In this document: piece after piece, positions 1 through 61,582 of the stretch
Layout: every line of letters begins with the position of its first letter
Numbering within the stretch: position 1 is the first letter of the stretch
Translations under genes and position numbers: made by a program
Virus record (IMG/VR): IMGVR_UViG_3300028393_000068
Location: 1 to 61,582 of that record
Source: a virus
Strand: one strand, 5' to 3'
DNA length: 61,582 bases
Notes under the pieces: generated by a model
What the model was told of the DNA's origin: nothing
The model's database searches: none
Seen by the model: the letters and a program-made list of their open reading frames with translations, nothing else

Positions 1-137
1 AAAATGACTCGCCCCAACTTATCCTGCTCGACGCTTTTAAAGATCGTATGGCTTTCCCTGAGCTTAAGGTGGTGGCGCTTAAGCAATACAAAGAGTGGGA
101 ACCTGATGCGTTCATTGTGGAGAAAAAAGCGTCCGGG
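1..137. repeat. Terminal redundancy, left copy (circular closure)
   Basis: Bases 1-137 match 61446-61582 in the same orientation at 136 of 137 positions. The only difference is A at 127 versus C at 61572. Joining the ends restores one uninterrupted terL frame, so this is either assembly overlap of a circular molecule or a short direct terminal repeat. The length and the interruption of a gene favour assembly overlap of a circularly permuted or circular genome. Confidence 0.9.
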
Positions 138-455
138 GGGCCGTTGATTCAGGAACTCAGGGCGTTGGGAATCCCAGTCCAAGAGTTCTCCCCAAGCAGG
201 GGCAACGACAAGATGGTGCGTGTCAATGCGGTTGCGGATTTATTTAGCAGTGGTAAAGTCTGGGCACCTGACACACGCTGGGCACGGGAAGTGATTGAAG
301 AGGTGGCCGCGTTCCCAGTTGGGGAGCACGACGATTACGTGGACACGACAACACAGGCGCTGCTACGCTTTAGGCAAGGCGGCTTTATCAGTTTAGACAC
401 AGACGAGAAAGATGACCTCGAAATCTTTCGCCGTAGGAAAACCGAATACTACTAG
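1..455 (+). CDS. terL: Terminase large subunit, C-terminal part (continues from the right end)
   Basis: This is the 3' part of terL; the 5' part is at 60359-61582. With the ends joined at 61445/1 the gene is 1542 nt (513 codons plus stop) and stays in frame. This portion holds the end of the RNase-H-fold nuclease domain that cuts concatemeric DNA during packaging. It carries the conserved stretch FIVEK-x-ASG, and an acidic HDDYVD near the C-terminus is the expected position of the last metal-binding aspartates. Codon 126-128 reads AAG (Lys) here but ACA-type Thr in the right-end copy. Thr is closer to what I expect in this family, so the left copy may carry an error or a population variant. 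The portal gene follows 8 bp later. Confidence 0.93.
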   Translation, partial: NDSPQLILLDAFKDRMAFPELKVVALKQYKEWEPDAFIVEKKASGGPLIQELRALGIPVQEFSPSRGNDKMVRVNAVADLFSSGKVWAPDTRWAREVIEEVAAFPVGEHDDYVDTTTQALLRFRQGGFISLDTDEKDDLEIFRRRKTEYY

Positions 456-463
456 GAACACAC

Positions 464-2962
464 ATGGCAACGAACATCGACAAAGCGCTGTACCAACAAC
501 CAATGGGCATTGATGCGCTTGGTGAACAAGAGTCTCCCCTTGAGATTGAGATTGTTGATCCCGAAGAAGTCACGATTGGCGTGGACGGAATGGAGATCAC
601 CCTCAAGCCCGGAGAGGGCGACGATGAAGAAGGTTTTGATGATAACTTGGCCGAGTACATAAAAGACGGTGCTTTGCAGTCGCTTGCGGGTGACTTGGTG
701 TCTGACATTGACAACGACAAGAATGGCCGCAAGGATTGGGAGAAGACGTACGTTGATGGCCTGAAGTTGTTGGGCTTGCAAATAGAAGAACGCACCGAAC
801 CTTGGAACGGCGCATGCGGTGTGTTCCACCCCATGATTACTGAGGCAGTCGTCAGGTTCCAAGCTGAAACAATTACTGAGACTTTCCCAGCCCAAGGGCC
901 TGTGCGTAGCAAACTCATTGGCAAAGAAACGCCAGAGATGAAAGAAGTTGCGTCTAACGTCGAAGATGACATGAACTACGAGTTGACGGAAGTCATGACG
1001 GAGTACCGCGGTGAACACGAACGCATGCTCTGGTCATTGCCAGCCACAGGCTCAGCGTTTAAGAAAGTGTACTACGACCCCAATTTGGGACGTCAGGTGT
1101 CGATGTTTATTCCTGCGGAAGATATGTATCTGCCGTACGGCACAACGGATATGGATACTTGCTACCGCATTACGCACGTTATGCGCAAGACCAAGAACGA
1201 GATCATTAAGTTACAGCAAGTAGGCTTTTACCTTGACATTGAGTTGCCTGACTCACCAAAAGACTTGACTGACATTCAGAAAGCCAAGGACAAAGAGACT
1301 GGCTTTAGTGACTTGAATGACGATCGCTACACGCTGTATGAGTGCCATGTAGATTTGAACCTTGAAGGTTACGAAGACGAAGACGATTCTGGCGAAGAGA
1401 CCGGCATCATGTTGCCATACGTTGTCACGTTGATTAAAGGCTCCAATGACATCCTGTCAATCCGCCGCAACTGGAAGGAAGAAGATGACCTCAGACTCAA
1501 GCGCCAGCACTTCGTTCACTACCAATATATCCCGGGTTTTGGAGCTTACGGCTTCGGGCTTTTCCACCTTATCGGAGGCTTTGCTAAATCCGCTACATCC
1601 CTCATGCGACAACTTGTCGATGCCGGAACACTCAGCAACTTGCCCGGCGGACTCAAGACACGGGGCCTGCGAATCAAAGGTGACGACACACCAATCGCAC
1701 CCGGAGAGTTCCGTGATGTAGACGTAGGTTCGGGCACGATCCGTGACAACATCTTGCCCCTGCCATACAAGGAGCCAAGCCAGACGTTGTTCAACTTGAT
1801 GCAGACCATCGTTGACGAAGGCAGGCGTTTTGCCGCGACTGCTGACATGAAGGTGTCTGACATGAGCGCTAATGCGCCAGTGGGCACAACGCTTGCGCTC
1901 TTAGAACGTCAGTTGAAAGTAATGACGGCTGTTCAGGCTCGTGTGCACTTTGCACTCAAGCAAGAGTTCAAACTTTTAAAGAACATCATCCGTGATTACA
2001 CAGACGCTGACTACACATACACACCCGAGTACGGCACTCGCAAAGCTAAGAAAGCCGACTATGACTTGGTGGACGTGATCCCCGTGTCAGACCCCAACGC
2101 TGCGACCATGTCTCAGCGCGTTATTCAATATCAAGCCGTCATTCAGATGGCGCAGATGGCTCCGGACATTTACAACTTGCCCGAGTTACACCGCGGTATG
2201 TTGAACGTGTTGGGCATTAAGAACGCTGAGAAGCTCGTGCCAATTGAGGAAGATCAAAAACCGACCGACCCAGTGCAGGAGAATCAGAACGCACTCAAGG
2301 GTAAACCAATCAAGGCGTTTTTACACCAAGACCATCAGGCGCATATCCAAGTACACATGATGCTACTGCAAGACCCAATGATGCAACAGTTTATTGGCCA
2401 GAACCCACAAGCTCCTAAGATCATGGGCGCAATTACGGCTCACATTGCAGAGCACGTTGGTTACCAGATGCGCCAGCAGATCGAGCAGCAGTTGGGTATG
2501 CCGTTGCCTCCCGAGGGCGAAAAGTTGCCGCCACAAATTGAGATTGCGTTGTCCGGCATGATGGCTCAAGCGGCACAACAGGTAATGATGCAGAACCAAG
2601 CCAAGGCTGCACAACAGCAAGCACAGCAACAAATGCAAGACCCGATCATGCAAATGCAGATGCAAGAACTCCAACTCAAGGGCCAAGAGCTAGAGTTGAA
2701 GAAACAGAAGATCATGATGGACGCTGCTGCCAAGGCAGATGCTCAGCAGTTACGAGAGCAAGAAGTCAGCGGCAAACTGGAGTTGGAAGCTCTTCGCACA
2801 GGTGCGCAAATCAAAGAGAGCGAATTCAAGCAACAGTTCGAACAAGAACGTACCGGCCTCCAAATGGGCGCTGACATTGCAAAGAGTAAAGCCCAGATGG
2901 ATTTACAAGCGCGTACTGTTGCGCTCCAAAATAGCAGCAAACAACGTGAGCCCAAATCATGA
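464..2962 (+). CDS. Portal protein
   Basis: The portal forms the dodecameric ring at the capsid vertex through which DNA is packaged and ejected. At 832 residues it has the length of large podovirus-type portals. The N-terminal 100 residues are acidic. The central region has the phage-portal stretch around GFGAYGFGLFHLIGG (about residues 360-375), followed by LMRQLVDAGTLSNLPGG, which matches the stem/wing region of related portals. The last 200 residues are rich in Gln, Met and Lys and predicted to be helical coiled coil (QMQMQELQLKGQELELKKQK), like the barrel extension of P22-type portals. Position directly after terL supports the call. Its stop overlaps the next start (ATGA). Confidence 0.88.
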   Translation: MATNIDKALYQQPMGIDALGEQESPLEIEIVDPEEVTIGVDGMEITLKPGEGDDEEGFDDNLAEYIKDGALQSLAGDLVSDIDNDKNGRKDWEKTYVDGLKLLGLQIEERTEPWNGACGVFHPMITEAVVRFQAETITETFPAQGPVRSKLIGKETPEMKEVASNVEDDMNYELTEVMTEYRGEHERMLWSLPATGSAFKKVYYDPNLGRQVSMFIPAEDMYLPYGTTDMDTCYRITHVMRKTKNEIIKLQQVGFYLDIELPDSPKDLTDIQKAKDKETGFSDLNDDRYTLYECHVDLNLEGYEDEDDSGEETGIMLPYVVTLIKGSNDILSIRRNWKEEDDLRLKRQHFVHYQYIPGFGAYGFGLFHLIGGFAKSATSLMRQLVDAGTLSNLPGGLKTRGLRIKGDDTPIAPGEFRDVDVGSGTIRDNILPLPYKEPSQTLFNLMQTIVDEGRRFAATADMKVSDMSANAPVGTTLALLERQLKVMTAVQARVHFALKQEFKLLKNIIRDYTDADYTYTPEYGTRKAKKADYDLVDVIPVSDPNAATMSQRVIQYQAVIQMAQMAPDIYNLPELHRGMLNVLGIKNAEKLVPIEEDQKPTDPVQENQNALKGKPIKAFLHQDHQAHIQVHMMLLQDPMMQQFIGQNPQAPKIMGAITAHIAEHVGYQMRQQIEQQLGMPLPPEGEKLPPQIEIALSGMMAQAAQQVMMQNQAKAAQQQAQQQMQDPIMQMQMQELQLKGQELELKKQKIMMDAAAKADAQQLREQEVSGKLELEALRTGAQIKESEFKQQFEQERTGLQMGADIAKSKAQMDLQARTVALQNSSKQREPKS

Positions 2963-3153
2963 TTCAAGACTTCGTACGCGTATTACGTGAAAAGATACGC
3001 ACTGACATGAACAACTATGCTGATGACTTGGCTGGTGGTTCGTGCCGTACTTTTGAAGAGTACCAAAAACTCTGCGGGATTATTCAGGGTCTAGCCCTCG
3101 CAGAGCGTTATCTACTTGACCTTGCACAGAAAGTTGAAGAATCTAATGAGTGA
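2959..3153 (+). CDS. Small hypothetical protein between portal and co-chaperonin
   Basis: The 64-residue product is soluble and mostly helical (MIQDFVRVLREKIRT...). It starts in an ATGA overlap with the portal stop and ends 8 bp inside the next gene, so all three are translationally coupled. Similar short proteins sit behind the portal gene in other aquatic phages, but I know no function. No signal peptide, membrane segment or cysteine cluster is visible. Confidence 0.75.
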   Translation: MIQDFVRVLREKIRTDMNNYADDLAGGSCRTFEEYQKLCGIIQGLALAERYLLDLAQKVEESNE

Positions 3154-3583
3154 CATTGATTTATCCCCCGGTGCTTTTGCACTGCCTGAACCCATCCAGC
3201 CTCTGGATGCACCTGAAACCGAAGCTAACGACGAGTTGAAGGCCACGCAACTTCCCTTGCCCACAGGTTGGAAAATTCTTTGCGCGGTACCCGACATTTC
3301 TGAACGAGTGGATGGTACAAGTCTGGACTTAGTCCGGCCTATTGAAAGCATGCGCCAAGAAGAAACTGCAACCACTGTGTTGTTTGTTTTAAAAGTTGGC
3401 TCCGATGCGTACAACGACACCGCCAAGTTTCCCAACGGAGCATGGTGCAAAGAGGGTGACTTCGTGTTAGTACGTACTTACTCCGGTACAAGATTTAAGA
3501 TTTTTGGCAAGGAGTTCCGTCTCATCAACGACGACCAAGTTGATGCTGTTGTGCAAGACCCTCGCGGCCTGACCCGCGCTTGA
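3146..3583 (+). CDS. GroES-like co-chaperonin (Cpn10 fold)
   Basis: A 145-residue protein whose C-terminal 110 residues align by eye with GroES. The first strand is GWKILCAVPDISE, a divergent mobile-loop region lies around VRPIESMRQEE, and VGD-like WCKEGDFVLVRTYSGTRF and FRLINDDQVDAVV follow (GroES has KVGDIVIF...EVLIMSESDILAIV). GroES caps GroEL; phage versions such as T4 gp31 replace it so the host chaperonin can fold the capsid protein. An N-terminal extension of about 35 acidic residues is not part of the fold. I chose ATG 3146, overlapping the previous gene by 8 bp, over an upstream ATG at 3116. The location just before scaffold and capsid genes fits a role in capsid folding. Functional activity is inferred. 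Confidence 0.7.
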   Translation: MSDIDLSPGAFALPEPIQPLDAPETEANDELKATQLPLPTGWKILCAVPDISERVDGTSLDLVRPIESMRQEETATTVLFVLKVGSDAYNDTAKFPNGAWCKEGDFVLVRTYSGTRFKIFGKEFRLINDDQVDAVVQDPRGLTRA

Positions 3584-3593
3584 AAGGAATAAT

Positions 3594-4544
3594 ATGGCTG
3601 AATCGTACAAGTTCCCCGACGAAGTTGAGGACAAAAAAACTGCCGACGTTGAGTTTGAAATAGAAGGCGAAGGCGAAGTAGAGATTGAAATCGAAGACGA
3701 TACGCCCGAGCATGACAGGGGCCGTAAGCCCTTAGATCGTGAAGTGCTTGATCCAACCGAAGAAGAAATTGAGTCCTATTCCGACAAAGTCAAGGGACGC
3801 ATTAAAGAGTTGACCCATGCCCGTCACGACGAGCGCCGTGTCAAAGAAGCTACGATGCGTGAAAAGCAAGAGCTTGAGCGTCTTACACAACAGTTGATTG
3901 ACGAGAATAAACGTCTCAAACAAAACGTCTACACAGGACAAGAAGCCATCATTGAGGGAGCCAAAGGCAAGGCCGAATTTGAGTTGGATAAAGCCCGTGG
4001 CAAACTGAAAGCTGCACAGGAAGCTTTTGATAACGATGCCATCATTGCCGCTCATGAAGAGGTGATGGATGCAAAGATTCGCGCAGAACAAGTAAAAAAT
4101 TATCGTCCTACCCCTTTACAAGAAGAAAACTTTGAGGTACAAACTACTCAAACCCAACCCCAAAAGGTTGAACCGGACGAAAAAACTCTGCGCTGGCAGG
4201 CAAAAAACCAGTGGTTCGGACAGCAAGGGTTTGAAGAATACACCAGCTACGCACTAGGGCTGCATCAGAAACTAGTCACAAACGGAGTGGATCCCCGCTC
4301 TGCTGAATATTTCGACCAAATTGATGGTCGCATGAAGTCAACTTTTCCGGATTTATTCGGGCAAGCAAATGACAAGCCAAGGTCTGGTGAGGTTCAAAAA
4401 CGACCTACGACAGTGGTTGCCTCTGTATCTCGTTCTACGAGTGCAGGAAAAATTAAGCTAACTCAAACGCAAGTAGCGTTAGCGAAAAAATTTGGTTTAA
4501 CCCCGCAGCAATATGCTGTTCAAGTAGCAAAGTTGGAGAATTAA
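3594..4544 (+). CDS. Capsid scaffolding protein (probable)
   Basis: The 316-residue protein is very acidic at its N-terminus (EIEGEGEVEIEIEDD). A long charged coiled coil follows (about residues 60-150, with DERRVKEATMREKQELERL), and the C-terminus is basic (KIKLTQTQVALAKKFGLT). This acidic, helical, basic-tail layout is typical of scaffolds that direct capsid assembly and leave before or during packaging. It lies between portal and capsid genes, where scaffolds normally sit. A good Shine-Dalgarno (AAAGGAATAAT) precedes ATG 3594. No protease motif is seen, so maturation would be non-proteolytic or use another enzyme. Confidence 0.75.
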   Translation: MAESYKFPDEVEDKKTADVEFEIEGEGEVEIEIEDDTPEHDRGRKPLDREVLDPTEEEIESYSDKVKGRIKELTHARHDERRVKEATMREKQELERLTQQLIDENKRLKQNVYTGQEAIIEGAKGKAEFELDKARGKLKAAQEAFDNDAIIAAHEEVMDAKIRAEQVKNYRPTPLQEENFEVQTTQTQPQKVEPDEKTLRWQAKNQWFGQQGFEEYTSYALGLHQKLVTNGVDPRSAEYFDQIDGRMKSTFPDLFGQANDKPRSGEVQKRPTTVVASVSRSTSAGKIKLTQTQVALAKKFGLTPQQYAVQVAKLEN

Positions 4545-4545
4545 G

Positions 4546-5004
4546 ATGGCTGAAACTAATGACCGCTCAAATCGTGACAGTAAGTCACGCGATAAATCTG
4601 CTCGTTCGGTATATGTACCCCCGAGCAACCTGCCCGATCCGACACCTGATCCTGATTACATGTTCCGCTGGATTGCGACGCATGTGCTAGGTCAGCCGTT
4701 ATCCAACAACGTGTCTTTACAGATGCGCGATGGATACGAGCCGGTGAAAGCAGTGGATCATCCAGAATTGGCTTTGTTTGGCAACAACGCAAACGGCAAT
4801 GTGGAAATTGGTGGGCTGATGCTTTGCAAGGCTCCCAAGGAACGCATCCAAGCACGCGCTGATTACTATGCCAACCAATCCCAAAACCAGATGGATTCAG
4901 TTGACAATCATTTCATGCGAAATAACGACCCTCGGATGCCCTTGTTTGCTGACCGCAAGTCAACAACAAGTCGCGGAACAGGATTTGGTTCTGGTTCTAA
5001 ATAA
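4546..5004 (+). CDS. Conserved phage hypothetical protein before capsid genes
   Basis: A 152-residue protein with a Ser/Arg/Lys-rich N-terminus (residues 1-20) and a more ordered middle (FRWIATHVLGQPLSNN, VEIGGLMLCKAPKERI). The C-terminal tail is Ser/Gly-rich. It starts 1 bp after the scaffold stop, so it is in the same translational unit. Proteins of this type occur next to the scaffold in uncultured aquatic phages and are probably virion or assembly components, but no function is known to me. Confidence 0.7.
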   Translation: MAETNDRSNRDSKSRDKSARSVYVPPSNLPDPTPDPDYMFRWIATHVLGQPLSNNVSLQMRDGYEPVKAVDHPELALFGNNANGNVEIGGLMLCKAPKERIQARADYYANQSQNQMDSVDNHFMRNNDPRMPLFADRKSTTSRGTGFGSGSK

Positions 5005-5019
5005 TTTATAGGAGTCTTT

Positions 5020-5844
5020 ATGGCTTATCCGGTTATTGATGCCCCTTACGGGCTAAAACCGATCAACTTGATCGGAGGTCAGGTCTTTGCGGGTTCTACT
5101 CGTGAATATCCGATCACTAACGGTTACTCTACAAACATTTTCTACGGTGATTACGTAGGTTTGTCTCGTGGTGAAATCGTTCGTTTGTCTGTGTCTACTG
5201 GCACAGCAGGCAATCAAACAGGTGTCTTCTTAGGATGCCGTTTTACAAACCCTGTCACTAAACAATTGACTTTCTCGCAATACTGGCCCGCATCTACTGC
5301 GGCTGGCGATGCAGTAGCCATTGTCAGTGATGATCCTGATGCCGTCTTTAAGGTTGCGGTTTGCTCTGCAACTACTGCTATTGCTTCTGGTGCCCGTGCA
5401 ATGATTGGTCAAAACTTGGGCATGATTAACAACACAGGTAGCACTGCAACTGGCGACTCTAAGAACGCAGCATTGGCTCCCAGTGCAACACCTGCTACTA
5501 CATCATCTTTGCCCGTTCGCGTGCTTGGCTTGGTGCCTGATACGGCTGTTTCGCTTGGAACTGTGACGTATACCAGCATTTCTACCGCTACTGTTACATG
5601 CTCGGCTTTGCCAAGCGCGTTAGTTGTTGGTACTGACGTTGGTTCGCTGGATTCAAACGGTCAATACGTTTCTTCTGGTTCTTTTGTTACCACCGCAGCT
5701 GCTGCCGGTGCTACATCGTTTGTTATGAACCAAGCTCCTGTTGCTACATTGAACACTACTATTGTGTTGATGCAGTACCCTGAGATTCTGGTCAAAATCA
5801 ACTTTGGCCAGCATCAGTATTATGCTGGCACCAGCATTGCTTAA
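5020..5844 (+). CDS. Virion structural protein, possible capsid decoration protein
   Basis: A 274-residue, beta-rich, Ser/Thr/Ala-rich protein with few charges, beginning MAYPVIDAPYGLKPINLIGG. The N-terminal half resembles the short structural proteins that sit between scaffold and major capsid protein in related phages. The C-terminal half (about residues 180-250) looks like an Ig-like or head-fibre type beta domain. A GGAG ribosome site precedes ATG 5020. Its stop lies 9 bp from the major capsid start, suggesting equimolar synthesis. The decoration role is inferred from position and composition. Confidence 0.65.
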   Translation: MAYPVIDAPYGLKPINLIGGQVFAGSTREYPITNGYSTNIFYGDYVGLSRGEIVRLSVSTGTAGNQTGVFLGCRFTNPVTKQLTFSQYWPASTAAGDAVAIVSDDPDAVFKVAVCSATTAIASGARAMIGQNLGMINNTGSTATGDSKNAALAPSATPATTSSLPVRVLGLVPDTAVSLGTVTYTSISTATVTCSALPSALVVGTDVGSLDSNGQYVSSGSFVTTAAAAGATSFVMNQAPVATLNTTIVLMQYPEILVKINFGQHQYYAGTSIA

Positions 5845-5855
5845 GGAGCTAAATC

Positions 5856-6767
5856 ATGGCTATTTCACGCGCACAACTACTTAAAGAACTGCTCCCGGGC
5901 CTCAACGCCTTGTTTGGCTTGCAGTACGCTACTTACGGCGAAGAGCACAAAGAACTCTACGAAACAGAGAAATCTGAGCGTAGCTTCGAAGAAGAGACAA
6001 AACTGTCTGGCTTCTCTGCTGCTCCAGTCAAGAACGAGGGTTCAGCCATTGCTTATGACAATGCGCAAGAAGCGTTCACGGCTCGCTACAACCACGAAAC
6101 CATTGCCTTGGGTTTCTCAATCACTGAAGAAGCGGTTGAAGATAACTTGTACGACAGCTTGTCTGCTCGCTACACCAAGGGCTTGGCTCGTGCTATGGCC
6201 TACACCAAGCAGGTTAAAGCTGCATCCGTCTTAAACAACGGTTTCAGCGCAGCCTATGTTGGTGGCGATGGTGTTGCTCTGTTCTCTACAGCGCACCCAT
6301 TAGTGTCTGGTGGCACTAACAGCAACCGTCCTTCAACCAATGCTGACTTGAATGAAACATCGTTGGAAAACGCTGTGATTCAGATCGCCGCTTGGACTGA
6401 TGAGCGTGGCCTGTTGATCGCCGCTAAGCCTAAGAAATTGATTGTGCCTCCAGCACTTCAGTTCGTTGCTACTCGTTTGCTCGAAACCAGCCTCCGTGTT
6501 GGTACAACAGACAACGACATCAACGCATTGAAGAACAACGGTTCAATCCCTGATGGCTACACAATCAACCACTACCTGACCGACACAAACGGCTGGTTCT
6601 TGACAACTGACGTACCTAACGGCTTGAAGCACTTCGAGCGTATGGCGTTGTCCACATCTATGGATGGTGACTTCGACACAGGTAACGTTCGTTACAAGGC
6701 CCGTGAGCGTTATTCGTTTGGCTGGTCTGATCCATTGGGCGTCTTTGGATCACCCGGTTCGACCTAA
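5856..6767 (+). CDS. Major capsid protein
   Basis: The 303-residue protein fits an HK97-fold capsid protein. It has an N-terminal arm (KELLPGLNALFGLQYATYGEEH), an E-loop region (KLSGFSAAPVKNEGSAIAYD) and a P-domain helix (TKGLARAMAYTKQVKAASVLN). An A-domain follows with LFSTAHPLVSGGTNSN and IAAKPKKLIVPPALQFVATRLL. The ending RYKARERYSFGWSDP is characteristic of phage capsid proteins with a C-terminal R-x-R-x-x-Y-x-x-G-W-x-x-P motif. There is no evident N-terminal delta domain or prohead-protease gene nearby, consistent with the separate scaffold. A strong terminator follows at 6795-6818, marking the end of the head operon. Confidence 0.9.
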   Translation: MAISRAQLLKELLPGLNALFGLQYATYGEEHKELYETEKSERSFEEETKLSGFSAAPVKNEGSAIAYDNAQEAFTARYNHETIALGFSITEEAVEDNLYDSLSARYTKGLARAMAYTKQVKAASVLNNGFSAAYVGGDGVALFSTAHPLVSGGTNSNRPSTNADLNETSLENAVIQIAAWTDERGLLIAAKPKKLIVPPALQFVATRLLETSLRVGTTDNDINALKNNGSIPDGYTINHYLTDTNGWFLTTDVPNGLKHFERMALSTSMDGDFDTGNVRYKARERYSFGWSDPLGVFGSPGST

Positions 6768-6794
6768 TAAAACAGCCCCACAAGGGTAAGTTTG

Positions 6795-6818
6795 AGGCCA
6801 CCTGCGGGTGGCCTTTTT
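6795..6818 (+). terminator. Rho-independent terminator after the major capsid gene
   Basis: An 8-bp stem AGGCCACC/GGTGGCCT (6795-6802 with 6807-6814) closes a TGCG loop and runs into T5 (6814-6818). It lies 28 bp after the capsid stop and would end the terS-to-capsid transcript. Confidence 0.85.
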
Positions 6819-6841
6819 GTTGTCATAAAGTTAAACTACGA

Positions 6842-6870
6842 TGGACTTGCAGCCGCGGTGGTTGCATAAA
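6842..6870 (+). promoter_or_regulatory. Candidate promoter for the small acidic gene
   Basis: TGGACT (6842-6847) and CATAAA (6865-6870) are spaced by 17 bp. The string ATAAACACAG (6866-6875) recurs at the promoter candidate 7979-8007, which supports a shared signal. It lies directly after the capsid terminator, where a new promoter is expected. Confidence 0.4.
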
Positions 6871-6884
6871 CACAGGGGCACATC

Positions 6885-7124
6885 ATGAAATTTGAAATGG
6901 AATTTGGATACTTTGGTAATAACAAACTTTCTATTGAAACAACTGATTTTGATATGATTCAGATTTTTCAAGAGTTTGTTCAGTTTCAAGAAAACTATGG
7001 CTGGGCGGTTGAGTATGCCGCCGTTGATGAAATTGAAGACGAGTTTGAAGACGAAGACGACACAGAAGAAGAGTTGGATGGCGCTGTAGCTGACGCTGCC
7101 GCAGAAGCTGCTGACAACAAGTAA
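6885..7124 (+). CDS. Small acidic protein of unknown function
   Basis: A 79-residue protein whose last 35 residues are almost entirely Asp/Glu/Ala (DEIEDEFEDEDDTEEELDGA). The N-terminal half is a short ordered segment (FEMEFGYFGNNKLSIE). It has its own promoter candidate and a UUCG-loop terminator, so it is an independent transcription unit between head and accessory genes. Its strong negative charge is reminiscent of DNA-mimic or chaperone-like proteins, but this is speculation. The ATG is preceded by the weak site AGGGGCACATC. Confidence 0.7.
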   Translation: MKFEMEFGYFGNNKLSIETTDFDMIQIFQEFVQFQENYGWAVEYAAVDEIEDEFEDEDDTEEELDGAVADAAAEAADNK

Positions 7125-7126
7125 TA

Positions 7127-7507
7127 CTAGGGGGCTTCGGCCCCCTTCTTCTTTTTAGCTTTTTTAACAAGCCGTTCGTCGTGGTGGTGTATACGGTGGC
7201 AGTTGGCGCAGAGTACAACGCACTTCTTGACTTCTTCCATAGCACGCTTAAAGGCACGGTTTTTTATCAGTTTGTTGACTGACTCTTCTTTTGTACTGCT
7301 GTCTATGTGGTGGAAGTCAAACGTGGCTGGATGGTTTTGCCCACACTTCACGCAAGCTAATGTAGCTTTAAAGCTACGCCACTGATCTTTATACGCCTTG
7401 GCCGAGGCTTTACTTGCCGCAATTACAACCGCTTTATTGTTGGCATAGTACATACTTGCGTACGTTCTTTGTTTAGTTTGCTTAACTTTTGGGTCTTTAT
7501 ACGGCAT
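7127..7507 (-). CDS. HNH endonuclease (probable homing type)
   Basis: A 126-residue basic protein with an HNH core. It has a first zinc knuckle CVKCG, the catalytic FDFHHID (His-His with D two residues on), and a second knuckle LCANCHRIHH. The N-terminus is Lys/Arg-rich, likely DNA-binding. Such free-standing HNH proteins nick DNA and spread as homing genes, though some assist packaging. It lies on the strand opposite to all surrounding late genes and overlaps the acetyltransferase gene by 11 bp, so both arrived or are expressed together. Its last codons (GAEAP, stop) are formed by the hairpin that terminates the converging gene 6885-7124. Confidence 0.85.
   Translation of the reverse strand: MPYKDPKVKQTKQRTYASMYYANNKAVVIAASKASAKAYKDQWRSFKATLACVKCGQNHPATFDFHHIDSSTKEESVNKLIKNRAFKRAMEEVKKCVVLCANCHRIHHHDERLVKKAKKKKGAEAP
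7130..7155 (+). terminator. UUCG-loop terminator shared with the end of the HNH gene
   Basis: GGGGGC-TTCG-GCCCCC (7130-7145) is a perfect 6-bp stem with the very stable UUCG tetraloop. It is followed by the T-rich TTCTTCTTTTT. It terminates the right-going acidic gene while encoding the final residues of the left-going HNH gene. The 19-nt string from 7127 to 7145 recurs at 8584-8602. Confidence 0.8.
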
Positions 7508-7937
7508 GTTTAATCCGATACCGCCAGTACAACGCCGTTTTTAAACCCCAAGGTTGAGATGGCTCAAACATTTTGAAACCTGTAGATATCAAACTGTTAG
7601 CAGATGCGGGGTTTTCGTTGGTGTCAGTGATGACCCAATTCATGCCTAACGTTTTGGCTTTGCGAACCCGCGTTTTAATAAACCTCTTCTGAAGCCCGCG
7701 TCCACGATGAGCGCGTACAACACCTGCCCGACAAAGATACATAGTGTCAGACCAACGACTAGAGGGAACAACACCAGCGAACCCAGCAGCCTCACCGTTC
7801 TGTGTGTAAGCAACATACCAGCATCCTTGTGTGATTGGGTAAATTTTATCGTGGGGAAGACATGCTTTTTGAAGCAACGACAACAACTGCACCACCTCTG
7901 GCTGACGGGTATCAACAGGGACAATGCGGTATTTCAT
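7497..7937 (-). CDS. GNAT-family N-acetyltransferase
   Basis: A 146-residue GNAT fold. Beta4-alpha3 carries the acetyl-CoA pyrophosphate loop in LCRAGVVRAHRGRGLQKR (the R/Q-x-x-G-x-G/A motif as HRGRGL). A downstream strand/helix NWVITDTNENPASANSLIST GF is the motif-B region with the usual NxxSxxLIxxxGF pattern. It would transfer acetyl from acetyl-CoA to an unknown amine; no substrate is indicated. Encoded opposite to the late genes and upstream of the HNH gene with an 11-bp overlap. It is accessory, not virion-like. Confidence 0.82.
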   Translation of the reverse strand: MKYRIVPVDTRQPEVVQLLSLLQKACLPHDKIYPITQGCWYVAYTQNGEAAGFAGVVPSSRWSDTMYLCRAGVVRAHRGRGLQKRFIKTRVRKAKTLGMNWVITDTNENPASANSLISTGFKMFEPSQPWGLKTALYWRYRIKHAV

Positions 7938-7978
7938 GCCCCCATAATGCCGGAGGATTGTGACAAGAAAAATAATTG

Positions 7979-8007
7979 TTGCGCACTTAAAAATACCGTG
8001 ATATAAA
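7979..8007 (+). promoter_or_regulatory. Candidate sigma70-type promoter for right-going genes
   Basis: TTGCGC (7979-7984) and TATAAA (8002-8007) are spaced by 17 bp, with TGA ahead of the -10 box. It restarts right-going transcription after the reversed HNH/GNAT block. ATAAACACAG at 8003-8012 matches 6866-6875. Confidence 0.55.
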
Positions 8008-8095
8008 CACAGTAATCCGGGCTTTCCGGTGCATCAAACAGTCCCGGCTGACGACATACAGATTGATGCACTCCACTTGTATGTAAGGAAATATC

Positions 8096-8578
8096 ATGGG
8101 ATTCGCAACACACCTAGGCCCTTGGCTGCTCGGCACTGTTAAAAACACAACCGGCACCACTGCTGGCACGATCCGAAACATGGGCTCAACTACTGTTACC
8201 CAAACGGGCGCAACCACTGTAAGCGACACAACTGCTACTACTTTGTTTGTCTTGCCTGCTGGCGCAATGATTAACAACTTTATCGTGAACATTACCACTG
8301 CCTATGCAGGTACTACCGGTAACACAATCACTGTGAAGATTGGCTCTACAACTCTAGGTACTGTTGGTGGCGCTACCACTACACCTTTGTCTGTTGGCCG
8401 CGCAACATTCACCATCACTGACGCAAGCATTGCTACTTACGAGAACGTAGGTTCAACAGATGCAATCGTTACAGTAACTTACGCCTGTGCTGGTACAGCC
8501 AGCGGCGGTGCTGCTAGCGTGACTTGTGTCTACACAGTCCGTGGTTCTGACGGCGTTGCTAACCCCAGCCAAGCTTAA
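8096..8578 (+). CDS. Thr/Ala-rich virion structural protein (probable)
   Basis: A 160-residue, almost charge-free, beta-rich protein with over a quarter Thr (TTGTTAGTIRNMGSTTVTQT). No signal peptide or membrane segment is visible. The composition matches small head- or tail-decoration proteins and other small beta proteins in this genome (12942-13361, 15790-16164). It is its own unit: candidate promoter 7979-8007 in front and a UUCG hairpin just behind. A 5' leader of about 85 nt lies between promoter and ATG. The RBS TAAGGAAATATC precedes ATG 8096. Function is inferred from composition only. Confidence 0.65.
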   Translation: MGFATHLGPWLLGTVKNTTGTTAGTIRNMGSTTVTQTGATTVSDTTATTLFVLPAGAMINNFIVNITTAYAGTTGNTITVKIGSTTLGTVGGATTTPLSVGRATFTITDASIATYENVGSTDAIVTVTYACAGTASGGAASVTCVYTVRGSDGVANPSQA

Positions 8579-8583
8579 TTGAT

Positions 8584-8602
8584 CTAGGGGGCTTCGGCCC
8601 CC
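8584..8602 (+). terminator. Second copy of the UUCG hairpin (weak or no T tract)
   Basis: The 19-nt string from 7127-7145 is repeated exactly. The same GGGGGC-TTCG-GCCCCC stem forms at 8587-8602 but is followed by ATTTACAAGG, so it may act as an attenuator or mRNA 3' stabiliser rather than a full terminator. Confidence 0.55.
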
Positions 8603-8621
8603 ATTTACAAGGAGATTAATT

Positions 8622-8915
8622 ATGATGCAAACAGACGTAAAAGCGGCGCATTTGAGCGCGGCGGGTTCTTTTATATCGGGGCGAACACGCCTTAGAGGTA
8701 TTGTGGTTAGCCCCAAAGTTACAACAGCGGCAACATTTGAAATTCGTGATGGCAGCGCCACTGCTGCTGTGTTGTTTACAATGGATATTGCCAGCGTTGC
8801 CACCCCGGTAAACTTTAATATCACAATACCCGGCGAAGGTATTGTGGCATCTACAGGGCTTTACTTAACAACCAGCGTAGGAACTATTGTGGGTATTGAA
8901 GTGTTCTATGGCTAA
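8622..8915 (+). CDS. Small beta-rich virion protein (hypothetical)
   Basis: A 97-residue hydrophobic beta-strand protein (LRGIVVSPKVTTAATFEIRD, GIVASTGLYLTTSVG). Similar short proteins are frequent in aquatic phage late operons and are probably structural. ATG 8622 follows AAGGAGATTAATT; a second ATG three bases on could also be used. Its end overlaps the next gene by 8 bp. Confidence 0.65.
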   Translation: MMQTDVKAAHLSAAGSFISGRTRLRGIVVSPKVTTAATFEIRDGSATAAVLFTMDIASVATPVNFNITIPGEGIVASTGLYLTTSVGTIVGIEVFYG

Positions 8916-9165
8916 GAAAAAAGGCCCCTCACTAGCTATTGGTCGCGGCGAGAAGTTGCCCGTATCCAAAGGTGCGGGGCTGACTGCCAAAGGCCGCGCT
9001 AAGTACAACGCTGCTACGGGTAGTAACCTGAAGGCTCCACAGCCACAAGGCGGCAAGCGCAAGGACTCGTTCTGTGCACGCATGTCAGGTATGCCCGGCC
9101 CCATGAAAGACGAGAAGGGTAAGCCCACCCGTAAGGCGGCTGCCCTTGCAAGATGGAAATGTTGA
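8908..9165 (+). CDS. Small basic phage protein with RMSGMPGPMKDEKGKPTRKA motif
   Basis: An 85-residue, Lys/Arg/Gly-rich protein. The C-terminal motif FCARMSG-x-x-GPMKDEKGKPTRKAAAL-x-RW is highly conserved in many phages and is, from memory, a domain of unknown function (possibly DUF6321). I place the start at ATG 8908, which overlaps the preceding stop by 8 bp, rather than at 8887. A nucleic-acid-binding or head-associated role is possible but unproven. The next ATG lies 1 bp after its stop. Confidence 0.75.
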   Translation: MAKKKGPSLAIGRGEKLPVSKGAGLTAKGRAKYNAATGSNLKAPQPQGGKRKDSFCARMSGMPGPMKDEKGKPTRKAAALARWKC

Positions 9166-9166
9166 T

Positions 9167-9373
9167 ATGACTACAAACTCAGACACAATTAAAAGCACGC
9201 TGGATATTGTTTCAGTGTTTGCAGCCATAGGATCGTTTTTGGAAATGTTTACCCCAATTTTTGGTTTGATTGGCGCAATCTGGACATTGATGCGAATCGC
9301 CGAAATGATTGCGGGTAAACCCTTTGCTGAAATAATCCGCAAGAAGAAGGCTGGCGATGCCATCGACCAGTAA
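9167..9373 (+). CDS. Small membrane protein, possible holin-like
   Basis: A 68-residue protein with a hydrophobic stretch from about residue 12 to 45 (VFAAIGSFLEMFTPIFGLIG and on to ALIWTLM-like residues), enough for one long or two short helices, followed by a basic tail (EIIRKKKAG). Start chosen at ATG 9167, 1 bp after the previous stop. Size and topology allow a holin or a virion membrane-interacting peptide, but better holin candidates sit at 22654-23411 beside the lysozyme. It overlaps the next gene by 17 bp. Confidence 0.6.
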   Translation: MTTNSDTIKSTLDIVSVFAAIGSFLEMFTPIFGLIGAIWTLMRIAEMIAGKPFAEIIRKKKAGDAIDQ

Positions 9374-9821
9374 AAAACAACACAACTTCATGGCAGCAAT
9401 AGCGCACAACCCTGCGTTTGCCAAGAAGGTAGGAATACCGCAAAGCGTTGGAAAAGATTTCAACGAAGCGGATAAGGGTAAGAAGTTTGGTAAGGGCGGG
9501 GAAACTCGTCCAGATGTGCAAGGTATCAACAAGCCTAAAACCGATCACGGAAAAATGGCTTTTTTTAAAGAAGGTGGTAATACTATGGCTTCCAAAATGA
9601 ATCCCGGCTTCATGGCAATGATGGCTAAGAAAAAAGGCGCACAAGAAGGCTCTAAGGCTGACATGGCGTCAGACAAAAAGCAAATGATGGGCATGAAAAA
9701 AGGCGGCATGAAAAAGATGGCCAATGGTGGCTCAGCTTCTTCCCGCGCTGATGGTGTTGCTACAAAAGGCAAAACCAAAGGCACAATGATTGCCATGAAC
9801 AAGGGCGGCAAGACCTGCTAA
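9357..9821 (+). CDS. DUF3008-like small basic protein
   Basis: A 154-residue Lys/Gly/Met-rich protein. Its N-terminus (MPSTSKKQHNFMAAIAHNP, then KVGIPQSVGKDF-x-EADKGKKF) is the signature of a family seen in phages and bacteria annotated as DUF3008. The C-terminal half is a low-complexity KKGGMKK-type region with an internal Met (9585) that might start a shorter product. It starts inside the preceding membrane-protein gene. The role is unknown; the charge suggests nucleic-acid contact. Confidence 0.72.
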   Translation: MPSTSKKQHNFMAAIAHNPAFAKKVGIPQSVGKDFNEADKGKKFGKGGETRPDVQGINKPKTDHGKMAFFKEGGNTMASKMNPGFMAMMAKKKGAQEGSKADMASDKKQMMGMKKGGMKKMANGGSASSRADGVATKGKTKGTMIAMNKGGKTC

Positions 9822-9825
9822 GACC

Positions 9826-10101
9826 ATGATGGCCAGCCGTGGAATGGGGGACATCTCCCCCTCTAAAATGCCCAAGGGCGTCAAGAAAGCCCGGCGGGAC
9901 GACACTGACTTCACCCAGTACAAAGAGGGTGGGAAGGTGAATGCGGCTGGCAATTACACAAAGCCAAGTCTTCGCAAGAAGATTGTGTCTCAAGTAAAGT
10001 CAGCAGCCACGCAAGGTACCGGTGCAGGTCTTTGGAGTGCCCGAAAAGCTCAGCTTGTTGCCAAGAAGTACAAGGCGGCAGGCGGGGGTTACCGAGATTG
10101 A
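9826..10101 (+). CDS. Small basic phage protein with WSARKAQLVAKKYKAAGGGY motif
   Basis: A 91-residue, Lys-rich protein. The conserved C-terminal motif WSARKAQLVAKKYKAAGGGY is recurrent in aquatic phages next to the flanking small genes. ATG 9826 and 9829 are both possible. Its TGA stop overlaps the TTG start of the next gene (TTGA), so the two are translationally coupled. Function unknown. Confidence 0.7.
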   Translation: MMASRGMGDISPSKMPKGVKKARRDDTDFTQYKEGGKVNAAGNYTKPSLRKKIVSQVKSAATQGTGAGLWSARKAQLVAKKYKAAGGGYRD

Positions 10102-10331
10102 AAGCGCCTCAAAAATCATTGAAGGATTGGGGCGACCAAAAATGGGGAACCAAAAGTGGTAAAAAATCTTCTGACACAGGTGAGCGATACCTTCCAAAAG
10201 CTGCGATCAAAAGTCTCAGCGCTAGTGAGTACGCTGCGACGACCAAAGCCAAGCGAGCCGGAAAAGCCGCAGGCAAACAATTCGTAGCACAACCCAAAAC
10301 GATTGCAAAGAAAACGGCGGGGTTTAGATAA
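10098..10331 (+). CDS. Small basic phage protein with TKSGKKSSDTGERYLP motif, TTG start
   Basis: A 77-residue protein starting at TTG 10098 (residues MKAPQKSLKDW by initiator Met). I recognise the family by KSLKDW-x-x-Q-x-WGTKSGK and S-x-TGERYLPKAAIKSL; it occurs in phages and some giant viruses (possibly DUF5872, from memory). The upstream ATG at 10032 would add a tail that overlaps the previous gene out of frame and lacks family character, so I reject it. The 1-nt TAATG overlap couples it to the next gene. Confidence 0.75.
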   Translation: MKAPQKSLKDWGDQKWGTKSGKKSSDTGERYLPKAAIKSLSASEYAATTKAKRAGKAAGKQFVAQPKTIAKKTAGFR

Positions 10332-10507
10332 TGGCTACCAAAAACTTTATTCAAAACGCAATCAAGAAGCCCGGTGCATTACGCGCATCGTTGGGCGTTA
10401 AAGCCGGTGAAAAGATTCCTGCAAAGAAGCTAAACGCCGCTGCAAAACAACCCGGTAAAATGGGGCAGCGTGCGCGTTTGGCTAAAACTCTTAAGAGCTT
10501 TAAATGA
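10331..10507 (+). CDS. 58-residue basic phage protein
   Basis: Reads MATKNFIQNAIKKPGALRAS, then LGVKAGEKIPAKKLNAAAK, then a GQRARLAKTLK ending. It is Lys/Ala-rich and helical. The GALR-x-x-LGVK-x-GEKIPAKKL pattern recurs in other phages beside the same neighbours. It begins in a TAATG overlap with the previous gene and ends in an ATGA overlap with the next, so it is locked into the operon. Role unknown; the charge suggests nucleic-acid contact. Confidence 0.8.
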   Translation: MATKNFIQNAIKKPGALRASLGVKAGEKIPAKKLNAAAKQPGKMGQRARLAKTLKSFK

Positions 10508-11436
10508 CCACTTCAGGAACCGCAGCGTTTAACCTTGACCTTACTGAGTTGGTTGAGGAAGCATTTGAACGTGCCGGTTCGGAGTTGCGTACGGGCTACG
10601 ACTTACGTACAGCCCGTCGTTCATTGAATTTAATGTTTGCTGATTGGGCAAACCGCGGTGTCAACATGTGGACGTTTGAGCAGGGTACGATTAACCTGAC
10701 TCCGGGTTTGAACACCTACGCGCTTCCCGTTGATACGGTGGATTTGCTTGAGCATGTGATTCGCACGGGCGCGGGTAGCGCGTCCACACAAGCTGACCTG
10801 ACCATCACGCGTATTAGTGTTTCTACCTATGCCACGATCCCCAACAAACTGCAACAAGCCAGACCAATTCAGGTGTGGTATCAGCGTTTGGATGGTCAAA
10901 CTTCATCGATTGGCACCACGCTTAACGGCGGGATCACAGCCACAGACACCACAATCACACTAACTTCCGTTGCAGGACTTCCAGCTACAGGATTTGTACA
11001 GATTGATACCGGAGCTTTAACAGAGACTATCCAGTACGGCTACATCTCTGGCAACGTGCTTTACAACTGTTTCCGTGGGCAGAATGGCACAACCGCTACA
11101 GCACACTCAACAGGCGTGGCTGTATACACGCAGAATCTTCCCTCTGTGACCCTTTGGCCAACACCAGACAACAGTACAACGTATCAGTTCGTTTACTGGC
11201 GCATGCGCCGTATTGATGATGCTGGCGGGGGTGTACGCACGATGGATGTACCTTTCCGCTTCCTGCCCTGTATGGTGGCAGGCTTGGCCTATTACTTGGC
11301 TCTTAAGATTGAAGGTGGCGCTGAGCGCCTACCCGTCTTGAAACAACAGTACGATGAAGCTTGGCAGTTGGCTTCTGATGAAGATCGTGAAAAGGCTTCA
11401 GTTCGGTTTGTTCCACGTCAGATGTACATAAACTAG
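10504..11436 (+). CDS. Neck/head-tail adaptor-like structural protein
   Basis: A 310-residue protein. The N-terminal helices (DLTELVEEAFERAGSELRTG, ARRSLNLMFADWANRGVNMW) are typical of phage head-tail adaptor or head-completion proteins. A beta domain follows (GTINLTPGLNTYALPVDTVD, VTLWPTPDNSTTYQFVYWRM), with an inserted Ig-like beta unit at about residues 140-200, and a helical C-terminus. The combination is common in podovirus-like neck proteins. It is the first large gene after the tiny-gene chain and is coupled to it by ATGA. The exact position in the neck is not determinable here. Confidence 0.65.
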   Translation: MTTSGTAAFNLDLTELVEEAFERAGSELRTGYDLRTARRSLNLMFADWANRGVNMWTFEQGTINLTPGLNTYALPVDTVDLLEHVIRTGAGSASTQADLTITRISVSTYATIPNKLQQARPIQVWYQRLDGQTSSIGTTLNGGITATDTTITLTSVAGLPATGFVQIDTGALTETIQYGYISGNVLYNCFRGQNGTTATAHSTGVAVYTQNLPSVTLWPTPDNSTTYQFVYWRMRRIDDAGGGVRTMDVPFRFLPCMVAGLAYYLALKIEGGAERLPVLKQQYDEAWQLASDEDREKASVRFVPRQMYIN

Positions 11437-11446
11437 CGGCACGTAA

Positions 11447-11836
11447 ATGGGCAATCGCTTTGCATCCGGTAAGAACAGTATCGCCATGTGCGATAGGTGT
11501 GGCCAACAGTTTAAATTAACGGCTTTGAAAAAAGAAGTTATCAAGACAAAGCTTTACAATTTGATGGTGTGCCCAGTGTGTTGGGATCCAGATCAGCCGC
11601 AGTTGCAGTTGGGTATGTACCCAGTGGATGATCCGCAGGCAGTGCGTGACCCGCGCAAGGACACGACGTACGTCACGGCAGGGGTAAGCGCTACTGGCAG
11701 TCTGACTGGCGGTTCGCGGGATGTTCAGTGGGGATGGAACCCCGTTGGTGGGTCGGTTAATTTTGATGCAGTTTTGACGCCAAACTACTTGGTGGCAACG
11801 GCGTTTGTTGGTACAGTTACGGTAACAGTTTCATAG
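11447..11836 (+). CDS. Zinc-ribbon phage protein
   Basis: A 129-residue protein with an N-terminal zinc ribbon: CDRCGQQF (about residues 15-22) and CPVCWDPDQPQ (about 42-52) give two CxxC knuckles. A low-complexity beta tail follows (TYVTAGVSATGSLTGGSRDV). This family sits in the neck region of many phages and is probably a minor virion or assembly protein. The ATG follows the adaptor stop by 10 bp. Confidence 0.68.
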   Translation: MGNRFASGKNSIAMCDRCGQQFKLTALKKEVIKTKLYNLMVCPVCWDPDQPQLQLGMYPVDDPQAVRDPRKDTTYVTAGVSATGSLTGGSRDVQWGWNPVGGSVNFDAVLTPNYLVATAFVGTVTVTVS

Positions 11837-11845
11837 GAGCTTAAT

Positions 11846-12040
11846 ATGGCAAAAGAAGACATGAAGTCAGACAAGAAGCAAGACGTTGCTCTGATTAAAA
11901 AAGCGTTCAAGCAGCATGACTCGCAAGAACACAAGGGCGGTAAAGGCACAGCTTTGAAATTAAAAAAAGGTGGCCCCACGTCTGAAGACCGCATGCGTTT
12001 GGGACGTAACTTGTCTCGTGCTGCAAACCAAGGGAAATAA
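11846..12040 (+). CDS. Small highly charged protein
   Basis: A 64-residue, Lys-rich protein (MAKEDMKSDKKQDVALIKKA) with a basic C-terminus (LGRNLSRAANQGK) and an AGGAG ribosome site. It resembles the other short basic proteins at 8908-10507 in composition. Conserved in similar phages to my knowledge, without assigned function. Confidence 0.68.
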   Translation: MAKEDMKSDKKQDVALIKKAFKQHDSQEHKGGKGTALKLKKGGPTSEDRMRLGRNLSRAANQGK

Positions 12041-12041
12041 T

Positions 12042-12287
12042 ATGGTCAAGGTTAACAATTTACCAGCTTCTGCATACGCCAAGCCCCACACCATGAGTGG
12101 TGCGCCTGTAGGCATCTCTGAGAACCCCGGTTCTGGCGTCAATCGCAGTAAAGCTGACACCGTTGATATGAGCATTGGCAATATCAGCAAATCTGCGGGC
12201 AACGAAATTGTGAAGACATCTGGTATTGTCACCCGCGGTAACGGTGCGGCGACCAAGGGAATTACGGCCAGAGGCCCGATGGCATGA
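12042..12287 (+). CDS. Small hypothetical protein
   Basis: An 81-residue, Gly/Ser/Ala/Thr-rich protein starting at ATG 12042, 1 bp after the preceding stop. I rejected the upstream ATG at 11970 because it would overlap that gene by 70 bp. Repeated I-x-x-S-G-x-V-x-R-G-type segments suggest an extended structure. It is coupled to the next gene by ATGA. Confidence 0.65.
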   Translation: MVKVNNLPASAYAKPHTMSGAPVGISENPGSGVNRSKADTVDMSIGNISKSAGNEIVKTSGIVTRGNGAATKGITARGPMA

Positions 12288-12940
12288 ATTACGCCGCACT
12301 CAGCACTGCTATCCAAGCCTACACGGAGAATACAGAAGCGAATTTTGTCGCTGAGATACCCGTGTTCGTTCAGCAGGCTGAGCAGCGTATTTACAACAAC
12401 GTCCAGTTCCCGTCTATTCGCAAGAATGTAACGGGTGTAATGTCTACCAATAACAAGTATCTTGCTTGCCCTAATGACTTCTTGGCTGTCTATTCAATGG
12501 CAGTTATTGACGGTGATGGTAACTACGAGTATTTGTTAAACAAAGATGTTAACTTTATTCGACAAGCCTACCCACTACCAACGGACACGGCTATCCCAAG
12601 GTATTACGCTTTGTTTGGCCCACAGTCTACCAACGCGGCTGAGTTATCTTTTATTATTGGCCCAACACCTAATGCCAATTACAACGTTGAGTTGCATTAC
12701 TACTTCTACCCAGAGTCAATTGTGACTGCGGGTACAACATGGCTGGGTGACAACTTTGACTCTGTGCTGCTATACGGTTCGTTGGTTGAGGCTTACACCT
12801 ACATGAAGGGTGAAGCCGACATAATGGGCTTGTACAACGGTAAGTATCAGGAAGCATTAGCGTTGGCTAAACGTTTGGGCGATGGTATGGAGCGTCAAGA
12901 CGCTTATCGTTCTGGTCAGTTCCGTCAGAAGGTGACTTGA
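12284..12940 (+). CDS. Tail tubular/neck-like structural protein
   Basis: A 218-residue protein with an N-terminal helical part (TAIQAYTENTEANFVAEIPV, QQAEQRIYNNVQFP) and a beta core with YFYPESIVTAGTTW and a helical end (LYGSLVEAYTYMKGEADIM). This pattern is typical of phage tail-tubular or head-tail joining proteins in the same position. With 10504-11436 it probably forms the neck between portal and tail. The precise homologue in model podoviruses is not certain. Confidence 0.65.
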   Translation: MNYAALSTAIQAYTENTEANFVAEIPVFVQQAEQRIYNNVQFPSIRKNVTGVMSTNNKYLACPNDFLAVYSMAVIDGDGNYEYLLNKDVNFIRQAYPLPTDTAIPRYYALFGPQSTNAAELSFIIGPTPNANYNVELHYYFYPESIVTAGTTWLGDNFDSVLLYGSLVEAYTYMKGEADIMGLYNGKYQEALALAKRLGDGMERQDAYRSGQFRQKVT

Positions 12941-12941
12941 T

Positions 12942-13361
12942 ATGGCAATTGTTCAGACTCAAACCACTAGCTTCAAAGCGCAGTTGTATCAAGGTATTCA
13001 TGACCTAACGACTGACGTTATCAAGATTGCCCTGTACACAGCCAACGCAGATTTAAACGCCGATACTACTGTGTACAGCACGACCAATGAAGTGGCGGCT
13101 ACGGGTACGTACGCGCTTGGTGGTTCACAACTGACACCAATTACAGTCAGCACTTCTGGTTATACAGCGTATGTAAGTTTTCCTAATGTTGCTTGGACTG
13201 CGGCAATTACGGCCAGATGTGCTTTGATTTATAACTCTAGTAAAGGCAGCAAAGCAATTGCTGTATTAGACTTTGGTTCTGATAAAACATCTACCACCAC
13301 GTTCACCATCACAATGCCAACTAACGGCGCAACCACTTCGTTAATTCGTTCTTCTAACTAA
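12942..13361 (+). CDS. Small beta-rich virion protein
   Basis: A 139-residue protein (FKAQLYQGIHDLTTDVIKIA, LYTANADLNADTTVYSTTNE) of a type common in phage tail regions and normally annotated as structural. It has many Thr and Ser and no cysteine pairs beyond one. The start is 1 bp after the previous stop, and its 3' end is followed by AAGGAG for the next gene. Confidence 0.68.
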   Translation: MAIVQTQTTSFKAQLYQGIHDLTTDVIKIALYTANADLNADTTVYSTTNEVAATGTYALGGSQLTPITVSTSGYTAYVSFPNVAWTAAITARCALIYNSSKGSKAIAVLDFGSDKTSTTTFTITMPTNGATTSLIRSSN

Positions 13362-13370
13362 GGAGTCACC

Positions 13371-13934
13371 ATGACTATCGACAAAATGACCGCCACCGAC
13401 ATGGTGCAAGCCACAACCAAATACAACACAATGCCTGAAGACACGATGGCTATCCACGGTACATACCACGCTGTTTGCTACAGCGTAGACGGTTTTGTTA
13501 AATGGTCTGATGACATTGAAAACTTGGTCACTACAGTAGGCAAGAACTTTACGCTGGACACCACGCTGGGTAATACCGCTGGCGGCGCAGTTGTAATGGG
13601 TCTTAAAGGCACAGGTACAGCAGTTGTAGCTGATACGCAAGCCTCACACGCCACATGGCTGGAAGTGGGTTTAGCTAACGCTCCTACATACTCAGGCAAC
13701 CGCCCTACGCCGTCATTTAGCGCGGCTTCCGCTGGTAGCAAGGCCACATCCTCTGCGGTGTCGTTCTCTATCACCAGCACCGGCACTGTGGCCGGATGTT
13801 TTATTAACATTGGTGGTAGCGCGACTAAAGACAATACAACTGGCACATTGTTCTCTGCTGGAGACTTTTCTAGTTCTAAGTCTGTTGTGTCTGGCGATAC
13901 CATCGCTGTTACTTACACTGCTACATTGACCTAA
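13371..13934 (+). CDS. Virion structural protein, tail-associated (probable)
   Basis: A 187-residue protein with an N-terminal charged segment, then a beta sandwich-like region (VKWSDDIENLVTTVGKNFTL). The C-terminus has the pattern GCFINIGGSATKDNTTGTLF ... GDTIAVTYTATL often seen in tail or fibre base proteins. Good RBS AAGGAGTCACC. It is followed after 1 bp by the repeat-rich tail protein. Confidence 0.65.
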   Translation: MTIDKMTATDMVQATTKYNTMPEDTMAIHGTYHAVCYSVDGFVKWSDDIENLVTTVGKNFTLDTTLGNTAGGAVVMGLKGTGTAVVADTQASHATWLEVGLANAPTYSGNRPTPSFSAASAGSKATSSAVSFSITSTGTVAGCFINIGGSATKDNTTGTLFSAGDFSSSKSVVSGDTIAVTYTATLT

Positions 13935-13935
13935 A

Positions 13936-14955
13936 ATGGCTGGAGCCGCTTGGGGTGATAATGCTTGGGGCGACTTAGGTTGGGGTGGAGTTACCACCTA
14001 CGAAGAAAGCGTTACTGAGTATTTGACCCCAGCTACGGCTTGGGGGGTTGGCACTTGGGGAACTGATCCTTGGGGCGGTACAGTCCCTATGTTTGAAACT
14101 CAAACTGTTGCGTTTACTGCAAATGCGTCAATCACAGAGACAGCGGCTATAGCTGATGCTCAATCGGCAATAACAGCATTCTCGGGATTGGTCATTGAAA
14201 CTGCGGCTATATCTGAAACAAATGCGGCAACAACTGCCTATACAAGCACGGTTGCGGATAACTTGGCTACCTCTACTACAGAGTCAGCTTCAGCCACATT
14301 CCCGGTATCACTTACAGAAACATCGGCTACATCAACAACTGAGGCAGTGGCGGCAACCTTTGCTAAGTCAATTACTGAGACTGCGGCAACTTCTACGACA
14401 GAAGCTGTGGCGGCTACGTTTGCTAGAAGTGTTGCTGAAACAGCGGCATTGACGGATGCAAATACAGCAACAACGGCCTATACGACCACGGTAGCAGATT
14501 CGGTAGTAACAAGTACGGTGGAATCTGTGCGGGTTGACTATACTGCTTCAGTCACGGAAACCAATCCAATTGTTACGGTTGAGCAGGCTGTAGCCACGTT
14601 CTTAGGCAGTATTACCGAGTCAATGGCTATATCAGAACAGCAGTTGTTTAGCTGGTTGGCTTCTATTATTGAGACAATGGCTACGTCTGACGCTACAACG
14701 GTTGGTACGTATTACACAGAATTTATTGCAGAGCTTGCGGCTATTGCGGATAATCCACAGGCGGCTACTGCATATAAGGTCAGCAGGTCTGAAACGGCGG
14801 CAATAACAGAAACAAATAGTGGACGATTCTTGTGGGAAATTATTGATGACACACAAGGCGTTACATGGCAGAATATCAGCAATCCACAAACACCGGGCTG
14901 GGCTGATGTGAGTAACACCGAAACGCCCGGTTGGACAGTAATTTCTACTCAGTAG
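13936..14955 (+). CDS. Repeat-rich tail/fibre protein
   Basis: The 339-residue protein has a Trp/Gly-rich N-terminus (AWGDNAWGDLGWGG, WGVGTWGTDPWGG). About eleven imperfect 18-24-residue repeats follow (consensus roughly ETAAISE-x-x-AATTAY-x-x-x-x, residues about 55-290), and the C-terminus has paired PGWADVSNTETPGWTVIS units. Regular short repeats rich in Thr, Ala and Glu suggest an elongated fibre or spacer. The WG-type N-terminus also occurs in 24053-26152 (WGAGAWGIGTWGFGG), hinting that both bind a common partner or fold similarly. Function unproven. Confidence 0.7.
   Translation: MAGAAWGDNAWGDLGWGGVTTYEESVTEYLTPATAWGVGTWGTDPWGGTVPMFETQTVAFTANASITETAAIADAQSAITAFSGLVIETAAISETNAATTAYTSTVADNLATSTTESASATFPVSLTETSATSTTEAVAATFAKSITETAATSTTEAVAATFARSVAETAALTDANTATTAYTTTVADSVVTSTVESVRVDYTASVTETNPIVTVEQAVATFLGSITESMAISEQQLFSWLASIIETMATSDATTVGTYYTEFIAELAAIADNPQAATAYKVSRSETAAITETNSGRFLWEIIDDTQGVTWQNISNPQTPGWADVSNTETPGWTVISTQ
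14101..14810 (+). repeat. Imperfect tandem repeats of about 60-66 bp inside the fibre-like gene
   Basis: Successive segments encode variants of ETAA-I/T-S/A followed by AATTAY or AVAATF. The best-preserved copies lie at 14320-14440, where two neighbouring units encode TSTTEAVAATFA. Codon usage differs between copies, so they are old duplications or selected at the protein level. Confidence 0.6.
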
Positions 14956-14964
14956 GAGCAATAG

Positions 14965-15780
14965 ATGGCAAATACATCGCTAATCGGACTAACCCTCCCG
15001 GCAACCGGCACATTGTCAGGTCAGTGGGGCGACACAGTTAACAACGCTATCTCACAGATTATTGACGTTGCGGTAGCTGGTACTCAGACAATTTCTACTG
15101 ATGCAGACATTACGCTGACCCTAACCACGGGTACATACGCAAGTACGGGCCTGACGGCTAATAGCTCGCAGTACGCAGTAATTCTGTGGACAGCCGCAGG
15201 CACGGTCACTCGCACAATTACAGTCCCTGCCCAGTCTAAAACCTACGTGGTAATTAACAAAAGCAGTACCCAATCAATTATTGTTATAGGTGCAACTGGC
15301 ACAGGCGTTACTGTGGTTGCAGGTACACGGGCTATCGTAGCTTGGGACGGCACTAACTTTGTTAATGTAGGCGGTGGTTCTGCGGCAGGCTCTAACACGC
15401 AGGTTCAGTTCAACAGTTCTGGTGCATTTGGTGCTTCTTCTGCTTTGACATGGGATGGAACATCTCTATCAGCAACCAAGTTTGCAGGTGCTTTAAACGG
15501 TACTGTAGGTGCGACCACTCCTGCGGCGGGTGCGTTTACTACTCTATCGGCTACAACTGCACTCCCTAACACATCAGGCGGTACAGGACAAAACAGTGCG
15601 TTTACACAGTATGGTGTAACTTATGCCGCTACTACAACCACACTAGCAACTACAGCGGCTGGAACAGCAGGGTATGTATTAACTGCTAATTCTGGCGCAG
15701 CACCAACTTTCCAAGCACCGGCATCTTCTGGCGTATCACAAGCCAAGGCCACCATGATTAACTTCATCTTTAGTATTTAA
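14965..15780 (+). CDS. Tail fibre/collar-type structural protein
   Basis: A 271-residue beta-rich protein. The N-terminus NTSLIGLTLPATGTLSGQWG and VNNAISQIIDVAVAG is the hallmark of a widespread phage tail protein family that begins with a W-G-D-x-V/I-N segment. The middle has VVINKSSTQSIIVIGATGTG and AWDGTNFVNVG. A typical fibre linker, NTQVQFNSSGAFGASSALTWDG, comes next but is cut here for length: NTQVQFNSSGAFGASS. The C-terminus is low-complexity. It opens the receptor-binding module before the glycine-rich genes. Confidence 0.7.
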   Translation: MANTSLIGLTLPATGTLSGQWGDTVNNAISQIIDVAVAGTQTISTDADITLTLTTGTYASTGLTANSSQYAVILWTAAGTVTRTITVPAQSKTYVVINKSSTQSIIVIGATGTGVTVVAGTRAIVAWDGTNFVNVGGGSAAGSNTQVQFNSSGAFGASSALTWDGTSLSATKFAGALNGTVGATTPAAGAFTTLSATTALPNTSGGTGQNSAFTQYGVTYAATTTTLATTAAGTAGYVLTANSGAAPTFQAPASSGVSQAKATMINFIFSI

Positions 15781-15789
15781 GGAACCAAC

Positions 15790-16164
15790 ATGGCAAATCC
15801 TAACCTCTTAGCCGCGACCACAGCCGCTGGCACAAGTACATACAACACGCCCGGAACGACAGCGGCTACGGTGTTAATTACCAATGCGGCTTCTAGCGGT
15901 ACGATTATAAAAATCAACCAGATTGTTGCGGCTAATGTAAATGGTTCTGCGGCAGTCAATGCTACGGTATCTTTAAATAGCGCGGCGGCGGGTGGCGGTA
16001 CAGCCTACCCAATTATCTCGGCGGTTTCTGTGCCACAGAACGCATCAGTCATTATTGTTGATAAAACATCGGCTATTTATCTGATGGAAAATCAATCAAT
16101 TACGGTGACATCGGGCACATCAAGCGGCATCACTTACACAGCCAGCTACGAAATTATCAGCTAA
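15790..16164 (+). CDS. Small beta-rich tail protein
   Basis: A 124-residue, Ala/Thr/Ser-rich, charge-poor protein (TYNTPGTTAATVLITNAASS, then IIVDKTSAIYLMENQSITVT). It fits the small beta-sandwich proteins that decorate tail fibres in such phages. It lies 9 bp after the fibre-type gene and 12 bp before the first glycine-rich gene. Confidence 0.62.
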   Translation: MANPNLLAATTAAGTSTYNTPGTTAATVLITNAASSGTIIKINQIVAANVNGSAAVNATVSLNSAAAGGGTAYPIISAVSVPQNASVIIVDKTSAIYLMENQSITVTSGTSSGITYTASYEIIS

Positions 16165-16176
16165 CCGGAGGCAATC

Positions 16177-17064
16177 ATGTCTCTTAGTAAAGTTGGCGGG
16201 ATTATCTCAGCCGGTTTAAACGGCATTAACTACCCTGTCACAGCGGTGGAATACTTATGTGTGGCTGGCGGGGGTGGGGGTGGCGCAAGAAATGCGGGCG
16301 GTTATGCGGCAGGTGGCGGCGGTGGCGCTGGAGGTCTTTTAACTGCTACGGGATTTGCTGTAACTATTGGCTCAAGCATTACAGTGACTGTTGGTGCTGG
16401 CGGTGCGGCAGATACAAGCGGAGTTAATTCTTCTATTGCTGGCGGTACAACCATAACGTCTACTGGTGGTGGATATGGCGCTGATTACGCAGGCGGCTAC
16501 AGACAAGCGGCAAATGGTGGTTCTGGTGGCGGTGGCGGTGGCGCTAATTCTTACCCAACAGGGGGGACAGGAACTGCTGGGCAAGGAAATGCTGGTGGAA
16601 CTGCTACGGGTGCGGCCAGCGATAATGGTGCTGGTGGCGGTGGTGCAGGTTCAGTAGGTTTGCCAAATACAGCATCTACTGGTGGTAATGGCGGCACAGG
16701 CATTGTGTCTAGCATTAGCGGCTCTGCTGTTCAATACGCTGGCGGTGGTGGTGGCGGGGTTTATACGTCAGGAACTTATTTTGGTGGATTAGGCGGTGGT
16801 GGTGGCGGTGGAAACGGGGGAACTGCGGCTTCAGGGTCTGCCGCTGTAGGGTTTACTGGAATGGCTAATACTGGTGGAGGTGCTGGTGCTTCTTCAGGTA
16901 ACGCTAGTGCTACAGCAGGAGCCGCAGGCGGCTCTGGAATCGTAATACTCCGTTATCCCTCATATTTAGCCCCTGCTACATCAACAACAGGCTCACCAGA
17001 AACATACATCGCTGGCGCATGGCGTGTGTACAGATTTGTAGCCAGCGGCACAATTACATTCTGA
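16177..17064 (+). CDS. Glycine-rich receptor-binding fibre protein, one module
   Basis: A 295-residue protein. After a 25-residue anchor (MSLSKVGGIISAGLNGINYP) comes one glycine-rich module starting VEYLCVAGGGGGG. Long GGGGG-x-G runs continue until SGIVILRYPSYLAP, and the tail ends YRFVASGTITF. The glycine-rich blocks resemble the polyglycine-II sandwiches of tail-tip adhesins such as S16 gp38, in which variable loops contact the receptor. It is the first of four paralogues; the tail TSTTGSPE-x-Y is shared with 18772-19635. The adhesin role is inferred from composition and position. Confidence 0.78.
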   Translation: MSLSKVGGIISAGLNGINYPVTAVEYLCVAGGGGGGARNAGGYAAGGGGGAGGLLTATGFAVTIGSSITVTVGAGGAADTSGVNSSIAGGTTITSTGGGYGADYAGGYRQAANGGSGGGGGGANSYPTGGTGTAGQGNAGGTATGAASDNGAGGGGAGSVGLPNTASTGGNGGTGIVSSISGSAVQYAGGGGGGVYTSGTYFGGLGGGGGGGNGGTAASGSAAVGFTGMANTGGGAGASSGNASATAGAAGGSGIVILRYPSYLAPATSTTGSPETYIAGAWRVYRFVASGTITF

Positions 17065-17070
17065 GGATAT

Positions 17071-18762
17071 ATGGCACAAGGTCTTTTTACACTCAGACAA
17101 GTTAACCAAGCCATTCGTCAAGGCGCATGGTCAGCATTTAATCCACCTCAATTTGTAGAGTATCTTTGCGTTGCTGGTGGTGGTGGCGGTGGTGGGACTA
17201 ACAATGCTGGTGGAGGTGGTGCGGGAGGTTTGTTAACAGGGATTCTTCCTGTAACTGCGGGTGCAACTCTAACTGTGACTGTAGGCGGTGGCGGCCCCGG
17301 CACATCAGGTACTACACCTGCAACAAATGGAGATAACTCTGTTTTTTCAACCATTACTGCTACGGGCGGGGGTGGCGGTTGCGGCGGTAATTCACTTACT
17401 AATATAGGTGCTAGTGGCGGTTCGGGTGGCGGTTCGGGATATGCAACTATTTCTTCTGCTGGTCTTGGAATAACGGGACAAGGAAATAATGGTGGCATTG
17501 GAAACAACGCTGGAGCGCCAGATTATTCTGGTGGTGGTGGTGGTGGGGCTGGAACAATTGGAATAAATGGTGTTGCTTCTGGTGGTGGTGACGGCGGCGC
17601 AGGAATTGCATCAGCGATCACTGGCACAGTAGTTACTTATGCTGGTGGAGGTGGTGCTGGAACTCAAGTTACCCCTACGTCGGCTGGTGGCGTTGGTGGC
17701 GGTGGTATTGGCGGTATATCAACGGTTTCTCCATCTGCCCCAACAGCAGGAGCGGCAAACACTGGTGGCGGCGGTGGCGGTGGTACTCAAGGCGGCGGCA
17801 CTACAGGTGGCGCAGGCGGTTCAGGCATCGTAGTAGTCAGATACCCCGGCTCTGTGCAGTTTTACACTGGTGGTAGTGTTACTTCTACAGGCAATTATAT
17901 TGTTCACACATTTACATCTTCAGGAACTTTGGCTCCTACAACCCCTTCAAATGCAGGGTTTAACGGATTTATAGTTGTTGGCGGTGGCGGTGGTTCTGGT
18001 GATACTGGCGCATACCCTCCAGATGGCGGTGGTGGCGGTGGCGGAGCAGGGGGCGCTCTTATTTACACCAACTACACTTGGTCTGGTACATACACAGTTA
18101 CCATAGGTGCTGGCGGTGCGGCCCGTACAAGCGGAACAAATACAACTTTTGTAACTGGCGCTACAACATGGACTTCTTATGGCGGTGGTAAGGGCGCTCA
18201 AAACTCTACATTTAATGCTGGTTCTGGTGGTTCAGGCGGTGGTGGTGCGGCTGGTACAATTACAGATTTTGGTACTTCTACACAAACCACACAATCTGGC
18301 GCTACAGGTTACGGGAACTCTGGTGGTATTGCCGCCCAGTCACCATATCGCGCTGGCGGTGGTGGTGGCGCTTTAGGTGCTGGTCAATCTGGAAACAATG
18401 GAACTACTATTTCAGGCTACGGCGGAACGGGCATTCAATTCCCGCCCGGTACAGCTAATTACTATGCTGGAGGAGGCGGTGGTGGTGGTTGGGGTAATGT
18501 TACAACTGGAGGTGCTGGTGGATTGGGCGGTGGGGGCGCAGGTGCAACTGTAGGTACAGGCACGGCTGGAACCGTTAATACTGGTGGTGGTGCTGGAGGC
18601 GGTGGATACATTTCTTCAGGAGGAGCCGCCGCTGGTGGTTCTGGAGTTGTTATTATTTGCTCAAGCACTGCGGCATCTAGCACAACTGGTTCTCCAGCAA
18701 TATCATCAAATGGTAGCAACTATGTCTACACATTTACAGGCTCTGGAACAATCACCTTCTAA
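17071..18762 (+). CDS. Glycine-rich receptor-binding fibre protein, two modules
   Basis: A 563-residue protein with an anchor (MAQGLFTLRQVNQAIRQGAW) similar to that of 20632-22359. The first glycine module runs from about residue 28 to 260 and ends GSGIVVVRYPGSVQFYTGG. A linker VHTFTSSGTLAPTTPSN follows, then a second module from about 298 to 535 ending VVIICSSTAASSTTGSP and YTFTGSGTITF. The linker and end strands look like repeated beta-hairpins that close each polyglycine sandwich. It probably forms the tail tip or side fibre with its paralogues. Confidence 0.78.
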   Translation: MAQGLFTLRQVNQAIRQGAWSAFNPPQFVEYLCVAGGGGGGGTNNAGGGGAGGLLTGILPVTAGATLTVTVGGGGPGTSGTTPATNGDNSVFSTITATGGGGGCGGNSLTNIGASGGSGGGSGYATISSAGLGITGQGNNGGIGNNAGAPDYSGGGGGGAGTIGINGVASGGGDGGAGIASAITGTVVTYAGGGGAGTQVTPTSAGGVGGGGIGGISTVSPSAPTAGAANTGGGGGGGTQGGGTTGGAGGSGIVVVRYPGSVQFYTGGSVTSTGNYIVHTFTSSGTLAPTTPSNAGFNGFIVVGGGGGSGDTGAYPPDGGGGGGGAGGALIYTNYTWSGTYTVTIGAGGAARTSGTNTTFVTGATTWTSYGGGKGAQNSTFNAGSGGSGGGGAAGTITDFGTSTQTTQSGATGYGNSGGIAAQSPYRAGGGGGALGAGQSGNNGTTISGYGGTGIQFPPGTANYYAGGGGGGGWGNVTTGGAGGLGGGGAGATVGTGTAGTVNTGGGAGGGGYISSGGAAAGGSGVVIICSSTAASSTTGSPAISSNGSNYVYTFTGSGTITF

Positions 18763-18771
18763 GGACAAAGC

Positions 18772-19635
18772 ATGAGCAATTTATTAGGTGGATTTCTTTC
18801 CGCAACCTTTAATCCACTGTCTGGTACACCTACGACTGTTGAATATCTTGTGGTTGCTGGTGGGGGTGGTGCAAGTGGCGACCGTGGCGGCGGTGGAGGT
18901 GCTGGTGGTTTATTGCAAGCGGCTGGTTTTGCCGTTGCCGCTGGGTCTGCTTTAACGGTTACTGTAGGCGCAGGTGGTGCGGGTGGTTTGCACTCAGCAA
19001 GCGGTGGTGCTGGCTCAAATTCTGTATTTTCTTCTATTACCTCTACGGGTGGTGGTATTGGCGCAAGGAGTGGCGCTCAAGCAACTACTGGTGGTTCTGG
19101 CGGTGGCGGTTGGAGTGGAGCAAATCAAACTGGCGCGGCTGGAACTTCTGGTCAGGGCAATGCTGGTGGCAACGGCCCTGCTAGTGGAGGAAATTATCCT
19201 GCGGGCGGCGGCGGGGGCGCTGGTTCGGTAGGCGATAGTCCAATAGCAAGTGGAACAACTGGCGGTGCTGGTGGCACAGGGATGTGTTCTACCATTACTG
19301 GGCAACGTGTTTTTTATGCTGGCGGCGGTGGCGGTGGAACATTTGGTACTAGCGCACAAAGTAGTCTTGGTGGCGCAGGTGGTGGTGGCGCAGGTGCTGG
19401 TGCTACTGCTGGCAATGGTACAAGCGGAACTTCAAACACAGGTGGCGGGGGAGGTGGCGGTTGGTACAACGATGCAACGCAATACTATGGCGGCTCTGGC
19501 GGCTCTGGCATCGTAGTCATCCGCTACCCCTCATCACAATCAGCACCCACTTCCACAACAGGAAGCCCTCAGATAAACTACGCAGACGGGTATCAGATTT
19601 ATACTTTCACATCTTCTGGCACTATCACTTTTTAA
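18772..19635 (+). CDS. Glycine-rich receptor-binding fibre protein, one module
   Basis: A 287-residue paralogue of 16177-17064, with short anchor MSNLLGGFLSATFNPLSG, one glycine module starting VEYLVVAGGGG, and the closing GSGIVVIRYPSSQSAPTSTT, then YTFTSSGTITF. Its TAA stop overlaps the ATG of the GIY-YIG gene by one base. The glycine block differs in length and loop sequences from the other modules, as expected for receptor-specificity variation. Confidence 0.78.
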   Translation: MSNLLGGFLSATFNPLSGTPTTVEYLVVAGGGGASGDRGGGGGAGGLLQAAGFAVAAGSALTVTVGAGGAGGLHSASGGAGSNSVFSSITSTGGGIGARSGAQATTGGSGGGGWSGANQTGAAGTSGQGNAGGNGPASGGNYPAGGGGGAGSVGDSPIASGTTGGAGGTGMCSTITGQRVFYAGGGGGGTFGTSAQSSLGGAGGGGAGAGATAGNGTSGTSNTGGGGGGGWYNDATQYYGGSGGSGIVVIRYPSSQSAPTSTTGSPQINYADGYQIYTFTSSGTITF

Positions 19636-20264
19636 TGCAAGTCTTTGTTTACACCATCACTAACAAGATCAACATGAAACAGTATGTTGGTATTACACGC
19701 AACATGCGTCAGCGTTGGGGTGAGCATAAACTTCCATATAACAATAAGACCTCTATGGGCAAAGCCATACACAAGTATGGTCAGCAGAATTTTGAAATGG
19801 TGCAAATTGCAAGCGCAACAAGCTGGGCCAATGCTCAGTTGGTTGAGAAGGCATTGATTAAACAACTTAACACCAGAGTGCCAAATGGGTACAATTTGAC
19901 AGATGGTGGTGATGGAACGCTTGGGTTTAAACACACGGCAGAAGAATGCCAACGCAGAAGCGAAAGGTGTCCAACTCGCAATCCAGAAACCATGAAGTTG
20001 ATTGCCGACAAACAACGAGGCGTTAAGCGCCCCCATACATCGGGTGAAAATAATCCTTTGTTTGGTAGAACTGGGTCAAAATCACATATGACTAAACACA
20101 TTGTGGTTGCTACAAATATGGCAACTCAAGAGCAAAGAACTTTGATTGGCGCTAAAGCCATTAAAGAGGCGGGATTTAATAGATCGCATGTATACGCATG
20201 TGCTAATAAGCAACGCAAAACCCATCAACAGCACACTTTTGAATTTCAAGGAGAATTAGCATGA
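19635..20264 (+). CDS. GIY-YIG homing endonuclease
   Basis: A 209-residue protein with the catalytic GIY-YIG core at the N-terminus: VYTITNKINMKQYVGITRNM (V-Y then Y-V-G-I), R-x-R-W-x-E-H, a helix with Lys/His, and a Glu in LVEKALIKQLN. NPLFGRTGSKS follows as a NUMOD3-like DNA-binding patch. A C-terminal NUMOD1-like module (GAKAIKEAGFNRSHVYACAN) comes last. Start ATG 19635 overlaps the preceding fibre stop by one base, and the 3' end overlaps the next gene by ATGA. So the homing gene is inserted scarlessly between fibre genes, which promotes spread or swapping of the neighbouring receptor genes. Confidence 0.87.
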   Translation: MQVFVYTITNKINMKQYVGITRNMRQRWGEHKLPYNNKTSMGKAIHKYGQQNFEMVQIASATSWANAQLVEKALIKQLNTRVPNGYNLTDGGDGTLGFKHTAEECQRRSERCPTRNPETMKLIADKQRGVKRPHTSGENNPLFGRTGSKSHMTKHIVVATNMATQEQRTLIGAKAIKEAGFNRSHVYACANKQRKTHQQHTFEFQGELA

Positions 20265-20620
20265 GCCATTTTGCCAAGGTCGAGAACGGAATTGTCACAT
20301 CAGTTATTGTGATTGAGCAAGACGTTTTGAATTTAGGTCATTGGGGTGATCCCGCTTCCTATGTCCAAACAAGTTACAACACCTCTGGTGGAGTTCACTT
20401 GCAAGGTGGTACGCCACTGCGTAAGAATTTTGCTGGCATCGGTTACACATACGACTCAGGCCGTGATGCGTTTATTCCTCCCAAACCATTTGCATCTTGG
20501 TTGTTGGATGAAGGCACTTGTCAGTGGAGCGCACCCACAGCTATGCCCGTAGAAGAAGGCAAACGCTTTACATGGGACGAACCCACAACATCTTGGGTTG
20601 AAGTCGTAGTACCCGCCTAA
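20261..20620 (+). CDS. Conserved tail-region protein, possibly fibre-associated
   Basis: A 119-residue protein of a family frequent in aquatic phages. It has MSHFAKVENGIVTSVIVIEQ, then G-x-P-L-R-K-N-F-A-G-I-G-Y-T-Y-D, and ends with FIPPKPFASWLLDEGTCQW and FTWDEPTTSW. The same order of motifs is found in virion-associated proteins of cyanophages and SAR11-type phages. It sits between two glycine-rich fibre genes, so a chaperone or fibre-cap role is possible. No experimental function is known to me. Confidence 0.68.
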   Translation: MSHFAKVENGIVTSVIVIEQDVLNLGHWGDPASYVQTSYNTSGGVHLQGGTPLRKNFAGIGYTYDSGRDAFIPPKPFASWLLDEGTCQWSAPTAMPVEEGKRFTWDEPTTSWVEVVVPA

Positions 20621-20631
20621 TAGGAATAATC

Positions 20632-22359
20632 ATGGCTCAATACAGTGGAATGTGGACGCTAAGTCAGGTCAGTCAAGCCGTAAAAGACTTGAACTGGACG
20701 GGTCTACCTCCGTCTGTTGTTGAGTATTTGATTGTTGCTGGTGGGGGTGGCGGTGGTCGTGAAAATTACCAATCTGGATGCGGAGGCGGAGGTGGTGCTG
20801 GTGGATTGCTTGCAGGCTATGCGGGTATTACATCTGGTACTTCTTACTTTGTAACAGTTGGCGCGGGCGGAGCAGGTGTAGCGGCAACTCCAGCAAGTAA
20901 CGGCAACATTGGAAATAATTCCGTTTTTGACGCTACCACTTCTGGTGCATTTACAGGGCGTATTGTTGCCACTGGTGGTGGAGGCGGTGGTGGTGGAACA
21001 AGTATTCCAGCCACAGCGGGTAGTGGTGGTTCTGGTGGTGGTGCGGGCCAAGCAACAAATATGTCTCCCGGCTCTGGAACATCAGGGCAAGGCAATAGAG
21101 GCGGTAATGGAACTTCTACAAGTGCTGGCGGCGGGGGTGGCGGTGCAGGCACACAAGGGTTGGATGGCCCATCATCAGGCTCATTCGGAACAAATGGTGG
21201 TGCAGGCATTTCTTCGGCTATATCTGGAACTGTTACTGCATACGCTGGCGGTGGTGGTGGGGCTGGTGGCAATGGTAGCGGTACTAATGGTATCGGTGGA
21301 GTTGGCGGTGGTGGTAATGGAATGTTGTACAGCAGTACACAAGGAACCGCAGGGACAGCTAACACGGGTGGCGGTGGTGGTGGGAACGCAAACAGTGGCG
21401 CAACAAGTGCGGCTGGCGGTTCAGGCATTGTCATTCTTCGCTACCCCGGCTCAATTCAATATTTCACTGGTGGCACAGTAACTTTAAGCGGCATCAGCCC
21501 TAACGGTTATTTTGTTGTTCACACATTTACTTCGTCTGGCACTTTAGCGCCCACTGCGGCTACAAATTTAGCCCCTACACTGCCTTCTAATACGGCAGTC
21601 TTCTATACATCAGGCGTGTGGACTGCACCCGCAGGCGCTACGCAAGTTCAATATCTTGTGGTAGCTGGTGGTGGTGGCGGAGGAATGACTAATACTGCTG
21701 GCGGTTACTCAGCCGCAGGCGGTGGCGGTGCTGGTGGATTCTTAACGGCTACTGGTCTTTCTGTAACTGCTGGGACTACATACACTGTAGTAGTTGGCGC
21801 TGGTGGTGCTGGTGCAGTAACAGAAGGCACAGGGGTTACAGGTTCAAGTTCTATTTTTAGTTCTATTACTGCTACAGGTGGCGGCGGCGGCGGTAATGCT
21901 GGCGCTACTGCTAACAATGGTTTACCGGGCGGATCGGGGGGTGGTTCTTCTGGCGGTAGTGCGGGACAGACAGGCGGGGCGGCTTCTCCAGCAGGTCAAG
22001 GTAATGCTGGCGGTTCCGTTACTGGAAATATTTTTGGTGGTGGCGGTGGCGGTGGTGCAGGAGCCGCCGGTTCGGGCGGTACTGGACAATACAATGGTTA
22101 CGCTGGCGGTATTGGTTTGACATCTTCTTTAATTGGTACATCAACCTACTATGCTGGCGGTGGTGGTGGCGGAGGTTATTACTTAAATACTGGTGGTGCT
22201 GGTGGTACAGGTGGTGGTGGTACAGGCGCATCAAACGTCCCCGCAATTGCTGGAACTACTAACACAGGCGGTGGTGGTGGTGGCAATAATGGAACCTCAA
22301 GCACAATACAAGTTGGCGCTAACGGCGGCTCTGGCATCGTAATCATCAAGTGGAGCTAA
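20632..22359 (+). CDS. Glycine-rich receptor-binding fibre protein, two modules
   Basis: A 575-residue paralogue of 17071-18762. The anchor is MAQYSGMWTLSQVSQAVKDL. Module one starts VEYLIVAGGGGGG and ends GSGIVILRYPGSIQYFTGG. A linker VHTFTSSGTLAPT and a short hinge VFYTSGVWTAPAGATQVQYL lead to a second module ending NGGSGIVIIKWS, without the usual TSTTGSP tail. The missing end suggests a truncated or recently recombined fibre. It directly precedes the lysis genes. Confidence 0.78.
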   Translation: MAQYSGMWTLSQVSQAVKDLNWTGLPPSVVEYLIVAGGGGGGRENYQSGCGGGGGAGGLLAGYAGITSGTSYFVTVGAGGAGVAATPASNGNIGNNSVFDATTSGAFTGRIVATGGGGGGGGTSIPATAGSGGSGGGAGQATNMSPGSGTSGQGNRGGNGTSTSAGGGGGGAGTQGLDGPSSGSFGTNGGAGISSAISGTVTAYAGGGGGAGGNGSGTNGIGGVGGGGNGMLYSSTQGTAGTANTGGGGGGNANSGATSAAGGSGIVILRYPGSIQYFTGGTVTLSGISPNGYFVVHTFTSSGTLAPTAATNLAPTLPSNTAVFYTSGVWTAPAGATQVQYLVVAGGGGGGMTNTAGGYSAAGGGGAGGFLTATGLSVTAGTTYTVVVGAGGAGAVTEGTGVTGSSSIFSSITATGGGGGGNAGATANNGLPGGSGGGSSGGSAGQTGGAASPAGQGNAGGSVTGNIFGGGGGGGAGAAGSGGTGQYNGYAGGIGLTSSLIGTSTYYAGGGGGGGYYLNTGGAGGTGGGGTGASNVPAIAGTTNTGGGGGGNNGTSSTIQVGANGGSGIVIIKWS

Positions 22360-22366
22360 CCAATGT

Positions 22367-22657
22367 ATGCGCTGGCTCCTACTTCTACTGCTGGTGGTGG
22401 GGCTGGTTGGAGCCGTAGCCAAGAATGGCTGTCATGTGCGCGAGTTCTATGGAATTGGCTACACAGTCCACGATCCGACCGAACGTCACAAAGAGATGAT
22501 GGCGTGGTTGGATCAGAACGCAGGTCATTGCAAGTCAACGGAATACATAGTCATTTGGAACAATCTGGCAGAGTGGTCAGGCTCGGCAGATTCCACATGG
22601 CTTAGAGCCAAGGTTGTCCATGGATACAAGGATGCACTTGAACGGGAGAAAAAATGA
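22367..22657 (+). CDS. Small secreted or membrane-anchored protein in the lysis cassette
   Basis: A 96-residue protein with a classic N-terminal hydrophobic segment (MRWLLLLLLVVGLVGAVA) that could be a signal peptide or anchor, then a soluble domain (CHVREFYGIGYTVHDP, WNNLAEWSGSADSTWLRA). An overlapping frame starting at 22363 lacks this logic and is rejected. It sits at the head of the lysis genes and overlaps the next gene by ATGA, so a periplasmic lysis role such as a spanin component is possible, though no lipobox is visible. Confidence 0.65.
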   Translation: MRWLLLLLLVVGLVGAVAKNGCHVREFYGIGYTVHDPTERHKEMMAWLDQNAGHCKSTEYIVIWNNLAEWSGSADSTWLRAKVVHGYKDALEREKK

Positions 22658-22923
22658 CCAAGAAACCGATACCCAAGCCAGCAATGGACACCAAAGACAA
22701 ATTGACGATTTGGGTAACGCTCATGGTCAGCATCACATTGTGCATCTCGGTACTGGCTATGGTGTTTGCTTTCCTGCTCGGATTATGGGCAAAAGAGGTG
22801 GACAATCACGAAATATTCAAAATGATTTCACCCGCTTTTTCTACTCTTATCGGCGGCATGATTGGGTTCCTGAGTGGTATCAAACTCATGCAGAATGAAG
22901 ACAAAAAGGATCACAAATGTTAG
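22654..22923 (+). CDS. Two-helix membrane protein, candidate holin
   Basis: An 89-residue protein with a short basic N-terminus (MTKKPIPKPAMDTKDK), a first membrane helix (VTLMVSITLCISVLAMVFAF), a loop, a second hydrophobic helix (FSTLIGGMIGFLSGIKLM) and a Lys/Asp tail. This is the layout of class-II holins or holin-associated proteins. It is coupled on both sides (ATGA before, 7-bp overlap after) to other lysis genes. Whether it or 22917-23411 makes the lethal pore is open. Confidence 0.65.
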   Translation: MTKKPIPKPAMDTKDKLTIWVTLMVSITLCISVLAMVFAFLLGLWAKEVDNHEIFKMISPAFSTLIGGMIGFLSGIKLMQNEDKKDHKC

Positions 22924-23411
22924 ACATATTCACAGGCGGTATCTTTGGCTCCTTGCTTGGCGGGGTGTTTAGGCTTGCCCCAGAAGTCCTAAAGTTCATG
23001 GACAAAGGCAACGAGCGCAAGCATGAGCTTGATATGTTCAAGTTCCAATGCGATTTAGAAGCCCAGCGCGGTGCTCAAAAGTTGTCTGAGATTGGCGCAC
23101 AAAGAGAAGCGGCTGTTGACGTAGGTGTAATGGATGCATTTAACGCCGCCATCGTATCTCAAGGTGAGATGGCAAAAGCCGCTGGTGGTTGGGCGGCGGC
23201 TGTATCTGCAAGCGTTCGTCCAGTGGTGACTTACTGGATACTGTTTGTCTGGAGCTTTGTCCACGTATGGTTTGCCTACAACTCATGGTCTGCTGGCGCT
23301 CCCCCCGCAGAAGTGTTTAAGATGATGATGTCTCCTGACTTTTCAGCCTTGTTAGCTGGCACAATAAATTTCTGGTTCCTCGACCGTACTTTAGCTAAGA
23401 GGGGTTTGTAA
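22917..23411 (+). CDS. GTA-type 3TM holin-like protein
   Basis: A 164-residue protein resembling the gene-transfer-agent 3TM holin family. It has an N-terminal amphipathic/hydrophobic GIFGSLLGGVFRLAPEVLKF, then a charged coiled helix (KHELDMFKFQCDLEAQRG). Two membrane helices follow around SASVRPVVTYWILFVWSFVH and FSALLAGTINFWFLDRTLAK. The S-x-R-P-x-x-T-Y motif is typical of the family. It would open the inner membrane so that the lysozyme at 23606-24049 reaches peptidoglycan. Confidence 0.75.
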   Translation: MLDIFTGGIFGSLLGGVFRLAPEVLKFMDKGNERKHELDMFKFQCDLEAQRGAQKLSEIGAQREAAVDVGVMDAFNAAIVSQGEMAKAAGGWAAAVSASVRPVVTYWILFVWSFVHVWFAYNSWSAGAPPAEVFKMMMSPDFSALLAGTINFWFLDRTLAKRGL

Positions 23412-23609
23412 ATGACTAGAGAAGATATTGTTCGCATGGCAAAAGAAGCGGGCATGGAGTCATTTAATATTTGTGTTGAATTAGATGACTTTGCCGCCCT
23501 TGTTGCTTCTGCCGAACGTGAGGCGTGTGCAAAACTTGCAGATGAGTGGGCAGTAGGTTGGCCTCATCCCGCAAAAACTATTGCTTTAGACATCCGAGCA
23601 AGACCATGA
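23412..23609 (+). CDS. Small protein, paralogue of 50092-50343
   Basis: A 65-residue protein: MTREDIVRMAKEAGMESFN, then a helix with AEREACAKLADEW and an IRARP end. The pattern M-T-x-[ED]-[ED]-I-x-x-M-A-x-E-x-G, E-R-E-A-C-A-K-L and A-x-x-IRAR also occurs in the early gene 50092-50343, so the phage carries two copies in opposite expression classes. Such proteins are common in phages with no known function. It starts directly after the holin stop and overlaps the lysozyme by ATGA. Confidence 0.7.
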   Translation: MTREDIVRMAKEAGMESFNICVELDDFAALVASAEREACAKLADEWAVGWPHPAKTIALDIRARP

Positions 23610-24049
23610 ACCTAGAACTGGCCGCTGAACTGTGCCGCCGGTATGAAGGGTATCGGGCCAAGCCCTACCTTTGTCCGGCTGGTGTGGCTACGATTGGCTA
23701 TGGTTCTACCTATTACGCAGACAAACGCAAGGTGACTTTAGAAGATGCGCCGATGGATGAACCAATGGCACGGGCGCTTTTGATGATTGAGTTGGAGCAT
23801 ACGTATCTACCCGGAGTTTTGCGTAACTGCCCAAGCTTAATTACTGACGTTCGTAAATGCAATGCCATAGTTGACTTTTGTTACAACCTTGGTGTAGGAC
23901 GCTTGCAAACAAGCACGTTAAAGAGGAAAATCAATGCCAATGATTGGGAAGGAGCAAAAGAACAACTGATGCTCTGGACTAAGGGTGGCGGTCGGGTACT
24001 GCCGGGCTTATTAAAACGCCGCACGGCTGAGTGCGCACTGCTGGACTAA
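23606..24049 (+). CDS. Endolysin, GH24 lysozyme
   Basis: A 147-residue lysozyme that hydrolyses the beta-1,4 bond between MurNAc and GlcNAc. The catalytic block is YEGYRAKPYLCPAGVATIGY with Glu14. The residue nine positions later, Asp20 in T4 lysozyme, is Cys23 here, and Thr29 is kept. This E-C-T variant is known in part of the family. C-terminal helices (CNAIVDFCYNLGVGRLQTST, LPGLLKRRTAE) follow the usual fold, and length is standard. No signal-anchor is present, so it depends on a holin. I chose ATG 23606 (ATGA overlap with the previous gene) over 23546. Confidence 0.9.
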   Translation: MNLELAAELCRRYEGYRAKPYLCPAGVATIGYGSTYYADKRKVTLEDAPMDEPMARALLMIELEHTYLPGVLRNCPSLITDVRKCNAIVDFCYNLGVGRLQTSTLKRKINANDWEGAKEQLMLWTKGGGRVLPGLLKRRTAECALLD

Positions 24050-24052
24050 CCG

Positions 24053-26152
24053 ATGCCATTACAAAAAGTTCTGTTCAAGCCAGGGGTGAATCGTGAAAAC
24101 ACACGCTATACCAATGAAGGCGGCTGGTTTCAGTCTGATAAGGTACGTTTTCGCCAAGGCACACCTGAGAAGATTGGCGGCTGGGCACGCATTTCAATCT
24201 CTAGCTTCTTAGGTACTTGCCGTTCGCTTTGGAATTGGATCACGCTAGCTAACCTTAACTTGCTTGGTGTTGGCACAAACCTTAAGTTCTACATTGAAAA
24301 CGGCGGCCTGTACAACGACATCACGCCTATCCGCTCGGCTGCAGTACTGAGCAACCCATTCAAGACAACCAATCTACTTACTACAGTTACTGTAACTCAC
24401 ACGGCGCACGGCGCAGTAAATGGCGATTTTGTAAGTTTTAGTAACGTGGCTACGGTCGGGGGTTTAAACCTCAATAACGAGTATCAAATTACTTTAATTG
24501 ATGCCAATTCATACACCATCACCGCAGCAAGCGCAGCCACATCTACTGTAGCAGCAGGAGGCGGAACAACTGTTAGCGCCGTGTATCAAATCAACGTGGG
24601 CTTGCCGTTTGAAGTTCCGCTAACTGGCTGGGGCGCTGGCGCTTGGGGTATTGGAACGTGGGGTTTTGGCGGTACATCTATATCAGCTTTGCGTTTGTGG
24701 AGCCAAAGCAACTACGGTGAAGACTTAATACTTGGCTATCGCGGTAGCCCAATTTACTACTGGTACGCAAACTATGGTTTGACGCCCGCCTTATCTACTA
24801 TAACTATTGCATCCCCTGCGGTTGTAACTACCCCCCTTACTTTGCTAAATGGTACGCCTGTTATTTTTACTAACTCTGGCTACCCATCTGCGTTGCCGAC
24901 TGGCTTGGTTGTGGGAACTACGTACTACGTTAAAAATGTTTCGGGTAATACATTTAATCTAGCTGCTACCCCCACAGGCGCGGCTATTAACACATCTGGT
25001 ACGCAGTCCGGTACACACTACATCATGCCCAACGCGGTTCCTGTATCGTCTTTGTCGGGGGCTACAAGTGTGCCTTTGATGCAGAACTTTATTTACGTGT
25101 CAGATGTAAGCCGGTTTGTGTTTGCATTTGGTACAAACGATATTGGCTCGACCGTTCAAGACCCGATGCTTATTCGTTGGTCGGATCAGGAATCCGTGGT
25201 GGACTGGTATCCATCTGCCACTAACCAAGCAGGCAGTGTGCGCTTATCACACGGTGCAACTATTGTTACGGCTATCCAGACCCGCCAAGAGATTGTGGTT
25301 TGGACTGACTCGACTCTGTATTCACTGCAATACCTTGGCCCCCCTTATGTCTGGGGCGTTCAATTGTTGGGCGATAACATTTCTATTCTTGGACAAAACG
25401 CTGTAGCTCAAGCGTCTGGTGTGGTGTACTGGATGGGCACCGACAAGTTCTATTCCTACGATGGCCGCGTTAACACGCTTAACTGTGACCTGCGCAAGTT
25501 TATTTATCAAGACATTAACTTGGGACAAAATCAACAAGTTTTTGGTAGCACAAACGAGGGCTTCAATGAAGTCTGGTGGTTCTATTGTTCAGCTAACAGT
25601 ACTGCTATTGATAAGTACGTGGTGTACAACTACCTTGAAAAGACTTGGTACTACGGCACAATGAACCGCACGGCATGGCTAGACTCTGGTCTAAGGGATT
25701 ACCCTATTGCTGCAAACCCGCTAAGCGCTACGACAGGAAATATTGTTAACCAAGAATACGGCAACGATGACAATGCAACGGGCACTCCGGTGGGAATCAA
25801 TGCGTATATTTCTTCGTCTGAGTTTGATATTGGTGACGGCAATAATTTTGGTTTCATCTGGCGCATGTTGCCGGACTTGACATTCTCAGGGTCAGACGCT
25901 TCCCCAACACCACAACTTACGATGACTCTGTATCCTATGGTTAACTCAGGTTCTGGAACAGGTACGCCTGTGGCGGCTAACGTTAATCAGTTGACAGGTG
26001 CCCAGTACACAATCACTGAAGGTTTCACGGGGCAGGTGTTTACCCGAGTGCGCGGTCGCCAGATGATTTTAAAAGTAGAGTCCACCCAGCTTGGAACTCA
26101 ATGGCAGCTTGGCGCAACCCGTATTGACATTAGGCCGGATGGCAGACGATGA
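24053..26152 (+). CDS. Large tail/neck structural protein, beta-propeller-like
   Basis: The 699-residue protein begins MPLQKVLFKPGVNRENTRYT and has FRQGTPEKIGGWARI, a hallmark of the phage stabilisation / tail-tube family related in position to P22 gp10 or T7 gp12. An inserted domain at about residues 100-175 (TVTHTAHGAVNGDFVSF) resembles the FCCH-like modules found in phage structural proteins; a second similar segment lies near 245-330. A Trp/Gly-rich strand WGAGAWGIGTWGFGG recalls the N-terminus of 13936-14955. The C-terminal half has repeated W-x-x-G and F-x-Y-D-G-R-type strands of a propeller. Probably closes the DNA channel below the portal. Confidence 0.68.
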   Translation: MPLQKVLFKPGVNRENTRYTNEGGWFQSDKVRFRQGTPEKIGGWARISISSFLGTCRSLWNWITLANLNLLGVGTNLKFYIENGGLYNDITPIRSAAVLSNPFKTTNLLTTVTVTHTAHGAVNGDFVSFSNVATVGGLNLNNEYQITLIDANSYTITAASAATSTVAAGGGTTVSAVYQINVGLPFEVPLTGWGAGAWGIGTWGFGGTSISALRLWSQSNYGEDLILGYRGSPIYYWYANYGLTPALSTITIASPAVVTTPLTLLNGTPVIFTNSGYPSALPTGLVVGTTYYVKNVSGNTFNLAATPTGAAINTSGTQSGTHYIMPNAVPVSSLSGATSVPLMQNFIYVSDVSRFVFAFGTNDIGSTVQDPMLIRWSDQESVVDWYPSATNQAGSVRLSHGATIVTAIQTRQEIVVWTDSTLYSLQYLGPPYVWGVQLLGDNISILGQNAVAQASGVVYWMGTDKFYSYDGRVNTLNCDLRKFIYQDINLGQNQQVFGSTNEGFNEVWWFYCSANSTAIDKYVVYNYLEKTWYYGTMNRTAWLDSGLRDYPIAANPLSATTGNIVNQEYGNDDNATGTPVGINAYISSSEFDIGDGNNFGFIWRMLPDLTFSGSDASPTPQLTMTLYPMVNSGSGTGTPVAANVNQLTGAQYTITEGFTGQVFTRVRGRQMILKVESTQLGTQWQLGATRIDIRPDGRR

Positions 26153-26496
26153 GTTACATCATTACGTCTGAAACAGAGCTTAGCAAGATTGCGGCTCCTA
26201 GTTTGCCTTTGGCAACAACAGAATATGACCGCCAGTATCAGGATCAGCTAAACAACGTCTTGCGTTTGTACTTTAACCGGCTGGATAACTTGCTGGCTCA
26301 GTTGGTTACATCTGGGATTGTTCCAGCTACTACAAATTACACCGTTGCAACGTTACCAAGCGCTGTTACATCTGGTGTTGGCGCAAGGTCTTTTGTTACG
26401 GATGCTTTAGCCCCTACGTTTGGCGCAACAGTTGTTGGTGCGGGTACAGTTAAAGTACCGGTGTACTCTGATGGAGCCGACTGGAAAGTTGGCTAA
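26149..26496 (+). CDS. Conserved small tail-region protein
   Basis: A 115-residue protein with helical YDRQYQDQLNNVLRLYFNRL followed by a low-complexity Val/Thr/Ala region ending GTVKVPVYSDGADWKVG. Proteins with this ending are frequent in aquatic phages, and the end resembles a strand used in trimeric tail proteins. It overlaps the previous gene by ATGA. Role unknown. Confidence 0.65.
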   Translation: MSYIITSETELSKIAAPSLPLATTEYDRQYQDQLNNVLRLYFNRLDNLLAQLVTSGIVPATTNYTVATLPSAVTSGVGARSFVTDALAPTFGATVVGAGTVKVPVYSDGADWKVG

Positions 26497-26518
26497 AACA
26501 AGTTAAAAATGATATTAT
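26489..26518 (+). promoter_or_regulatory. Candidate promoter for the ejection-protein operon
   Basis: TTGGCT (26489-26494) and TATTAT (26513-26518) are spaced by 18 bp with TGA before the -10 box. It lies in the only gap of the region and directly precedes the long ejection-type genes. Confidence 0.4.
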
Positions 26519-26546
26519 CAAACAACCCCCATTTTGAGAGGCAAAA

Positions 26547-29471
26547 ATGAGCCTGCATAAGTTTGCCGACATGGTTGCCCAACAAGGCCGTGGCGATGAC
26601 TCCTTATTAATTCACATGACGCCGGACGAAGTCCAGCGCCTACAGCAGTTTGCCCAAGCAAATGGTCGTTCGTTGACCATTAACCCTACTACGGGTTTAC
26701 CCGAAGCCGGCATGCTGTCTGATTTATTCAAAGCCATTGCCCCTATTGCCCTTGGCGCGTTCCTTGGCCCTGCTGGTTTTGGTATGTCATCCATGATGGC
26801 AGGCGTGGCTACGGGCGGCATTACAGCTTTGGCTACCGGCAGTCTGTCTCGCGGCCTCATGGCCGGATTGGGTGCGTATGGTGGAGCGGGTCTGGGTGAG
26901 AGTTTGATGGGCGCTGGAGGTAATGCGTTAGTTGCTGGCGGCGCACCAATTGGTGCAGAAAATATTGCGGGGCCTGCTGTGCCCCCAATTGAACAAGTAA
27001 ACCCCTCTAACTACAATCTAAGCAACGCAGATAAATTTAGCGCAGGCGTAAAAGCAGTTACAGCAAGCCCCACAGCGGCACTTGATTTTGCCAAAAGCAA
27101 CCTTAGTAATCTTTCCGCTGCAGCCGCACCAATCATGGCAGGTGCTATGGTTCCGACAACCACCAAGTTGCCCACGCCTACAAACAACAACTACATTCGC
27201 CAGTTTGACTACAACATTAACCCAGACACAGGCAAGCCCGATCCTCTGTACGGTATGCGTGCTATGACGCCAGTCAAGGCCAGTGAGTTTGGAAACAAAA
27301 CATTCCAAGGCCAGCGCGATGCTTTTAGACAACAAAACCCAAACCCTTACGAACTTGGCGTAAGTTCTTTAAATCAACCACCACAGCCGCAACAACCAGC
27401 GCAAATGAATACAGGCGGTATTGTGGCTTTGGCTGGTGGTGATGTTAAGCACTATGCTATCGGTCGGCTAGTAGAGGGGGGCCCCCTGACTGGAGGGGCG
27501 GGGCTAGATATGAACAACGATATCTATAAATACTTTTCAGACCCCGCAACACAAGCGCTTTTGTCGTCAGGTAACGATGCGGCTATTGCTGCAAAAATGC
27601 AAGAAAAAGACTGGACAGCCGCGCAAATTGCTGCGGCCACCGGCACGCAAAACAAACAAGCTGATTACGAACGCCGTTTTGCTCAAGCAGTGGCAACGCC
27701 AACTACCGATGCTAGTGAGTTTTTAGCCGCAACTAAAGATGTTGGTTTGCAAAACCAAGGATTGGCTACCGCGTTACAAAACTCTGGCATGTCCGCCGCT
27801 GACCAATACGCACTTACACATAATTTAAACGACGCTGCTGGAGCATTAGACGCTAGTGGGAAACCGATTGATTTCTATAACAAAATTGGATACACAGCAG
27901 GCGCTTTACCCGGCGACCAAGGCGGTTTAGAAGGTTTGTACGCTAACATTAATTACTCTGCAAAAGGTTTACAAGACCAGATTAATGCAGGGACGTTGTC
28001 TGTAGCCGACGCGCAAGCCCTTGCACGGGGTGAAATGGGGCGTGTGGGTGTTAATGATAAAGATATTAAATCTGCAACAGGCAAAGATTTTGCTAGCCTG
28101 TTTACGCCCAAGACTGTTGTAACCCCACCACCAGACCCGTTTGTGTCTGTAACTCCCGGAGAAGTAAAACTTCCAACAGCCACCACATACGACAACGGTG
28201 CGTTTGGCAACTACGGTTCTGGTAACAAAACTGGCGTTGACTCAAACGGCAAAACCGTTTCTATAGCCACTCCCGGCGATATCATTACAAACCCAGACGG
28301 AACACGTACAGTAGTGCCCAACGTCCCCGGTCGTCCATACGGCGGATTCACAGGTATGGATCCGGTTAAAAGTGCGTACACAGCCGGTGGCGGAAGCTTG
28401 GGCTACACAGCCAAAGCACCAAAAACAATTGACGAATTCAATCAACTGTATAACAAGCAGACTGGCGACTCGTTAGCGGCATATAACTACCTGATGGGTA
28501 AGGGCGCTAACAACAACGCATACCCTGTTAAATCTGGCGTGGCTAAAGTTGCTGTACCATACAACGAGTATGTGTTGGGTAAAAAGACTGCGAGTACAAA
28601 ACCTGTAACCACAGACAAAGGTACAACAGTTATAGGCGTGCCCGGTAACCCGCAATCTTACTTTGATGAGAAAGCATATCTTGCCGCGCATCCGGATGTG
28701 CAGGCAGAGTTGACAACAGGTAAATCTGTGTCAGGTAAACCCGTGCAATTCTCTTCTGGTTACGAGCACTGGCTTAAATACGGCCAGCCTGCTGGTTGGG
28801 CTTTTTCTGGCGACTATGCCGGTTATAAAACTGCGGCAGCTTTGGCTACTTCAGGCGGTGCAACAGGCGCAGGTGGTGGGCCCGGAGGCACTACAGCAAA
28901 CTCAGCCAACACAGTTAGCGACAGCAACACAGCCAATAGCATTACGGGTTTAGCGGCTCCTGCTAACAACAGTATTTCAGTATCCGATGCCGTAGCCTCT
29001 CCTGCTGATTCTGCCACTACTTCTGCGTCTACTGGAAATAGTATTGGCGCAGGGCAGGGAGATGGTGATGGTGATGGTGATGGTGGTGTTGGCGATGCTA
29101 GAGGCGGGTATTACTCCCGTGGCAAACTGAACTACGGTTCTAAAAATATGGCGATGGGCGGATACGCCCTTGGTGGCTTAGGCTCTCTGGGTTCTTACTC
29201 TGATGGCGGTCGATTACTCAAAGGCCCCGGTGATGGCGTGTCTGACAGCATCCCTGCAACCATTGGCGCTAAGAGTCAGCCCGCACGCCTTGCCGATGGT
29301 GAGTTTGTAGTGCCTGCGCGTATCGTGTCTGAACTAGGCAACGGCTCTACAGATGCAGGCGCTAAAAAGCTCTACGCCATGATGGATCGTGTGCAAAGCG
29401 CACGGGGCAAGACCACAGGCAAAAACAAAGTAGCGGCTAACAGTCGCTCTGATAAATATCTTCCCGCGTAA
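26547..29471 (+). CDS. Large virion protein, probable ejection/internal protein
   Basis: A 974-residue protein. Its N-terminal 170 residues hold a Gly/Ala-rich hydrophobic stretch (AIAPIALGAFLGPAGFGMSS) that could insert in membrane. Residues about 710-755 contain YFDEKAYLAAHPDVQAEL and WLKYGQPAGWAF, a known D-V-type repeat domain of surface and virion proteins. An Asp-Gly run (GDGDGDGDGG) precedes a conserved C-terminus GPGDGVSDSIPATIGAKSQP and LADGEFVVPARIVSELGNGS. This C-terminus recurs in many uncultured phages. It opens a four-gene set of long proteins, as for P22 gp7/gp20/gp16 or T7 gp14-16. The function is inferred from that layout. Confidence 0.65.
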   Translation: MSLHKFADMVAQQGRGDDSLLIHMTPDEVQRLQQFAQANGRSLTINPTTGLPEAGMLSDLFKAIAPIALGAFLGPAGFGMSSMMAGVATGGITALATGSLSRGLMAGLGAYGGAGLGESLMGAGGNALVAGGAPIGAENIAGPAVPPIEQVNPSNYNLSNADKFSAGVKAVTASPTAALDFAKSNLSNLSAAAAPIMAGAMVPTTTKLPTPTNNNYIRQFDYNINPDTGKPDPLYGMRAMTPVKASEFGNKTFQGQRDAFRQQNPNPYELGVSSLNQPPQPQQPAQMNTGGIVALAGGDVKHYAIGRLVEGGPLTGGAGLDMNNDIYKYFSDPATQALLSSGNDAAIAAKMQEKDWTAAQIAAATGTQNKQADYERRFAQAVATPTTDASEFLAATKDVGLQNQGLATALQNSGMSAADQYALTHNLNDAAGALDASGKPIDFYNKIGYTAGALPGDQGGLEGLYANINYSAKGLQDQINAGTLSVADAQALARGEMGRVGVNDKDIKSATGKDFASLFTPKTVVTPPPDPFVSVTPGEVKLPTATTYDNGAFGNYGSGNKTGVDSNGKTVSIATPGDIITNPDGTRTVVPNVPGRPYGGFTGMDPVKSAYTAGGGSLGYTAKAPKTIDEFNQLYNKQTGDSLAAYNYLMGKGANNNAYPVKSGVAKVAVPYNEYVLGKKTASTKPVTTDKGTTVIGVPGNPQSYFDEKAYLAAHPDVQAELTTGKSVSGKPVQFSSGYEHWLKYGQPAGWAFSGDYAGYKTAAALATSGGATGAGGGPGGTTANSANTVSDSNTANSITGLAAPANNSISVSDAVASPADSATTSASTGNSIGAGQGDGDGDGDGGVGDARGGYYSRGKLNYGSKNMAMGGYALGGLGSLGSYSDGGRLLKGPGDGVSDSIPATIGAKSQPARLADGEFVVPARIVSELGNGSTDAGAKKLYAMMDRVQSARGKTTGKNKVAANSRSDKYLPA
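29061..29084 (+). repeat. Four tandem GATGGT hexamers
   Basis: The exact repeat encodes (Asp-Gly)4 in the linker of 26547-29471. It is a likely slippage site and a flexible, possibly calcium-binding, linker. Confidence 0.8.
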
Positions 29472-29481
29472 GGAATAGATC

Positions 29482-30522
29482 ATGGCAACGACCCCAGTCT
29501 CCCAAGTACAAGAATATCAAACAGGCTTTGCGCCTGTTATTGCCCCCTACGCAGAAGAACTGCTAGGCAAAGCACAACTGCAAACGGATGTTGAACAAAA
29601 CCCCTACATGCAGTATATGGGGGAGCGTCAAGCACAGTTCACACCTTTGCAACAGCAGTCGTTTGAAAATGCAGCATTGATGCAAACTGCCCCTCAGTTG
29701 GGGGACGCTACCGCTATGGCGGGTATGGCAGGTTTGGGCGCACTTAATACGCAGTACACGTTTAACCCGTACCAAGCACAGCAGTTTACGGGCAACAACG
29801 TACAAGCCTATATGTCTCCCTACATGCAGAATGTAGTGGATATTCAACAGCGGGAAGCTCAGCGTCAAGCAGATATTGCAGGTACTCAACAACAAGCAGC
29901 AGCAACTAAAGCAGGTGCTTTTGGCGGTAGCCGCGACGCAATCATGCGTTCTGAGGCGGCTCGTAACTTAGCGTTGCAAAAAGGCGACATCCAAGCTCAA
30001 GGTTTACAAAACGCCTACCAACAGGCAATGCAACAGTTCAACCAATCCCAAGCGCAAAACTTGGCAGGGCAACAACTTAACGCCCAACAACAACAGTTTG
30101 GTTCGGGTCTTGGACTTCAAGGTTTGCAAACAGCCATGACAGGTGCTAAGAGTCTGGCAGATATTGGTCAAACACAGTACGGACAGAACATGGGCCTGCT
30201 CAGTATGCAGAACCAGTTTGGTAGCCAGCAGCAAGGCCAAGTGCAGAACGTTCTGAACAACCAATACCAAGACTATTTAAACTACCAAAACTATCCATAC
30301 AAGCAAATGGGCTTTATGTCCGACATGATCCGTGGTTTGCCTTTGGCTCAACAGTCTTCCACAATGTATGCGGCTCCCCCTTCAATGCTGGGGCAAGTTG
30401 CTGGCGCTGGTATTGCCGCTAAAGGTCTAGGTATGTTTGCCAAGGGCGGCGCGGTTCAGGACGTCGACTATAGAGAGCGTCCTGCTGGTCTGGCAGAATT
30501 GGCTATCCATAACATGGGTTGA
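29482..30522 (+). CDS. Gln-rich internal virion protein (probable ejection protein)
   Basis: A 346-residue protein with over 15 percent Gln. The N-terminal globular part includes YMQYMGERQAQFTPLQQQ. A conserved central block follows (ADIAGTQQQAAATKAGAFGG then SRDAIMRSEAARNLA), and then a long Gln-rich helical region. The GAFGGSR-x-A pattern is frequent in phage proteins next to the lytic transglycosylase and is typical of small ejection proteins. It lies directly upstream of the transglycosylase gene. Confidence 0.62.
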   Translation: MATTPVSQVQEYQTGFAPVIAPYAEELLGKAQLQTDVEQNPYMQYMGERQAQFTPLQQQSFENAALMQTAPQLGDATAMAGMAGLGALNTQYTFNPYQAQQFTGNNVQAYMSPYMQNVVDIQQREAQRQADIAGTQQQAAATKAGAFGGSRDAIMRSEAARNLALQKGDIQAQGLQNAYQQAMQQFNQSQAQNLAGQQLNAQQQQFGSGLGLQGLQTAMTGAKSLADIGQTQYGQNMGLLSMQNQFGSQQQGQVQNVLNNQYQDYLNYQNYPYKQMGFMSDMIRGLPLAQQSSTMYAAPPSMLGQVAGAGIAAKGLGMFAKGGAVQDVDYRERPAGLAELAIHNMG

Positions 30523-30527
30523 AGAAT

Positions 30528-32819
30528 ATGGCATTACCTAACTCCGAAAAAATCACATCTCAAATTGCGATGTTGCCCGATGCTGCACTGAAGCAGATGG
30601 CCATGATGCACAAGAGCGATCCATATGTTCTTCCCCTTATTATTTCCGAAGATGGCCGTCGCAAACAGATGCGCCAAGCCGCACAAGCTCAGATGGCGGG
30701 TATGCCCCAGCCCAAGGTAGCCGATGCTGCGTTAGCACAAATGGGTCAGCTACCCGAAGAACAAGGTATTGCTCAGATCCCTGCGCCCAACATGCAGCAT
30801 ATGGCTGACGGCGGTATTGCTGGCTACGGTGAGGCTCCGGAACAAAGCATGGGCACAGGCGGTATGGGTGGTATGGGTGGTATGGGTGGTATGGGTGGTG
30901 TGTTTAACTATGCTCAGCAAAGCGACCCCGTTATTCGTATGGCTTCCGGAGGTGTGCCGGGAGATGCAAGCGGTGTAGCAGTGCCCCGTGACTTAGACGC
31001 ATACATTGAAGAACAAGCCAAACTTAACGGTATTCCTCCAGCCACGCTTCGCGCAGTTATTCAAGCGGAAAGCAGCGGCAAAGTTGATGCTCAAAGCAAG
31101 ACTTCTTCTGCCCAAGGTTTAATGCAGTTAATTAACCGCACCTTTACCAAGGGCGGCGGCGATCCAGAGAAACGCAAAGACCCGTTTGAGAACGTGCGTG
31201 TTGGCGCTAAAGTTCTGGGAGAAGACGCGGCAGCTTTACGCAAGACGTTAAATCGGGATATTGCCCCAGAGGAACTGTACGCAACTCACGTACTCGGCCG
31301 CCCTACAGGTTCACGCTTGTTACAAGCTGACCCTAGCATGACAATGGCGCAGGCGCTTAAAGCGGCTGATCCCAAAAATGCCGACAGCATTATCAGCAGT
31401 AACTCTAAGTTGTTTGGCGACGGCAAGAAAACCGTTGGCGAAGTCATGCAGACGTTTTCTACCAAGATGGCTTCAGCCATGCCTGTTGCTTCGGCACAGG
31501 CCGCACAAACACCTCAACCTGCCCCCACTGTTCCTCAGAAAGAACGTTACCTGACTGGTAATGAGCAAGTTACCGGCGCGGGCGAGACAGCTTTGCAGTA
31601 TCTTACTGGTGCGGCGGCTATGCCACTGGCGGGGGCTTACACTGCGTTGGGGCAGTTGCCTAATGTGTTTTCTGGCAAAGGTGCTGACCGCGCCGAAATG
31701 GAAAAGTTGTACCGTGAACGAGCCGGTGCCATGACGTACGAACCCCGTACTGTAGGCGGTAAAACTGTTTCCGAAGGTTTTGGCCAAACGTTAGAAGACT
31801 TAAAAATCCCTGCATACATGGCACGTATTGGTGCTGGCACGCCCAAAGGCCCAGTTGCCCGTCCTTCTGCTGAAGGTATTGCAGGTATTGCAGAGCAGAT
31901 GAAACAAGCTGCGGCTGAACAAAAAGCGGCTGTGTCTACGCCGCGTTTAGAGCCTCCTCGTACAGAGAAGCCCAAAATGGTTGTGGATTCCGAAGGCCGT
32001 GCAATGCCAGAAGATAGTCGTACTCGTGTCGCTAATGCGTTTGACGATTTAAGTGCCGCTGAGAAAGCTGCGCGGGATGCTGCCGCATATGAAAAAGCCG
32101 CACAGGAAGCTAAAAACGCCCCTGACTTGAGCAAGTACGCTGGCGTCATGGATGAAAACCAAACGGAAGCGGCTCGTGCCCGCGGTATTTCTGCGCTTGC
32201 AGGTATAACGCCGTCAAGTATTAACGCACAAAAAACCGTTGCGCCTGAAGTACCTCAACGCCCAGAAGTTGGCGAATCTGTTTCGGGTACGTACGACACC
32301 ACAGTACCTAAACCCTCCGATCTTATTGCGGCCACTAAAGAAACTGTTCCGACCAAAGACCGTAAAGGTTTTGACAATGAAGACTTGTTGACGCTTGGTT
32401 TAAGTCTGATGGCTAACAAGTCACCATACTTTATGACCGCCTTGGGCGAGTCAGGTTTGCAAACTTTAAGTGCCAAGAAAGAGCGTGAGAAGCGTGAGAC
32501 TGACCTTGAGTACAAGGACATCATGAAGAAGTACTACGGTTCCATGGGAGAAAAAGCTGGAGCAGAAGCTAAACAAATTGAAAGTGGCGCTAAGTACGAT
32601 GCGACTGCACGCCAGCATGCTTTGGACAATATCTCACGCGAGATGCAGAAGTGGGAAGCCAACCCATTGAATATCAATGCTACGCCGCAACAAGTTGAAG
32701 CAAAACGTCTATCGTTAGCACAGACCTACTTCCCCTTGGCAGGTCTAGAACTTCCCAGTACAATGGGCGCACCAGCACCCTCTGCCGGATTTAAGGTCTT
32801 AGGGAGCCGCCCACAATAA
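30528..32819 (+). CDS. Virion lytic transglycosylase / ejection protein
   Basis: A 763-residue protein (766 if TTG 30519, which overlaps the previous stop, is the start). An SLT domain lies at about residues 155-300. LRAVIQAESSGKVDAQSKTS carries the catalytic Glu near residue 181, followed by SAQGLMQLINRTF, the GLMQ motif. The enzyme cleaves peptidoglycan without water to form 1,6-anhydromuramic acid, allowing the ejected tail extension to cross the cell wall. The C-terminal half is helical and Ala/Lys-rich, and a GMGG repeat precedes the enzyme domain. It resembles T7 gp16-type or P22-type ejection proteins in role, though the domain order differs. Confidence 0.83.
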   Translation: MALPNSEKITSQIAMLPDAALKQMAMMHKSDPYVLPLIISEDGRRKQMRQAAQAQMAGMPQPKVADAALAQMGQLPEEQGIAQIPAPNMQHMADGGIAGYGEAPEQSMGTGGMGGMGGMGGMGGVFNYAQQSDPVIRMASGGVPGDASGVAVPRDLDAYIEEQAKLNGIPPATLRAVIQAESSGKVDAQSKTSSAQGLMQLINRTFTKGGGDPEKRKDPFENVRVGAKVLGEDAAALRKTLNRDIAPEELYATHVLGRPTGSRLLQADPSMTMAQALKAADPKNADSIISSNSKLFGDGKKTVGEVMQTFSTKMASAMPVASAQAAQTPQPAPTVPQKERYLTGNEQVTGAGETALQYLTGAAAMPLAGAYTALGQLPNVFSGKGADRAEMEKLYRERAGAMTYEPRTVGGKTVSEGFGQTLEDLKIPAYMARIGAGTPKGPVARPSAEGIAGIAEQMKQAAAEQKAAVSTPRLEPPRTEKPKMVVDSEGRAMPEDSRTRVANAFDDLSAAEKAARDAAAYEKAAQEAKNAPDLSKYAGVMDENQTEAARARGISALAGITPSSINAQKTVAPEVPQRPEVGESVSGTYDTTVPKPSDLIAATKETVPTKDRKGFDNEDLLTLGLSLMANKSPYFMTALGESGLQTLSAKKEREKRETDLEYKDIMKKYYGSMGEKAGAEAKQIESGAKYDATARQHALDNISREMQKWEANPLNINATPQQVEAKRLSLAQTYFPLAGLELPSTMGAPAPSAGFKVLGSRPQ
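30861..30896 (+). repeat. Four tandem 9-bp units (GGTATGGGT)
   Basis: Exact tandem repeats encoding (Gly-Met-Gly)n ahead of the transglycosylase domain. No frame change arises from loss or gain of units, so length variants are tolerated. Confidence 0.85.
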
Positions 32820-32837
32820 GTTCAAGGATGTTAAATC

Positions 32838-35800
32838 ATGCCCATTTACAGCGTGCAAGGCCCGGATGGGCGTATCTACGACATCGAGGGGCCTGAAGGC
32901 GCATCCGATGCACAGGTTATATCGGCGCTTGAAGAACACTTAGCATCCCAACCAAAGCCCAAAAAGGGATTGCTCGCCGCCCTTGGCAAAGGCGCAGAGT
33001 CCACATTAAGTCAACTTCGCACAGGTGTCTCTGGGGCTTTTGGTTCTCCCGAAGAAGCAGCTAGGGCCGGGCTGGAACGCGGCGAAGAAATCTCTGGCAA
33101 GTATGCTGACCAAGTCAGCATGGATAAAGTTAAAGAAGCCTTTAACAAAGACGGTGTTGCAGCCGCTGCGAAAGAAGTAGCACGCCAAGTTCCCTTGGCT
33201 ATTGCTGAGCAAGCGCCTAACTTAGCCACTTCCCTTGGCGGTGCTCGTCTTGGTGCTATGGCTGGTACGGCTCTTGGCCCTGCGGGTACTGTGGCTGGTG
33301 GCGTGGTTGGTGGTCTTGCGGGTGCTTTTCTTCCTTCCCTGATTCAACAATATGGCGGTAACATTGAACGCCAAGCTCAAGAACAAACGGCTCGTGGCGA
33401 GCCCATCAACATTAACGCGGGTGCTGCCGGAGCCGCAGCCGTCCCGCAAGCTGCCTTGGATGTAGCACAAGCGTTTATTCCGTTTGGTGGCAAGCTAATT
33501 AGCAAGCTAACAGGTATCCCCGAGAAAGCTTTCTTTGGCAAGAGCGCAGAACAAGTTGCTAAATTAGCCGATGAGAAACTGTTAGCCACCCTTGCAAAAG
33601 GAACGGCTACGGGCGTGTTGGCCGAAGTGCCAACAGAGATTGCCCAGCAGATGCTGGAGCGTGCACAGGCAGGGTTATCCCTAACTTCTCCTGATGCTAT
33701 GAAGGAATATGGCCAGACCGCCTATCAAGTTGGTTTGCTTGGCCCTCTGGGTGCCGTTGGTAGGCTATCAGAAAAGGGTGCAGCCCGAGACGAAGTTGCC
33801 GCTAGACAAGCCGCAGAACAAGAAGCCACTGCACAAACTGCACAAACTGCACAAATACCCGCACCGCAAGCCGTACAGCCCCAACTCCCAGCACCAGAGC
33901 CAATGTTGGCGTTGCCTGCACCTACGGGGCCAGCCCCCGAACAACCTGCGCAAGAAGTAGCGCCTACGGCCGTTACAGAAACAATACGCCCGGGTGCAGT
34001 GATCGGTACAACCGACACAACACGCCCTGTGTCTGCGCAAACGCCTAGCTTAAATCAAGCAATGGAAGAGCACGACAGACTCAAAGCACAACTGGCCAGT
34101 CTTCAAACGCAGATGCAAGCCGCGGCTACCGCAGGCGACACAGCCAAAGTCAACGAGTTGTATGCCCAGTACTCGCCTCTTGAAACGCAACTAGAAACTT
34201 CTGCTCAAACTGTAGAGGGCTTGGGCGGTGTTACGCAAACAGCCGCCGAGTTAGAAACCCAATCTAAAGCCGCGCTTTCTAGCATTGATGCCAAGATCAA
34301 GAACGCACAGAAGAAGCTTGCGGACGCAGCGCAGCTAGGCTCATTTGGTGAGCTACCCAAACTGTCAACAAAGCTTGATGAACTTAAAAAAGAACGTGCA
34401 GACTTAATGGACAGCTTTGGCCAGAAGCGCTCAGTCCTAGAAGAAAAAGGCATCAACCAAGCACAACGCGGCCAGAACCGTGAGCTATTCACGGCTGAAG
34501 AAGCGCCTCTGCCCCCAACAGAGAAGCCTGAAGGCCCAGAGCAACCAACCACTGTGCCCGGCATCGCGGCAACGCCTGCTGAAGCGTTGGAGTTTAAGCC
34601 CAAGGCGATTGATACCCAGTACGAACGTCCCGAAGGTTACGGCCTACAACGTGTGTCCGACGACAAGCCAATTCAGTTGGCTATGCAGAAAGACCCAAGG
34701 CAGTTAGACATCTTTAGCCCTGAAAACATTCAGCGTACAGAGATGACTCCCGCTGAGCGCGTAGCTGCTGACCAACGTATGGCAGAAGCCACAAACATGT
34801 CGGCTGGCCGTGTTTCCCAGTATGTCAGGGATGCTGAAAAGCAGCGTATGACCCGGGCACTAGATACGCGGTTGAACCTTGCCGGTACAGAAACCAAACG
34901 CGTTGTGTCGGACGAGCAGTACGACATCACAATGAACAACATCGACCGCCTGCATAACAAGGTGGTGCTCCCGATTGGCAATGCCAACAAGTCTTGGTTG
35001 CAAGAGTTGTACGATGCCGCAGACGTACACAATACGCTTCTTGAGCAGGCAGAAACAAATAAGAGTTTTGGCCTTCAGCGCAAAATTAAAGCGGCACTGA
35101 ACAGATACAACCGTGTGTTGGCCAAGATCACGCCTGTGCGTGAGCAGATTGAAGACATGTACAAGAGCATGTACGAAGCCACGCCAGCGGCTAAAGCCAG
35201 CGTTGTTGCGGAAGAAAAGAAAAAAGCAGGCGAAGAACAGCTTGATACACTGAAACGCCGCGCAGCGCCAACACCCGAGCAAGTAGCAAAAGGTGAAAAA
35301 GGTACGCCAACAGGTGCTGTTGTTAGCCGTGCTGTCAAAACAACCAGACGAATTGAGTCAGGCGATGTCCGCAAAGAAGCGGAAGACTCTCCGCAAATGC
35401 GCAAACTGGCCGACACTTTGGGTAGACAAGAACCTGAGTTTGAGAAGTTTAGCAACAACATATCCAAACGCGCAGCGGCGATGCGCGAGCAATATGGGAA
35501 AAATGATCCCGAAGTAACTGCGTTCCAGCTAAACATGAACGCCGAGTTGAATGCCAAAGCGTTTGAACTAGGCCGCAAGACACCTGAGTACAAGGCTACG
35601 CTCGCAGAGCAGACAGATATTGTCAGAGAAGCACTGTCTCAGAGTAAACAAGAAACGCTTTCCAAACGTACTGTTCAAGAGACTCGTAAGGTGCGCCGTG
35701 CACCAACGGAAGACCGCACAGGTTCTGCCGAAAGCCGTGTAGCTACAGAGAAGAAATCCCTGCGCGAAGCTGGCTCACGCCTGACTAAAGTGCAGGTTGA

Positions 35801-38800
35801 GGAGCTTGTCAAAGCGGCGTACGACTCGGATATTGGTACGGCATACCGCCTGCGCCAAACAGAGGGCGGCACAATAGATGCCAAAGAAGCCGCTGACTTC
35901 ATGGAAAAAGTGCAGAGTAAACTGCCTTCAAACGTAAAGCTGGTATATGCCGCTAATGCGGGGAAAGTTCCTGTAAAACTTCTCAACCGTATGTTTGAAG
36001 AAGGCATCGACCCAAACAATATCAATGTACAGGGCGGCGTGTTTCGAGATGGCACGGTCTTGGTAATTGGCGACCAGCATGCTGACTTGAAAGACTTGGA
36101 AGCTACCGTCTTCCACGAGATCGTGGGTCACTACGGTATCGACACCATCATTGGCATTGAGCGTCTACAAGCATACGCTAACAAGACAGACCTTCGCAAA
36201 CTTGCGGAAGAGCTTGGCGGTGAACCTCTTTTAAAAGAAGTTATTGAGACTGCAAACTTCCACGCAGCACGAGGCATGAGCGAAGAAATTCAAAAACTCC
36301 AAGTCTTGCGTGAGATCATTGCACACACCGAAGAGGCTCGCGTAACTGAGAGCTTCAGACAGAAGGCTGGCCGATGGCTCAAAGAATTTGTCGGCATGAT
36401 TCGCGCAGGCTTGCGTGATCTGGGCTTCACTTCTTCCTCTGTACTATCAACATCTGACGTCTTCTATGCACTGAAACAGTCCCGCAAAGCGTTTGAAAAC
36501 AAAACTATCGGTAAGTACAAAGACGTCAACGGCCAGATTGCTTTCCGTACCAAGCAGGAACCCACGCAGTACGGAGCTTCTTTTATTGCCAAAGAGAAGT
36601 CCCTGAAAGACCAGTTGCTTGGCAACATCATGGGGCTTACAGGCCGTGTTCAGTTCGTGGACAAAGACGCAGCCTTGTCTGAAGCTTTTAAACGTGGCGT
36701 AGCCGACAACGCCATTACATCTTTGGAAGCACAAAACGCAGAGTTTTATTTGCGATTTGGCCAACAGCGCAGCCAGTATGCGGGTCAGGCACTGACCAAC
36801 GGAAAACTAATCTTACGCAAGGGCGAAGGCGGCGGCTACGTGTACGACAGCGTCAAGGGCGCTAACATGGTTGAGGTGGCCGAAGCTTTGCACAAGGGCA
36901 AGTTTGCCAACGACTCAGAAGCCGAAGCTATCCTGACCGCATACGTGGCAGGCGAGCGTGCCAAGGTCAAGGGCTGGCAAAAGCTTAACTACGAGAACCC
37001 TGCTCTGGCGGAGAAGGAATACAACGATGTCATGCGTTTGCTCAACAGCGACAAGACAAAAAAAGACGCCGTGCTTGAAGCCGCCCGTATCTACAAAGAG
37101 TTTAACGACGGCCAGATCGACTTCCTTGTGCAGACAGGTGCTATTACTGAGAAACTGGCCAAGGAACTAAAGTCTGTACCTTACATCCCGTATTACCGCG
37201 TTAACAGCAACAGCGGCAACATTGAGTTGATGGTGGACAGAGAAACGCCTGTCCGTATTGGTAACGTCAAGACTGAGCCACAACTAAAAGAGTTGGTTGG
37301 CGGCAATAAAAACATTTTGCCAATCTTTACAAGCTCGGTTCAAAACACGTTCATGTTGACTGACTTGGCTCTGCGCAACCAGATGATTAAAGAGTCTGCG
37401 TTCTTGCTTCAGAAAATGGGCATTGCATCAGCGCTTGGAGAAGGTTCCGGCCCCGCAAGCGACAGCACTGTACGGTTTAAAGTCAACGGCAAAGACCATT
37501 TTGTCTTTATCGACAAGAACGTATACGGCATCCCTGCGGAACTCATCATCAAGGGCATGGAAGGCATCAAGACCACGATGCCTGCGGCTATCAAAATGAT
37601 GGGTATTCCTGCCGACATTCTGCGTAGTTTTGTCGTAAAGAACCCCGCCTACGCCTTGCGTCAGGTTGTACGCGATCCTTTGAACGCATGGTTGACAACG
37701 GGCACAGACGCTACGCCTGTACTCAGTTCTTTCAAGGAGTTAGCCAGTATGGTGGCCGGTCGCAGTGAAGTAGAGAACAAGCTGATGCGTTCAGGCGCTA
37801 TCAGTAGTAACGTATTCACTGGCGACCAGCGCGATGCGTCTAAGTTTCTCAAAGACATTACCGCAGGTAAATCGGGTTGGACTAAACTCATGGCCAAGCT
37901 GGATGCGTTTGCTATGCAAGGCGATGCGGCCACCCGTGCTGTCATATACAAAGACTCCCTAGCCAAAGGTATGTCCGAGCAAGCCGCGCTACTGCGTACA
38001 CTAGAGTCCATGAACTTTAGTCGCCGTGGTTTGTCTCCCAGCATGCAAGCTTTGTCAATCATCATCCCGTTCTTCAACGCTCAAATTCAAGGTTTGGATG
38101 TACTCTACCGCGCATACACAGGCCAAATGCCGTTCAGTGAACAGCTTAAGATCAAACAGAAGTTGGTGGCTCGTGGCTTGATGCTTGCCGCAGGAACGAT
38201 GGCTTACGCTGCCATGATGTCCGATGACGAGGCGTACAAACGCGCTAAGCCTGAAGAGCGCTACGGCAACTGGTTTGTGTACGTTCCCGGCTTTGACGAA
38301 CCCCTGCGGGTACCAATCCCGTTTGAGTTGGGCTACCTGTTTAAAGCGTTGCCCGAAGCTATCCTTGACATGGCATCCAATGACGAGAAGGCATCCAAGG
38401 CAGTGGGCGGTTGGCTCAAACTTGTAGCACAGACCAACCCGTTTAGTTTGCCACAAGCTATCAAACCTATTACCGAGGTGTACCTCGGTAAGTCGTTCTT
38501 TGGGGGAGACATTGAGTCACAACGCGAGCAGAAAATGTTGGCTGGTGAGCGCTCACGCGAGTCTACATCAGAGTTTGCCAAGCTACTTGGCAGCATCACA
38601 GGTAGCGAAACCATCAAGCAGATCACAGGCAAAGAAGGCTTGTCGCCCATCAGCATCGACTACCTCATCCGTGGCTACACAGGCGGTCTTGGTTTAGGTG
38701 TTGTGCAGTTAGCCAACCCGATACTAAACATGGAGATGAAAGAGGACGTTGCCAAGCCTACGCTTAAAGCCAGCAAGACACCGTTCATTGGCGGTTTGTT

Positions 38801-39137
38801 CCAGCCCGTTGAAGGCAGGGGCACCCTTGATGAAGCGTATGACGCAATGCTTAATATCCAGCAGACCAAGGGCACGTTTAACCGTTTGGTTGAGCAGGGC
38901 AAGACAGCCGAAGCCCGTGCGTTTGCACAGGAGCACGCTGACAAATTGGGAGCAGCATCGGTGTCTGGCTCGGTACAGCAGAAGCTTGGCGAGTTTGCCA
39001 AAGCTCGCCGCCAGATTGAGGCATCGCCCAAAATGACCACAGAGCAAAAAGACGAGTTGTTGGAACGTATCGACAAGGCGCAGACAGATTACGCCCGTGC
39101 CTTTCTCAAGGTAGTCGATAGAACCACACGCCAGTAA
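32838..39137 (+). CDS. Giant polyvalent ejection protein (2099 residues)
   Basis: N-terminus MPIYSVQGPDGRIYDIEGPE is the start module shared by many phage virion proteins. Next comes a Gly/Ala-rich membrane-like hairpin (GTALGPAGTVAGGVVGGLAG, about residues 145-175). Long coiled-coil regions follow (about 400-900). The segment with HEIVGHYG (H1093, E1094, H1098) is a possible metallopeptidase of HExxGH type. A C-terminal large polyvalent-protein-associated region comes last (about 1580-1800, with LRQVVRDPLNAWLTTGTD and MNFSRRGLSPSMQ), of LPD38 type from memory. Such proteins are packaged and injected with DNA to act early in the host. It is the last right-going gene. Confidence 0.8.
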   Translation: MPIYSVQGPDGRIYDIEGPEGASDAQVISALEEHLASQPKPKKGLLAALGKGAESTLSQLRTGVSGAFGSPEEAARAGLERGEEISGKYADQVSMDKVKEAFNKDGVAAAAKEVARQVPLAIAEQAPNLATSLGGARLGAMAGTALGPAGTVAGGVVGGLAGAFLPSLIQQYGGNIERQAQEQTARGEPININAGAAGAAAVPQAALDVAQAFIPFGGKLISKLTGIPEKAFFGKSAEQVAKLADEKLLATLAKGTATGVLAEVPTEIAQQMLERAQAGLSLTSPDAMKEYGQTAYQVGLLGPLGAVGRLSEKGAARDEVAARQAAEQEATAQTAQTAQIPAPQAVQPQLPAPEPMLALPAPTGPAPEQPAQEVAPTAVTETIRPGAVIGTTDTTRPVSAQTPSLNQAMEEHDRLKAQLASLQTQMQAAATAGDTAKVNELYAQYSPLETQLETSAQTVEGLGGVTQTAAELETQSKAALSSIDAKIKNAQKKLADAAQLGSFGELPKLSTKLDELKKERADLMDSFGQKRSVLEEKGINQAQRGQNRELFTAEEAPLPPTEKPEGPEQPTTVPGIAATPAEALEFKPKAIDTQYERPEGYGLQRVSDDKPIQLAMQKDPRQLDIFSPENIQRTEMTPAERVAADQRMAEATNMSAGRVSQYVRDAEKQRMTRALDTRLNLAGTETKRVVSDEQYDITMNNIDRLHNKVVLPIGNANKSWLQELYDAADVHNTLLEQAETNKSFGLQRKIKAALNRYNRVLAKITPVREQIEDMYKSMYEATPAAKASVVAEEKKKAGEEQLDTLKRRAAPTPEQVAKGEKGTPTGAVVSRAVKTTRRIESGDVRKEAEDSPQMRKLADTLGRQEPEFEKFSNNISKRAAAMREQYGKNDPEVTAFQLNMNAELNAKAFELGRKTPEYKATLAEQTDIVREALSQSKQETLSKRTVQETRKVRRAPTEDRTGSAESRVATEKKSLREAGSRLTKVQVEELVKAAYDSDIGTAYRLRQTEGGTIDAKEAADFMEKVQSKLPSNVKLVYAANAGKVPVKLLNRMFEEGIDPNNINVQGGVFRDGTVLVIGDQHADLKDLEATVFHEIVGHYGIDTIIGIERLQAYANKTDLRKLAEELGGEPLLKEVIETANFHAARGMSEEIQKLQVLREIIAHTEEARVTESFRQKAGRWLKEFVGMIRAGLRDLGFTSSSVLSTSDVFYALKQSRKAFENKTIGKYKDVNGQIAFRTKQEPTQYGASFIAKEKSLKDQLLGNIMGLTGRVQFVDKDAALSEAFKRGVADNAITSLEAQNAEFYLRFGQQRSQYAGQALTNGKLILRKGEGGGYVYDSVKGANMVEVAEALHKGKFANDSEAEAILTAYVAGERAKVKGWQKLNYENPALAEKEYNDVMRLLNSDKTKKDAVLEAARIYKEFNDGQIDFLVQTGAITEKLAKELKSVPYIPYYRVNSNSGNIELMVDRETPVRIGNVKTEPQLKELVGGNKNILPIFTSSVQNTFMLTDLALRNQMIKESAFLLQKMGIASALGEGSGPASDSTVRFKVNGKDHFVFIDKNVYGIPAELIIKGMEGIKTTMPAAIKMMGIPADILRSFVVKNPAYALRQVVRDPLNAWLTTGTDATPVLSSFKELASMVAGRSEVENKLMRSGAISSNVFTGDQRDASKFLKDITAGKSGWTKLMAKLDAFAMQGDAATRAVIYKDSLAKGMSEQAALLRTLESMNFSRRGLSPSMQALSIIIPFFNAQIQGLDVLYRAYTGQMPFSEQLKIKQKLVARGLMLAAGTMAYAAMMSDDEAYKRAKPEERYGNWFVYVPGFDEPLRVPIPFELGYLFKALPEAILDMASNDEKASKAVGGWLKLVAQTNPFSLPQAIKPITEVYLGKSFFGGDIESQREQKMLAGERSRESTSEFAKLLGSITGSETIKQITGKEGLSPISIDYLIRGYTGGLGLGVVQLANPILNMEMKEDVAKPTLKASKTPFIGGLFQPVEGRGTLDEAYDAMLNIQQTKGTFNRLVEQGKTAEARAFAQEHADKLGAASVSGSVQQKLGEFAKARRQIEASPKMTTEQKDELLERIDKAQTDYARAFLKVVDRTTRQ

Positions 39138-39231
39138 AGCCGTCCCTGATCCCGATCTTGGCTCGGGCATCAAACAAACGAAAGCCGAGAGCCTTATTCA
39201 AGCCCTCGGTTCTAGTAGCCGCAGTGTCGAT

Positions 39232-39253
39232 GCAGGGGACAAAGAACCCCTGC
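39232..39253 (-). terminator. Hairpin at the convergence of late and early units
   Basis: GCAGGGG/CCCCTGC, a perfect 7-bp stem with an 8-nt loop, lies 6 bp past the stop of the primase-helicase gene. No T tract follows on either strand, so termination may need Rho or the hairpin may only protect 3' ends. A weaker CCGAG/CTCGG stem lies at 39185-39209. Confidence 0.5.
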
Positions 39254-39259
39254 CCCCTC

Positions 39260-42223
39260 TCAAGCCGCGGCCACGGATACTGGATTGATAACTTCTTCAT
39301 CCAAGCTAGAAATTTCTCTCGAAATTTTCATGGTGGACACCCGCATGGGTGGGCCACTGGTTCTTGCCATCAGGTCTTTCTTAGGCATGTAGGACACTAC
39401 AAATTGTTTCTCAAGCTGACGCTTAAAGTCAGCGTAGCCAAAGCTCATATTGGAGCAGAAGGTTTTTAGCAAGCGTTCCTCAATAAAGAAGTCAACGTGG
39501 TTGGCTGTTACGCCGTGCTCCACCCGCCCCATAACTACCGATCGGGTAGTAGAGGAGTCAATCAAAGCGGTATCCCCAAGCAGGGCACTGGCGCCTGACC
39601 TAGCGTTGAAACGTACCACTACGAACTTGCCGTAGTTCTCTTGGATGAAGCCGTTGAGCACATCTTCTGCGTTGCGCTTGCTTGTCCTGACTGTGCCCCG
39701 TGCCACGTTGACACGGCCTTTCAAGAATTCCTTGATCTCATTGAGTGGGAAGTCAACAATGTTTAGATACTTATTGCCGAGTATTGCCCCTGCCGTCATG
39801 ATCGTGCCCACACCCGCCATCCAGAAGCGTTCGTCATTGGTAGCGTTGAAATCCTTGTAGCAGTTGCGCACAACATCAGGCACAAGGGTCTTGAGCATCG
39901 GTACATTCTTGGCCAAGAACTCAGCCAATTCATGACCAACCACGCCGTAGTTTTCTTGCAACGACTTGATAACTTCAATCTCGTGGGGCTCCCATGACAA
40001 CTCTTCGTCCATGACAAACTCCAGAACACGACGCATCTCGCCTTCTGACGAGTGCTTGCGTGAACCTGTTAAGTAGTCCACGACGTGGGTATTGGAGGAC
40101 ATGATGGCCACTGTCTGCCAGATAGAAAGGTTCAAGCGTTCCTTGTTAGCGCCTGACTCCATACGCTCCTTGCCGCGACCCTCGGTCATGTCCAGTAAGA
40201 ACTCAGGAAACCACTCAGAATCCTTGCGGTTCTTGGCGGTGATCTCATCTGTCACCAAGGGCAGACTTTGCAGTAGACCAAGGCGTTGCTGCATTGCAAC
40301 AGGCGAAGTGCTCTTACCCGTGCGGTAGTGCGTTGGGTGACCCCAGATCGAAGCCGCCCCTTCCAGTGCCAGCGACTTACCTGTACCGGACTCAGTAGAG
40401 CCGCAGTGGTAGGTCATGCCGTAGATACCTGTGAAGCGCATGAAGGGTGCGCTAGCCCCCGCCAGAACAACAGACAGATGACCATATAGCTTCTTTGCTA
40501 TAAGCATCTTGATGAACGTCACCCAGTTCTCGATCGAGCCTTTGGGTTTGGTGTTGGCCACAATGTTCTCTAAGCCGGGCATCGGCACTTCCACAGGCGC
40601 GGCTGTAGCACTGTAAATCTTGCCTGCATATACAAACATACCGTTCTCTTGCCAGCCGTAGTTAGCCGGTACTTTGACGGGCGACTTGTCGTTGCTCATC
40701 TTCTCAACGCTTGCACGTACGTAGTCAAACAAATTCTTATCATTGCCTCGACCAAAAGCCGCCACAATATTTTGGTTGGCCAGTGCCTTGACCGTTTCGT
40801 CTTGGCTTACAACAGCCTTCTGTGCCATCGTGATGTTCTGTACGCCCTCACGCCTGATGGCCATGAAGTGAACTGTGTGCTCTCCGTTGTGACTCAAGAT
40901 GTCCACAGGGAAAAGATCGTAGGGAATAATCAAAACGTTGCGTGTAACCTTGTTGCCCTGCGCATCTTCGTCTTCCTTCTGAATAAAAATGCCGCCACGC
41001 TCACCGTAAGCGTAGCCACGGGGTGCTTCAGGGCGAAGCACTTTCTTGACTTCCTCATCCATTGCAACGCGGGGCAACTCCACCACGCTTTCCACCGTCG
41101 TCACTGACATCTCGCGCCCAAAGATCAGCGGGTTTGTAATCTTGCCCCAATGCGGGCAACTTGGGCAGACTCCGGGGTTCTCCGAGTCCATCTTGGTGCA
41201 AGGATATGGGCCTTTGATCTCAGCCAACTTGGTCTTCATGCGGTCTTCGCTGTACGGGTGCATGTCGCTGATCCACTTCGATGCACCTTCGCCATCCACA
41301 CAGACCTTTGTCCACGACAAAATGCCGCGCCACAGGGGTTCCATCCCATCTTCGTCAGCGTGCTCCACGTAGTGTGCGATCTGACCACAGCCTGTACCTG
41401 CACGGGTCTTGACCACGATGTTCTTGAAGCGCGTAACGCTGTTCTCAAACAACTTGACTTGCCCTGCGCTTGGTGCGGCTGGCCTAGTACCGGGGAGTTC
41501 AACCACATTGCTGGGTTGCTTGGCTTGGACTTCATACTGCGTACCGATCAGGTTCTTCTCCACCACTGCGCGGATGTCGGCCAACTCAAACATAGCACCT
41601 TCGCTCATGAAGCGCACGTTAGTCTGCTCCCGAACCTTCTTCTTGTTCTTGATGCCAGTATTGATCGTGGCAGGGATGCGCAGAACGCGGGATGCGTCTG
41701 ACGTCACTGTTGGGTCAATGTCCAGTTTATTTTGGTAGCACATGCGCTTGAACGCCTCGGCCACAGGCTTCCACTCGTTGACATCCACGGCTTCGGTTAG
41801 CGGCCAGTATGCGTGCACACCACCGCCAGACGCCACCATCCATGGGTCGCCCATAGCAGACAGCCCTGTAGTCTCCGCAAAATCCATGATGGCCTGTGCC
41901 GCCAACTTTGCACTAGCGTATGCCTTGGGTTTAATTAGTCCCGTTTTGGGATCAGGCAAGTCTTTGGGATGGTTGCAGTCCACGTCGATGGCAAAGGTCT
42001 TGACCATGTGCACATTCTCAGCAGTCCGATTGTTGTCGTCCCCGAATGTACCTAACCCAAAGTAAATATCTTCACCCGATTGCTTCCATCTGTCGATGAA
42101 AGGCTGTGCTTCCTCCAGTGTGTGAACATAAGCATGTTCTTTTTTTCTCGAAAGTTCCACCACGCAATAGCGCCCGTTTCCGGGCGGTGGCAAAACAGCC
42201 GCTACAAACTCAAGCGGTTCCAT
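39260..42223 (-). CDS. Primase-helicase (AEP primase + DUF927-type helicase)
   Basis: A 987-residue protein. The N-terminal archaeo-eukaryotic-type primase has metal-binding Asp80 and Asp82 (FAIDVDCNHP) and the SGGGVHAYW motif with His137. A possible zinc site lies in YPCTKMDSENPGVCPSC. The C-terminal half is a helicase with Walker A GSTESGTGKS (about 605-614) and Walker B LPLVTDE (about 653-659). Further conserved text (DMTEGRGKERMESGANK) matches DUF927-type ATPases. It would prime and unwind phage DNA for the family-A polymerase at 47812. It is the last gene of the early operon, and no separate DnaB-type helicase or DnaG is present. Confidence 0.87.
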   Translation of the reverse strand: MEPLEFVAAVLPPPGNGRYCVVELSRKKEHAYVHTLEEAQPFIDRWKQSGEDIYFGLGTFGDDNNRTAENVHMVKTFAIDVDCNHPKDLPDPKTGLIKPKAYASAKLAAQAIMDFAETTGLSAMGDPWMVASGGGVHAYWPLTEAVDVNEWKPVAEAFKRMCYQNKLDIDPTVTSDASRVLRIPATINTGIKNKKKVREQTNVRFMSEGAMFELADIRAVVEKNLIGTQYEVQAKQPSNVVELPGTRPAAPSAGQVKLFENSVTRFKNIVVKTRAGTGCGQIAHYVEHADEDGMEPLWRGILSWTKVCVDGEGASKWISDMHPYSEDRMKTKLAEIKGPYPCTKMDSENPGVCPSCPHWGKITNPLIFGREMSVTTVESVVELPRVAMDEEVKKVLRPEAPRGYAYGERGGIFIQKEDEDAQGNKVTRNVLIIPYDLFPVDILSHNGEHTVHFMAIRREGVQNITMAQKAVVSQDETVKALANQNIVAAFGRGNDKNLFDYVRASVEKMSNDKSPVKVPANYGWQENGMFVYAGKIYSATAAPVEVPMPGLENIVANTKPKGSIENWVTFIKMLIAKKLYGHLSVVLAGASAPFMRFTGIYGMTYHCGSTESGTGKSLALEGAASIWGHPTHYRTGKSTSPVAMQQRLGLLQSLPLVTDEITAKNRKDSEWFPEFLLDMTEGRGKERMESGANKERLNLSIWQTVAIMSSNTHVVDYLTGSRKHSSEGEMRRVLEFVMDEELSWEPHEIEVIKSLQENYGVVGHELAEFLAKNVPMLKTLVPDVVRNCYKDFNATNDERFWMAGVGTIMTAGAILGNKYLNIVDFPLNEIKEFLKGRVNVARGTVRTSKRNAEDVLNGFIQENYGKFVVVRFNARSGASALLGDTALIDSSTTRSVVMGRVEHGVTANHVDFFIEERLLKTFCSNMSFGYADFKRQLEKQFVVSYMPKKDLMARTSGPPMRVSTMKISREISSLDEEVINPVSVAAA

Positions 42224-42238
42224 ATTTGTCCGCCTTAA

Positions 42239-42421
42239 TCAGAAAAGGTTTTGTTGGTTTGGGTCAATGAACGGGTGTTCGTCTGTGGGGGCGGTTGCTA
42301 CAAATCGGCGCAGTAATTCTTTCTGCCAGTCCTTTGGCATACCAAACGGGTCATCCACCGCATCAGCGCAGTAGTTGATGAGTTCCCTGTTAGTCAGGGC
42401 TCTAGGTTGTATTCCTTGCAT
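42239..42421 (-). CDS. Small conserved phage protein
   Basis: A 60-residue protein with ALTNRELINYCADAVDDPFG and WQKELLRRF, a pattern seen in many phages near replication genes. I chose ATG 42421, preceded by GGAGAAAAAT, over 42433. It overlaps the HTH gene by 28 bp. The stop is 15 bp from the primase-helicase start. Function unknown. Confidence 0.68.
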   Translation of the reverse strand: MQGIQPRALTNRELINYCADAVDDPFGMPKDWQKELLRRFVATAPTDEHPFIDPNQQNLF

Positions 42422-42672
42422 ATTTTTCTCCATGCTTGTTGTGCGTCCGTTGAGGACTTCATTATTTCTAAGAGGAGTTCTACGCGGTTTTGATACGCGA
42501 CAAAAACATCCTTACCTTCGAACCAGTTGTACACAGTTTGGCGTGTGACCCCGAGCGCATAAGCAATCTTCGTCACAGGGAAATCCAAATAGATCGCCCA
42601 ACGCCCAAGCTGATTGCCCGGCGTTTTCTTTGCAGCCATGACTGCGTCAATTACTTTTTGTGAATAGGCCAT
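42394..42672 (-). CDS. HTH DNA-binding protein (regulator candidate)
   Basis: A 92-residue protein. Helix-turn-helix text FPVTKIAYALGVTRQTVYNW lies at about residues 32-51, with the G-V-T-R-x-T-V-Y-x-W recognition helix of Cro/YdaS-type domains. A C-terminal helix (RVELLLEIMKSSTDAQQA) may dimerise. Its leader has no clear Shine-Dalgarno but contains TTTGACA (complement of 42734-42741), half of the 16-bp palindrome described separately. It is the only classical HTH I find and is the best candidate to bind those operators; this is inference. Confidence 0.75.
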   Translation of the reverse strand: MAYSQKVIDAVMAAKKTPGNQLGRWAIYLDFPVTKIAYALGVTRQTVYNWFEGKDVFVAYQNRVELLLEIMKSSTDAQQAWRKICKEYNLEP

Positions 42673-42757
42673 AGTGTTTTAGGTGGGGGTACCGGAATGA
42701 CAAGTCGTCCGCAAGCTTTCGAAAAGCATACCTTGTCAAACTTTCCCCCCGATTTAA

Positions 42758-43726
42758 TTACTCATCGTCCCAATCGGACACGATGTCAGCCAGCTTACCT
42801 TTTTTGGCAGGCACAGCCGACGGCTTCGCAGACTCCTTACGGACTTCTGGTTCAGCATCTTCCTCTACCTCGGCAGGCTTGGCTTTCGCTTTTGCCTTGG
42901 CCGCGATGGGCTCGTATGCTGGAGCGTCTTCTTCCTTGGTCAACTCACCCATGGGGCGTGTGCCTTCGATCTTCAAAGGGGCAGGAGCAGGCTTTACACC
43001 ATCAGAAGCGGCAACAGTCATGACGACTGCACGCTTGGCTTCATCGCTCTCGCCTTGAGTCTTGACGATCTCATACTCTTCTGGAGTTAACCAACGATTG
43101 GGCGCGAAGTGCAATTTGGGCGCTTCTGCTTTCGTATCAAACTTCATACGAGTCACAACCATCTCAGGGCTGATAGGTGGGTTCTGCATGGCCAAGTTGC
43201 GAGCGAAGGCTTGCAGTGGGCGCTTGTCTCCGTCTTCCTTACCAAACACCGAAGTGGCTGGCAAAGTCAACTGCAACACTACACCTTCAATGTTGTTCTC
43301 AAGCACCACAGCCAAGCGTTGTTGGTAGCGGCAGGCGCGGCTGTTGCCTTGACCTGAACCTGCAATATTCTGAGTGCATGACATGCAAGTTGTAGCTTGC
43401 TTGTTCTCAGCGGATGCGTCTGGACGATCACCATCGTTGCTCCAGCAGTCAGGGCCAGTGATGTTGTCACCGTCATAAGACTTAGCGTAGAAAATGCGGC
43501 TGACCTTGGGGGCAGCCTTGACGATGATGACGTCCAAAAAACGTTCGTCGATAGCGGCAATCTCCTTGCCACCGGCCAGCAAACGAAACACACCACCTTT
43601 GATGGAGATGCGCTGTGTGCTGTTGCCTACGCCGCCACCCGTCAGGGCTTTGGCTGTCTCAGATAACTCGTGGTTGCGTGCGAACGCGGGAGCATTGGAG
43701 GTGTTAAATAGTGCGATATTTGTCAT
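42758..43726 (-). CDS. Putative ssDNA-binding protein with acidic tail
   Basis: A 322-residue protein. It has an N-terminal beta-rich domain (RISIKGGVFRLLAGGKEIAA), a cysteine set in GPDCWSNDG, TTCMSCTQN and ACRYQ that may bind zinc, and a conserved core. A charged linker and a very acidic C-terminus (KGKLADIVSDWDDE) follow, as in SSB, T7 gp2.5 and T4 gp32, where the tail recruits replication partners. T4 gp32 also binds zinc. It sits between primase-helicase and helicase genes. No sequence identity to known SSB can be claimed from reading alone. Confidence 0.6.
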   Translation of the reverse strand: MTNIALFNTSNAPAFARNHELSETAKALTGGGVGNSTQRISIKGGVFRLLAGGKEIAAIDERFLDVIIVKAAPKVSRIFYAKSYDGDNITGPDCWSNDGDRPDASAENKQATTCMSCTQNIAGSGQGNSRACRYQQRLAVVLENNIEGVVLQLTLPATSVFGKEDGDKRPLQAFARNLAMQNPPISPEMVVTRMKFDTKAEAPKLHFAPNRWLTPEEYEIVKTQGESDEAKRAVVMTVAASDGVKPAPAPLKIEGTRPMGELTKEEDAPAYEPIAAKAKAKAKPAEVEEDAEPEVRKESAKPSAVPAKKGKLADIVSDWDDE

Positions 43727-43733
43727 GATAAAT

Positions 43734-44147
43734 TTACTTGGTTGGTTTAGTTACGCGAATCTCAAACTCCGTTACAGAGTTCAAGCCCGGCGGGAGAGAG
43801 CCCGGGTTCTCTTCGAGGTACCGTGCCATGTTGGTTTGCGCGATGCGTTTCTCCAGCAAGTCCACGACTTCATGCTCAAGAATAAACTTCTTGAATGAGT
43901 CCCAGTCTTGCGTGTTGTAACGCGTCTTGGTCACCATTGCCACAGTCCCAAAGGAAGTCTGCACGGACTTAACGCCCATGGCCTTCATTTGGTCTTTCAT
44001 CGCAAAGCGAACTTCATCTTGCTGTGCCTTCAGAGTCTCGATCTCAGTGTCGTACTCTTGGGTCAAGCGGTCGATGCGCTCCTTGATTTTGCGATAGATT
44101 TTTGCGAGCCTGTCCATTGGAATTGGCTCTTGGGTTTCTTCAGACAT
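43734..44147 (-). CDS. Conserved replication-region protein with coiled coil
   Basis: A 137-residue protein with an N-terminal coiled coil (KIKERIDRLTQEYDTEIETL) and a small C-terminal domain (FGTVAMVTKTRYNTQDWDSF, RIAQTNMARYLEENPGSLPP). This family recurs beside ssDNA-binding genes in phages. The shape recalls Gam-like nuclease inhibitors, but that is only a resemblance. It is preceded by a 74-bp gap with operator copy 44172-44187 and RBS CAGGAGAAAGC. Confidence 0.68.
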   Translation of the reverse strand: MSEETQEPIPMDRLAKIYRKIKERIDRLTQEYDTEIETLKAQQDEVRFAMKDQMKAMGVKSVQTSFGTVAMVTKTRYNTQDWDSFKKFILEHEVVDLLEKRIAQTNMARYLEENPGSLPPGLNSVTEFEIRVTKPTK

Positions 44148-44171
44148 TGTGCTTTCTCCTGTGTTTGTTTT

Positions 44172-44187
44172 TGTCTAAGGTTTGACA
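44172..44187. promoter_or_regulatory. Operator-like palindrome, copy 1
   Basis: TGTCTAAGGTTTGACA matches TGTCTAA-NN-TTAGACA with one change. It lies in an AT-rich 74-bp gap ahead of gene 43734-44147 (left-going). Confidence 0.5.
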
Positions 44188-44221
44188 GTTTACATAATTT
44201 TTAACTCAATACAACCCCCTT

Positions 44222-45781
44222 TCATGAATTTATTTCTGTGTCGAACATCTCGGTAAGTAAAGAGTTATCACTTACTTTGTCTTGTAATGCTTTAAACATC
44301 TTCTTCTCAATCGGGCTACCCTGAATGTGTATCACAGTAACTTTGTCGGAGTCTTGACCTTTGCGGTCGGCTCGTGCTATGCACTGCACGTATTGCTCCA
44401 CGCTCATGAGTGGCCCATAAAAAATCACCGTGTCTGCGGCTGTTAGGGTAATCCCGTGTGCAGTAGCTTGCGGTTGCATCACCAATACGCGAGGCTCTGA
44501 CTCGTTTTGGAATCGCCTGATAATGTCTGCGCGTTTGGGCGGTGTCACACTGCCGTGGATGCACTCGTTTGGTATACCTCGGTTTGAGAGGTGCGTGTGT
44601 ATCGTGTCGATGATGCTTCGGAACAGAGCAAAGATGATGACCTTACGCGTTGTCTCTTCCAAGATTTCCTCCAGTACACCAAGGCGAGGCGCTGAGTCAA
44701 ACTCCACAACTTCCTTGTCGTCTGTGTAGGCCGCACCACAACTGATCTGCAAGAGCTTGGATACCCCTGCGGCGGCGTTGACTGCACTGATTGTCTCGCC
44801 TGCCGCGTACACCATCATTTTGTCTTTAAGAAGGTTGTAGTACTTGGCCTGTTGGGGGGTCAAAGCGATCTCCCGCGTCATGGTGATAACAGGGGGTAAA
44901 TCCAAACACGCTTCTTTTGTGAAGCGTATTGCTGGCTGTAGCGCTTCATGTACCAATTCTGGTGCGTTTGCTTTTGCCGCCCACTTAAACAGCGTTACCT
45001 TGTGCATGACCTGATCTCGCCATGCCGTGAAGAACTTGGGCACACCTTCGGGGTTGACCAACTTGGCCAAGCCGTACGCATCAGCAGGCGACTGCGATGC
45101 GGGCGTGCCTGTCATCATCCACAGGAAGGTGTTGGGCTTGATGATGGACTTGAGCGTCTTCCAACGTTTGGTTGTAATTGTCTTGTACGCATTAGCTTCG
45201 TCAACAATTACCAAGTCAAAGCGGCCATCATTATTGATCTCGTCAGCAATTAGATTTAACCCATCGTAGTTGGCGATTACAAATTCGTAATCTTGCTGAA
45301 CCATCTCGATACGGCGACTAGCCTGCGCATGGTGCGCGACGATGGCAGAGCGATGGATGATGCTGTTGTTCAAGTCACCAAGCCACGCAGACTGCATGAT
45401 CGACAAGGGGCACAGTATTAAACAACGCCTGACTTCACCACGTTGCATCAGGTAGTCAGCCGCCCACAGCGCAGATAAAGTTTTACCAGTACCCGGCTCG
45501 CTAAACACAAAGGCTTTACGGTTAAGCGTTAAGAAAGACGATGTATCTTTTTGGTGAGCCATGGGTGTATATTTACCCGGCCAGTTATATCTCCTAGTGA
45601 TAGGCGACTGAATGTTTTTCACACCAAGATTGCGCAGTACCCGACATTCATCAAGACCCCAATACACAGCCACGTCGTAGCCACCATCTATACGCTCGAT
45701 GATTTTGTGTTTTGGGATTACCTGATACTTCTCTGGGTTACGGGTGCGAAAGACAAGTGCTTTGTCTTCGATGATTTCCAT
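44222..45781 (-). CDS. SNF2-family DNA helicase/translocase
   Basis: A 519-residue superfamily-2 ATPase. It has Walker A VFSEPGTGKT (92-101), motif Ia LILCPLSIMQ, motif II VDEAN (193-197) and motif III MMTGTPAS (222-229). The C-terminal RecA domain has KVIIFALFRSI, VMQPQATAHGITLTAAD and motif VI ARADRKGQ. Such phage SNF2 proteins move along duplex DNA and are thought to assist replication or recombination restart. Start ATG 45781 follows AAACGGAGAAAGC. No nuclease domain is fused. Confidence 0.88.
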   Translation of the reverse strand: MEIIEDKALVFRTRNPEKYQVIPKHKIIERIDGGYDVAVYWGLDECRVLRNLGVKNIQSPITRRYNWPGKYTPMAHQKDTSSFLTLNRKAFVFSEPGTGKTLSALWAADYLMQRGEVRRCLILCPLSIMQSAWLGDLNNSIIHRSAIVAHHAQASRRIEMVQQDYEFVIANYDGLNLIADEINNDGRFDLVIVDEANAYKTITTKRWKTLKSIIKPNTFLWMMTGTPASQSPADAYGLAKLVNPEGVPKFFTAWRDQVMHKVTLFKWAAKANAPELVHEALQPAIRFTKEACLDLPPVITMTREIALTPQQAKYYNLLKDKMMVYAAGETISAVNAAAGVSKLLQISCGAAYTDDKEVVEFDSAPRLGVLEEILEETTRKVIIFALFRSIIDTIHTHLSNRGIPNECIHGSVTPPKRADIIRRFQNESEPRVLVMQPQATAHGITLTAADTVIFYGPLMSVEQYVQCIARADRKGQDSDKVTVIHIQGSPIEKKMFKALQDKVSDNSLLTEMFDTEINS

Positions 45782-45792
45782 GCTTTCTCCGT

Positions 45793-46026
45793 TTATTTAT
45801 TATCTGATCTGTTCGCTGACTTACTTCGCATACGAAGGTTACCCTTCGCTGACGTACCGCCTGAGCGCATGGGCTTGATGTGATCTACATCTTTGCCGTC
45901 ACCCTTGGTGGCCGCACCCGTCTTCTCCATCACGCGGCGAGCCTTGACTCGCTCTGCACGTTTCTTGATCTGCTCGGGTGTGCCTTGGTAGTTGTCGTAC
46001 TCACTGCGGTAGTTGCGTGTGGCCAT
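45793..46026 (-). CDS. Small basic HNH-like protein without zinc cysteines
   Basis: A 77-residue protein. The segment DVDHIKPMRSGGTSAKGNLR imitates the D-H-I/V-x-P-x-x-x-G-G-x-x-x-x-x-N-L core of HNH nucleases and is followed by Ser/Lys/Arg-rich text. The cysteine pairs that normally stabilise HNH are missing, so it may be a minimal or degenerate nuclease. Similar short proteins occur near phage nuclease and helicase genes. Confidence 0.65.
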   Translation of the reverse strand: MATRNYRSEYDNYQGTPEQIKKRAERVKARRVMEKTGAATKGDGKDVDHIKPMRSGGTSAKGNLRMRSKSANRSDNK

Positions 46027-46028
46027 GA

Positions 46029-46499
46029 TTATTCCTTTATTCCGTGAAATTTTTCAATCGCTCTTGTGTAGTTAAACAAGTGCAAACCTGTGGACATCAA
46101 GTCCGTTCTTGTAAAACCTGCTTCGTAAGCTAGTTTTGTCATTTCCAACTCTGATATTACACCGCCTTCCCTGAGTACTTGCTTTCGTGCTTTGCGATAT
46201 TCGTTGCGGCAGTGACTACATAAAATCGTGCAGCTATCGTCCGTCAACGAGAACTCTATCCACTCTTGCTTGAGGTTGTCGTTAAGGTAGTGTGTGCCGT
46301 CCGCATCCCTGTCAAGAACAAAGTCGGTCACCTTCGCTTCAAACGCATTCATCAACGTGTCTAACGTCCTGACTCGATATAGTTTGACGTTTGTAACAGC
46401 GCATGCTTCGCACTCGCCATCATCCAGAGGGTTATCCGCATCATGTGCTTCTAGTGCTTTTCGTACAACTCGGTACATGATGCTGTCTCGTCGTCCCAT
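46029..46499 (-). CDS. Putative zinc-binding protein
   Basis: A 156-residue protein. CEACAV (about residues 30-35) and CSHCRNEYRK (about 94-103) form a possible four-Cys zinc site split by a 60-residue domain. The flanks are charged and helical. The spacing recalls endonuclease-VII-like or HNH-related knuckles, but no catalytic His-Asn-His can be seen. It lies between the HNH-like and nuclease genes of the early operon. Confidence 0.62.
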   Translation of the reverse strand: MGRRDSIMYRVVRKALEAHDADNPLDDGECEACAVTNVKLYRVRTLDTLMNAFEAKVTDFVLDRDADGTHYLNDNLKQEWIEFSLTDDSCTILCSHCRNEYRKARKQVLREGGVISELEMTKLAYEAGFTRTDLMSTGLHLFNYTRAIEKFHGIKE

Positions 46500-46507
46500 A
46501 CAGCCTC

Positions 46508-46819
46508 CTAATGTTTAACAGGGGGTTTAAATAATTCGGCGAGAGAGACGTCAGACTCAATCGTCATCAAGCGTACCATCTCGGGCGCTATCTGTTCTAC
46601 GATTGCTTTTGCTTCAAAGTTTGCTTTCTCTGCTTGCTTTGAGAGTTGTTTGACGATAGTTACCATGACAGCGCCTTCTGTTCTGTCCTTGAGCGAGTTC
46701 TTGTTCTTCTCAAACGCGTCAAGCAACGCTTCGGCCATGTTGTTGGCTTTTAGCGTCCAGATGTTTACTGTACGGCCTTCGTCTGAATCTGACACGACGT
46801 CAATGTCATATACGTTCAT
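46508..46819 (-). CDS. Small early protein
   Basis: A 103-residue, helical, charged protein starting MNVYDIDVVSDSDEGRTVNI. I chose ATG 46819 because AAGGAGAAAAC lies just upstream; the more upstream ATG 46852 would overlap the nuclease gene. No domain recognised. Confidence 0.65.
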   Translation of the reverse strand: MNVYDIDVVSDSDEGRTVNIWTLKANNMAEALLDAFEKNKNSLKDRTEGAVMVTIVKQLSKQAEKANFEAKAIVEQIAPEMVRLMTIESDVSLAELFKPPVKH

Positions 46820-46829
46820 AGTTTTCTCC

Positions 46830-47498
46830 TTAATGTTTTGGGTGATTTTCACAGGTTGTTACGGGGCACCAAGGACACAGCGGTGAGGGTCTTGGGTTCC
46901 ATACGCCTGAAGCATGCGCTTGCTCAATCCTTGCTACGCGTTGGCGATACTGCCACCACTCTGCATCGGCTTGGTCAACAGTGTAGGCCGCTTTAACCAT
47001 ATCGTTCTTGACAACAAACAGCAGTGCTGCGTTGACCTTTCTGATATGTGGAAAGTGTGCAAACACCATGAGCGCCATCAGTTTAAGTTGCTCTCGATCT
47101 GGATACTTGTTGTTGCCTGTCTTGTAGTCCACAACCCAACAAGTCAAGTTGTCGTCGTCAATGATAAGCAAGTCAGCAATGCCGCGAAGCCACACATCCT
47201 TGCCAAGAAACTCACAAGGTTGCAAGTCCACAGTCAACCCCATCTTGTGCTCGCACAACTTCCTTCCGGGCTTGGCGTTTAGGGCGTCGAGTGTATCCTT
47301 GATGTACTCAAACTCTTTGGGAATAGGCTTACCCTCTTTGATGTAGAGTTCAGCCGCCTCGTGTAGTACCGTGCCGTAGCGCGTCGCTTCAGTCTCTTGG
47401 AACTTGTAGTTCTTCAAGACCTTGACTTCGTGATACCTACGGGCACAGCCCTCGTAATCCTTGAGGGATGAGTGGCTCCATGTAATTGGCTTGGTCAT
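46830..47498 (-). CDS. Cas4/RecB-like PD-(D/E)XK nuclease
   Basis: A 222-residue nuclease. TWSHSSLKDYEGCARRY is the classic N-terminal Cas4/AddB motif with a cysteine at about 18. GTVLHEAAE supplies His46. The PD-(D/E)XK core is GIADLLI (Asp109) and WVVDYKTG (Asp124, Lys126). The C-terminal C-P-W-C-x4-C cluster gives three further cysteines, consistent with a 4Fe-4S cluster. It probably processes DNA ends in recombination-linked replication; phage copies of this family occur without CRISPR. It overlaps the upstream gene by ATGA-type coupling. Confidence 0.87.
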   Translation of the reverse strand: MTKPITWSHSSLKDYEGCARRYHEVKVLKNYKFQETEATRYGTVLHEAAELYIKEGKPIPKEFEYIKDTLDALNAKPGRKLCEHKMGLTVDLQPCEFLGKDVWLRGIADLLIIDDDNLTCWVVDYKTGNNKYPDREQLKLMALMVFAHFPHIRKVNAALLFVVKNDMVKAAYTVDQADAEWWQYRQRVARIEQAHASGVWNPRPSPLCPWCPVTTCENHPKH

Positions 47499-47800
47499 TC
47501 AAACTTCGCAGTCTTTATTGCTACTGTTAATCGGTTGGCAAACTGGGTGACAAACGCCTCGTTCTTGTTGAGATCGTACTGCCCCATGTCCTCCAGTATG
47601 GCGTGGACAACCTCATGCCAGAACGTATCAGCCAACTCATCCTTGCTGAACTTACGCCCCGTAATGTTGCTGACCCTACCAAGCCTGATGCACTGCTCTG
47701 GGTAGAACGTGCGCCCCATATCTCGGCGGTGAAGCATGGCTTCCACCACCTCCACGCTGTACCATTTCTTTCCCACACGCATACGCGTTGGTAACTTCAT
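47495..47800 (-). CDS. Small HEXXH metallopeptidase-like protein
   Basis: A 101-residue protein. DTFWHEVVHAILEDMG has the HEXXH zinc-protease signature inside a helix, similar to SprT/WSS1- and IrrE-like mini-proteases. The third ligand may be a later Glu (KNEAFVTQFANRL). SprT-type proteases clear DNA-protein crosslinks and IrrE-type cleave repressors; either could make sense beside polymerase, but no substrate is indicated. RBS AAAAGGAGAAAGT precedes the ATG. Confidence 0.78.
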   Translation of the reverse strand: MKLPTRMRVGKKWYSVEVVEAMLHRRDMGRTFYPEQCIRLGRVSNITGRKFSKDELADTFWHEVVHAILEDMGQYDLNKNEAFVTQFANRLTVAIKTAKFE

Positions 47801-47811
47801 ACTTTCTCCTT

Positions 47812-49782
47812 TTAGTTTTTTGCTAATCCATAACGACGATGCGCACCACCGTCAGCGTCCAGTGGAATACCGGGCATATAGCTCGGCTCCATAGTCATTT
47901 GAGCCAAGACCCAAGTCTTAGCTTCCTCAACCTCTGCCTCGGGTACAACAACGATCTGTTCGTCATGCACCGTTCCCGCCACAAAGTATCTCTTTGCAGT
48001 TCGTAGCATCCCATCCGTCATCACAATACGCGCAGTGCCTTGCACCACATTGTTCGTGATCTTACCTGCGTAAAGTTTGGTAGCGTCTGGCCCGTATATC
48101 CACTGGCTCCTACCTTTCTCGTCCTTCTCTTGGCGCAGGTCTGGGTAGAGCAAGCTCATGCCGTTGGGCAGAACTATCTCCCCCTTCTTGAAGGTGATAC
48201 ATTTATACACGAACTCCTGACCGCCTGCAAGCGATGTTTGTATGAGGCCAGAGCACATGTCCCAGAAGCTCACAACGGGGTGCGCTGTAGTCCTGTACTT
48301 GTCGATGATTTTCTTGGCCGCTACGCAGTGAATGAGTAGCTCCTGATCGGTACAGGTGTGTGGTATCTCCATCATCTTGACGTAGTTGTCATCCCACTCA
48401 AGGAACTTGTCGATGTACTTACCGTCTACGCCTAGCTTCTTTGCAAAGTCTTTCTCGTATCTAACGGGCGATGCACCAAGAAATCCGACAAGAAGTTGCG
48501 ACGCAAACGCCGCCCACCCAAGTCCGTAGCCGCACCCCAAGAGCGCACTTTTTGCAGACTGCCGTAGGTCTGGATGCGATTCCTTACTGAGTCCGGGTAT
48601 GTTAAACATCTGCGCACCGAACGCGGCGTAAGGGTCACCACCTGCCCTGAAGATTGTGAGCATGTCTTGGTAATCTGAAAGCCACGCGAGTACTCGCGGT
48701 TCAATCTGCGAAAGATCCCCCACAACGAGTTGGTGTCCTTCGGGAGCCATAATTGCTTTGCGTAGGAATGAGCCTCGCTTGAGGTTCTGCATGTTGATGG
48801 CCGAGCCTTTGGCCGCCGTCCACCTACCCGTCTGCGCACCGTAGTAGGAGAGAGGTACTGGTAAGGCGCCACGTTGACTAATGTCGAGAAACCGCTGAGC
48901 ACGGGTACGCTCGGTGGTAGATTTAACCCGAAGACGCGCTTCACAAAGTAGGGCAACGTCTTCACGTTCACCATTGAGGAGCGTTTGAAATAGGGCATCA
49001 TTTTTAGCGAGGGCAAGCGCTTGCTTCCCAGTCGTCTTGCTAATCTTGGTTGGCGGAACCACATTGAGTTTCTCAAGTAGTGCAGCAAACTTTGGGTTCG
49101 ATGCCAGCGCAGTCTCTTCCACGCCGAGCTTTTGTAGTAGGGCTTCACGTTTTTCCTTCTCCTGTTCGATTGCGTTATGTAGCATGAGGGCGTCAAGCTG
49201 CAACACTGGGCGTGTATACATCTTGAGAGTCATGTCGATGAGCCTGAGTTCACTGGACGGGTATCCAGCGACCAAGCGTGCAAAGATTCGTTCGCATAGA
49301 TATACGTCGTGTTTGCAATAGTCTGCAAGCTCAGATTCCAAGACCTCGTCCAACTCGGCCACACCATTGGTGCTGTGTACGGCTGTCCCTTTGGCGGGAA
49401 GACCAAAAGCGTCTGCAAGTTTGGCGAGACTGTTGCCAACCTCAACGCCTCTGAGAGCTCGCGCCATTGATAACGTGTCGAAGATGAAGGCTGGATGTAC
49501 ATCGTAGATCCACTCCATAATGGATACATCGAACTGTGCGTTGTGCGCAAGCACTGCGGTTCGTCCCCAGTCAACTCCAGAAAAGTAGTCACGTAGTCCA
49601 TCTGCGCTAACCCATCTAATGTCATCTCCGCTTCCGTATTCGTGAACGCAAACACCGAACGCTTTAAATCTCTTATCACGTATGTACTCCTCAGTTGTCA
49701 TCTTGCTAAGTGTGTAACCTTCCTTGGTGTCCCAGTAGGTTTCGAAATCGATCGTGATGATCTGTTTATAGGGTGCGGTCAT
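47812..49782 (-). CDS. DNA polymerase I (family A) with 3'-5' exonuclease
   Basis: A 656-residue polymerase without 5'-3' nuclease. The DnaQ-like proofreading domain has Exo I IDFETYW, Exo II AHNAQFDVS and Exo III DYCKHD. Polymerase motif A is VGDLSQIEPRVLAWL. Motif B is RQSAKSALLGCGYGLG and motif C is VHDEQ. The position equal to E. coli Phe762 is Leu415. In viral family-A polymerases Leu there is linked with slower, more accurate synthesis and temperate or slow-growing lifestyles. It is the main replicase with the primase-helicase at 39260. Start ATG 49782 follows AAGGAGAAGA. Confidence 0.92.
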   Translation of the reverse strand: MTAPYKQIITIDFETYWDTKEGYTLSKMTTEEYIRDKRFKAFGVCVHEYGSGDDIRWVSADGLRDYFSGVDWGRTAVLAHNAQFDVSIMEWIYDVHPAFIFDTLSMARALRGVEVGNSLAKLADAFGLPAKGTAVHSTNGVAELDEVLESELADYCKHDVYLCERIFARLVAGYPSSELRLIDMTLKMYTRPVLQLDALMLHNAIEQEKEKREALLQKLGVEETALASNPKFAALLEKLNVVPPTKISKTTGKQALALAKNDALFQTLLNGEREDVALLCEARLRVKSTTERTRAQRFLDISQRGALPVPLSYYGAQTGRWTAAKGSAINMQNLKRGSFLRKAIMAPEGHQLVVGDLSQIEPRVLAWLSDYQDMLTIFRAGGDPYAAFGAQMFNIPGLSKESHPDLRQSAKSALLGCGYGLGWAAFASQLLVGFLGASPVRYEKDFAKKLGVDGKYIDKFLEWDDNYVKMMEIPHTCTDQELLIHCVAAKKIIDKYRTTAHPVVSFWDMCSGLIQTSLAGGQEFVYKCITFKKGEIVLPNGMSLLYPDLRQEKDEKGRSQWIYGPDATKLYAGKITNNVVQGTARIVMTDGMLRTAKRYFVAGTVHDEQIVVVPEAEVEEAKTWVLAQMTMEPSYMPGIPLDADGGAHRRYGLAKN

Positions 49783-50095
49783 TCTTCTCCTTGAGTTTGG
49801 CTTCTATTTTTCTGGCGTCATTGAGTAACACGTATACGTTTATGTCTGAATTGGATGTACCAATGTGACCAAAGATTTCCAAGATTTCCTCATCCGTCAG
49901 CCCTACCCATGTGCGTTGTACTTGCGGAGGAACACCATCTTCATAAACAGTATTACAAACAACACATTGCAACCTGACAGGCTCATCCTTTGCTTCTAGT
50001 GCGGCTTTAATAGCGGTGATGGCTTCATCTGCCCTGTGATAATCGGCATTGTCCAATGCTTCTATTGCCATGCGTAATGCTTCGTCTTTGGTCAT
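49766..50095 (-). CDS. Small early protein with CxxC
   Basis: A 109-residue protein. The N-terminal pattern MTKDEALRMAIEALDNADYH is a common phage small-protein start, followed by LQCVVCNTVYEDG with a CxxC that could bind metal, and WVGLTDEEILEIFG. It overlaps polA by 17 bp. Function unknown. Confidence 0.68.
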   Translation of the reverse strand: MTKDEALRMAIEALDNADYHRADEAITAIKAALEAKDEPVRLQCVVCNTVYEDGVPPQVQRTWVGLTDEEILEIFGHIGTSNSDINVYVLLNDARKIEAKLKEKNDRTL

Positions 50096-50343
50096 GAATG
50101 ACCCCTTGCTCGGATGGCGGCGGCATAATCATCAAGACCTTGATTCATAACGCCAAGCATCTCAGATCGGTTATGTAAATCAAACGGATGAAGCGTTTCA
50201 CGCAACTTTGCACACGCCTCACGCTCATGCTGTGCTACCAGCTCAACAAAGGCTACAACTTTTTCAAATGCTTCAGGGCTGATGTATTGCAAATAATCCA
50301 TACCTACCTCTGTAGCCATCTCAATGATTTCATCTTGTGTCAA
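50092..50343 (-). CDS. Small protein, paralogue of 23412-23609
   Basis: An 83-residue protein with MTQDEIIEMATEVGMDYLQ, HEREACAKLRETL and a DYAAAIRARGHS end. It shares the start, E-R-E-A-C-A-K-L core and I-R-A-R end with the late gene before the lysozyme. It ends in an ATGA overlap with the next gene and starts in one with 50340-50636. No known function. Confidence 0.7.
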   Translation of the reverse strand: MTQDEIIEMATEVGMDYLQYISPEAFEKVVAFVELVAQHEREACAKLRETLHPFDLHNRSEMLGVMNQGLDDYAAAIRARGHS

Positions 50344-50636
50344 TTAAAATTCTCCTTGGGTGGTGCGTCTAGGACGTTTAGAAAGCCGAAAAAATCGTTT
50401 GCCGCCAACATGAGTTGCGACGCCTCCATCTCATTACAGTTGAGGGTAACGACTCCTGCGACTTGATCTTCAGCGCGTCCAATGATGAACACGCCCTGTG
50501 CTTTGCCTTGGCCATAACACATCACGATTTTGTGAATCAGTAGTCTGAAATGGTGTTGCTCATCTTCTGACATGGCTTCGACCCTGCGTTCGAGTTCTTC
50601 CTCTGTCATTGAGAAATCACCTTGTACGTAACTCAT
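50340..50636 (-). CDS. Small early protein
   Basis: A 98-residue acidic protein: MSYVQGDFSMTEEELERRVE, DEQHHFRLLIHKIVMCYGQG. A second possible start is Met10. Conserved-looking hydrophobic middle (GVFIIGRAEDQVAGVVTLNC). It overlaps the VRR-NUC gene by 20 bp and is preceded by AAGGAGAAGC. No domain recognised. Confidence 0.66.
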   Translation of the reverse strand: MSYVQGDFSMTEEELERRVEAMSEDEQHHFRLLIHKIVMCYGQGKAQGVFIIGRAEDQVAGVVTLNCNEMEASQLMLAANDFFGFLNVLDAPPKENFN

Positions 50637-50928
50637 TTTGCTTCTCCTTCAGTAGCAGTTCCAAGTCAGGAATGTTGTGCTCACGCGCAATGAACACTGT
50701 ACCCCCTGCGTTGAGAATCAAGTTAAGTTCCCTGTCTTGCAGGGCAGTCGTGTTGTTTGTGCCGGCCTTGCACTCGATGGCGATGAAGTGTCCGTCCATA
50801 CAGCCAATGATGTCAGGTATCCCCGCACGGCCAAAGCCGTTAGCAGGGGGCATAAAGTGGTACACGCCCAGCCTATCAAGCAACAGCCGTACCGCCTTCT
50901 TTACTTTCCACTCAGGTGTCTGTGCCAT
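50617..50928 (-). CDS. VRR-NUC domain nuclease
   Basis: A 103-residue stand-alone VRR-NUC of the PD-(D/E)XK superfamily. N-terminal Glu in TPEWKVKKAV, catalytic GIPDIIG (Asp) and FIAIECKAG (Glu-x-Lys), then TTALQDRELNLILNAGG. Stand-alone forms act as structure-specific or Holliday-junction nucleases, fitting a role in recombination or branch removal before packaging. It overlaps both neighbours. Confidence 0.88.
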   Translation of the reverse strand: MAQTPEWKVKKAVRLLLDRLGVYHFMPPANGFGRAGIPDIIGCMDGHFIAIECKAGTNNTTALQDRELNLILNAGGTVFIAREHNIPDLELLLKEKQNELRTR

Positions 50929-51445
50929 AGTAACTCGCGTTCATAAGTTCTTCGTAACTAAAGTGTTCGCCAATAGAGTCTAAGATACCAATGTCAGGGC
51001 CCTCGGTATCAAACACAGTGTCGTTGTACACATACTTGTACTTGGGCACAGTCAGTTGCTTGTATGCAAACTTCAACCCGATAGGTGTCGGTTTCCAAAG
51101 CCCTGCACTGCGACTCTTAACTCCGCTGACAGGCGCATCCACCACCATGCTCCAGTGCCGCAAAGTCCCAAGTTGAGGGGAGCGTAGCAACCACACGGGT
51201 GCAGTGCGTTGTACGTCGATCCAGCCATCTTCCCGTGGGGGTTGTAGGCACAACCAGATCAACTGCCGTGCCATGGCCGCGCTGATGCCGCGCCTGTACA
51301 GCTTACCCCACCTATCGCACACAGGGCAGTGGCCGCCTTCGCTTTTAATCACACTGCCCCAAACACCGCGTGCTTCGTTCAGGGTAGCACCCTCGTATAG
51401 ATTGGCGTAGCTAAGTTCTTCGCCGTCATCAATCATTTCAATCAT
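50912..51445 (-). CDS. Early protein with zinc knuckle
   Basis: A 177-residue protein. GGHCPVCDRWGKLYRRGI holds a CxxC, and LIWLC gives another Cys. The rest is charged with a helical C-terminus (IGEHFSYEELMNASYYG). Related proteins with HCPVC-x-x-x-x-KLY-R-R-x-I are common in phage early regions and may be DNA-binding regulators. RBS AAGGAGAAACT. It overlaps the next gene by 8 bp. Confidence 0.66.
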   Translation of the reverse strand: MIEMIDDGEELSYANLYEGATLNEARGVWGSVIKSEGGHCPVCDRWGKLYRRGISAAMARQLIWLCLQPPREDGWIDVQRTAPVWLLRSPQLGTLRHWSMVVDAPVSGVKSRSAGLWKPTPIGLKFAYKQLTVPKYKYVYNDTVFDTEGPDIGILDSIGEHFSYEELMNASYYGTDT

Positions 51446-51620
51446 TTAGTTTCTCCTTGTTTAGTATTGCGTCATAGTATTGCTTGGACATTGGTGCTTT
51501 TTTGTCAAGAATATTTCTCAACCATTCAGCGCCGCCAAGTTGGTTAAGGATAATCCACTGCCTGTCAGACATCCGTACTTGCCTGCCCAGTAGTTTCTCT
51601 GGTGGTTTAGGTCTTGGCAT
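51438..51620 (-). CDS. 60-residue basic early protein
   Basis: MPRPKPPEKLLGRQVRMSDR then QWIILNQLGGAEWLRNILD. The RMSDRQWIIL-x-x-LGGAEWLR pattern resembles small repressor-like proteins in other phages, perhaps with a short strand-helix-helix. It overlaps its upstream neighbour by 14 bp. Function unknown. Confidence 0.66.
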   Translation of the reverse strand: MPRPKPPEKLLGRQVRMSDRQWIILNQLGGAEWLRNILDKKAPMSKQYYDAILNKEKLND

Positions 51621-51798
51621 CTTTTAACTTTCTGCTTATTACTCCGTTGGCCCAGCATCTTGCACAGTGCCATGTAGTGTGGCTTAGTTGAATCCCGCCT
51701 TCGGGTGGTTTTGTTTCATTGCACCGTGTGCACTCCTTGTACTTGTGCACGGGTTGCGTACCACCGATAGCCAATTGCCGCCTAACAAAACCGTTCAT
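51607..51798 (-). CDS. 63-residue zinc-finger protein
   Basis: Two knuckles, CTRCNETKPPEGG and HCARCWANG, form a four-cysteine zinc finger. The rest is basic (VRRQLAIGG, ISRKLKDAKT). Probably binds nucleic acid or a host protein such as RNA polymerase. It is coupled upstream by ATGA. Confidence 0.7.
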   Translation of the reverse strand: MNGFVRRQLAIGGTQPVHKYKECTRCNETKPPEGGIQLSHTTWHCARCWANGVISRKLKDAKT

Positions 51799-51998
51799 GT
51801 TTTAAGACTCCGCACGTATGCCGCGAAGCTGGCCGCTGTGTCACCAGAGTTTTTCATAGCATCGAACTTACGCGCTACTTCTTCTAGCGCATCGTTGCGA
51901 ATCTTCTGCGTCACTTCGTTGGTAACCTGAGTCTTAATCATCTGACGCTTACGCCAGCCCAAAGCTTTCTCCCATACGTTCAGTTGTGGTTCGGTCAT
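51795..51998 (-). CDS. 67-residue early protein
   Basis: A helical, charged protein (VWEKALGWRKRQMIKTQVTN, EVARKFDAMKNSGDTAASFA). No domain recognised. ATGA overlaps on both sides tie it to its neighbours. Confidence 0.66.
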   Translation of the reverse strand: MTEPQLNVWEKALGWRKRQMIKTQVTNEVTQKIRNDALEEVARKFDAMKNSGDTAASFAAYVRSLKT

Positions 51999-52321
51999 GT
52001 ATTCATCTCCAGCGTGTTAATTTGGTCAATTATCCATTGGCAGTCTTTGCGCAGGGCTTCAAAACGTGGCGTGTCTTCTTGCTGAATCTTTCCTCCAGCG
52101 TTGAACATTTCGTACGTGTCGTTGTAAACATCTTTAAGTTTTACATTGATTTTTATAGATACTTCCGTTTGCAAAGGCCAAAGATGTATCAAAGTCTCGA
52201 TCGCTTTTTCAAACTCTTGATCGCACTCGTTTGACCCGTACAGGTAGAAGACAAAGTCGCCTTGTTCGTTAACCTCACCCGAGTGCGGGTGCTCGTCTAC
52301 TTCAAGTTCTATGGGTTTCAT
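51995..52321 (-). CDS. 108-residue early protein
   Basis: An acidic protein with FVFYLYGSNECDQEFEKAIE, TEVSIKINVKLKDVYNDT and a C-terminal QWIIDQINTLEMNT. No recognised domain. Preceded by AAGGAGAAAAC and coupled downstream by ATGA. Confidence 0.65.
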   Translation of the reverse strand: MKPIELEVDEHPHSGEVNEQGDFVFYLYGSNECDQEFEKAIETLIHLWPLQTEVSIKINVKLKDVYNDTYEMFNAGGKIQQEDTPRFEALRKDCQWIIDQINTLEMNT

Positions 52322-52500
52322 GTTTTCTCCTTGAGTGCGGCTTCAAGCGTATCTAGCGCCTTGTCCCATGTGTTGTAGTCGATGCTATTGCCAAACGCTT
52401 TCATCACAGCGTGGGCTGCTTGCTCAATGGTTTTGAGGCGTTTGTTCTCTGACAGAAGTTCTGCAAGTTGCAAGTCCATCTCTCTCATCTCGTCATTCAT
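52318..52500 (-). CDS. 60-residue coiled-coil early protein
   Basis: MNDEMREMDLQLAELLSENK is a short coiled coil, followed by AHAVMKAFGNS and a C-terminal helix LDTLEAALKEKT. ATG 52500 with GGAGG eight bases upstream is chosen over the further upstream 52542, which would overlap the winged-helix gene by 41 bp. Function unknown. Confidence 0.66.
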   Translation of the reverse strand: MNDEMREMDLQLAELLSENKRLKTIEQAAHAVMKAFGNSIDYNTWDKALDTLEAALKEKT

Positions 52501-52501
52501 C

Positions 52502-53056
52502 TTAGCCTCCAAACATTTTCTTGAGGTAGTCGTACAACTCACGCGCTTGGAACACAGTCATGTCCTTCAGTATGTCATCAGGCGTTTTGCTACGCACGAG
52601 AGTCACGAAGCGTTTGGGTTGGGGCAGTTCAATAGTATCGGGCTGTAGCGCGGCAATGCCGTCTGATCTTTTCTCGTACTTGCGCTTGACCTCTTCGGGT
52701 TTGGATACGAGGGTTAGAATTTTCTTCTTGTTTTTAAGCGGTTTGTATTCAGGCACGATGGTGATGTATCTACCCCTATCGTCTCTCTCAGCCAAACCCT
52801 GCTTGGCAAACTGTGCAAGCAGTGAGCCCACAGAACTTGACTTGTAACCAAGGCGTTCCATACATAGGCATATCTCTGCGTTTGTCAGGTTAGGATTCTT
52901 TTTAACGAAGTCAAAGGTTGCGCGTGTCACATTGTTTGTGACACCAAAGAACTTCTTACCCTGTGTGTTTGTTTGTGTGGTTTGCATATCGTCTTTCTCC
53001 CAGTTGTTGATTGTGGTTTTGAGTGCGTTAGATAACGCGGTTTGCATATCAGGCAT
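52502..53056 (-). CDS. Winged-helix-like early protein
   Basis: A 184-residue protein. ATFDFVKKNPNLTNAEICLC, SVGSLLAQFAKQGLAERDDR and GRYITIVPEYK form a winged helix (helix, recognition helix, beta wing), and the C-terminus is basic with helix FQARELYDYLKKMFGG. Probably DNA-binding; could regulate early genes. I chose ATG 53056, preceded by TTGGAGGGATTCAC and overlapping the upstream stop by 8 bp, over 53161. Confidence 0.7.
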   Translation of the reverse strand: MPDMQTALSNALKTTINNWEKDDMQTTQTNTQGKKFFGVTNNVTRATFDFVKKNPNLTNAEICLCMERLGYKSSSVGSLLAQFAKQGLAERDDRGRYITIVPEYKPLKNKKKILTLVSKPEEVKRKYEKRSDGIAALQPDTIELPQPKRFVTLVRSKTPDDILKDMTVFQARELYDYLKKMFGG

Positions 53057-53270
53057 TTGTGAATCCCTCCAAGAAAATAATGCCAATGATGATGGTGGCA
53101 ATAAGCACCAATGATTGGATGCACGCGAGCGCATCCTCGGACATGCCCTGTCTTTCCCCAAGCAAAACGCACTGTATCCAGTCAGATTCAGGCGTAGTTG
53201 GGGGTGGTGGGGGCGTGTAAATTAGGCCAATCTTGACCTTGCCCGTGTCATACGGGGTGTGTTTTTGCAT
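53049..53270 (-). CDS. Small C-terminally anchored membrane protein
   Basis: A 73-residue protein with a Pro run (YTPPPPPTTPESD), then QSLVLIATIIIGIIFLEGF, a single membrane helix at the C-terminus. Its promoter region contains the best operator copy (53298-53313). The RBS is AAGGAGAAAGCT. Tail-anchored early phage proteins can block superinfection or act on host membrane complexes; no evidence for either here. Confidence 0.7.
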   Translation of the reverse strand: MQKHTPYDTGKVKIGLIYTPPPPPTTPESDWIQCVLLGERQGMSEDALACIQSLVLIATIIIGIIFLEGFTNA

Positions 53271-53291
53271 AGCTTTCTCCTTAGTTTTGCC

Positions 53292-53321
53292 ATTATTTGT
53301 CTAGGCTTAGACAGAAGTCAA
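53292..53321 (-). promoter_or_regulatory. Left-going promoter with embedded operator
   Basis: On the minus strand TTGACT (53321-53316) and AATAAT (53297-53292) are separated by 18 bp. The spacer holds the 16-bp palindrome 53298-53313 exactly. AGGGGAATTCCCCT, a perfect 14-bp palindrome (53321-53334), abuts the -35 box. It would drive 53270 and downstream genes toward polA. Confidence 0.65.
53298..53313. promoter_or_regulatory. Operator-like palindrome, copy 2
   Basis: TGTCTAGGCTTAGACA differs from the consensus TGTCTAA-NN-TTAGACA by one base. Filling the -35/-10 spacer, it would block RNA polymerase if bound. Confidence 0.6.
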
Positions 53322-53357
53322 GGGGAATTCCCCTAGAAAAGAGGTTGTTGATAGTAG

Positions 53358-53450
53358 TCAGAAGGGCCGCCAGTATAAGAGGTCAAGGGCAAGCACTACA
53401 ACCGCTAACAAAAGTATTACCCGCTCGAACTTCTCGTAGGGTGTCATCAT
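53358..53450 (-). CDS. 30-residue membrane peptide
   Basis: MMTPYEKFERVILLLAVVVL then ALDLLYWRPF. One membrane helix flanked by charged ends. ATG 53450 overlaps the stop of the upstream 58-residue gene (ATGA). No separate Shine-Dalgarno, so translation would depend on coupling. Small size lowers confidence, but coupling and a clean helix favour a real gene. Confidence 0.5.
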   Translation of the reverse strand: MMTPYEKFERVILLLAVVVLALDLLYWRPF

Positions 53451-53623
53451 GACTCGTCCTCCTCGTCTGCTTTCAATTGTTTGACCCACGCATCAATGGC
53501 TTGCTCATCGTGGAACTCAAGTATCCAATCGGCTAACGCATACGCAGGGTTTTGCAAGATGCAGTCGTACAACTTCTCTAATGCTTCTTTACCGAAGCGT
53601 TTTTGTATTTCTTCGGGTGTCAT
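53447..53623 (-). CDS. 58-residue acidic early protein
   Basis: MTPEEIQKRFGKEALEKLYD, then a helix PAYALADWILEFHDEQAID and an acidic end (KADEEDES). It overlaps the upstream gene by ATGA and the downstream peptide by ATGA. No domain recognised. Confidence 0.68.
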   Translation of the reverse strand: MTPEEIQKRFGKEALEKLYDCILQNPAYALADWILEFHDEQAIDAWVKQLKADEEDES

Positions 53624-53985
53624 TTAAATGTCTCCTTGATGTAATCGTTAGCTTCACGCTTGGTATCAAAGCCGAGGTAGTCACCGTTCTCGTCTATCCA
53701 TTCATCGGTGGACAGGCCATAGATGACCCATATGTCACCCGATCGTTCGGGCTTCCAACAGTTGCGGTCATTGAACCTTTCCATGTATAGCTCGTGCACG
53801 ATCTTCTTGCACGTCACGCCGTCCTCCCCCGTCAGGCGTGCTAACTCAGCGGGGTGATTGTCAGTGAGCAAACTACTGATCCAATCTTTGAGTCGTTCCT
53901 TTTGTTCCTCGTTGTAAGCCTCCTTGTCTAGCTTGCGTTGGTGTTCGGCCAGTAGGCCATCGTAGTAGCTATCTAATCCGTTCAT
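53620..53985 (-). CDS. 121-residue acidic early protein
   Basis: Starts MNGLDSYYDGLLAEHQRKLD at ATG 53985 after AAGGAGAAATGAA; the more upstream start 54027 lacks an RBS. Contains a helical middle and a beta C-terminus GDIWVIYGLSTDEWIDENGD. No family recognised; the W-I-D-E-N-G-D-x-L-G-F text repeats a short Asp-rich pattern that might bind metal. Confidence 0.66.
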   Translation of the reverse strand: MNGLDSYYDGLLAEHQRKLDKEAYNEEQKERLKDWISSLLTDNHPAELARLTGEDGVTCKKIVHELYMERFNDRNCWKPERSGDIWVIYGLSTDEWIDENGDYLGFDTKREANDYIKETFK

Positions 53986-53986
53986 T

Positions 53987-54178
53987 TCATTTCTCCTTGT
54001 GGTACTGGGTAAAGATAATCTTGCCATGGTAGTAGTGCGGTGTTACCCAGTCACCGCCCCATTTCTCTGCCTCGTCCTCGATGTCGTCCTCCTCGTAGAA
54101 CCCTGCGTGACTCACCGAGTGCACCAACGCCTCGTCATCGGTGAAAAACATAACACCAAAAATTACAAACAGTTTCAT
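53987..54178 (-). CDS. 63-residue early protein
   Basis: MKLFVIFGVMFFTDDEALVH starts with a short hydrophobic stretch, then an acidic segment (FYEEDDIEDEAEKWGGDW) and a His/Tyr-rich end (PHYYHGKIIFTQYHKEK). RBS AAGGAGAAAGCT. It follows the palindrome 54199-54213. Function unknown. Confidence 0.65.
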   Translation of the reverse strand: MKLFVIFGVMFFTDDEALVHSVSHAGFYEEDDIEDEAEKWGGDWVTPHYYHGKIIFTQYHKEK

Positions 54179-54198
54179 AGCTTTCTCCTTTTAAATGT

Positions 54199-54213
54199 GG
54201 GTCACAGTGACCC
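54199..54213. repeat. Palindrome GGGTCACAGTGACCC, copy 1
   Basis: Perfect palindrome 2 bp after the stop of the peptidase gene 54216-55343, in the short gap before the next gene. On the minus strand it can fold with a CTG loop but only ACATTTAAAA follows. Confidence 0.8.
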
Positions 54214-54215
54214 GC

Positions 54216-55343
54216 TTATGCTTCACAATAAACCGCATCGAACAACGTACACAGTACAGTTGCCGAGTCGTAGGTGCGCGCTTGTGTTATCGCGTCTTGT
54301 AGTAATTCGTCAGTCAGTAGCCTGCGGTTGAGGAACCGCAAAGCTAGGTCAGGTTGTTCGGGGTAAACCGCCTCGCTGATCTGCTCAAGTAGGAAGTCGT
54401 AACTCCCCGCCATCGCGTCGTATAGGGCATCGAGTAAGTCCTCGGTCTGCCAGTAGTCATCGTCTTGCCATGTGCCGAAGTACTTGCTGTCGACTTGCTT
54501 GTTGTTGTCATACGCCTTGCTGTCGTACTTAGTCCACCACCCAGTGTTGTACTTGTACTCTTTGTACTCAGGCACAGTAGGGTCACGATCAGTAGGCAGG
54601 CTGTCCCACATCACCTTGAGTACTGCCTTGGACAGTGCCTCGAAGTGCACAATGTCTAGCTTCTCTTGGTCACCATGCTCGTTGTAGTAGCCCACGCTGA
54701 TGTTGGTACATTCGGGGATGATGTCTGTGAACTCAGCAGTGTCGGTGTACACGCCAGTGTCATCAGGAGAGTACATAAGCGTCTCATCAAAGGCGTTGAG
54801 GTCGTTGGCCAGTGCCTCACAGAACACATCGGATGCACAGCGACCCATACCCTGATGACTGATGACGCTGTCGATACCTCGCCTGTCAAACGCAATGGCC
54901 CGATCAAACTGAGCAAGCAAGTCAGCGTGATGCGTAGCGATGTGCTTAGCCCCGATACCCCCACACTCCTCGCCTTGGCTGAAGATGTAGTAACCCTTGA
55001 CGTCAGCATGTATCAGGTGCATGAGCATGGCCACACCCGCACCATCGTCAGCACCGAGGGGAGCGCCATCGGCATACCAGTGAGTCGCAGTCTTCCTGAT
55101 CTTGTTAGCACCTGTCTCTTTGTGTACTGTGTCAACGTGAGCGATGAACAATGTCTTACTGCCTGCGATGCGGTTGTCGATGTGTAGGTTGCCTGCACCA
55201 TCCACAGATGTGAATGACTTGAGTTCAGCAGGTAGTGCGTTGAACAGCCACTCGGTGAAGTCCGAGACGGCAGGGGTATTGTGCGGACGCTTGACAGACA
55301 ACGCACGCGCTAGGGTTTTGTGAAGTATAGATTTCTTGTTCAT
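54216..55343 (-). CDS. M20/M28-type zinc aminopeptidase-like protein
   Basis: The 375-residue protein has the full metal set of M20/M28/M42 co-catalytic peptidases: LFIAHVDTVH (His69, Asp71), LGADDGAGVA (Asp99/100), SQGEECGGIGA (Glu125 base, Glu126), AFDRRG (Asp153) and NEHGDQEK (His223). The last 130 residues (YKYNTGWWTKYDSKAYDN and on) lie outside the peptidase fold and are unknown. Such enzymes trim peptides or amides in the cytoplasm; no signal peptide is present. Peptidases of this class are unusual in phage early operons. It ends next to palindrome 54199-54213. Confidence 0.82.
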   Translation of the reverse strand: MNKKSILHKTLARALSVKRPHNTPAVSDFTEWLFNALPAELKSFTSVDGAGNLHIDNRIAGSKTLFIAHVDTVHKETGANKIRKTATHWYADGAPLGADDGAGVAMLMHLIHADVKGYYIFSQGEECGGIGAKHIATHHADLLAQFDRAIAFDRRGIDSVISHQGMGRCASDVFCEALANDLNAFDETLMYSPDDTGVYTDTAEFTDIIPECTNISVGYYNEHGDQEKLDIVHFEALSKAVLKVMWDSLPTDRDPTVPEYKEYKYNTGWWTKYDSKAYDNNKQVDSKYFGTWQDDDYWQTEDLLDALYDAMAGSYDFLLEQISEAVYPEQPDLALRFLNRRLLTDELLQDAITQARTYDSATVLCTLFDAVYCEA

Positions 55344-55357
55344 GATTGTTCCTTAGA

Positions 55358-57106
55358 TTAGGTTGCTTCGAGCACATGTGGTGACGATGCGTTGGAGAGA
55401 ATGATTAGGTCAGCGCTGATGTCTGCACGGCAGTTGATACGCACAGCGTCCCACCCTACTTGGTTGATGGTGGTCTGACTAATCAAGCGTCTAGTGATGA
55501 GGCGTCTGCCGTTGTGCAAGAGGGATATGCTGAACATCACATAGCCGTCATCTCTTGAGCGATCCTCGATCAACGAGCACTCATTCAGCATGGCCATGGT
55601 CAGTTGCCTAGCCACAACAACTTGCTCAACCGCGACAGTAGTATCCGCCTCGTCCTCGGCATCGTCATCCTTGTCAGCCGTAGCGTCAGCTATCTCCTGC
55701 GGTACGTAGTCATCGTGGTAACGCTCGCCCTTGTACTCGGTGAAGTCGGTGCAGTCGTCCGTGTACCAGTTGCATGATGCAACGCACTGCCATCCGTCAT
55801 CTTGCATACCCCACTCTTGGGTATCTTGGAACAAGCAGATACGCTCATCGTCTATCGTGTACCAGTCACCATTGATCTCGATGGCCTCATCCATCGGGGC
55901 GTACTCTCCGCACTCAAGCTCGATGATCTCGTTATCAGACAGGTAGTCCATATCGTAGGACTCACTCTGCGAGTCGACATACACCACGTTGTCCTCATGC
56001 ACATAGTATTGATTGCCTCGTCTGCCGTACACATAGGTGTAGTTATTGTCGCAACAACTATTGCACACATGCACGTCCTCTTGACGGCCAACCCAGTAGC
56101 CGTCATCGTTGGATGTACGATCACCGCAGTCATCGCAGTCGAAGTTGTCATCATCGTTATCCATCGCGGTCGGGTAACCGCCAGTCTGATCGCAGGTATA
56201 TTCTCCATCGCTGTCGATCACAAGCGCCTTAGCCCCTGCATCGATCGTCACATTCTTTTCACCGCCATCAAGATAGGGTGCAAGGAAGTGATCGCTTGCC
56301 TCGTGGTACGCCAACCTCTCGCCATCCTCCCAGTAGTTCTCCTTGGTATAGCCCTGCTCACGCAACCATGTATCCATGCCGTCATCTGTCTGACTGTAGC
56401 TGGTCGCATTGGCTGGGCGTAGGTAACTGCGAACGAAATACTTCTTGCCATCTATGGGCTGGGTCATACACAGCGCACGCCCCATGGTGTCATCGCCCTC
56501 GATGCGCACCGCCATGTGCCATCCGAACTTGGGGTCATACGCCTCGTAGGGGTGACGGGTCACGCCATCGCTACACTTAACGCCTCGGTCATCGCCCCAC
56601 ACCATGCACGACTGTGGCCCACGATGTAGGTGATAGATCATCTCAGCGGTAGTGTGTACGAACTGGAACCGAGCCGCTGACCCATAGCGTGAGACAAGAT
56701 CACGGATGGTGTGATCGGGTAAGTCGAAGTGTCGAGTGAGATACTTGCCGACCGATGTGACAGTCTGAATATCTTTCTGACCCTTGGCCTCGTTCTGTGT
56801 GTAGGCGATCTTGGAGCGATCACCTTGGGACTCATGCGGATGCTCAAGCAGTAGTTGATGCCAGTCTTTGGGACGGGCTAGCTTGATGGCCGCATTGATG
56901 ACGCCATGCACAGGGTACTTGTCGAACTCGCGGATGATCCAGTACCTAGCATCACGCTTGGCGCTGAGTGCCGCCATCTCCTCTCTGTCATCCGTGAGAT
57001 GCCATTGGCGTCTAAGCTCCCCATCAGTACGGCGTATCGCATCGTATGCTTGCCGTATGGTGTTGTCCATGTCTTGCCAGTCGTATGTATCGTTTGTTGT
57101 AGTCAT
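55358..57106 (-). CDS. Large Asp/Cys-rich protein of unknown function
   Basis: A 582-residue protein. The N-terminal half is helical/charged with HLTDDREEMAALSAKRDARY and LVSRYGSAARFQFVHTTAEM. The middle is Asp-rich with zinc-like knuckles (FDCDDCGDR, HVCNSCCDNN, C-x-x-C and C-x-x-CC). A run of short beta repeats with Y-x-x-x-x-x-V-Y-x-x-S/D follows, then CLFQDTQEWGMQDDGWQC and CNWYTDDCTDF. Acidic linker and a basic ordered C-terminus come last. Similar cysteine-plus-tyrosine texts occur in unannotated large-phage proteins. It may be an RNA/DNA or protein scaffold with structural zinc. RBS AAGGAGAAAGC precedes ATG 57106. Confidence 0.75.
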   Translation of the reverse strand: MTTTNDTYDWQDMDNTIRQAYDAIRRTDGELRRQWHLTDDREEMAALSAKRDARYWIIREFDKYPVHGVINAAIKLARPKDWHQLLLEHPHESQGDRSKIAYTQNEAKGQKDIQTVTSVGKYLTRHFDLPDHTIRDLVSRYGSAARFQFVHTTAEMIYHLHRGPQSCMVWGDDRGVKCSDGVTRHPYEAYDPKFGWHMAVRIEGDDTMGRALCMTQPIDGKKYFVRSYLRPANATSYSQTDDGMDTWLREQGYTKENYWEDGERLAYHEASDHFLAPYLDGGEKNVTIDAGAKALVIDSDGEYTCDQTGGYPTAMDNDDDNFDCDDCGDRTSNDDGYWVGRQEDVHVCNSCCDNNYTYVYGRRGNQYYVHEDNVVYVDSQSESYDMDYLSDNEIIELECGEYAPMDEAIEINGDWYTIDDERICLFQDTQEWGMQDDGWQCVASCNWYTDDCTDFTEYKGERYHDDYVPQEIADATADKDDDAEDEADTTVAVEQVVVARQLTMAMLNECSLIEDRSRDDGYVMFSISLLHNGRRLITRRLISQTTINQVGWDAVRINCRADISADLIILSNASSPHVLEAT

Positions 57107-57127
57107 TGCTTTCTCCTTTGGTTGTGG

Positions 57128-57325
57128 TTAATTGTTTGTCTTTGTTGCGTTAGACACGAAGTAGTCGAAGACCTGATACGCCAAGCCGTACGCCCCGCAG
57201 GTGTACATGGCCAGCCAGATGTATCCGACACCTACCTCCGTCATCATCGTGAACCCCATGTAAATCATCGCCATGCACATAGCGGTGAAGATGAGGGTTG
57301 CTGCTTTCTCTGTGATTGTTTTCAT
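57128..57325 (-). CDS. Small two-helix membrane protein
   Basis: A 65-residue protein with two hydrophobic helices (LIFTAMCMAMIYMGFTMM and YIWLAMYTCGAYGLAYQVF) and short polar ends. Start ATG 57325 follows AAGGAAATGAA. Early membrane proteins of this size may act in superinfection exclusion; unproven. Confidence 0.68.
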   Translation of the reverse strand: MKTITEKAATLIFTAMCMAMIYMGFTMMTEVGVGYIWLAMYTCGAYGLAYQVFDYFVSNATKTNN

Positions 57326-57347
57326 TTCATTTCCTTAAGTTGCAAGT

Positions 57348-57391
57348 GCCGAGGGAACCGCCTCGGCTTCGGTTTCGGGTCACAGTGACCC
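57348..57391 (-). terminator. Tandem hairpins after gene 57392-58231
   Basis: GCCGAGG/CCTCGGC (57348-57354 with 57361-57367) and the palindrome GGGTCACAGTGACCC (57377-57391) follow the stop codon directly on the minus strand. No T tract is present, so the pair may process or protect the transcript end more than terminate it. Confidence 0.5.
57377..57391. repeat. Palindrome GGGTCACAGTGACCC, copy 2
   Basis: Exact copy of 54199-54213, abutting the stop codon of gene 57392-58231. Confidence 0.8.
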
Positions 57392-58231
57392 TCATTCTGT
57401 TTCGGGATACATCCCATGCCATGTCGGTGGTACGAAGTCGTTGGGTTTCAACTCATCCATCCACCGCAGGGCTTGCTTAATCTTTCGCACTGTTTGTAAG
57501 TGCTTGTCTGTTGGGTCGATCTCTTGTGCCTGCTGTGCATTGACGAGTTCGTTTTCTGTACGTAGTTTTAATCTCTCGATCTTGGATGCCCGCGCCTTGC
57601 TCTCTTGAGGCGGTCTGCTCAGGCGTTGAAAAGGTAGCTTGCGTTTCATACGCGGCATCGTAGGGATAAGCTCAAACAATTCGCTTACCTCTTGCCTCTG
57701 AGTTCGTGGAACCCAGTCAGTCCAGTGCGACCCGTTGTTGGGTATGGCCTTGGGGTTTCTGCGTTGTACCCATGCCGAGAACTGTGATGGTGTCATGCGA
57801 TGGCCACGCTCGGGCTCAACGATCTCGCCGTCATCGTTCACATAGGTTGTCATGTAATTAGTTTTAATCTTGTGCTCAAGGCGTTGGAGTACCTCGATGT
57901 ATTTGTCGAACGCTTGGTCACGTTCGGGTGTTGGGTTGGTGCTTTTGTACTTGCGACCAACGATGGCGTTGGTTAACTCATACTTTAGATCACGCAACAG
58001 GTCACGCCATAAAGCATCGAACTGCTTGTTGCGTAGCTTGCTCGACTTCATTTCTGTTTTCTTTTTGAGCAAGTAATCCCTGCGCTCGGTTCGAATGTCG
58101 GGGTTCAAAATAGTTTTAATCAGGTAGTTCTGAAGTTGCTTGGGGGTCAGCTTGAGTTGTTGTGCCTCGCTCAAAGGGTTACGCATGAGCTTGAGGTCAA
58201 GATGTGTCGAGATTAAATCTATATTTTCCAT
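57392..58231 (-). CDS. 279-residue basic helical early protein
   Basis: Starts MENIDLISTHLDLKLMRNPL at ATG 58231 after TAGGACAGATC; the longer frame from 58273 is rejected because it lacks an RBS. Text such as LKLTPKQLQNYLIKTILNPD, DYLLKKKTEMKSSKLRNKQF and SQFSAWVQRRNP suggests a helical, basic, probably nucleic-acid-binding protein. No family recognised. It is the first gene downstream of the AT-rich gap 58232-58514, so it could be an origin-binding or early regulatory protein, by inference. Confidence 0.7.
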   Translation of the reverse strand: MENIDLISTHLDLKLMRNPLSEAQQLKLTPKQLQNYLIKTILNPDIRTERRDYLLKKKTEMKSSKLRNKQFDALWRDLLRDLKYELTNAIVGRKYKSTNPTPERDQAFDKYIEVLQRLEHKIKTNYMTTYVNDDGEIVEPERGHRMTPSQFSAWVQRRNPKAIPNNGSHWTDWVPRTQRQEVSELFELIPTMPRMKRKLPFQRLSRPPQESKARASKIERLKLRTENELVNAQQAQEIDPTDKHLQTVRKIKQALRWMDELKPNDFVPPTWHGMYPETE

Positions 58232-58514
58232 GATCTGTCCTAGATTAAACGAGTATCCATTGTGTCGGTACAACGGGAGGCAACGCCAGTGCTAGTATAC
58301 ACGAGAACTGTCCTCGGTATCTATCCTTTTCGAAAAGAACTAAAGCTAAAGCCTGAGAGCAGGGGATGTCGAGCTTGCAAAAATTTACACGCATATACAA
58401 ACACACTCCTATATATATAAATATATTTAAAAAGATAGATATAGAGGACAGTTTTTGCAGACGCAAGCAATGGCGCGGGGTTGCGCTGTACTCGGACTTT
58501 GGATAGCTGTTTAA
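58232..58514. other. Gene-free AT-rich segment, origin candidate
   Basis: A 283-bp gap with no credible gene. A 25-bp near-perfect inverted repeat (58306-58330 with 58429-58453, 22 of 25) and a nested TGCAAAAA pair (58376-58383 and 58452-58459) surround an AT-rich core (58410-58440, alternating TA). A left-going -10-like TATACT is at 58299-58294. It lies upstream of the basic protein gene 57392-58231. Small frames in it are poor and rejected. Confidence 0.5.
58306..58453. repeat. 25-bp inverted repeat around AT core
   Basis: Arm one is 58306-58330 and arm two 58429-58453. They match at 22 of 25 positions, with AACTGTCCTC identical for the first ten. The two arms are about 100 bp apart, so they form a long cruciform or a two-site target for a dimeric protein. 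Confidence 0.75.
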
Positions 58515-58709
58515 TCATGGATAGGTAGGTAAATTGTAGACTAAAGCTGTTTGGGCGACATTCGGGTCTTTGTGACCCGATTCCACGAGGTGCAAGGTCT
58601 TCTCTCTGCGCTGATCGAGGGCGATCTTGACCATGTATTGTGGGCGTTGCACCTCACGCCATCTTGCGAGGGCGATGTTCTTGGGGGAGAGTTCGGGGAA
58701 GAGTGGCAT
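58515..58709 (-). CDS. 64-residue early protein
   Basis: MPLFPELSPKNIALARWREV, RPQYMVKIALDQRREKTLHL and ESGHKDPNVAQ. The fourth copy of the GGGTC palindrome (58564-58578) falls inside the codons for SGHKDP, so the site is kept within coding DNA. RBS GGAGAA precedes the ATG, which overlaps the upstream stop by one base (TAATG). Function unknown. Confidence 0.68.
   Translation of the reverse strand: MPLFPELSPKNIALARWREVQRPQYMVKIALDQRREKTLHLVESGHKDPNVAQTALVYNLPTYP
58564..58578. repeat. Palindrome GGGTCTTTGTGACCC, copy 4 (imperfect)
   Basis: Same arms GGGTC/GACCC as the other copies with a different centre, located inside coding sequence of gene 58515-58709. Confidence 0.65.
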
Positions 58710-58834
58710 TATGTTCTCCGCTTTGATGTAATGGGGTTGATACCTGCTTTGATGACTGCGTAGAAGGTGACTTCACGCATGGGCTGGAAGCCCTTGGATT
58801 TTGCGTACGCGAGGTACTCTGTGTAGGTTGGCAT
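58709..58834 (-). CDS. 41-residue early protein
   Basis: MPTYTEYLAYAKSKGFQPMR then EVTFYAVIKAGINPITSKRRT. A compact basic protein starting at ATG 58834 after AAAAGGAG, ending in a TAATG overlap with the next gene. Upstream lies a TTAGACA half-site (58853-58859). Function unknown. Confidence 0.7.
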   Translation of the reverse strand: MPTYTEYLAYAKSKGFQPMREVTFYAVIKAGINPITSKRRT

Positions 58835-58871
58835 GATTAAAACTCCTTTTGGTTAGACAAGATACGAAACA

Positions 58872-58926
58872 CCGAGAGAAGCTCTTTCTCTCGGGCTCGC
58901 AGAAAAAATCGGGTCACAGTGACCCG
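58872..58926 (-). terminator. Rho-independent terminator plus second hairpin after gene 58931-59320
   Basis: On the minus strand the palindrome TCGGGTCAC-T-GTGACCCGA (58909-58927) is followed by TTTTTT (58908-58902), a classic terminator. A further perfect 9-bp stem CCGAGAGAA/TTCTCTCGG with a 5-nt loop lies at 58872-58894. Together they would end or strongly attenuate transcription after the first early gene. Confidence 0.75.
58911..58925. repeat. Palindrome GGGTCACAGTGACCC, copy 3
   Basis: Third exact copy, here forming the stem of the terminator behind gene 58931-59320 with flanking C/G making the arm longer. Confidence 0.85.
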
Positions 58927-58930
58927 AAAA

Positions 58931-59320
58931 TCATGCAACGAGAACCGCCAAGGCTTTGCGTTGCTGTGCAGGGGTGAGTTTGCCAAAGGCTTCGATGATT
59001 TTCGCAACAGGGTCAAGCGGTTCTTTCTTTGCGCTCGATGCTCTACGGGTTGTCCCCTCGATCATGTGCATCATGTCACGCACCACAGTCTTCGTGGTTT
59101 CATACTTGGGGTGCTTCGTGATGAGTGACACCTTACCCGTGACATCGTGCACCTTGTACCCCGCCTTACCCGCCTTCGTCTTACCGCATGCCCACTCAAT
59201 GACGATGGGTCTGCATGCTTCGACTGTGGTGTAACCCGCATCTTGCATGTCTTGGATGAGTTTCACACGGGAACCAGCGAATGTGTCAAGTGCTGTAAAT
59301 GCGTTTGCTTTGTTTGTCAT
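58931..59320 (-). CDS. First gene of the left-going early operon, unknown
   Basis: A 129-residue basic protein: MTNKANAFTALDTFAGSRVK, TVEACRPIVIEWACGKTKAG, SLITKHPKYETTKTVVRDMM, and a helical end DPVAKIIEAFGKLTPAQQRK. The first and promoter-nearest early genes of phages often encode host-takeover proteins. No domain recognised. RBS AAGGAGAAAC precedes ATG 59320; a terminator follows its stop, so it can be expressed separately from the rest. Confidence 0.75.
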   Translation of the reverse strand: MTNKANAFTALDTFAGSRVKLIQDMQDAGYTTVEACRPIVIEWACGKTKAGKAGYKVHDVTGKVSLITKHPKYETTKTVVRDMMHMIEGTTRRASSAKKEPLDPVAKIIEAFGKLTPAQQRKALAVLVA

Positions 59321-59356
59321 GTTGTTTCTCCTTGAGGTTGATTGAATTGCCTAGGG

Positions 59357-59372
59357 CTGACTACCTTAGACA
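59357..59372. promoter_or_regulatory. Operator-like palindrome, copy 3 (degenerate, 15-bp spacing)
   Basis: TGACTACCTTAGACA at 59358-59372 resembles TGTCTAA-NN-TTAGACA with one base shorter spacing. It lies 38-52 bp upstream of ATG 59320 on the minus strand, where the first early promoter or its operator is expected. Confidence 0.45.
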
Positions 59373-59433
59373 ACTTCTATTGTGCATACACCCCATTTTG
59401 ATAGGCATCGAGAGCCTTTTTCGGGGCATTTTC

Positions 59434-59448
59434 GGGTCACTTTGACCC
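59434..59448. repeat. Palindrome GGGTCACTTTGACCC, copy 5
   Basis: Arms GGGTCA/TGACCC with centre CTT, between the early and late operons. Confidence 0.7.
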
Positions 59449-59624
59449 TGTTTTGGGGTGTTTTTGGCGGTATTCGACCCCCACCCACCCCCCACCACCA
59501 CAAATAGACCATGGCCCCTGCTGCCACATACGAACACTGTTCCATAACCGCAAAACAAACTTTGTAAAACCTTAGTACTAATTACCCCTAATCCAAAAAT
59601 TTTATAAAAATTTAGAAATACCCG

Positions 59625-59640
59625 TGTCTAACGTTAGACT
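59625..59640. promoter_or_regulatory. Operator-like palindrome, copy 4 (terS promoter)
   Basis: TGTCTAACGTTAGACT contains the perfect 14-bp palindrome GTCTAACGTTAGAC (59626-59639). It sits 17 bp after the -10-like TATAAA (59603-59608), around the expected start of the late transcript, so a bound protein would block terS-terL transcription. Confidence 0.6.
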
Positions 59641-59657
59641 CTCCATCTGTACAGACG

Positions 59658-59690
59658 AAAAAAAGCCCCACCAGCGTCAACCGGTGGGGC
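59658..59690 (-). terminator. Left-going terminator / terS leader hairpin
   Basis: GCCCCACC (59665-59672) pairs with GGTGGGGC (59683-59690). On the minus strand T7 follows, giving a strong intrinsic terminator facing left. On the plus strand the GGTGGGG arm is 4 bp before the terS ATG and would hide the only Shine-Dalgarno-like bases. Thus it may insulate the early operon from antisense transcription, repress terS translation, or both. Confidence 0.7.
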
Positions 59691-59694
59691 AAAG

Positions 59695-60369
59695 ATGGCA
59701 ACTGAAACCATCAAGGAGAAAGCAAGCGCTTGCGCACCCACTCGATTTAAGTGTACATTATCTACATCGCAGGTTCAAGGGCTTATGCGCAGAATGTTAG
59801 ACCATTTAATCAATTTCGAACCCGAAGTGCACGATCACTTAGGCGACTTCGTCCCTATGGATAAGACAGATCCGGCGGATGCCGTGGACGGAATGTCTAA
59901 TACTGTAGACTGGCTCAAAGAGTTAGGCGCTGTGGACACAGATACTTTGGTCAATGAGGCGCAAAGCCAAGCAGCACGTACTGCTTTCACCAACATCGTC
60001 ACCGCCAAACCTGCGGAAATGACGCATACCTCTCTGGCAAATATCAAAACGCCAGAAGCAGTCCAAAGATTAGTTGGTATGCTTTCCGCCTATGACTGGG
60101 AATTTGTACAGCAAGCCAAAGAGATTAGAGGCTATACAGTAGCCAAGCTGGTGGAAGAGACTGAGCACCCCAACGCCAACATCCGACTCAAAGCGCTAGG
60201 GTTGCTGGGTAAAGTGACAGAAGTGGGCTTGTTCACAGAGAAGATTGAAGTCAAGAAGACGGAGATGTCAGACGTTGAGCTTGAGAATCGTATTAAAGAA
60301 AAGCTTAATAGGTTCATGGGTGTTATAGATGTCATTGACGTGAGTAAAGAAAATTCCGATGAAGCGTGA
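59695..60369 (+). CDS. terS: Terminase small subunit
   Basis: A 224-residue protein. It has a helical N-terminal part and central oligomerisation text TPEAVQRLVGMLSAYDWEFV then GYTVAKLVEETEHPNANIRL, followed by KALGLLGKVTEVGLFTEKIE and a charged C-terminal tail (DVELENRIKEKLNRFM). This is typical of TerS proteins that recognise the pac/cos site and load TerL. It lies directly upstream of terL with an 11-bp overlap, as usual. ATG 59695 follows a hairpin-sequestered leader; an internal Met at 59785 cannot be excluded. Possible pac site: inside this gene, by analogy with many phages. Confidence 0.85.
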   Translation: MATETIKEKASACAPTRFKCTLSTSQVQGLMRRMLDHLINFEPEVHDHLGDFVPMDKTDPADAVDGMSNTVDWLKELGAVDTDTLVNEAQSQAARTAFTNIVTAKPAEMTHTSLANIKTPEAVQRLVGMLSAYDWEFVQQAKEIRGYTVAKLVEETEHPNANIRLKALGLLGKVTEVGLFTEKIEVKKTEMSDVELENRIKEKLNRFMGVIDVIDVSKENSDEA

Positions 60370-61582
60370 CGAATTTACAACACTTAGTAAGATTGAGCTT
60401 GAGGCCATGCAGAAGGCTTTGCCTTACATGACCGTGCAAGAAAAGATGGAGTTGTTTGACGACTTGGAGCTTAGAGAGAAACGCGCCAGTTTAAAAGCAG
60501 CCAGTACCAATATGCTTGGGTTTGCGCAGGCGGTGTACCCCGGATTTAAAGTTGGCCCCCATCATAAGAAGCTTGCCAGAATTTTTACTGACGTGGTCGA
60601 GGGCAGGAAGAAGCGCGTGATTATTAACATCGCGCCTCGTATGGGTAAGTCTGAGTTTTCGTCTTACTTGTTTCCTGCGTACTTCCTAGGTAAATACCCT
60701 GAGAAGAAAATCATCATGGGCACGCACACTGCAGGTCTGTCTGAAGACTTTGGCAGGCGCATACGTAACTTGATTGACTCTGATGAATACCGTGATGTTT
60801 TCCCCCAAACAATGGTTGCTGATGACCAAAAAGCTGCAGGAAAATGGAGTACCTCTGCAGGAGGCCAGTATTACGCCGCAGGCGTGGGCGGTGCTCTTGC
60901 TGGTCGTGGTGCTGATCTGTTCGTTATTGACGACCCACACTCGGAACAGGACGTAAAGTCCAACAGCCGCCTAGCTTTTGACACAGCTTGGTCTTGGTTC
61001 CAGACAGGCCCCTTGCAACGTTTGATGCCGGGTGGTGGGATTATCATTGTAATGACCCGTTGGTCGCTCCTAGACCTGACTGGGCGCCTAATTGACTACC
61101 AAACCAAGAACCCAGAAGCCATTCCATGGGAGATTGTGGAGTTGCCAGCCATTTTGAACGATGGGGAAGAAGACGAGAAGTCCCTATGGCCAGAGCAGTG
61201 GTCACTGGAAGCGCTCAAATCCACAAAGGCCAGTATTGATCCAAGGTATTGGAACGCGCAGTACATGCAGCAGCCTACATCGGAGAACTCGGCCATCGTT
61301 TCACGCAAGATGTGGCGTATTTGGGAAGACGAAGAACCGCCAAAGTGTGAATACATCATCCAGTCGTGGGATACGGCGTTTGAAACCAAGAACACATCCG
61401 ACTATTCCGCCTGCACAACGTGGGGCATCTTCTACAATGAGGAAGAAAATGACTCGCCCCAACTTATCCTGCTCGACGCTTTTAAAGATCGTATGGCTTT
61501 CCCTGAGCTTAAGGTGGTGGCGCTTAAGCAATACAAAGAGTGGGAACCTGATGCGTTCATTGTGGAGAAAACAGCGTCCGGG
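60359..61582 (+). CDS. terL: Terminase large subunit, N-terminal part (continues at base 1)
   Basis: The open frame runs without stop to the window end and resumes in frame at base 1-455, giving 513 residues. It is the ATPase-nuclease motor that packages and cuts DNA. Walker A IAPRMGKSE (about 91-99), Walker B LFVIDDPH (187-194) with adjacent acidic residue, coupling motif near VMTRWS (231-236), and the nuclease start QSWDTAFETK (Asp338) are all visible. Length is typical for this TerL group. Start ATG 60359 lies inside terS (11-bp overlap). The last 137 bp duplicate the window start. Confidence 0.93.
   Translation, partial: MKRDEFTTLSKIELEAMQKALPYMTVQEKMELFDDLELREKRASLKAASTNMLGFAQAVYPGFKVGPHHKKLARIFTDVVEGRKKRVIINIAPRMGKSEFSSYLFPAYFLGKYPEKKIIMGTHTAGLSEDFGRRIRNLIDSDEYRDVFPQTMVADDQKAAGKWSTSAGGQYYAAGVGGALAGRGADLFVIDDPHSEQDVKSNSRLAFDTAWSWFQTGPLQRLMPGGGIIIVMTRWSLLDLTGRLIDYQTKNPEAIPWEIVELPAILNDGEEDEKSLWPEQWSLEALKSTKASIDPRYWNAQYMQQPTSENSAIVSRKMWRIWEDEEPPKCEYIIQSWDTAFETKNTSDYSACTTWGIFYNEEENDSPQLILLDAFKDRMAFPELKVVALKQYKEWEPDAFIVEKTASG
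61446..61582. repeat. Terminal redundancy, right copy
   Basis: Matches bases 1-137 with one mismatch (C 61572 versus A 127). In this copy the terL codon reads Thr (ACA) rather than Lys. Confidence 0.9.

Follow-up and report, generated by a model that had tools for sequence, protein, structure and literature searches.

Organisation of the early region

The 61.6-kb stretch of DNA analysed here (the window) spans an IMG/VR virus record from end to end. Terminase, portal and capsid-like proteins are encoded on its right-going side. Replication genes, among them those for a family A DNA polymerase, a helicase and an exonuclease, lie on its left-going side, which ends at a control region before p129. 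Approximately 30 proteins were scanned with PHROGs, and neither integrase or partition genes nor a lysogeny gene was seen among them. The 2099-aa protein, considered as an N4-type virion RNA polymerase, contains an LPD38 domain and gave no PDB sequence match; this comparison covered that protein only.

Five palindromes are confined to 5.3 kb of this region (Table 1), with none found elsewhere in the window. The initial annotation had listed all five, and each was recovered at its position. It had also placed the three exact copies at or directly after the stops of leftward genes, and offsets of 2, 0 and 5 nt were measured for the peptidase, p293 and p129 ORFs, respectively. All sites display dyad symmetry and are near-perfect palindromes. 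The control-region copy reads GGGTCACTTTGACCC, its arms being exact, and p129 is flanked by sites on both sides.

Table 1 Features of the early region (window coordinates).
Feature	Position	Strand	Sequence	Remarks
Candidate operator	54199..54213	.	GGGTCACAGTGACCC	peptidase stop 2 nt before, next ATG 20 nt on
Candidate operator	57377..57391	.	GGGTCACAGTGACCC	begins 0 nt past p293 stop
Candidate operator	58911..58925	.	GGGTCACAGTGACCC	5 nt past p129 stop; doubles as intrinsic terminator stem
Candidate operator, one arm mismatch	58564..58578	.	GGGTCTTTGTGACCC	in p64 3' end
Candidate control-region operator	59434..59448	.	GGGTCActtTGACCC	between divergent p129 and terS
T6 tract of 58911 terminator	58903..58908	-		
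Second hairpin after p129	58872..58894	-		followed by TGTTTCGT; stem sequence varies in relatives
Putative -10 element, leftward early promoter	59379..59384	-	CACAAT	conservation only
p129, putative operator-binding protein	58931..59320	-		first leftward early gene; key residues K77, T78, R93
p41	58709..58834	-		next small ORF
p64	58515..58709	-		3' part holds 58564 site
p293	57392..58273	-		early protein, function not assigned
p65	57128..57325	-		
p582	55358..57106	-		early protein, function not assigned
Peptidase-like early protein	54216..55343	-		Pfam Peptidase_M28 just over cut-off, phrog_4191

Palindromes with exact 6-nt arms and a 3-nt centre occur in four copies with this arm in the window, and the other arms among the three commonest never occur twice. 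Across 200 dinucleotide shuffles the commonest arm of this kind was present in one copy (188 shuffles) or two (12), and never in more. A reversed control pattern gave 0 matches in 30 records, a biased sample in which most records had been picked as motif carriers. Together with the conservation described below, the shuffles rule out a chance repeat.

Conservation in relatives

A p129 scan of viral contigs, in which the motif was not used, identified 37 relatives, and in 37/37 a palindrome comes straight after the p129 stop. Wider samples gave a site at this place in 62 of 65 distinct p129 genes, leaving three without a 3' site. The central base after p129 is A or T in the relatives, and a variant centre was found in one genome of a later scan (L187). 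The control-region copy has a counterpart upstream of p129 in close relatives, and p64, p293, p65 and the peptidase gene are likewise followed by copies, several relatives carrying an extra site between p65 and p582. Long relatives have 3-6 exact-arm copies each, lying within a few kb where positions were listed. An ORF stop lies within -15 to 80 nt of 187 of the 240 sampled sites, although the right-arm TGA is the stop itself in about 50 of these and some of the ORFs may be chance; many sampled sites also lie some 20 nt ahead of the next start codon. Placement in relatives is thus not random, the same gene ends recurring.

The initial annotation assigned one variant to a coding sequence (58564) and the other to the control region (59434). 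Both locations hold, and the coding copy proves not to be incidental: p64 homologs retain the palindrome at the gene's 3' end but translate it in three different frames, so that their proteins finish with GHNDP-, RVTMTR- or GSQ-type sequences. The constraint on this site is therefore at the level of the DNA, and a protein-level constraint is ruled out. Computation shows that the sites are dispersed, lie at gene ends and are under DNA-level selection.

No close cultured relative was found by megablast, nor one for p293 by tblastn, and GTDB genomes gave no p129 match. For TerL, identity to phages of several hosts does not exceed 50%. TerL matches in two MAGs (66% and 52% identity) were considered for host assignment and are too weak to name a host. 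A search of viral contigs with the MinM2 TerL as query found no relatives.

Arm sequences differ between lineages and agree within a genome

The arms vary between lineages and agree within a genome, with GGGTCAC, GGGTCAG, GGGACAG, GTTGCAC, GTGACAC and GTGTCAC all represented. The sites are GGGTCAG in L208 and L227, as well as in L210 and L212, where some have variant centres, while L206 has two exact GGGTCAG sites plus near copies. GTTGCAC occurs six times in L275, GTGACAC five times in each of L278 and L280, and GTGTCAC seven times in L279. The GGGACAG-like sites of L211 are degenerate, GGGACAGCCTGTCCC occurring once in exact form beside three or four near copies; the short locus L293 has one GGTGCAG site, and L276 is mixed, with three GTTGCAC sites and two GGGACA palindromes. 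A constant frame runs through these half-sites, G1 N N N C5 A6 C/G7, and the central base of the palindrome is free. Arm switching is thus concerted within genomes. The identity of the arms in each genome, the free centre and the joint shift of the sites with p129 residues (see below) support the earlier reading of the palindromes as a protein target.

Covariation of p129 with the arms

Residue 93 of p129 is His in 6/6 genomes with an inner G and in 0/53 with an inner C (distinct sequences). In the inner-C genomes it is Arg in 42 and otherwise Ser, Gln, Lys or Val, so Arg is not required for inner-C sites. Column 93 is the only p129 column that is disjoint between the two groups. In the first set of genomes, five with an inner G had H93 and the rest had Arg. 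The discriminating columns were chosen post hoc except with regard to two genomes: L227, fetched after the pattern had been seen, has inner-G sites and H93, in agreement, and L293, which falls outside the 6/53 count, combines an inner G with Y93. The pair Lys77-Thr78 is present in GGGTCA genomes and absent from the other dialects (RQ, RN, RS/RT, KK or KG), a link with few lineages behind it. The p129 residues and the arms thus co-vary. As site forms to compare, GGGTCACnGTGACCC and GGGTCAGnCTGACCC would serve for the R93 protein of the window and the H93 protein of L208 and L227.

Neither TerL (433 columns) nor TerS (193 columns) has a disjoint column. Counts for p293 (1), p582 (10) and the peptidase (5) come from just 3-4 inner-G rows, too few to judge. 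Many of the fetched loci, a number of them short, do not contain these three proteins; of the early-side proteins, p129 alone was present in all 12 dialect genomes checked. For the non-C dialects, changes of operator type number 5 on the TerL tree versus 2-3 on p129 trees. Independent contrasts number two on well-supported branches and five on the best tree; all are in the expected direction and, with sampling that is phylogenetically clustered, too few for significance.

The p129 protein

Searches of Pfam and PHROG gave no family match for p129, and hence neither a ParB-type CTPase or helix-turn-helix match nor a tyrosine-recombinase-like one; the 129-aa protein has no recognisable DNA-binding domain. 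Two AlphaFold models (mean pLDDT 85 and 84) were compared and gave no PDB or BFVD fold match. Both consist of helices 4-27 and 33-47, a small beta pair and a helix from 71/73 to 88, followed by a less certain tail. In the models K77 and T78 fall within the 71-88 helix and R93 just past it.

Terminator and RNA features

A T6 tract follows only the 58911 copy, those at 57377 and 54199 having no T tract on the coding strand. The initial annotation had likewise counted one copy as a true T6 terminator and the others as lacking T tracts. The T-run is conserved: of 62 distinct p129 genes with a 3' site, 54 have at least four T residues after it. Among sampled sites, a T-run of at least 4 accompanies 71/153 at gene ends versus 10/87 others. 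The order is the p129 3' site, the T-run, a second hairpin a few bases downstream whose stem varies between relatives, then TGTTTC...TTGTC. RNAalifold, applied to an alignment (A6), recovered only the first stem and did not predict the second hairpin, so covariation in the latter rests on reading of the sequences. At three base pairs of the first stem both sides have changed with pairing preserved. No known RNA family gave a match reaching its gathering score. The second stem varies while the first keeps its arms, a contrast that speaks for recognition of the first by its sequence. A terminator role covers the 58911 copy only and leaves the shared arms unexplained. Of the earlier proposal of a 3'-end processing signal that doubles as a terminator stem, the terminator part stands for the p129 3' sites; the processing part is unlikely, since such a signal would not need identical arms everywhere.

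Promoter geometry

In many genomes, relatives with an upstream site among them, a consensus CACAAT/TACAAT box is located some 63-65 bp ahead of the p129 ATG, and no clear TTGACA-like -35 element was seen. In the window, the centre of the 59434 site is 57 bp upstream of the -10-like CACAAT. Upstream sites in general have their centres 36, 47-48, 57 or 68 bp above the box, roughly at helical-turn steps, and in other lineages the site lies in the leader, 46-62 bp downstream of it. These spacings are drawn from many close relatives and few independent cases, and the -10 box itself is putative.

p129 as a candidate regulator of its own operon

Taken together, the data suggest that p129 is very probably a DNA-binding regulator. 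The palindromes are likely to be its operators, through which p129 would repress its own expression and hinder polymerase between genes, a judgement that bears chiefly on binding, with a leaning towards repression. Given binding, the odds lean somewhat towards a repressive roadblock. Two p129 subunits would read the two half-sites (G1 N2 N3 N4 C5 A6 C/G7), with the outer bases opposite helix 71-88 (K77, T78) and the inner base opposite residue 93. Made early, p129 would occupy both the control region and the junctions between the genes of its operon, lowering its own expression and halting RNA polymerase between genes; at 58911, the terminator formed by the same sequence may assist stopping. 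It is an even bet whether p129 represents a new regulator family, with a fold not yet solved, whose palindromic operators at early-gene ends serve as a terminator stem and sometimes provide a stop codon; on this view specificity would have been altered several times in nature, all the sites of a genome changing together.

The main rival has p129 binding the same sites and acting positively, activating its own or the divergent late promoter or aiding polymerase past terminators. Class I activator sites lie at helical-turn steps from the promoter, as the upstream sites do from the -10-like box, and the lack of a clear -35 element would suit an activated promoter, as would a conserved terminator after p129 that a delayed-early switch could overcome. 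However, in several lineages the sole promoter-side site is downstream of the box, a poor place for an activator, and nothing promoter-like surrounds most sites; it is also unlikely that a first early gene would depend on its own product for its first expression. We consider positive action unlikely, although it has a clearly better chance than the readings that follow. One of these would have p129 use the sites for DNA handling (partition, start of replication or packaging). Clustered palindromes resemble centromere or iteron arrays, and those of the window adjoin the terminase genes, but the sites are kilobases apart and tied to gene ends, one of them coinciding with a terminator, which makes such a role very unlikely. 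It is equally hard to favour another host or phage protein as the binder, with p129 a linked passenger. Early genes are co-inherited, no known DNA-binding fold is seen in p129, and the other early proteins were compared in fewer inner-G genomes; against this, p129 alone of the early-side proteins is present in every dialect genome checked, and TerL and TerS have no discriminating column.

That the palindromes are merely transcript hairpins, whether terminators, 3'-end stabilisers or processing sites, would fit the conserved T6 terminator at 58911, the stem kept through two-sided changes and the many sites just past stop codons. A pure terminator or processing hairpin was rejected as a full account on the grounds that many sites have no T-run, that the arms are shared and that the second stem varies. 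Indeed, the stem of the downstream hairpin varies freely while the palindrome arms are constant across the sites of a genome, the central, would-be loop bases vary, and arm changes are common to all sites and track p129 residues; moreover, the control-region copy lies upstream of the putative promoter. An RNA element as the whole explanation is therefore highly improbable, a shade more so than the passenger or DNA-handling readings. Least probable of all, to the point of being negligible, is a mobile or recombinogenic hairpin with no regulatory role: the sites are short, identical and dispersed, with the central base in both orientations, but orthologous positions are kept across relatives, and a co-varying trans protein would not be expected.

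Relation to known systems

Dispersed operators within operons are known from a few temperate phages; here the candidate regulator has no match in the libraries searched. With at least six arm dialects and matching protein changes, these phages offer a natural experiment on the joint change of specificity of a regulator and its dispersed sites, and protein-DNA recognition is directly testable since sites and protein change together across relatives. The proposal that p129 binds the palindromes also provides a first early gene, unnamed in Pfam and PHROGs, with a testable function, in phages known mainly from metagenomes, the present one being uncultured. The open-access literature searched gave no earlier mention of the motif in phages, one search for it turning up only an unrelated human paper.

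KorB of plasmid RK2 acts through several dispersed palindromic operators of a small replicon, a likeness to the p129 sites. KorB is a ParB-family CTP-dependent clamp (PMC11790492), whereas p129 is a protein of 129 aa without family match. In Bacillus phage SPbeta, the 15-bp SPBRE motif occurs at several intergenic places and is served by one phage regulator, MrpR (PMC10516654), and the present motif is likewise 15 bp long and found at several intergenic places, with a single phage regulator proposed. MrpR has a tyrosine-recombinase fold and keeps the prophage silent, with sites in promoter regions (PMC10516654); p129 gave no such match. The ESAS of Cluster K mycobacteriophages are start-associated repeats, conserved in position and differing in sequence between subclusters (PMC3203893). 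They comprise an asymmetric 13-bp core with 17-bp imperfect inverted repeats, with no binding protein proposed (PMC3203893), and are found at gene starts, unlike the many sites here that follow stop codons.

The stoperators of Cluster A mycobacteriophages (L5, TipsytheTRex) are 13-14 bp, asymmetric and monomer-bound, number 20-30 per genome and are oriented with transcription (PMC6550527, PMC9283540). The sites described here are palindromes, number 3-7 per genome and lie within a few kb at the start of the early genes, and p129 is unrelated to the immunity repressor by family search. Although the asymmetry and genome-wide number of stoperators are not shared and we do not file the sites with them, the L5 stoperators are the closest working parallel. 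In both systems the sites lie in promoters (a putative one here) and short intergenic spaces, one of them upstream of the regulator gene (here the candidate p129), and the motif differs between phages along with divergence of that protein; for the immunity repressor a stop to elongation has been proposed (PMC6550527, PMC9283540), as it is here for p129.

Features around the control region

Immediately upstream of terS, a strong terminator-like hairpin with a T7 tract is directed leftward into the control region. A leader hairpin-like element, related forms of which are carried by relatives, lies between the putative -10-like box and the start of p129, the likely operator-binding regulator encoded by the first leftward early gene. 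Elsewhere in the window, a 2099-residue late protein ends in a C-terminal LPD38 domain, with no assignment obtained for its N-terminal two thirds. In the compared locus L276, two GGGACA palindromes accompany three GTTGCAC operators, and this locus may possibly be of mixed dialect, with more than one operator arm sequence.

Coordinates of the features
Feature	Source	Position	Strand
Late protein	Window	32838-39137	plus
TTGTC...GGCAA leader element	Window	59340-59380	minus
Terminator-like hairpin	Window	59665-59690	minus
GGGACA palindromes	L276	2795; 3952	
First leftward gene	MinM2 (L158)	3801-4364	minus

Comparison with Synechococcus phage MinM2

Profile comparison of p129 with the product of the first leftward gene of MinM2 (OQ594354) gave a common 33-residue C-terminal tail (probability 43%), outside of which the two did not align. 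The 65-kb MinM2 genome contains approximately 30 dispersed GGTTCAGnCTGAACC-like palindromes; of those among the early leftward genes, many are followed by a start codon approximately 22 nt downstream. Their half-site matches the G...CA[C/G] frame of the operators in the window and its relatives.
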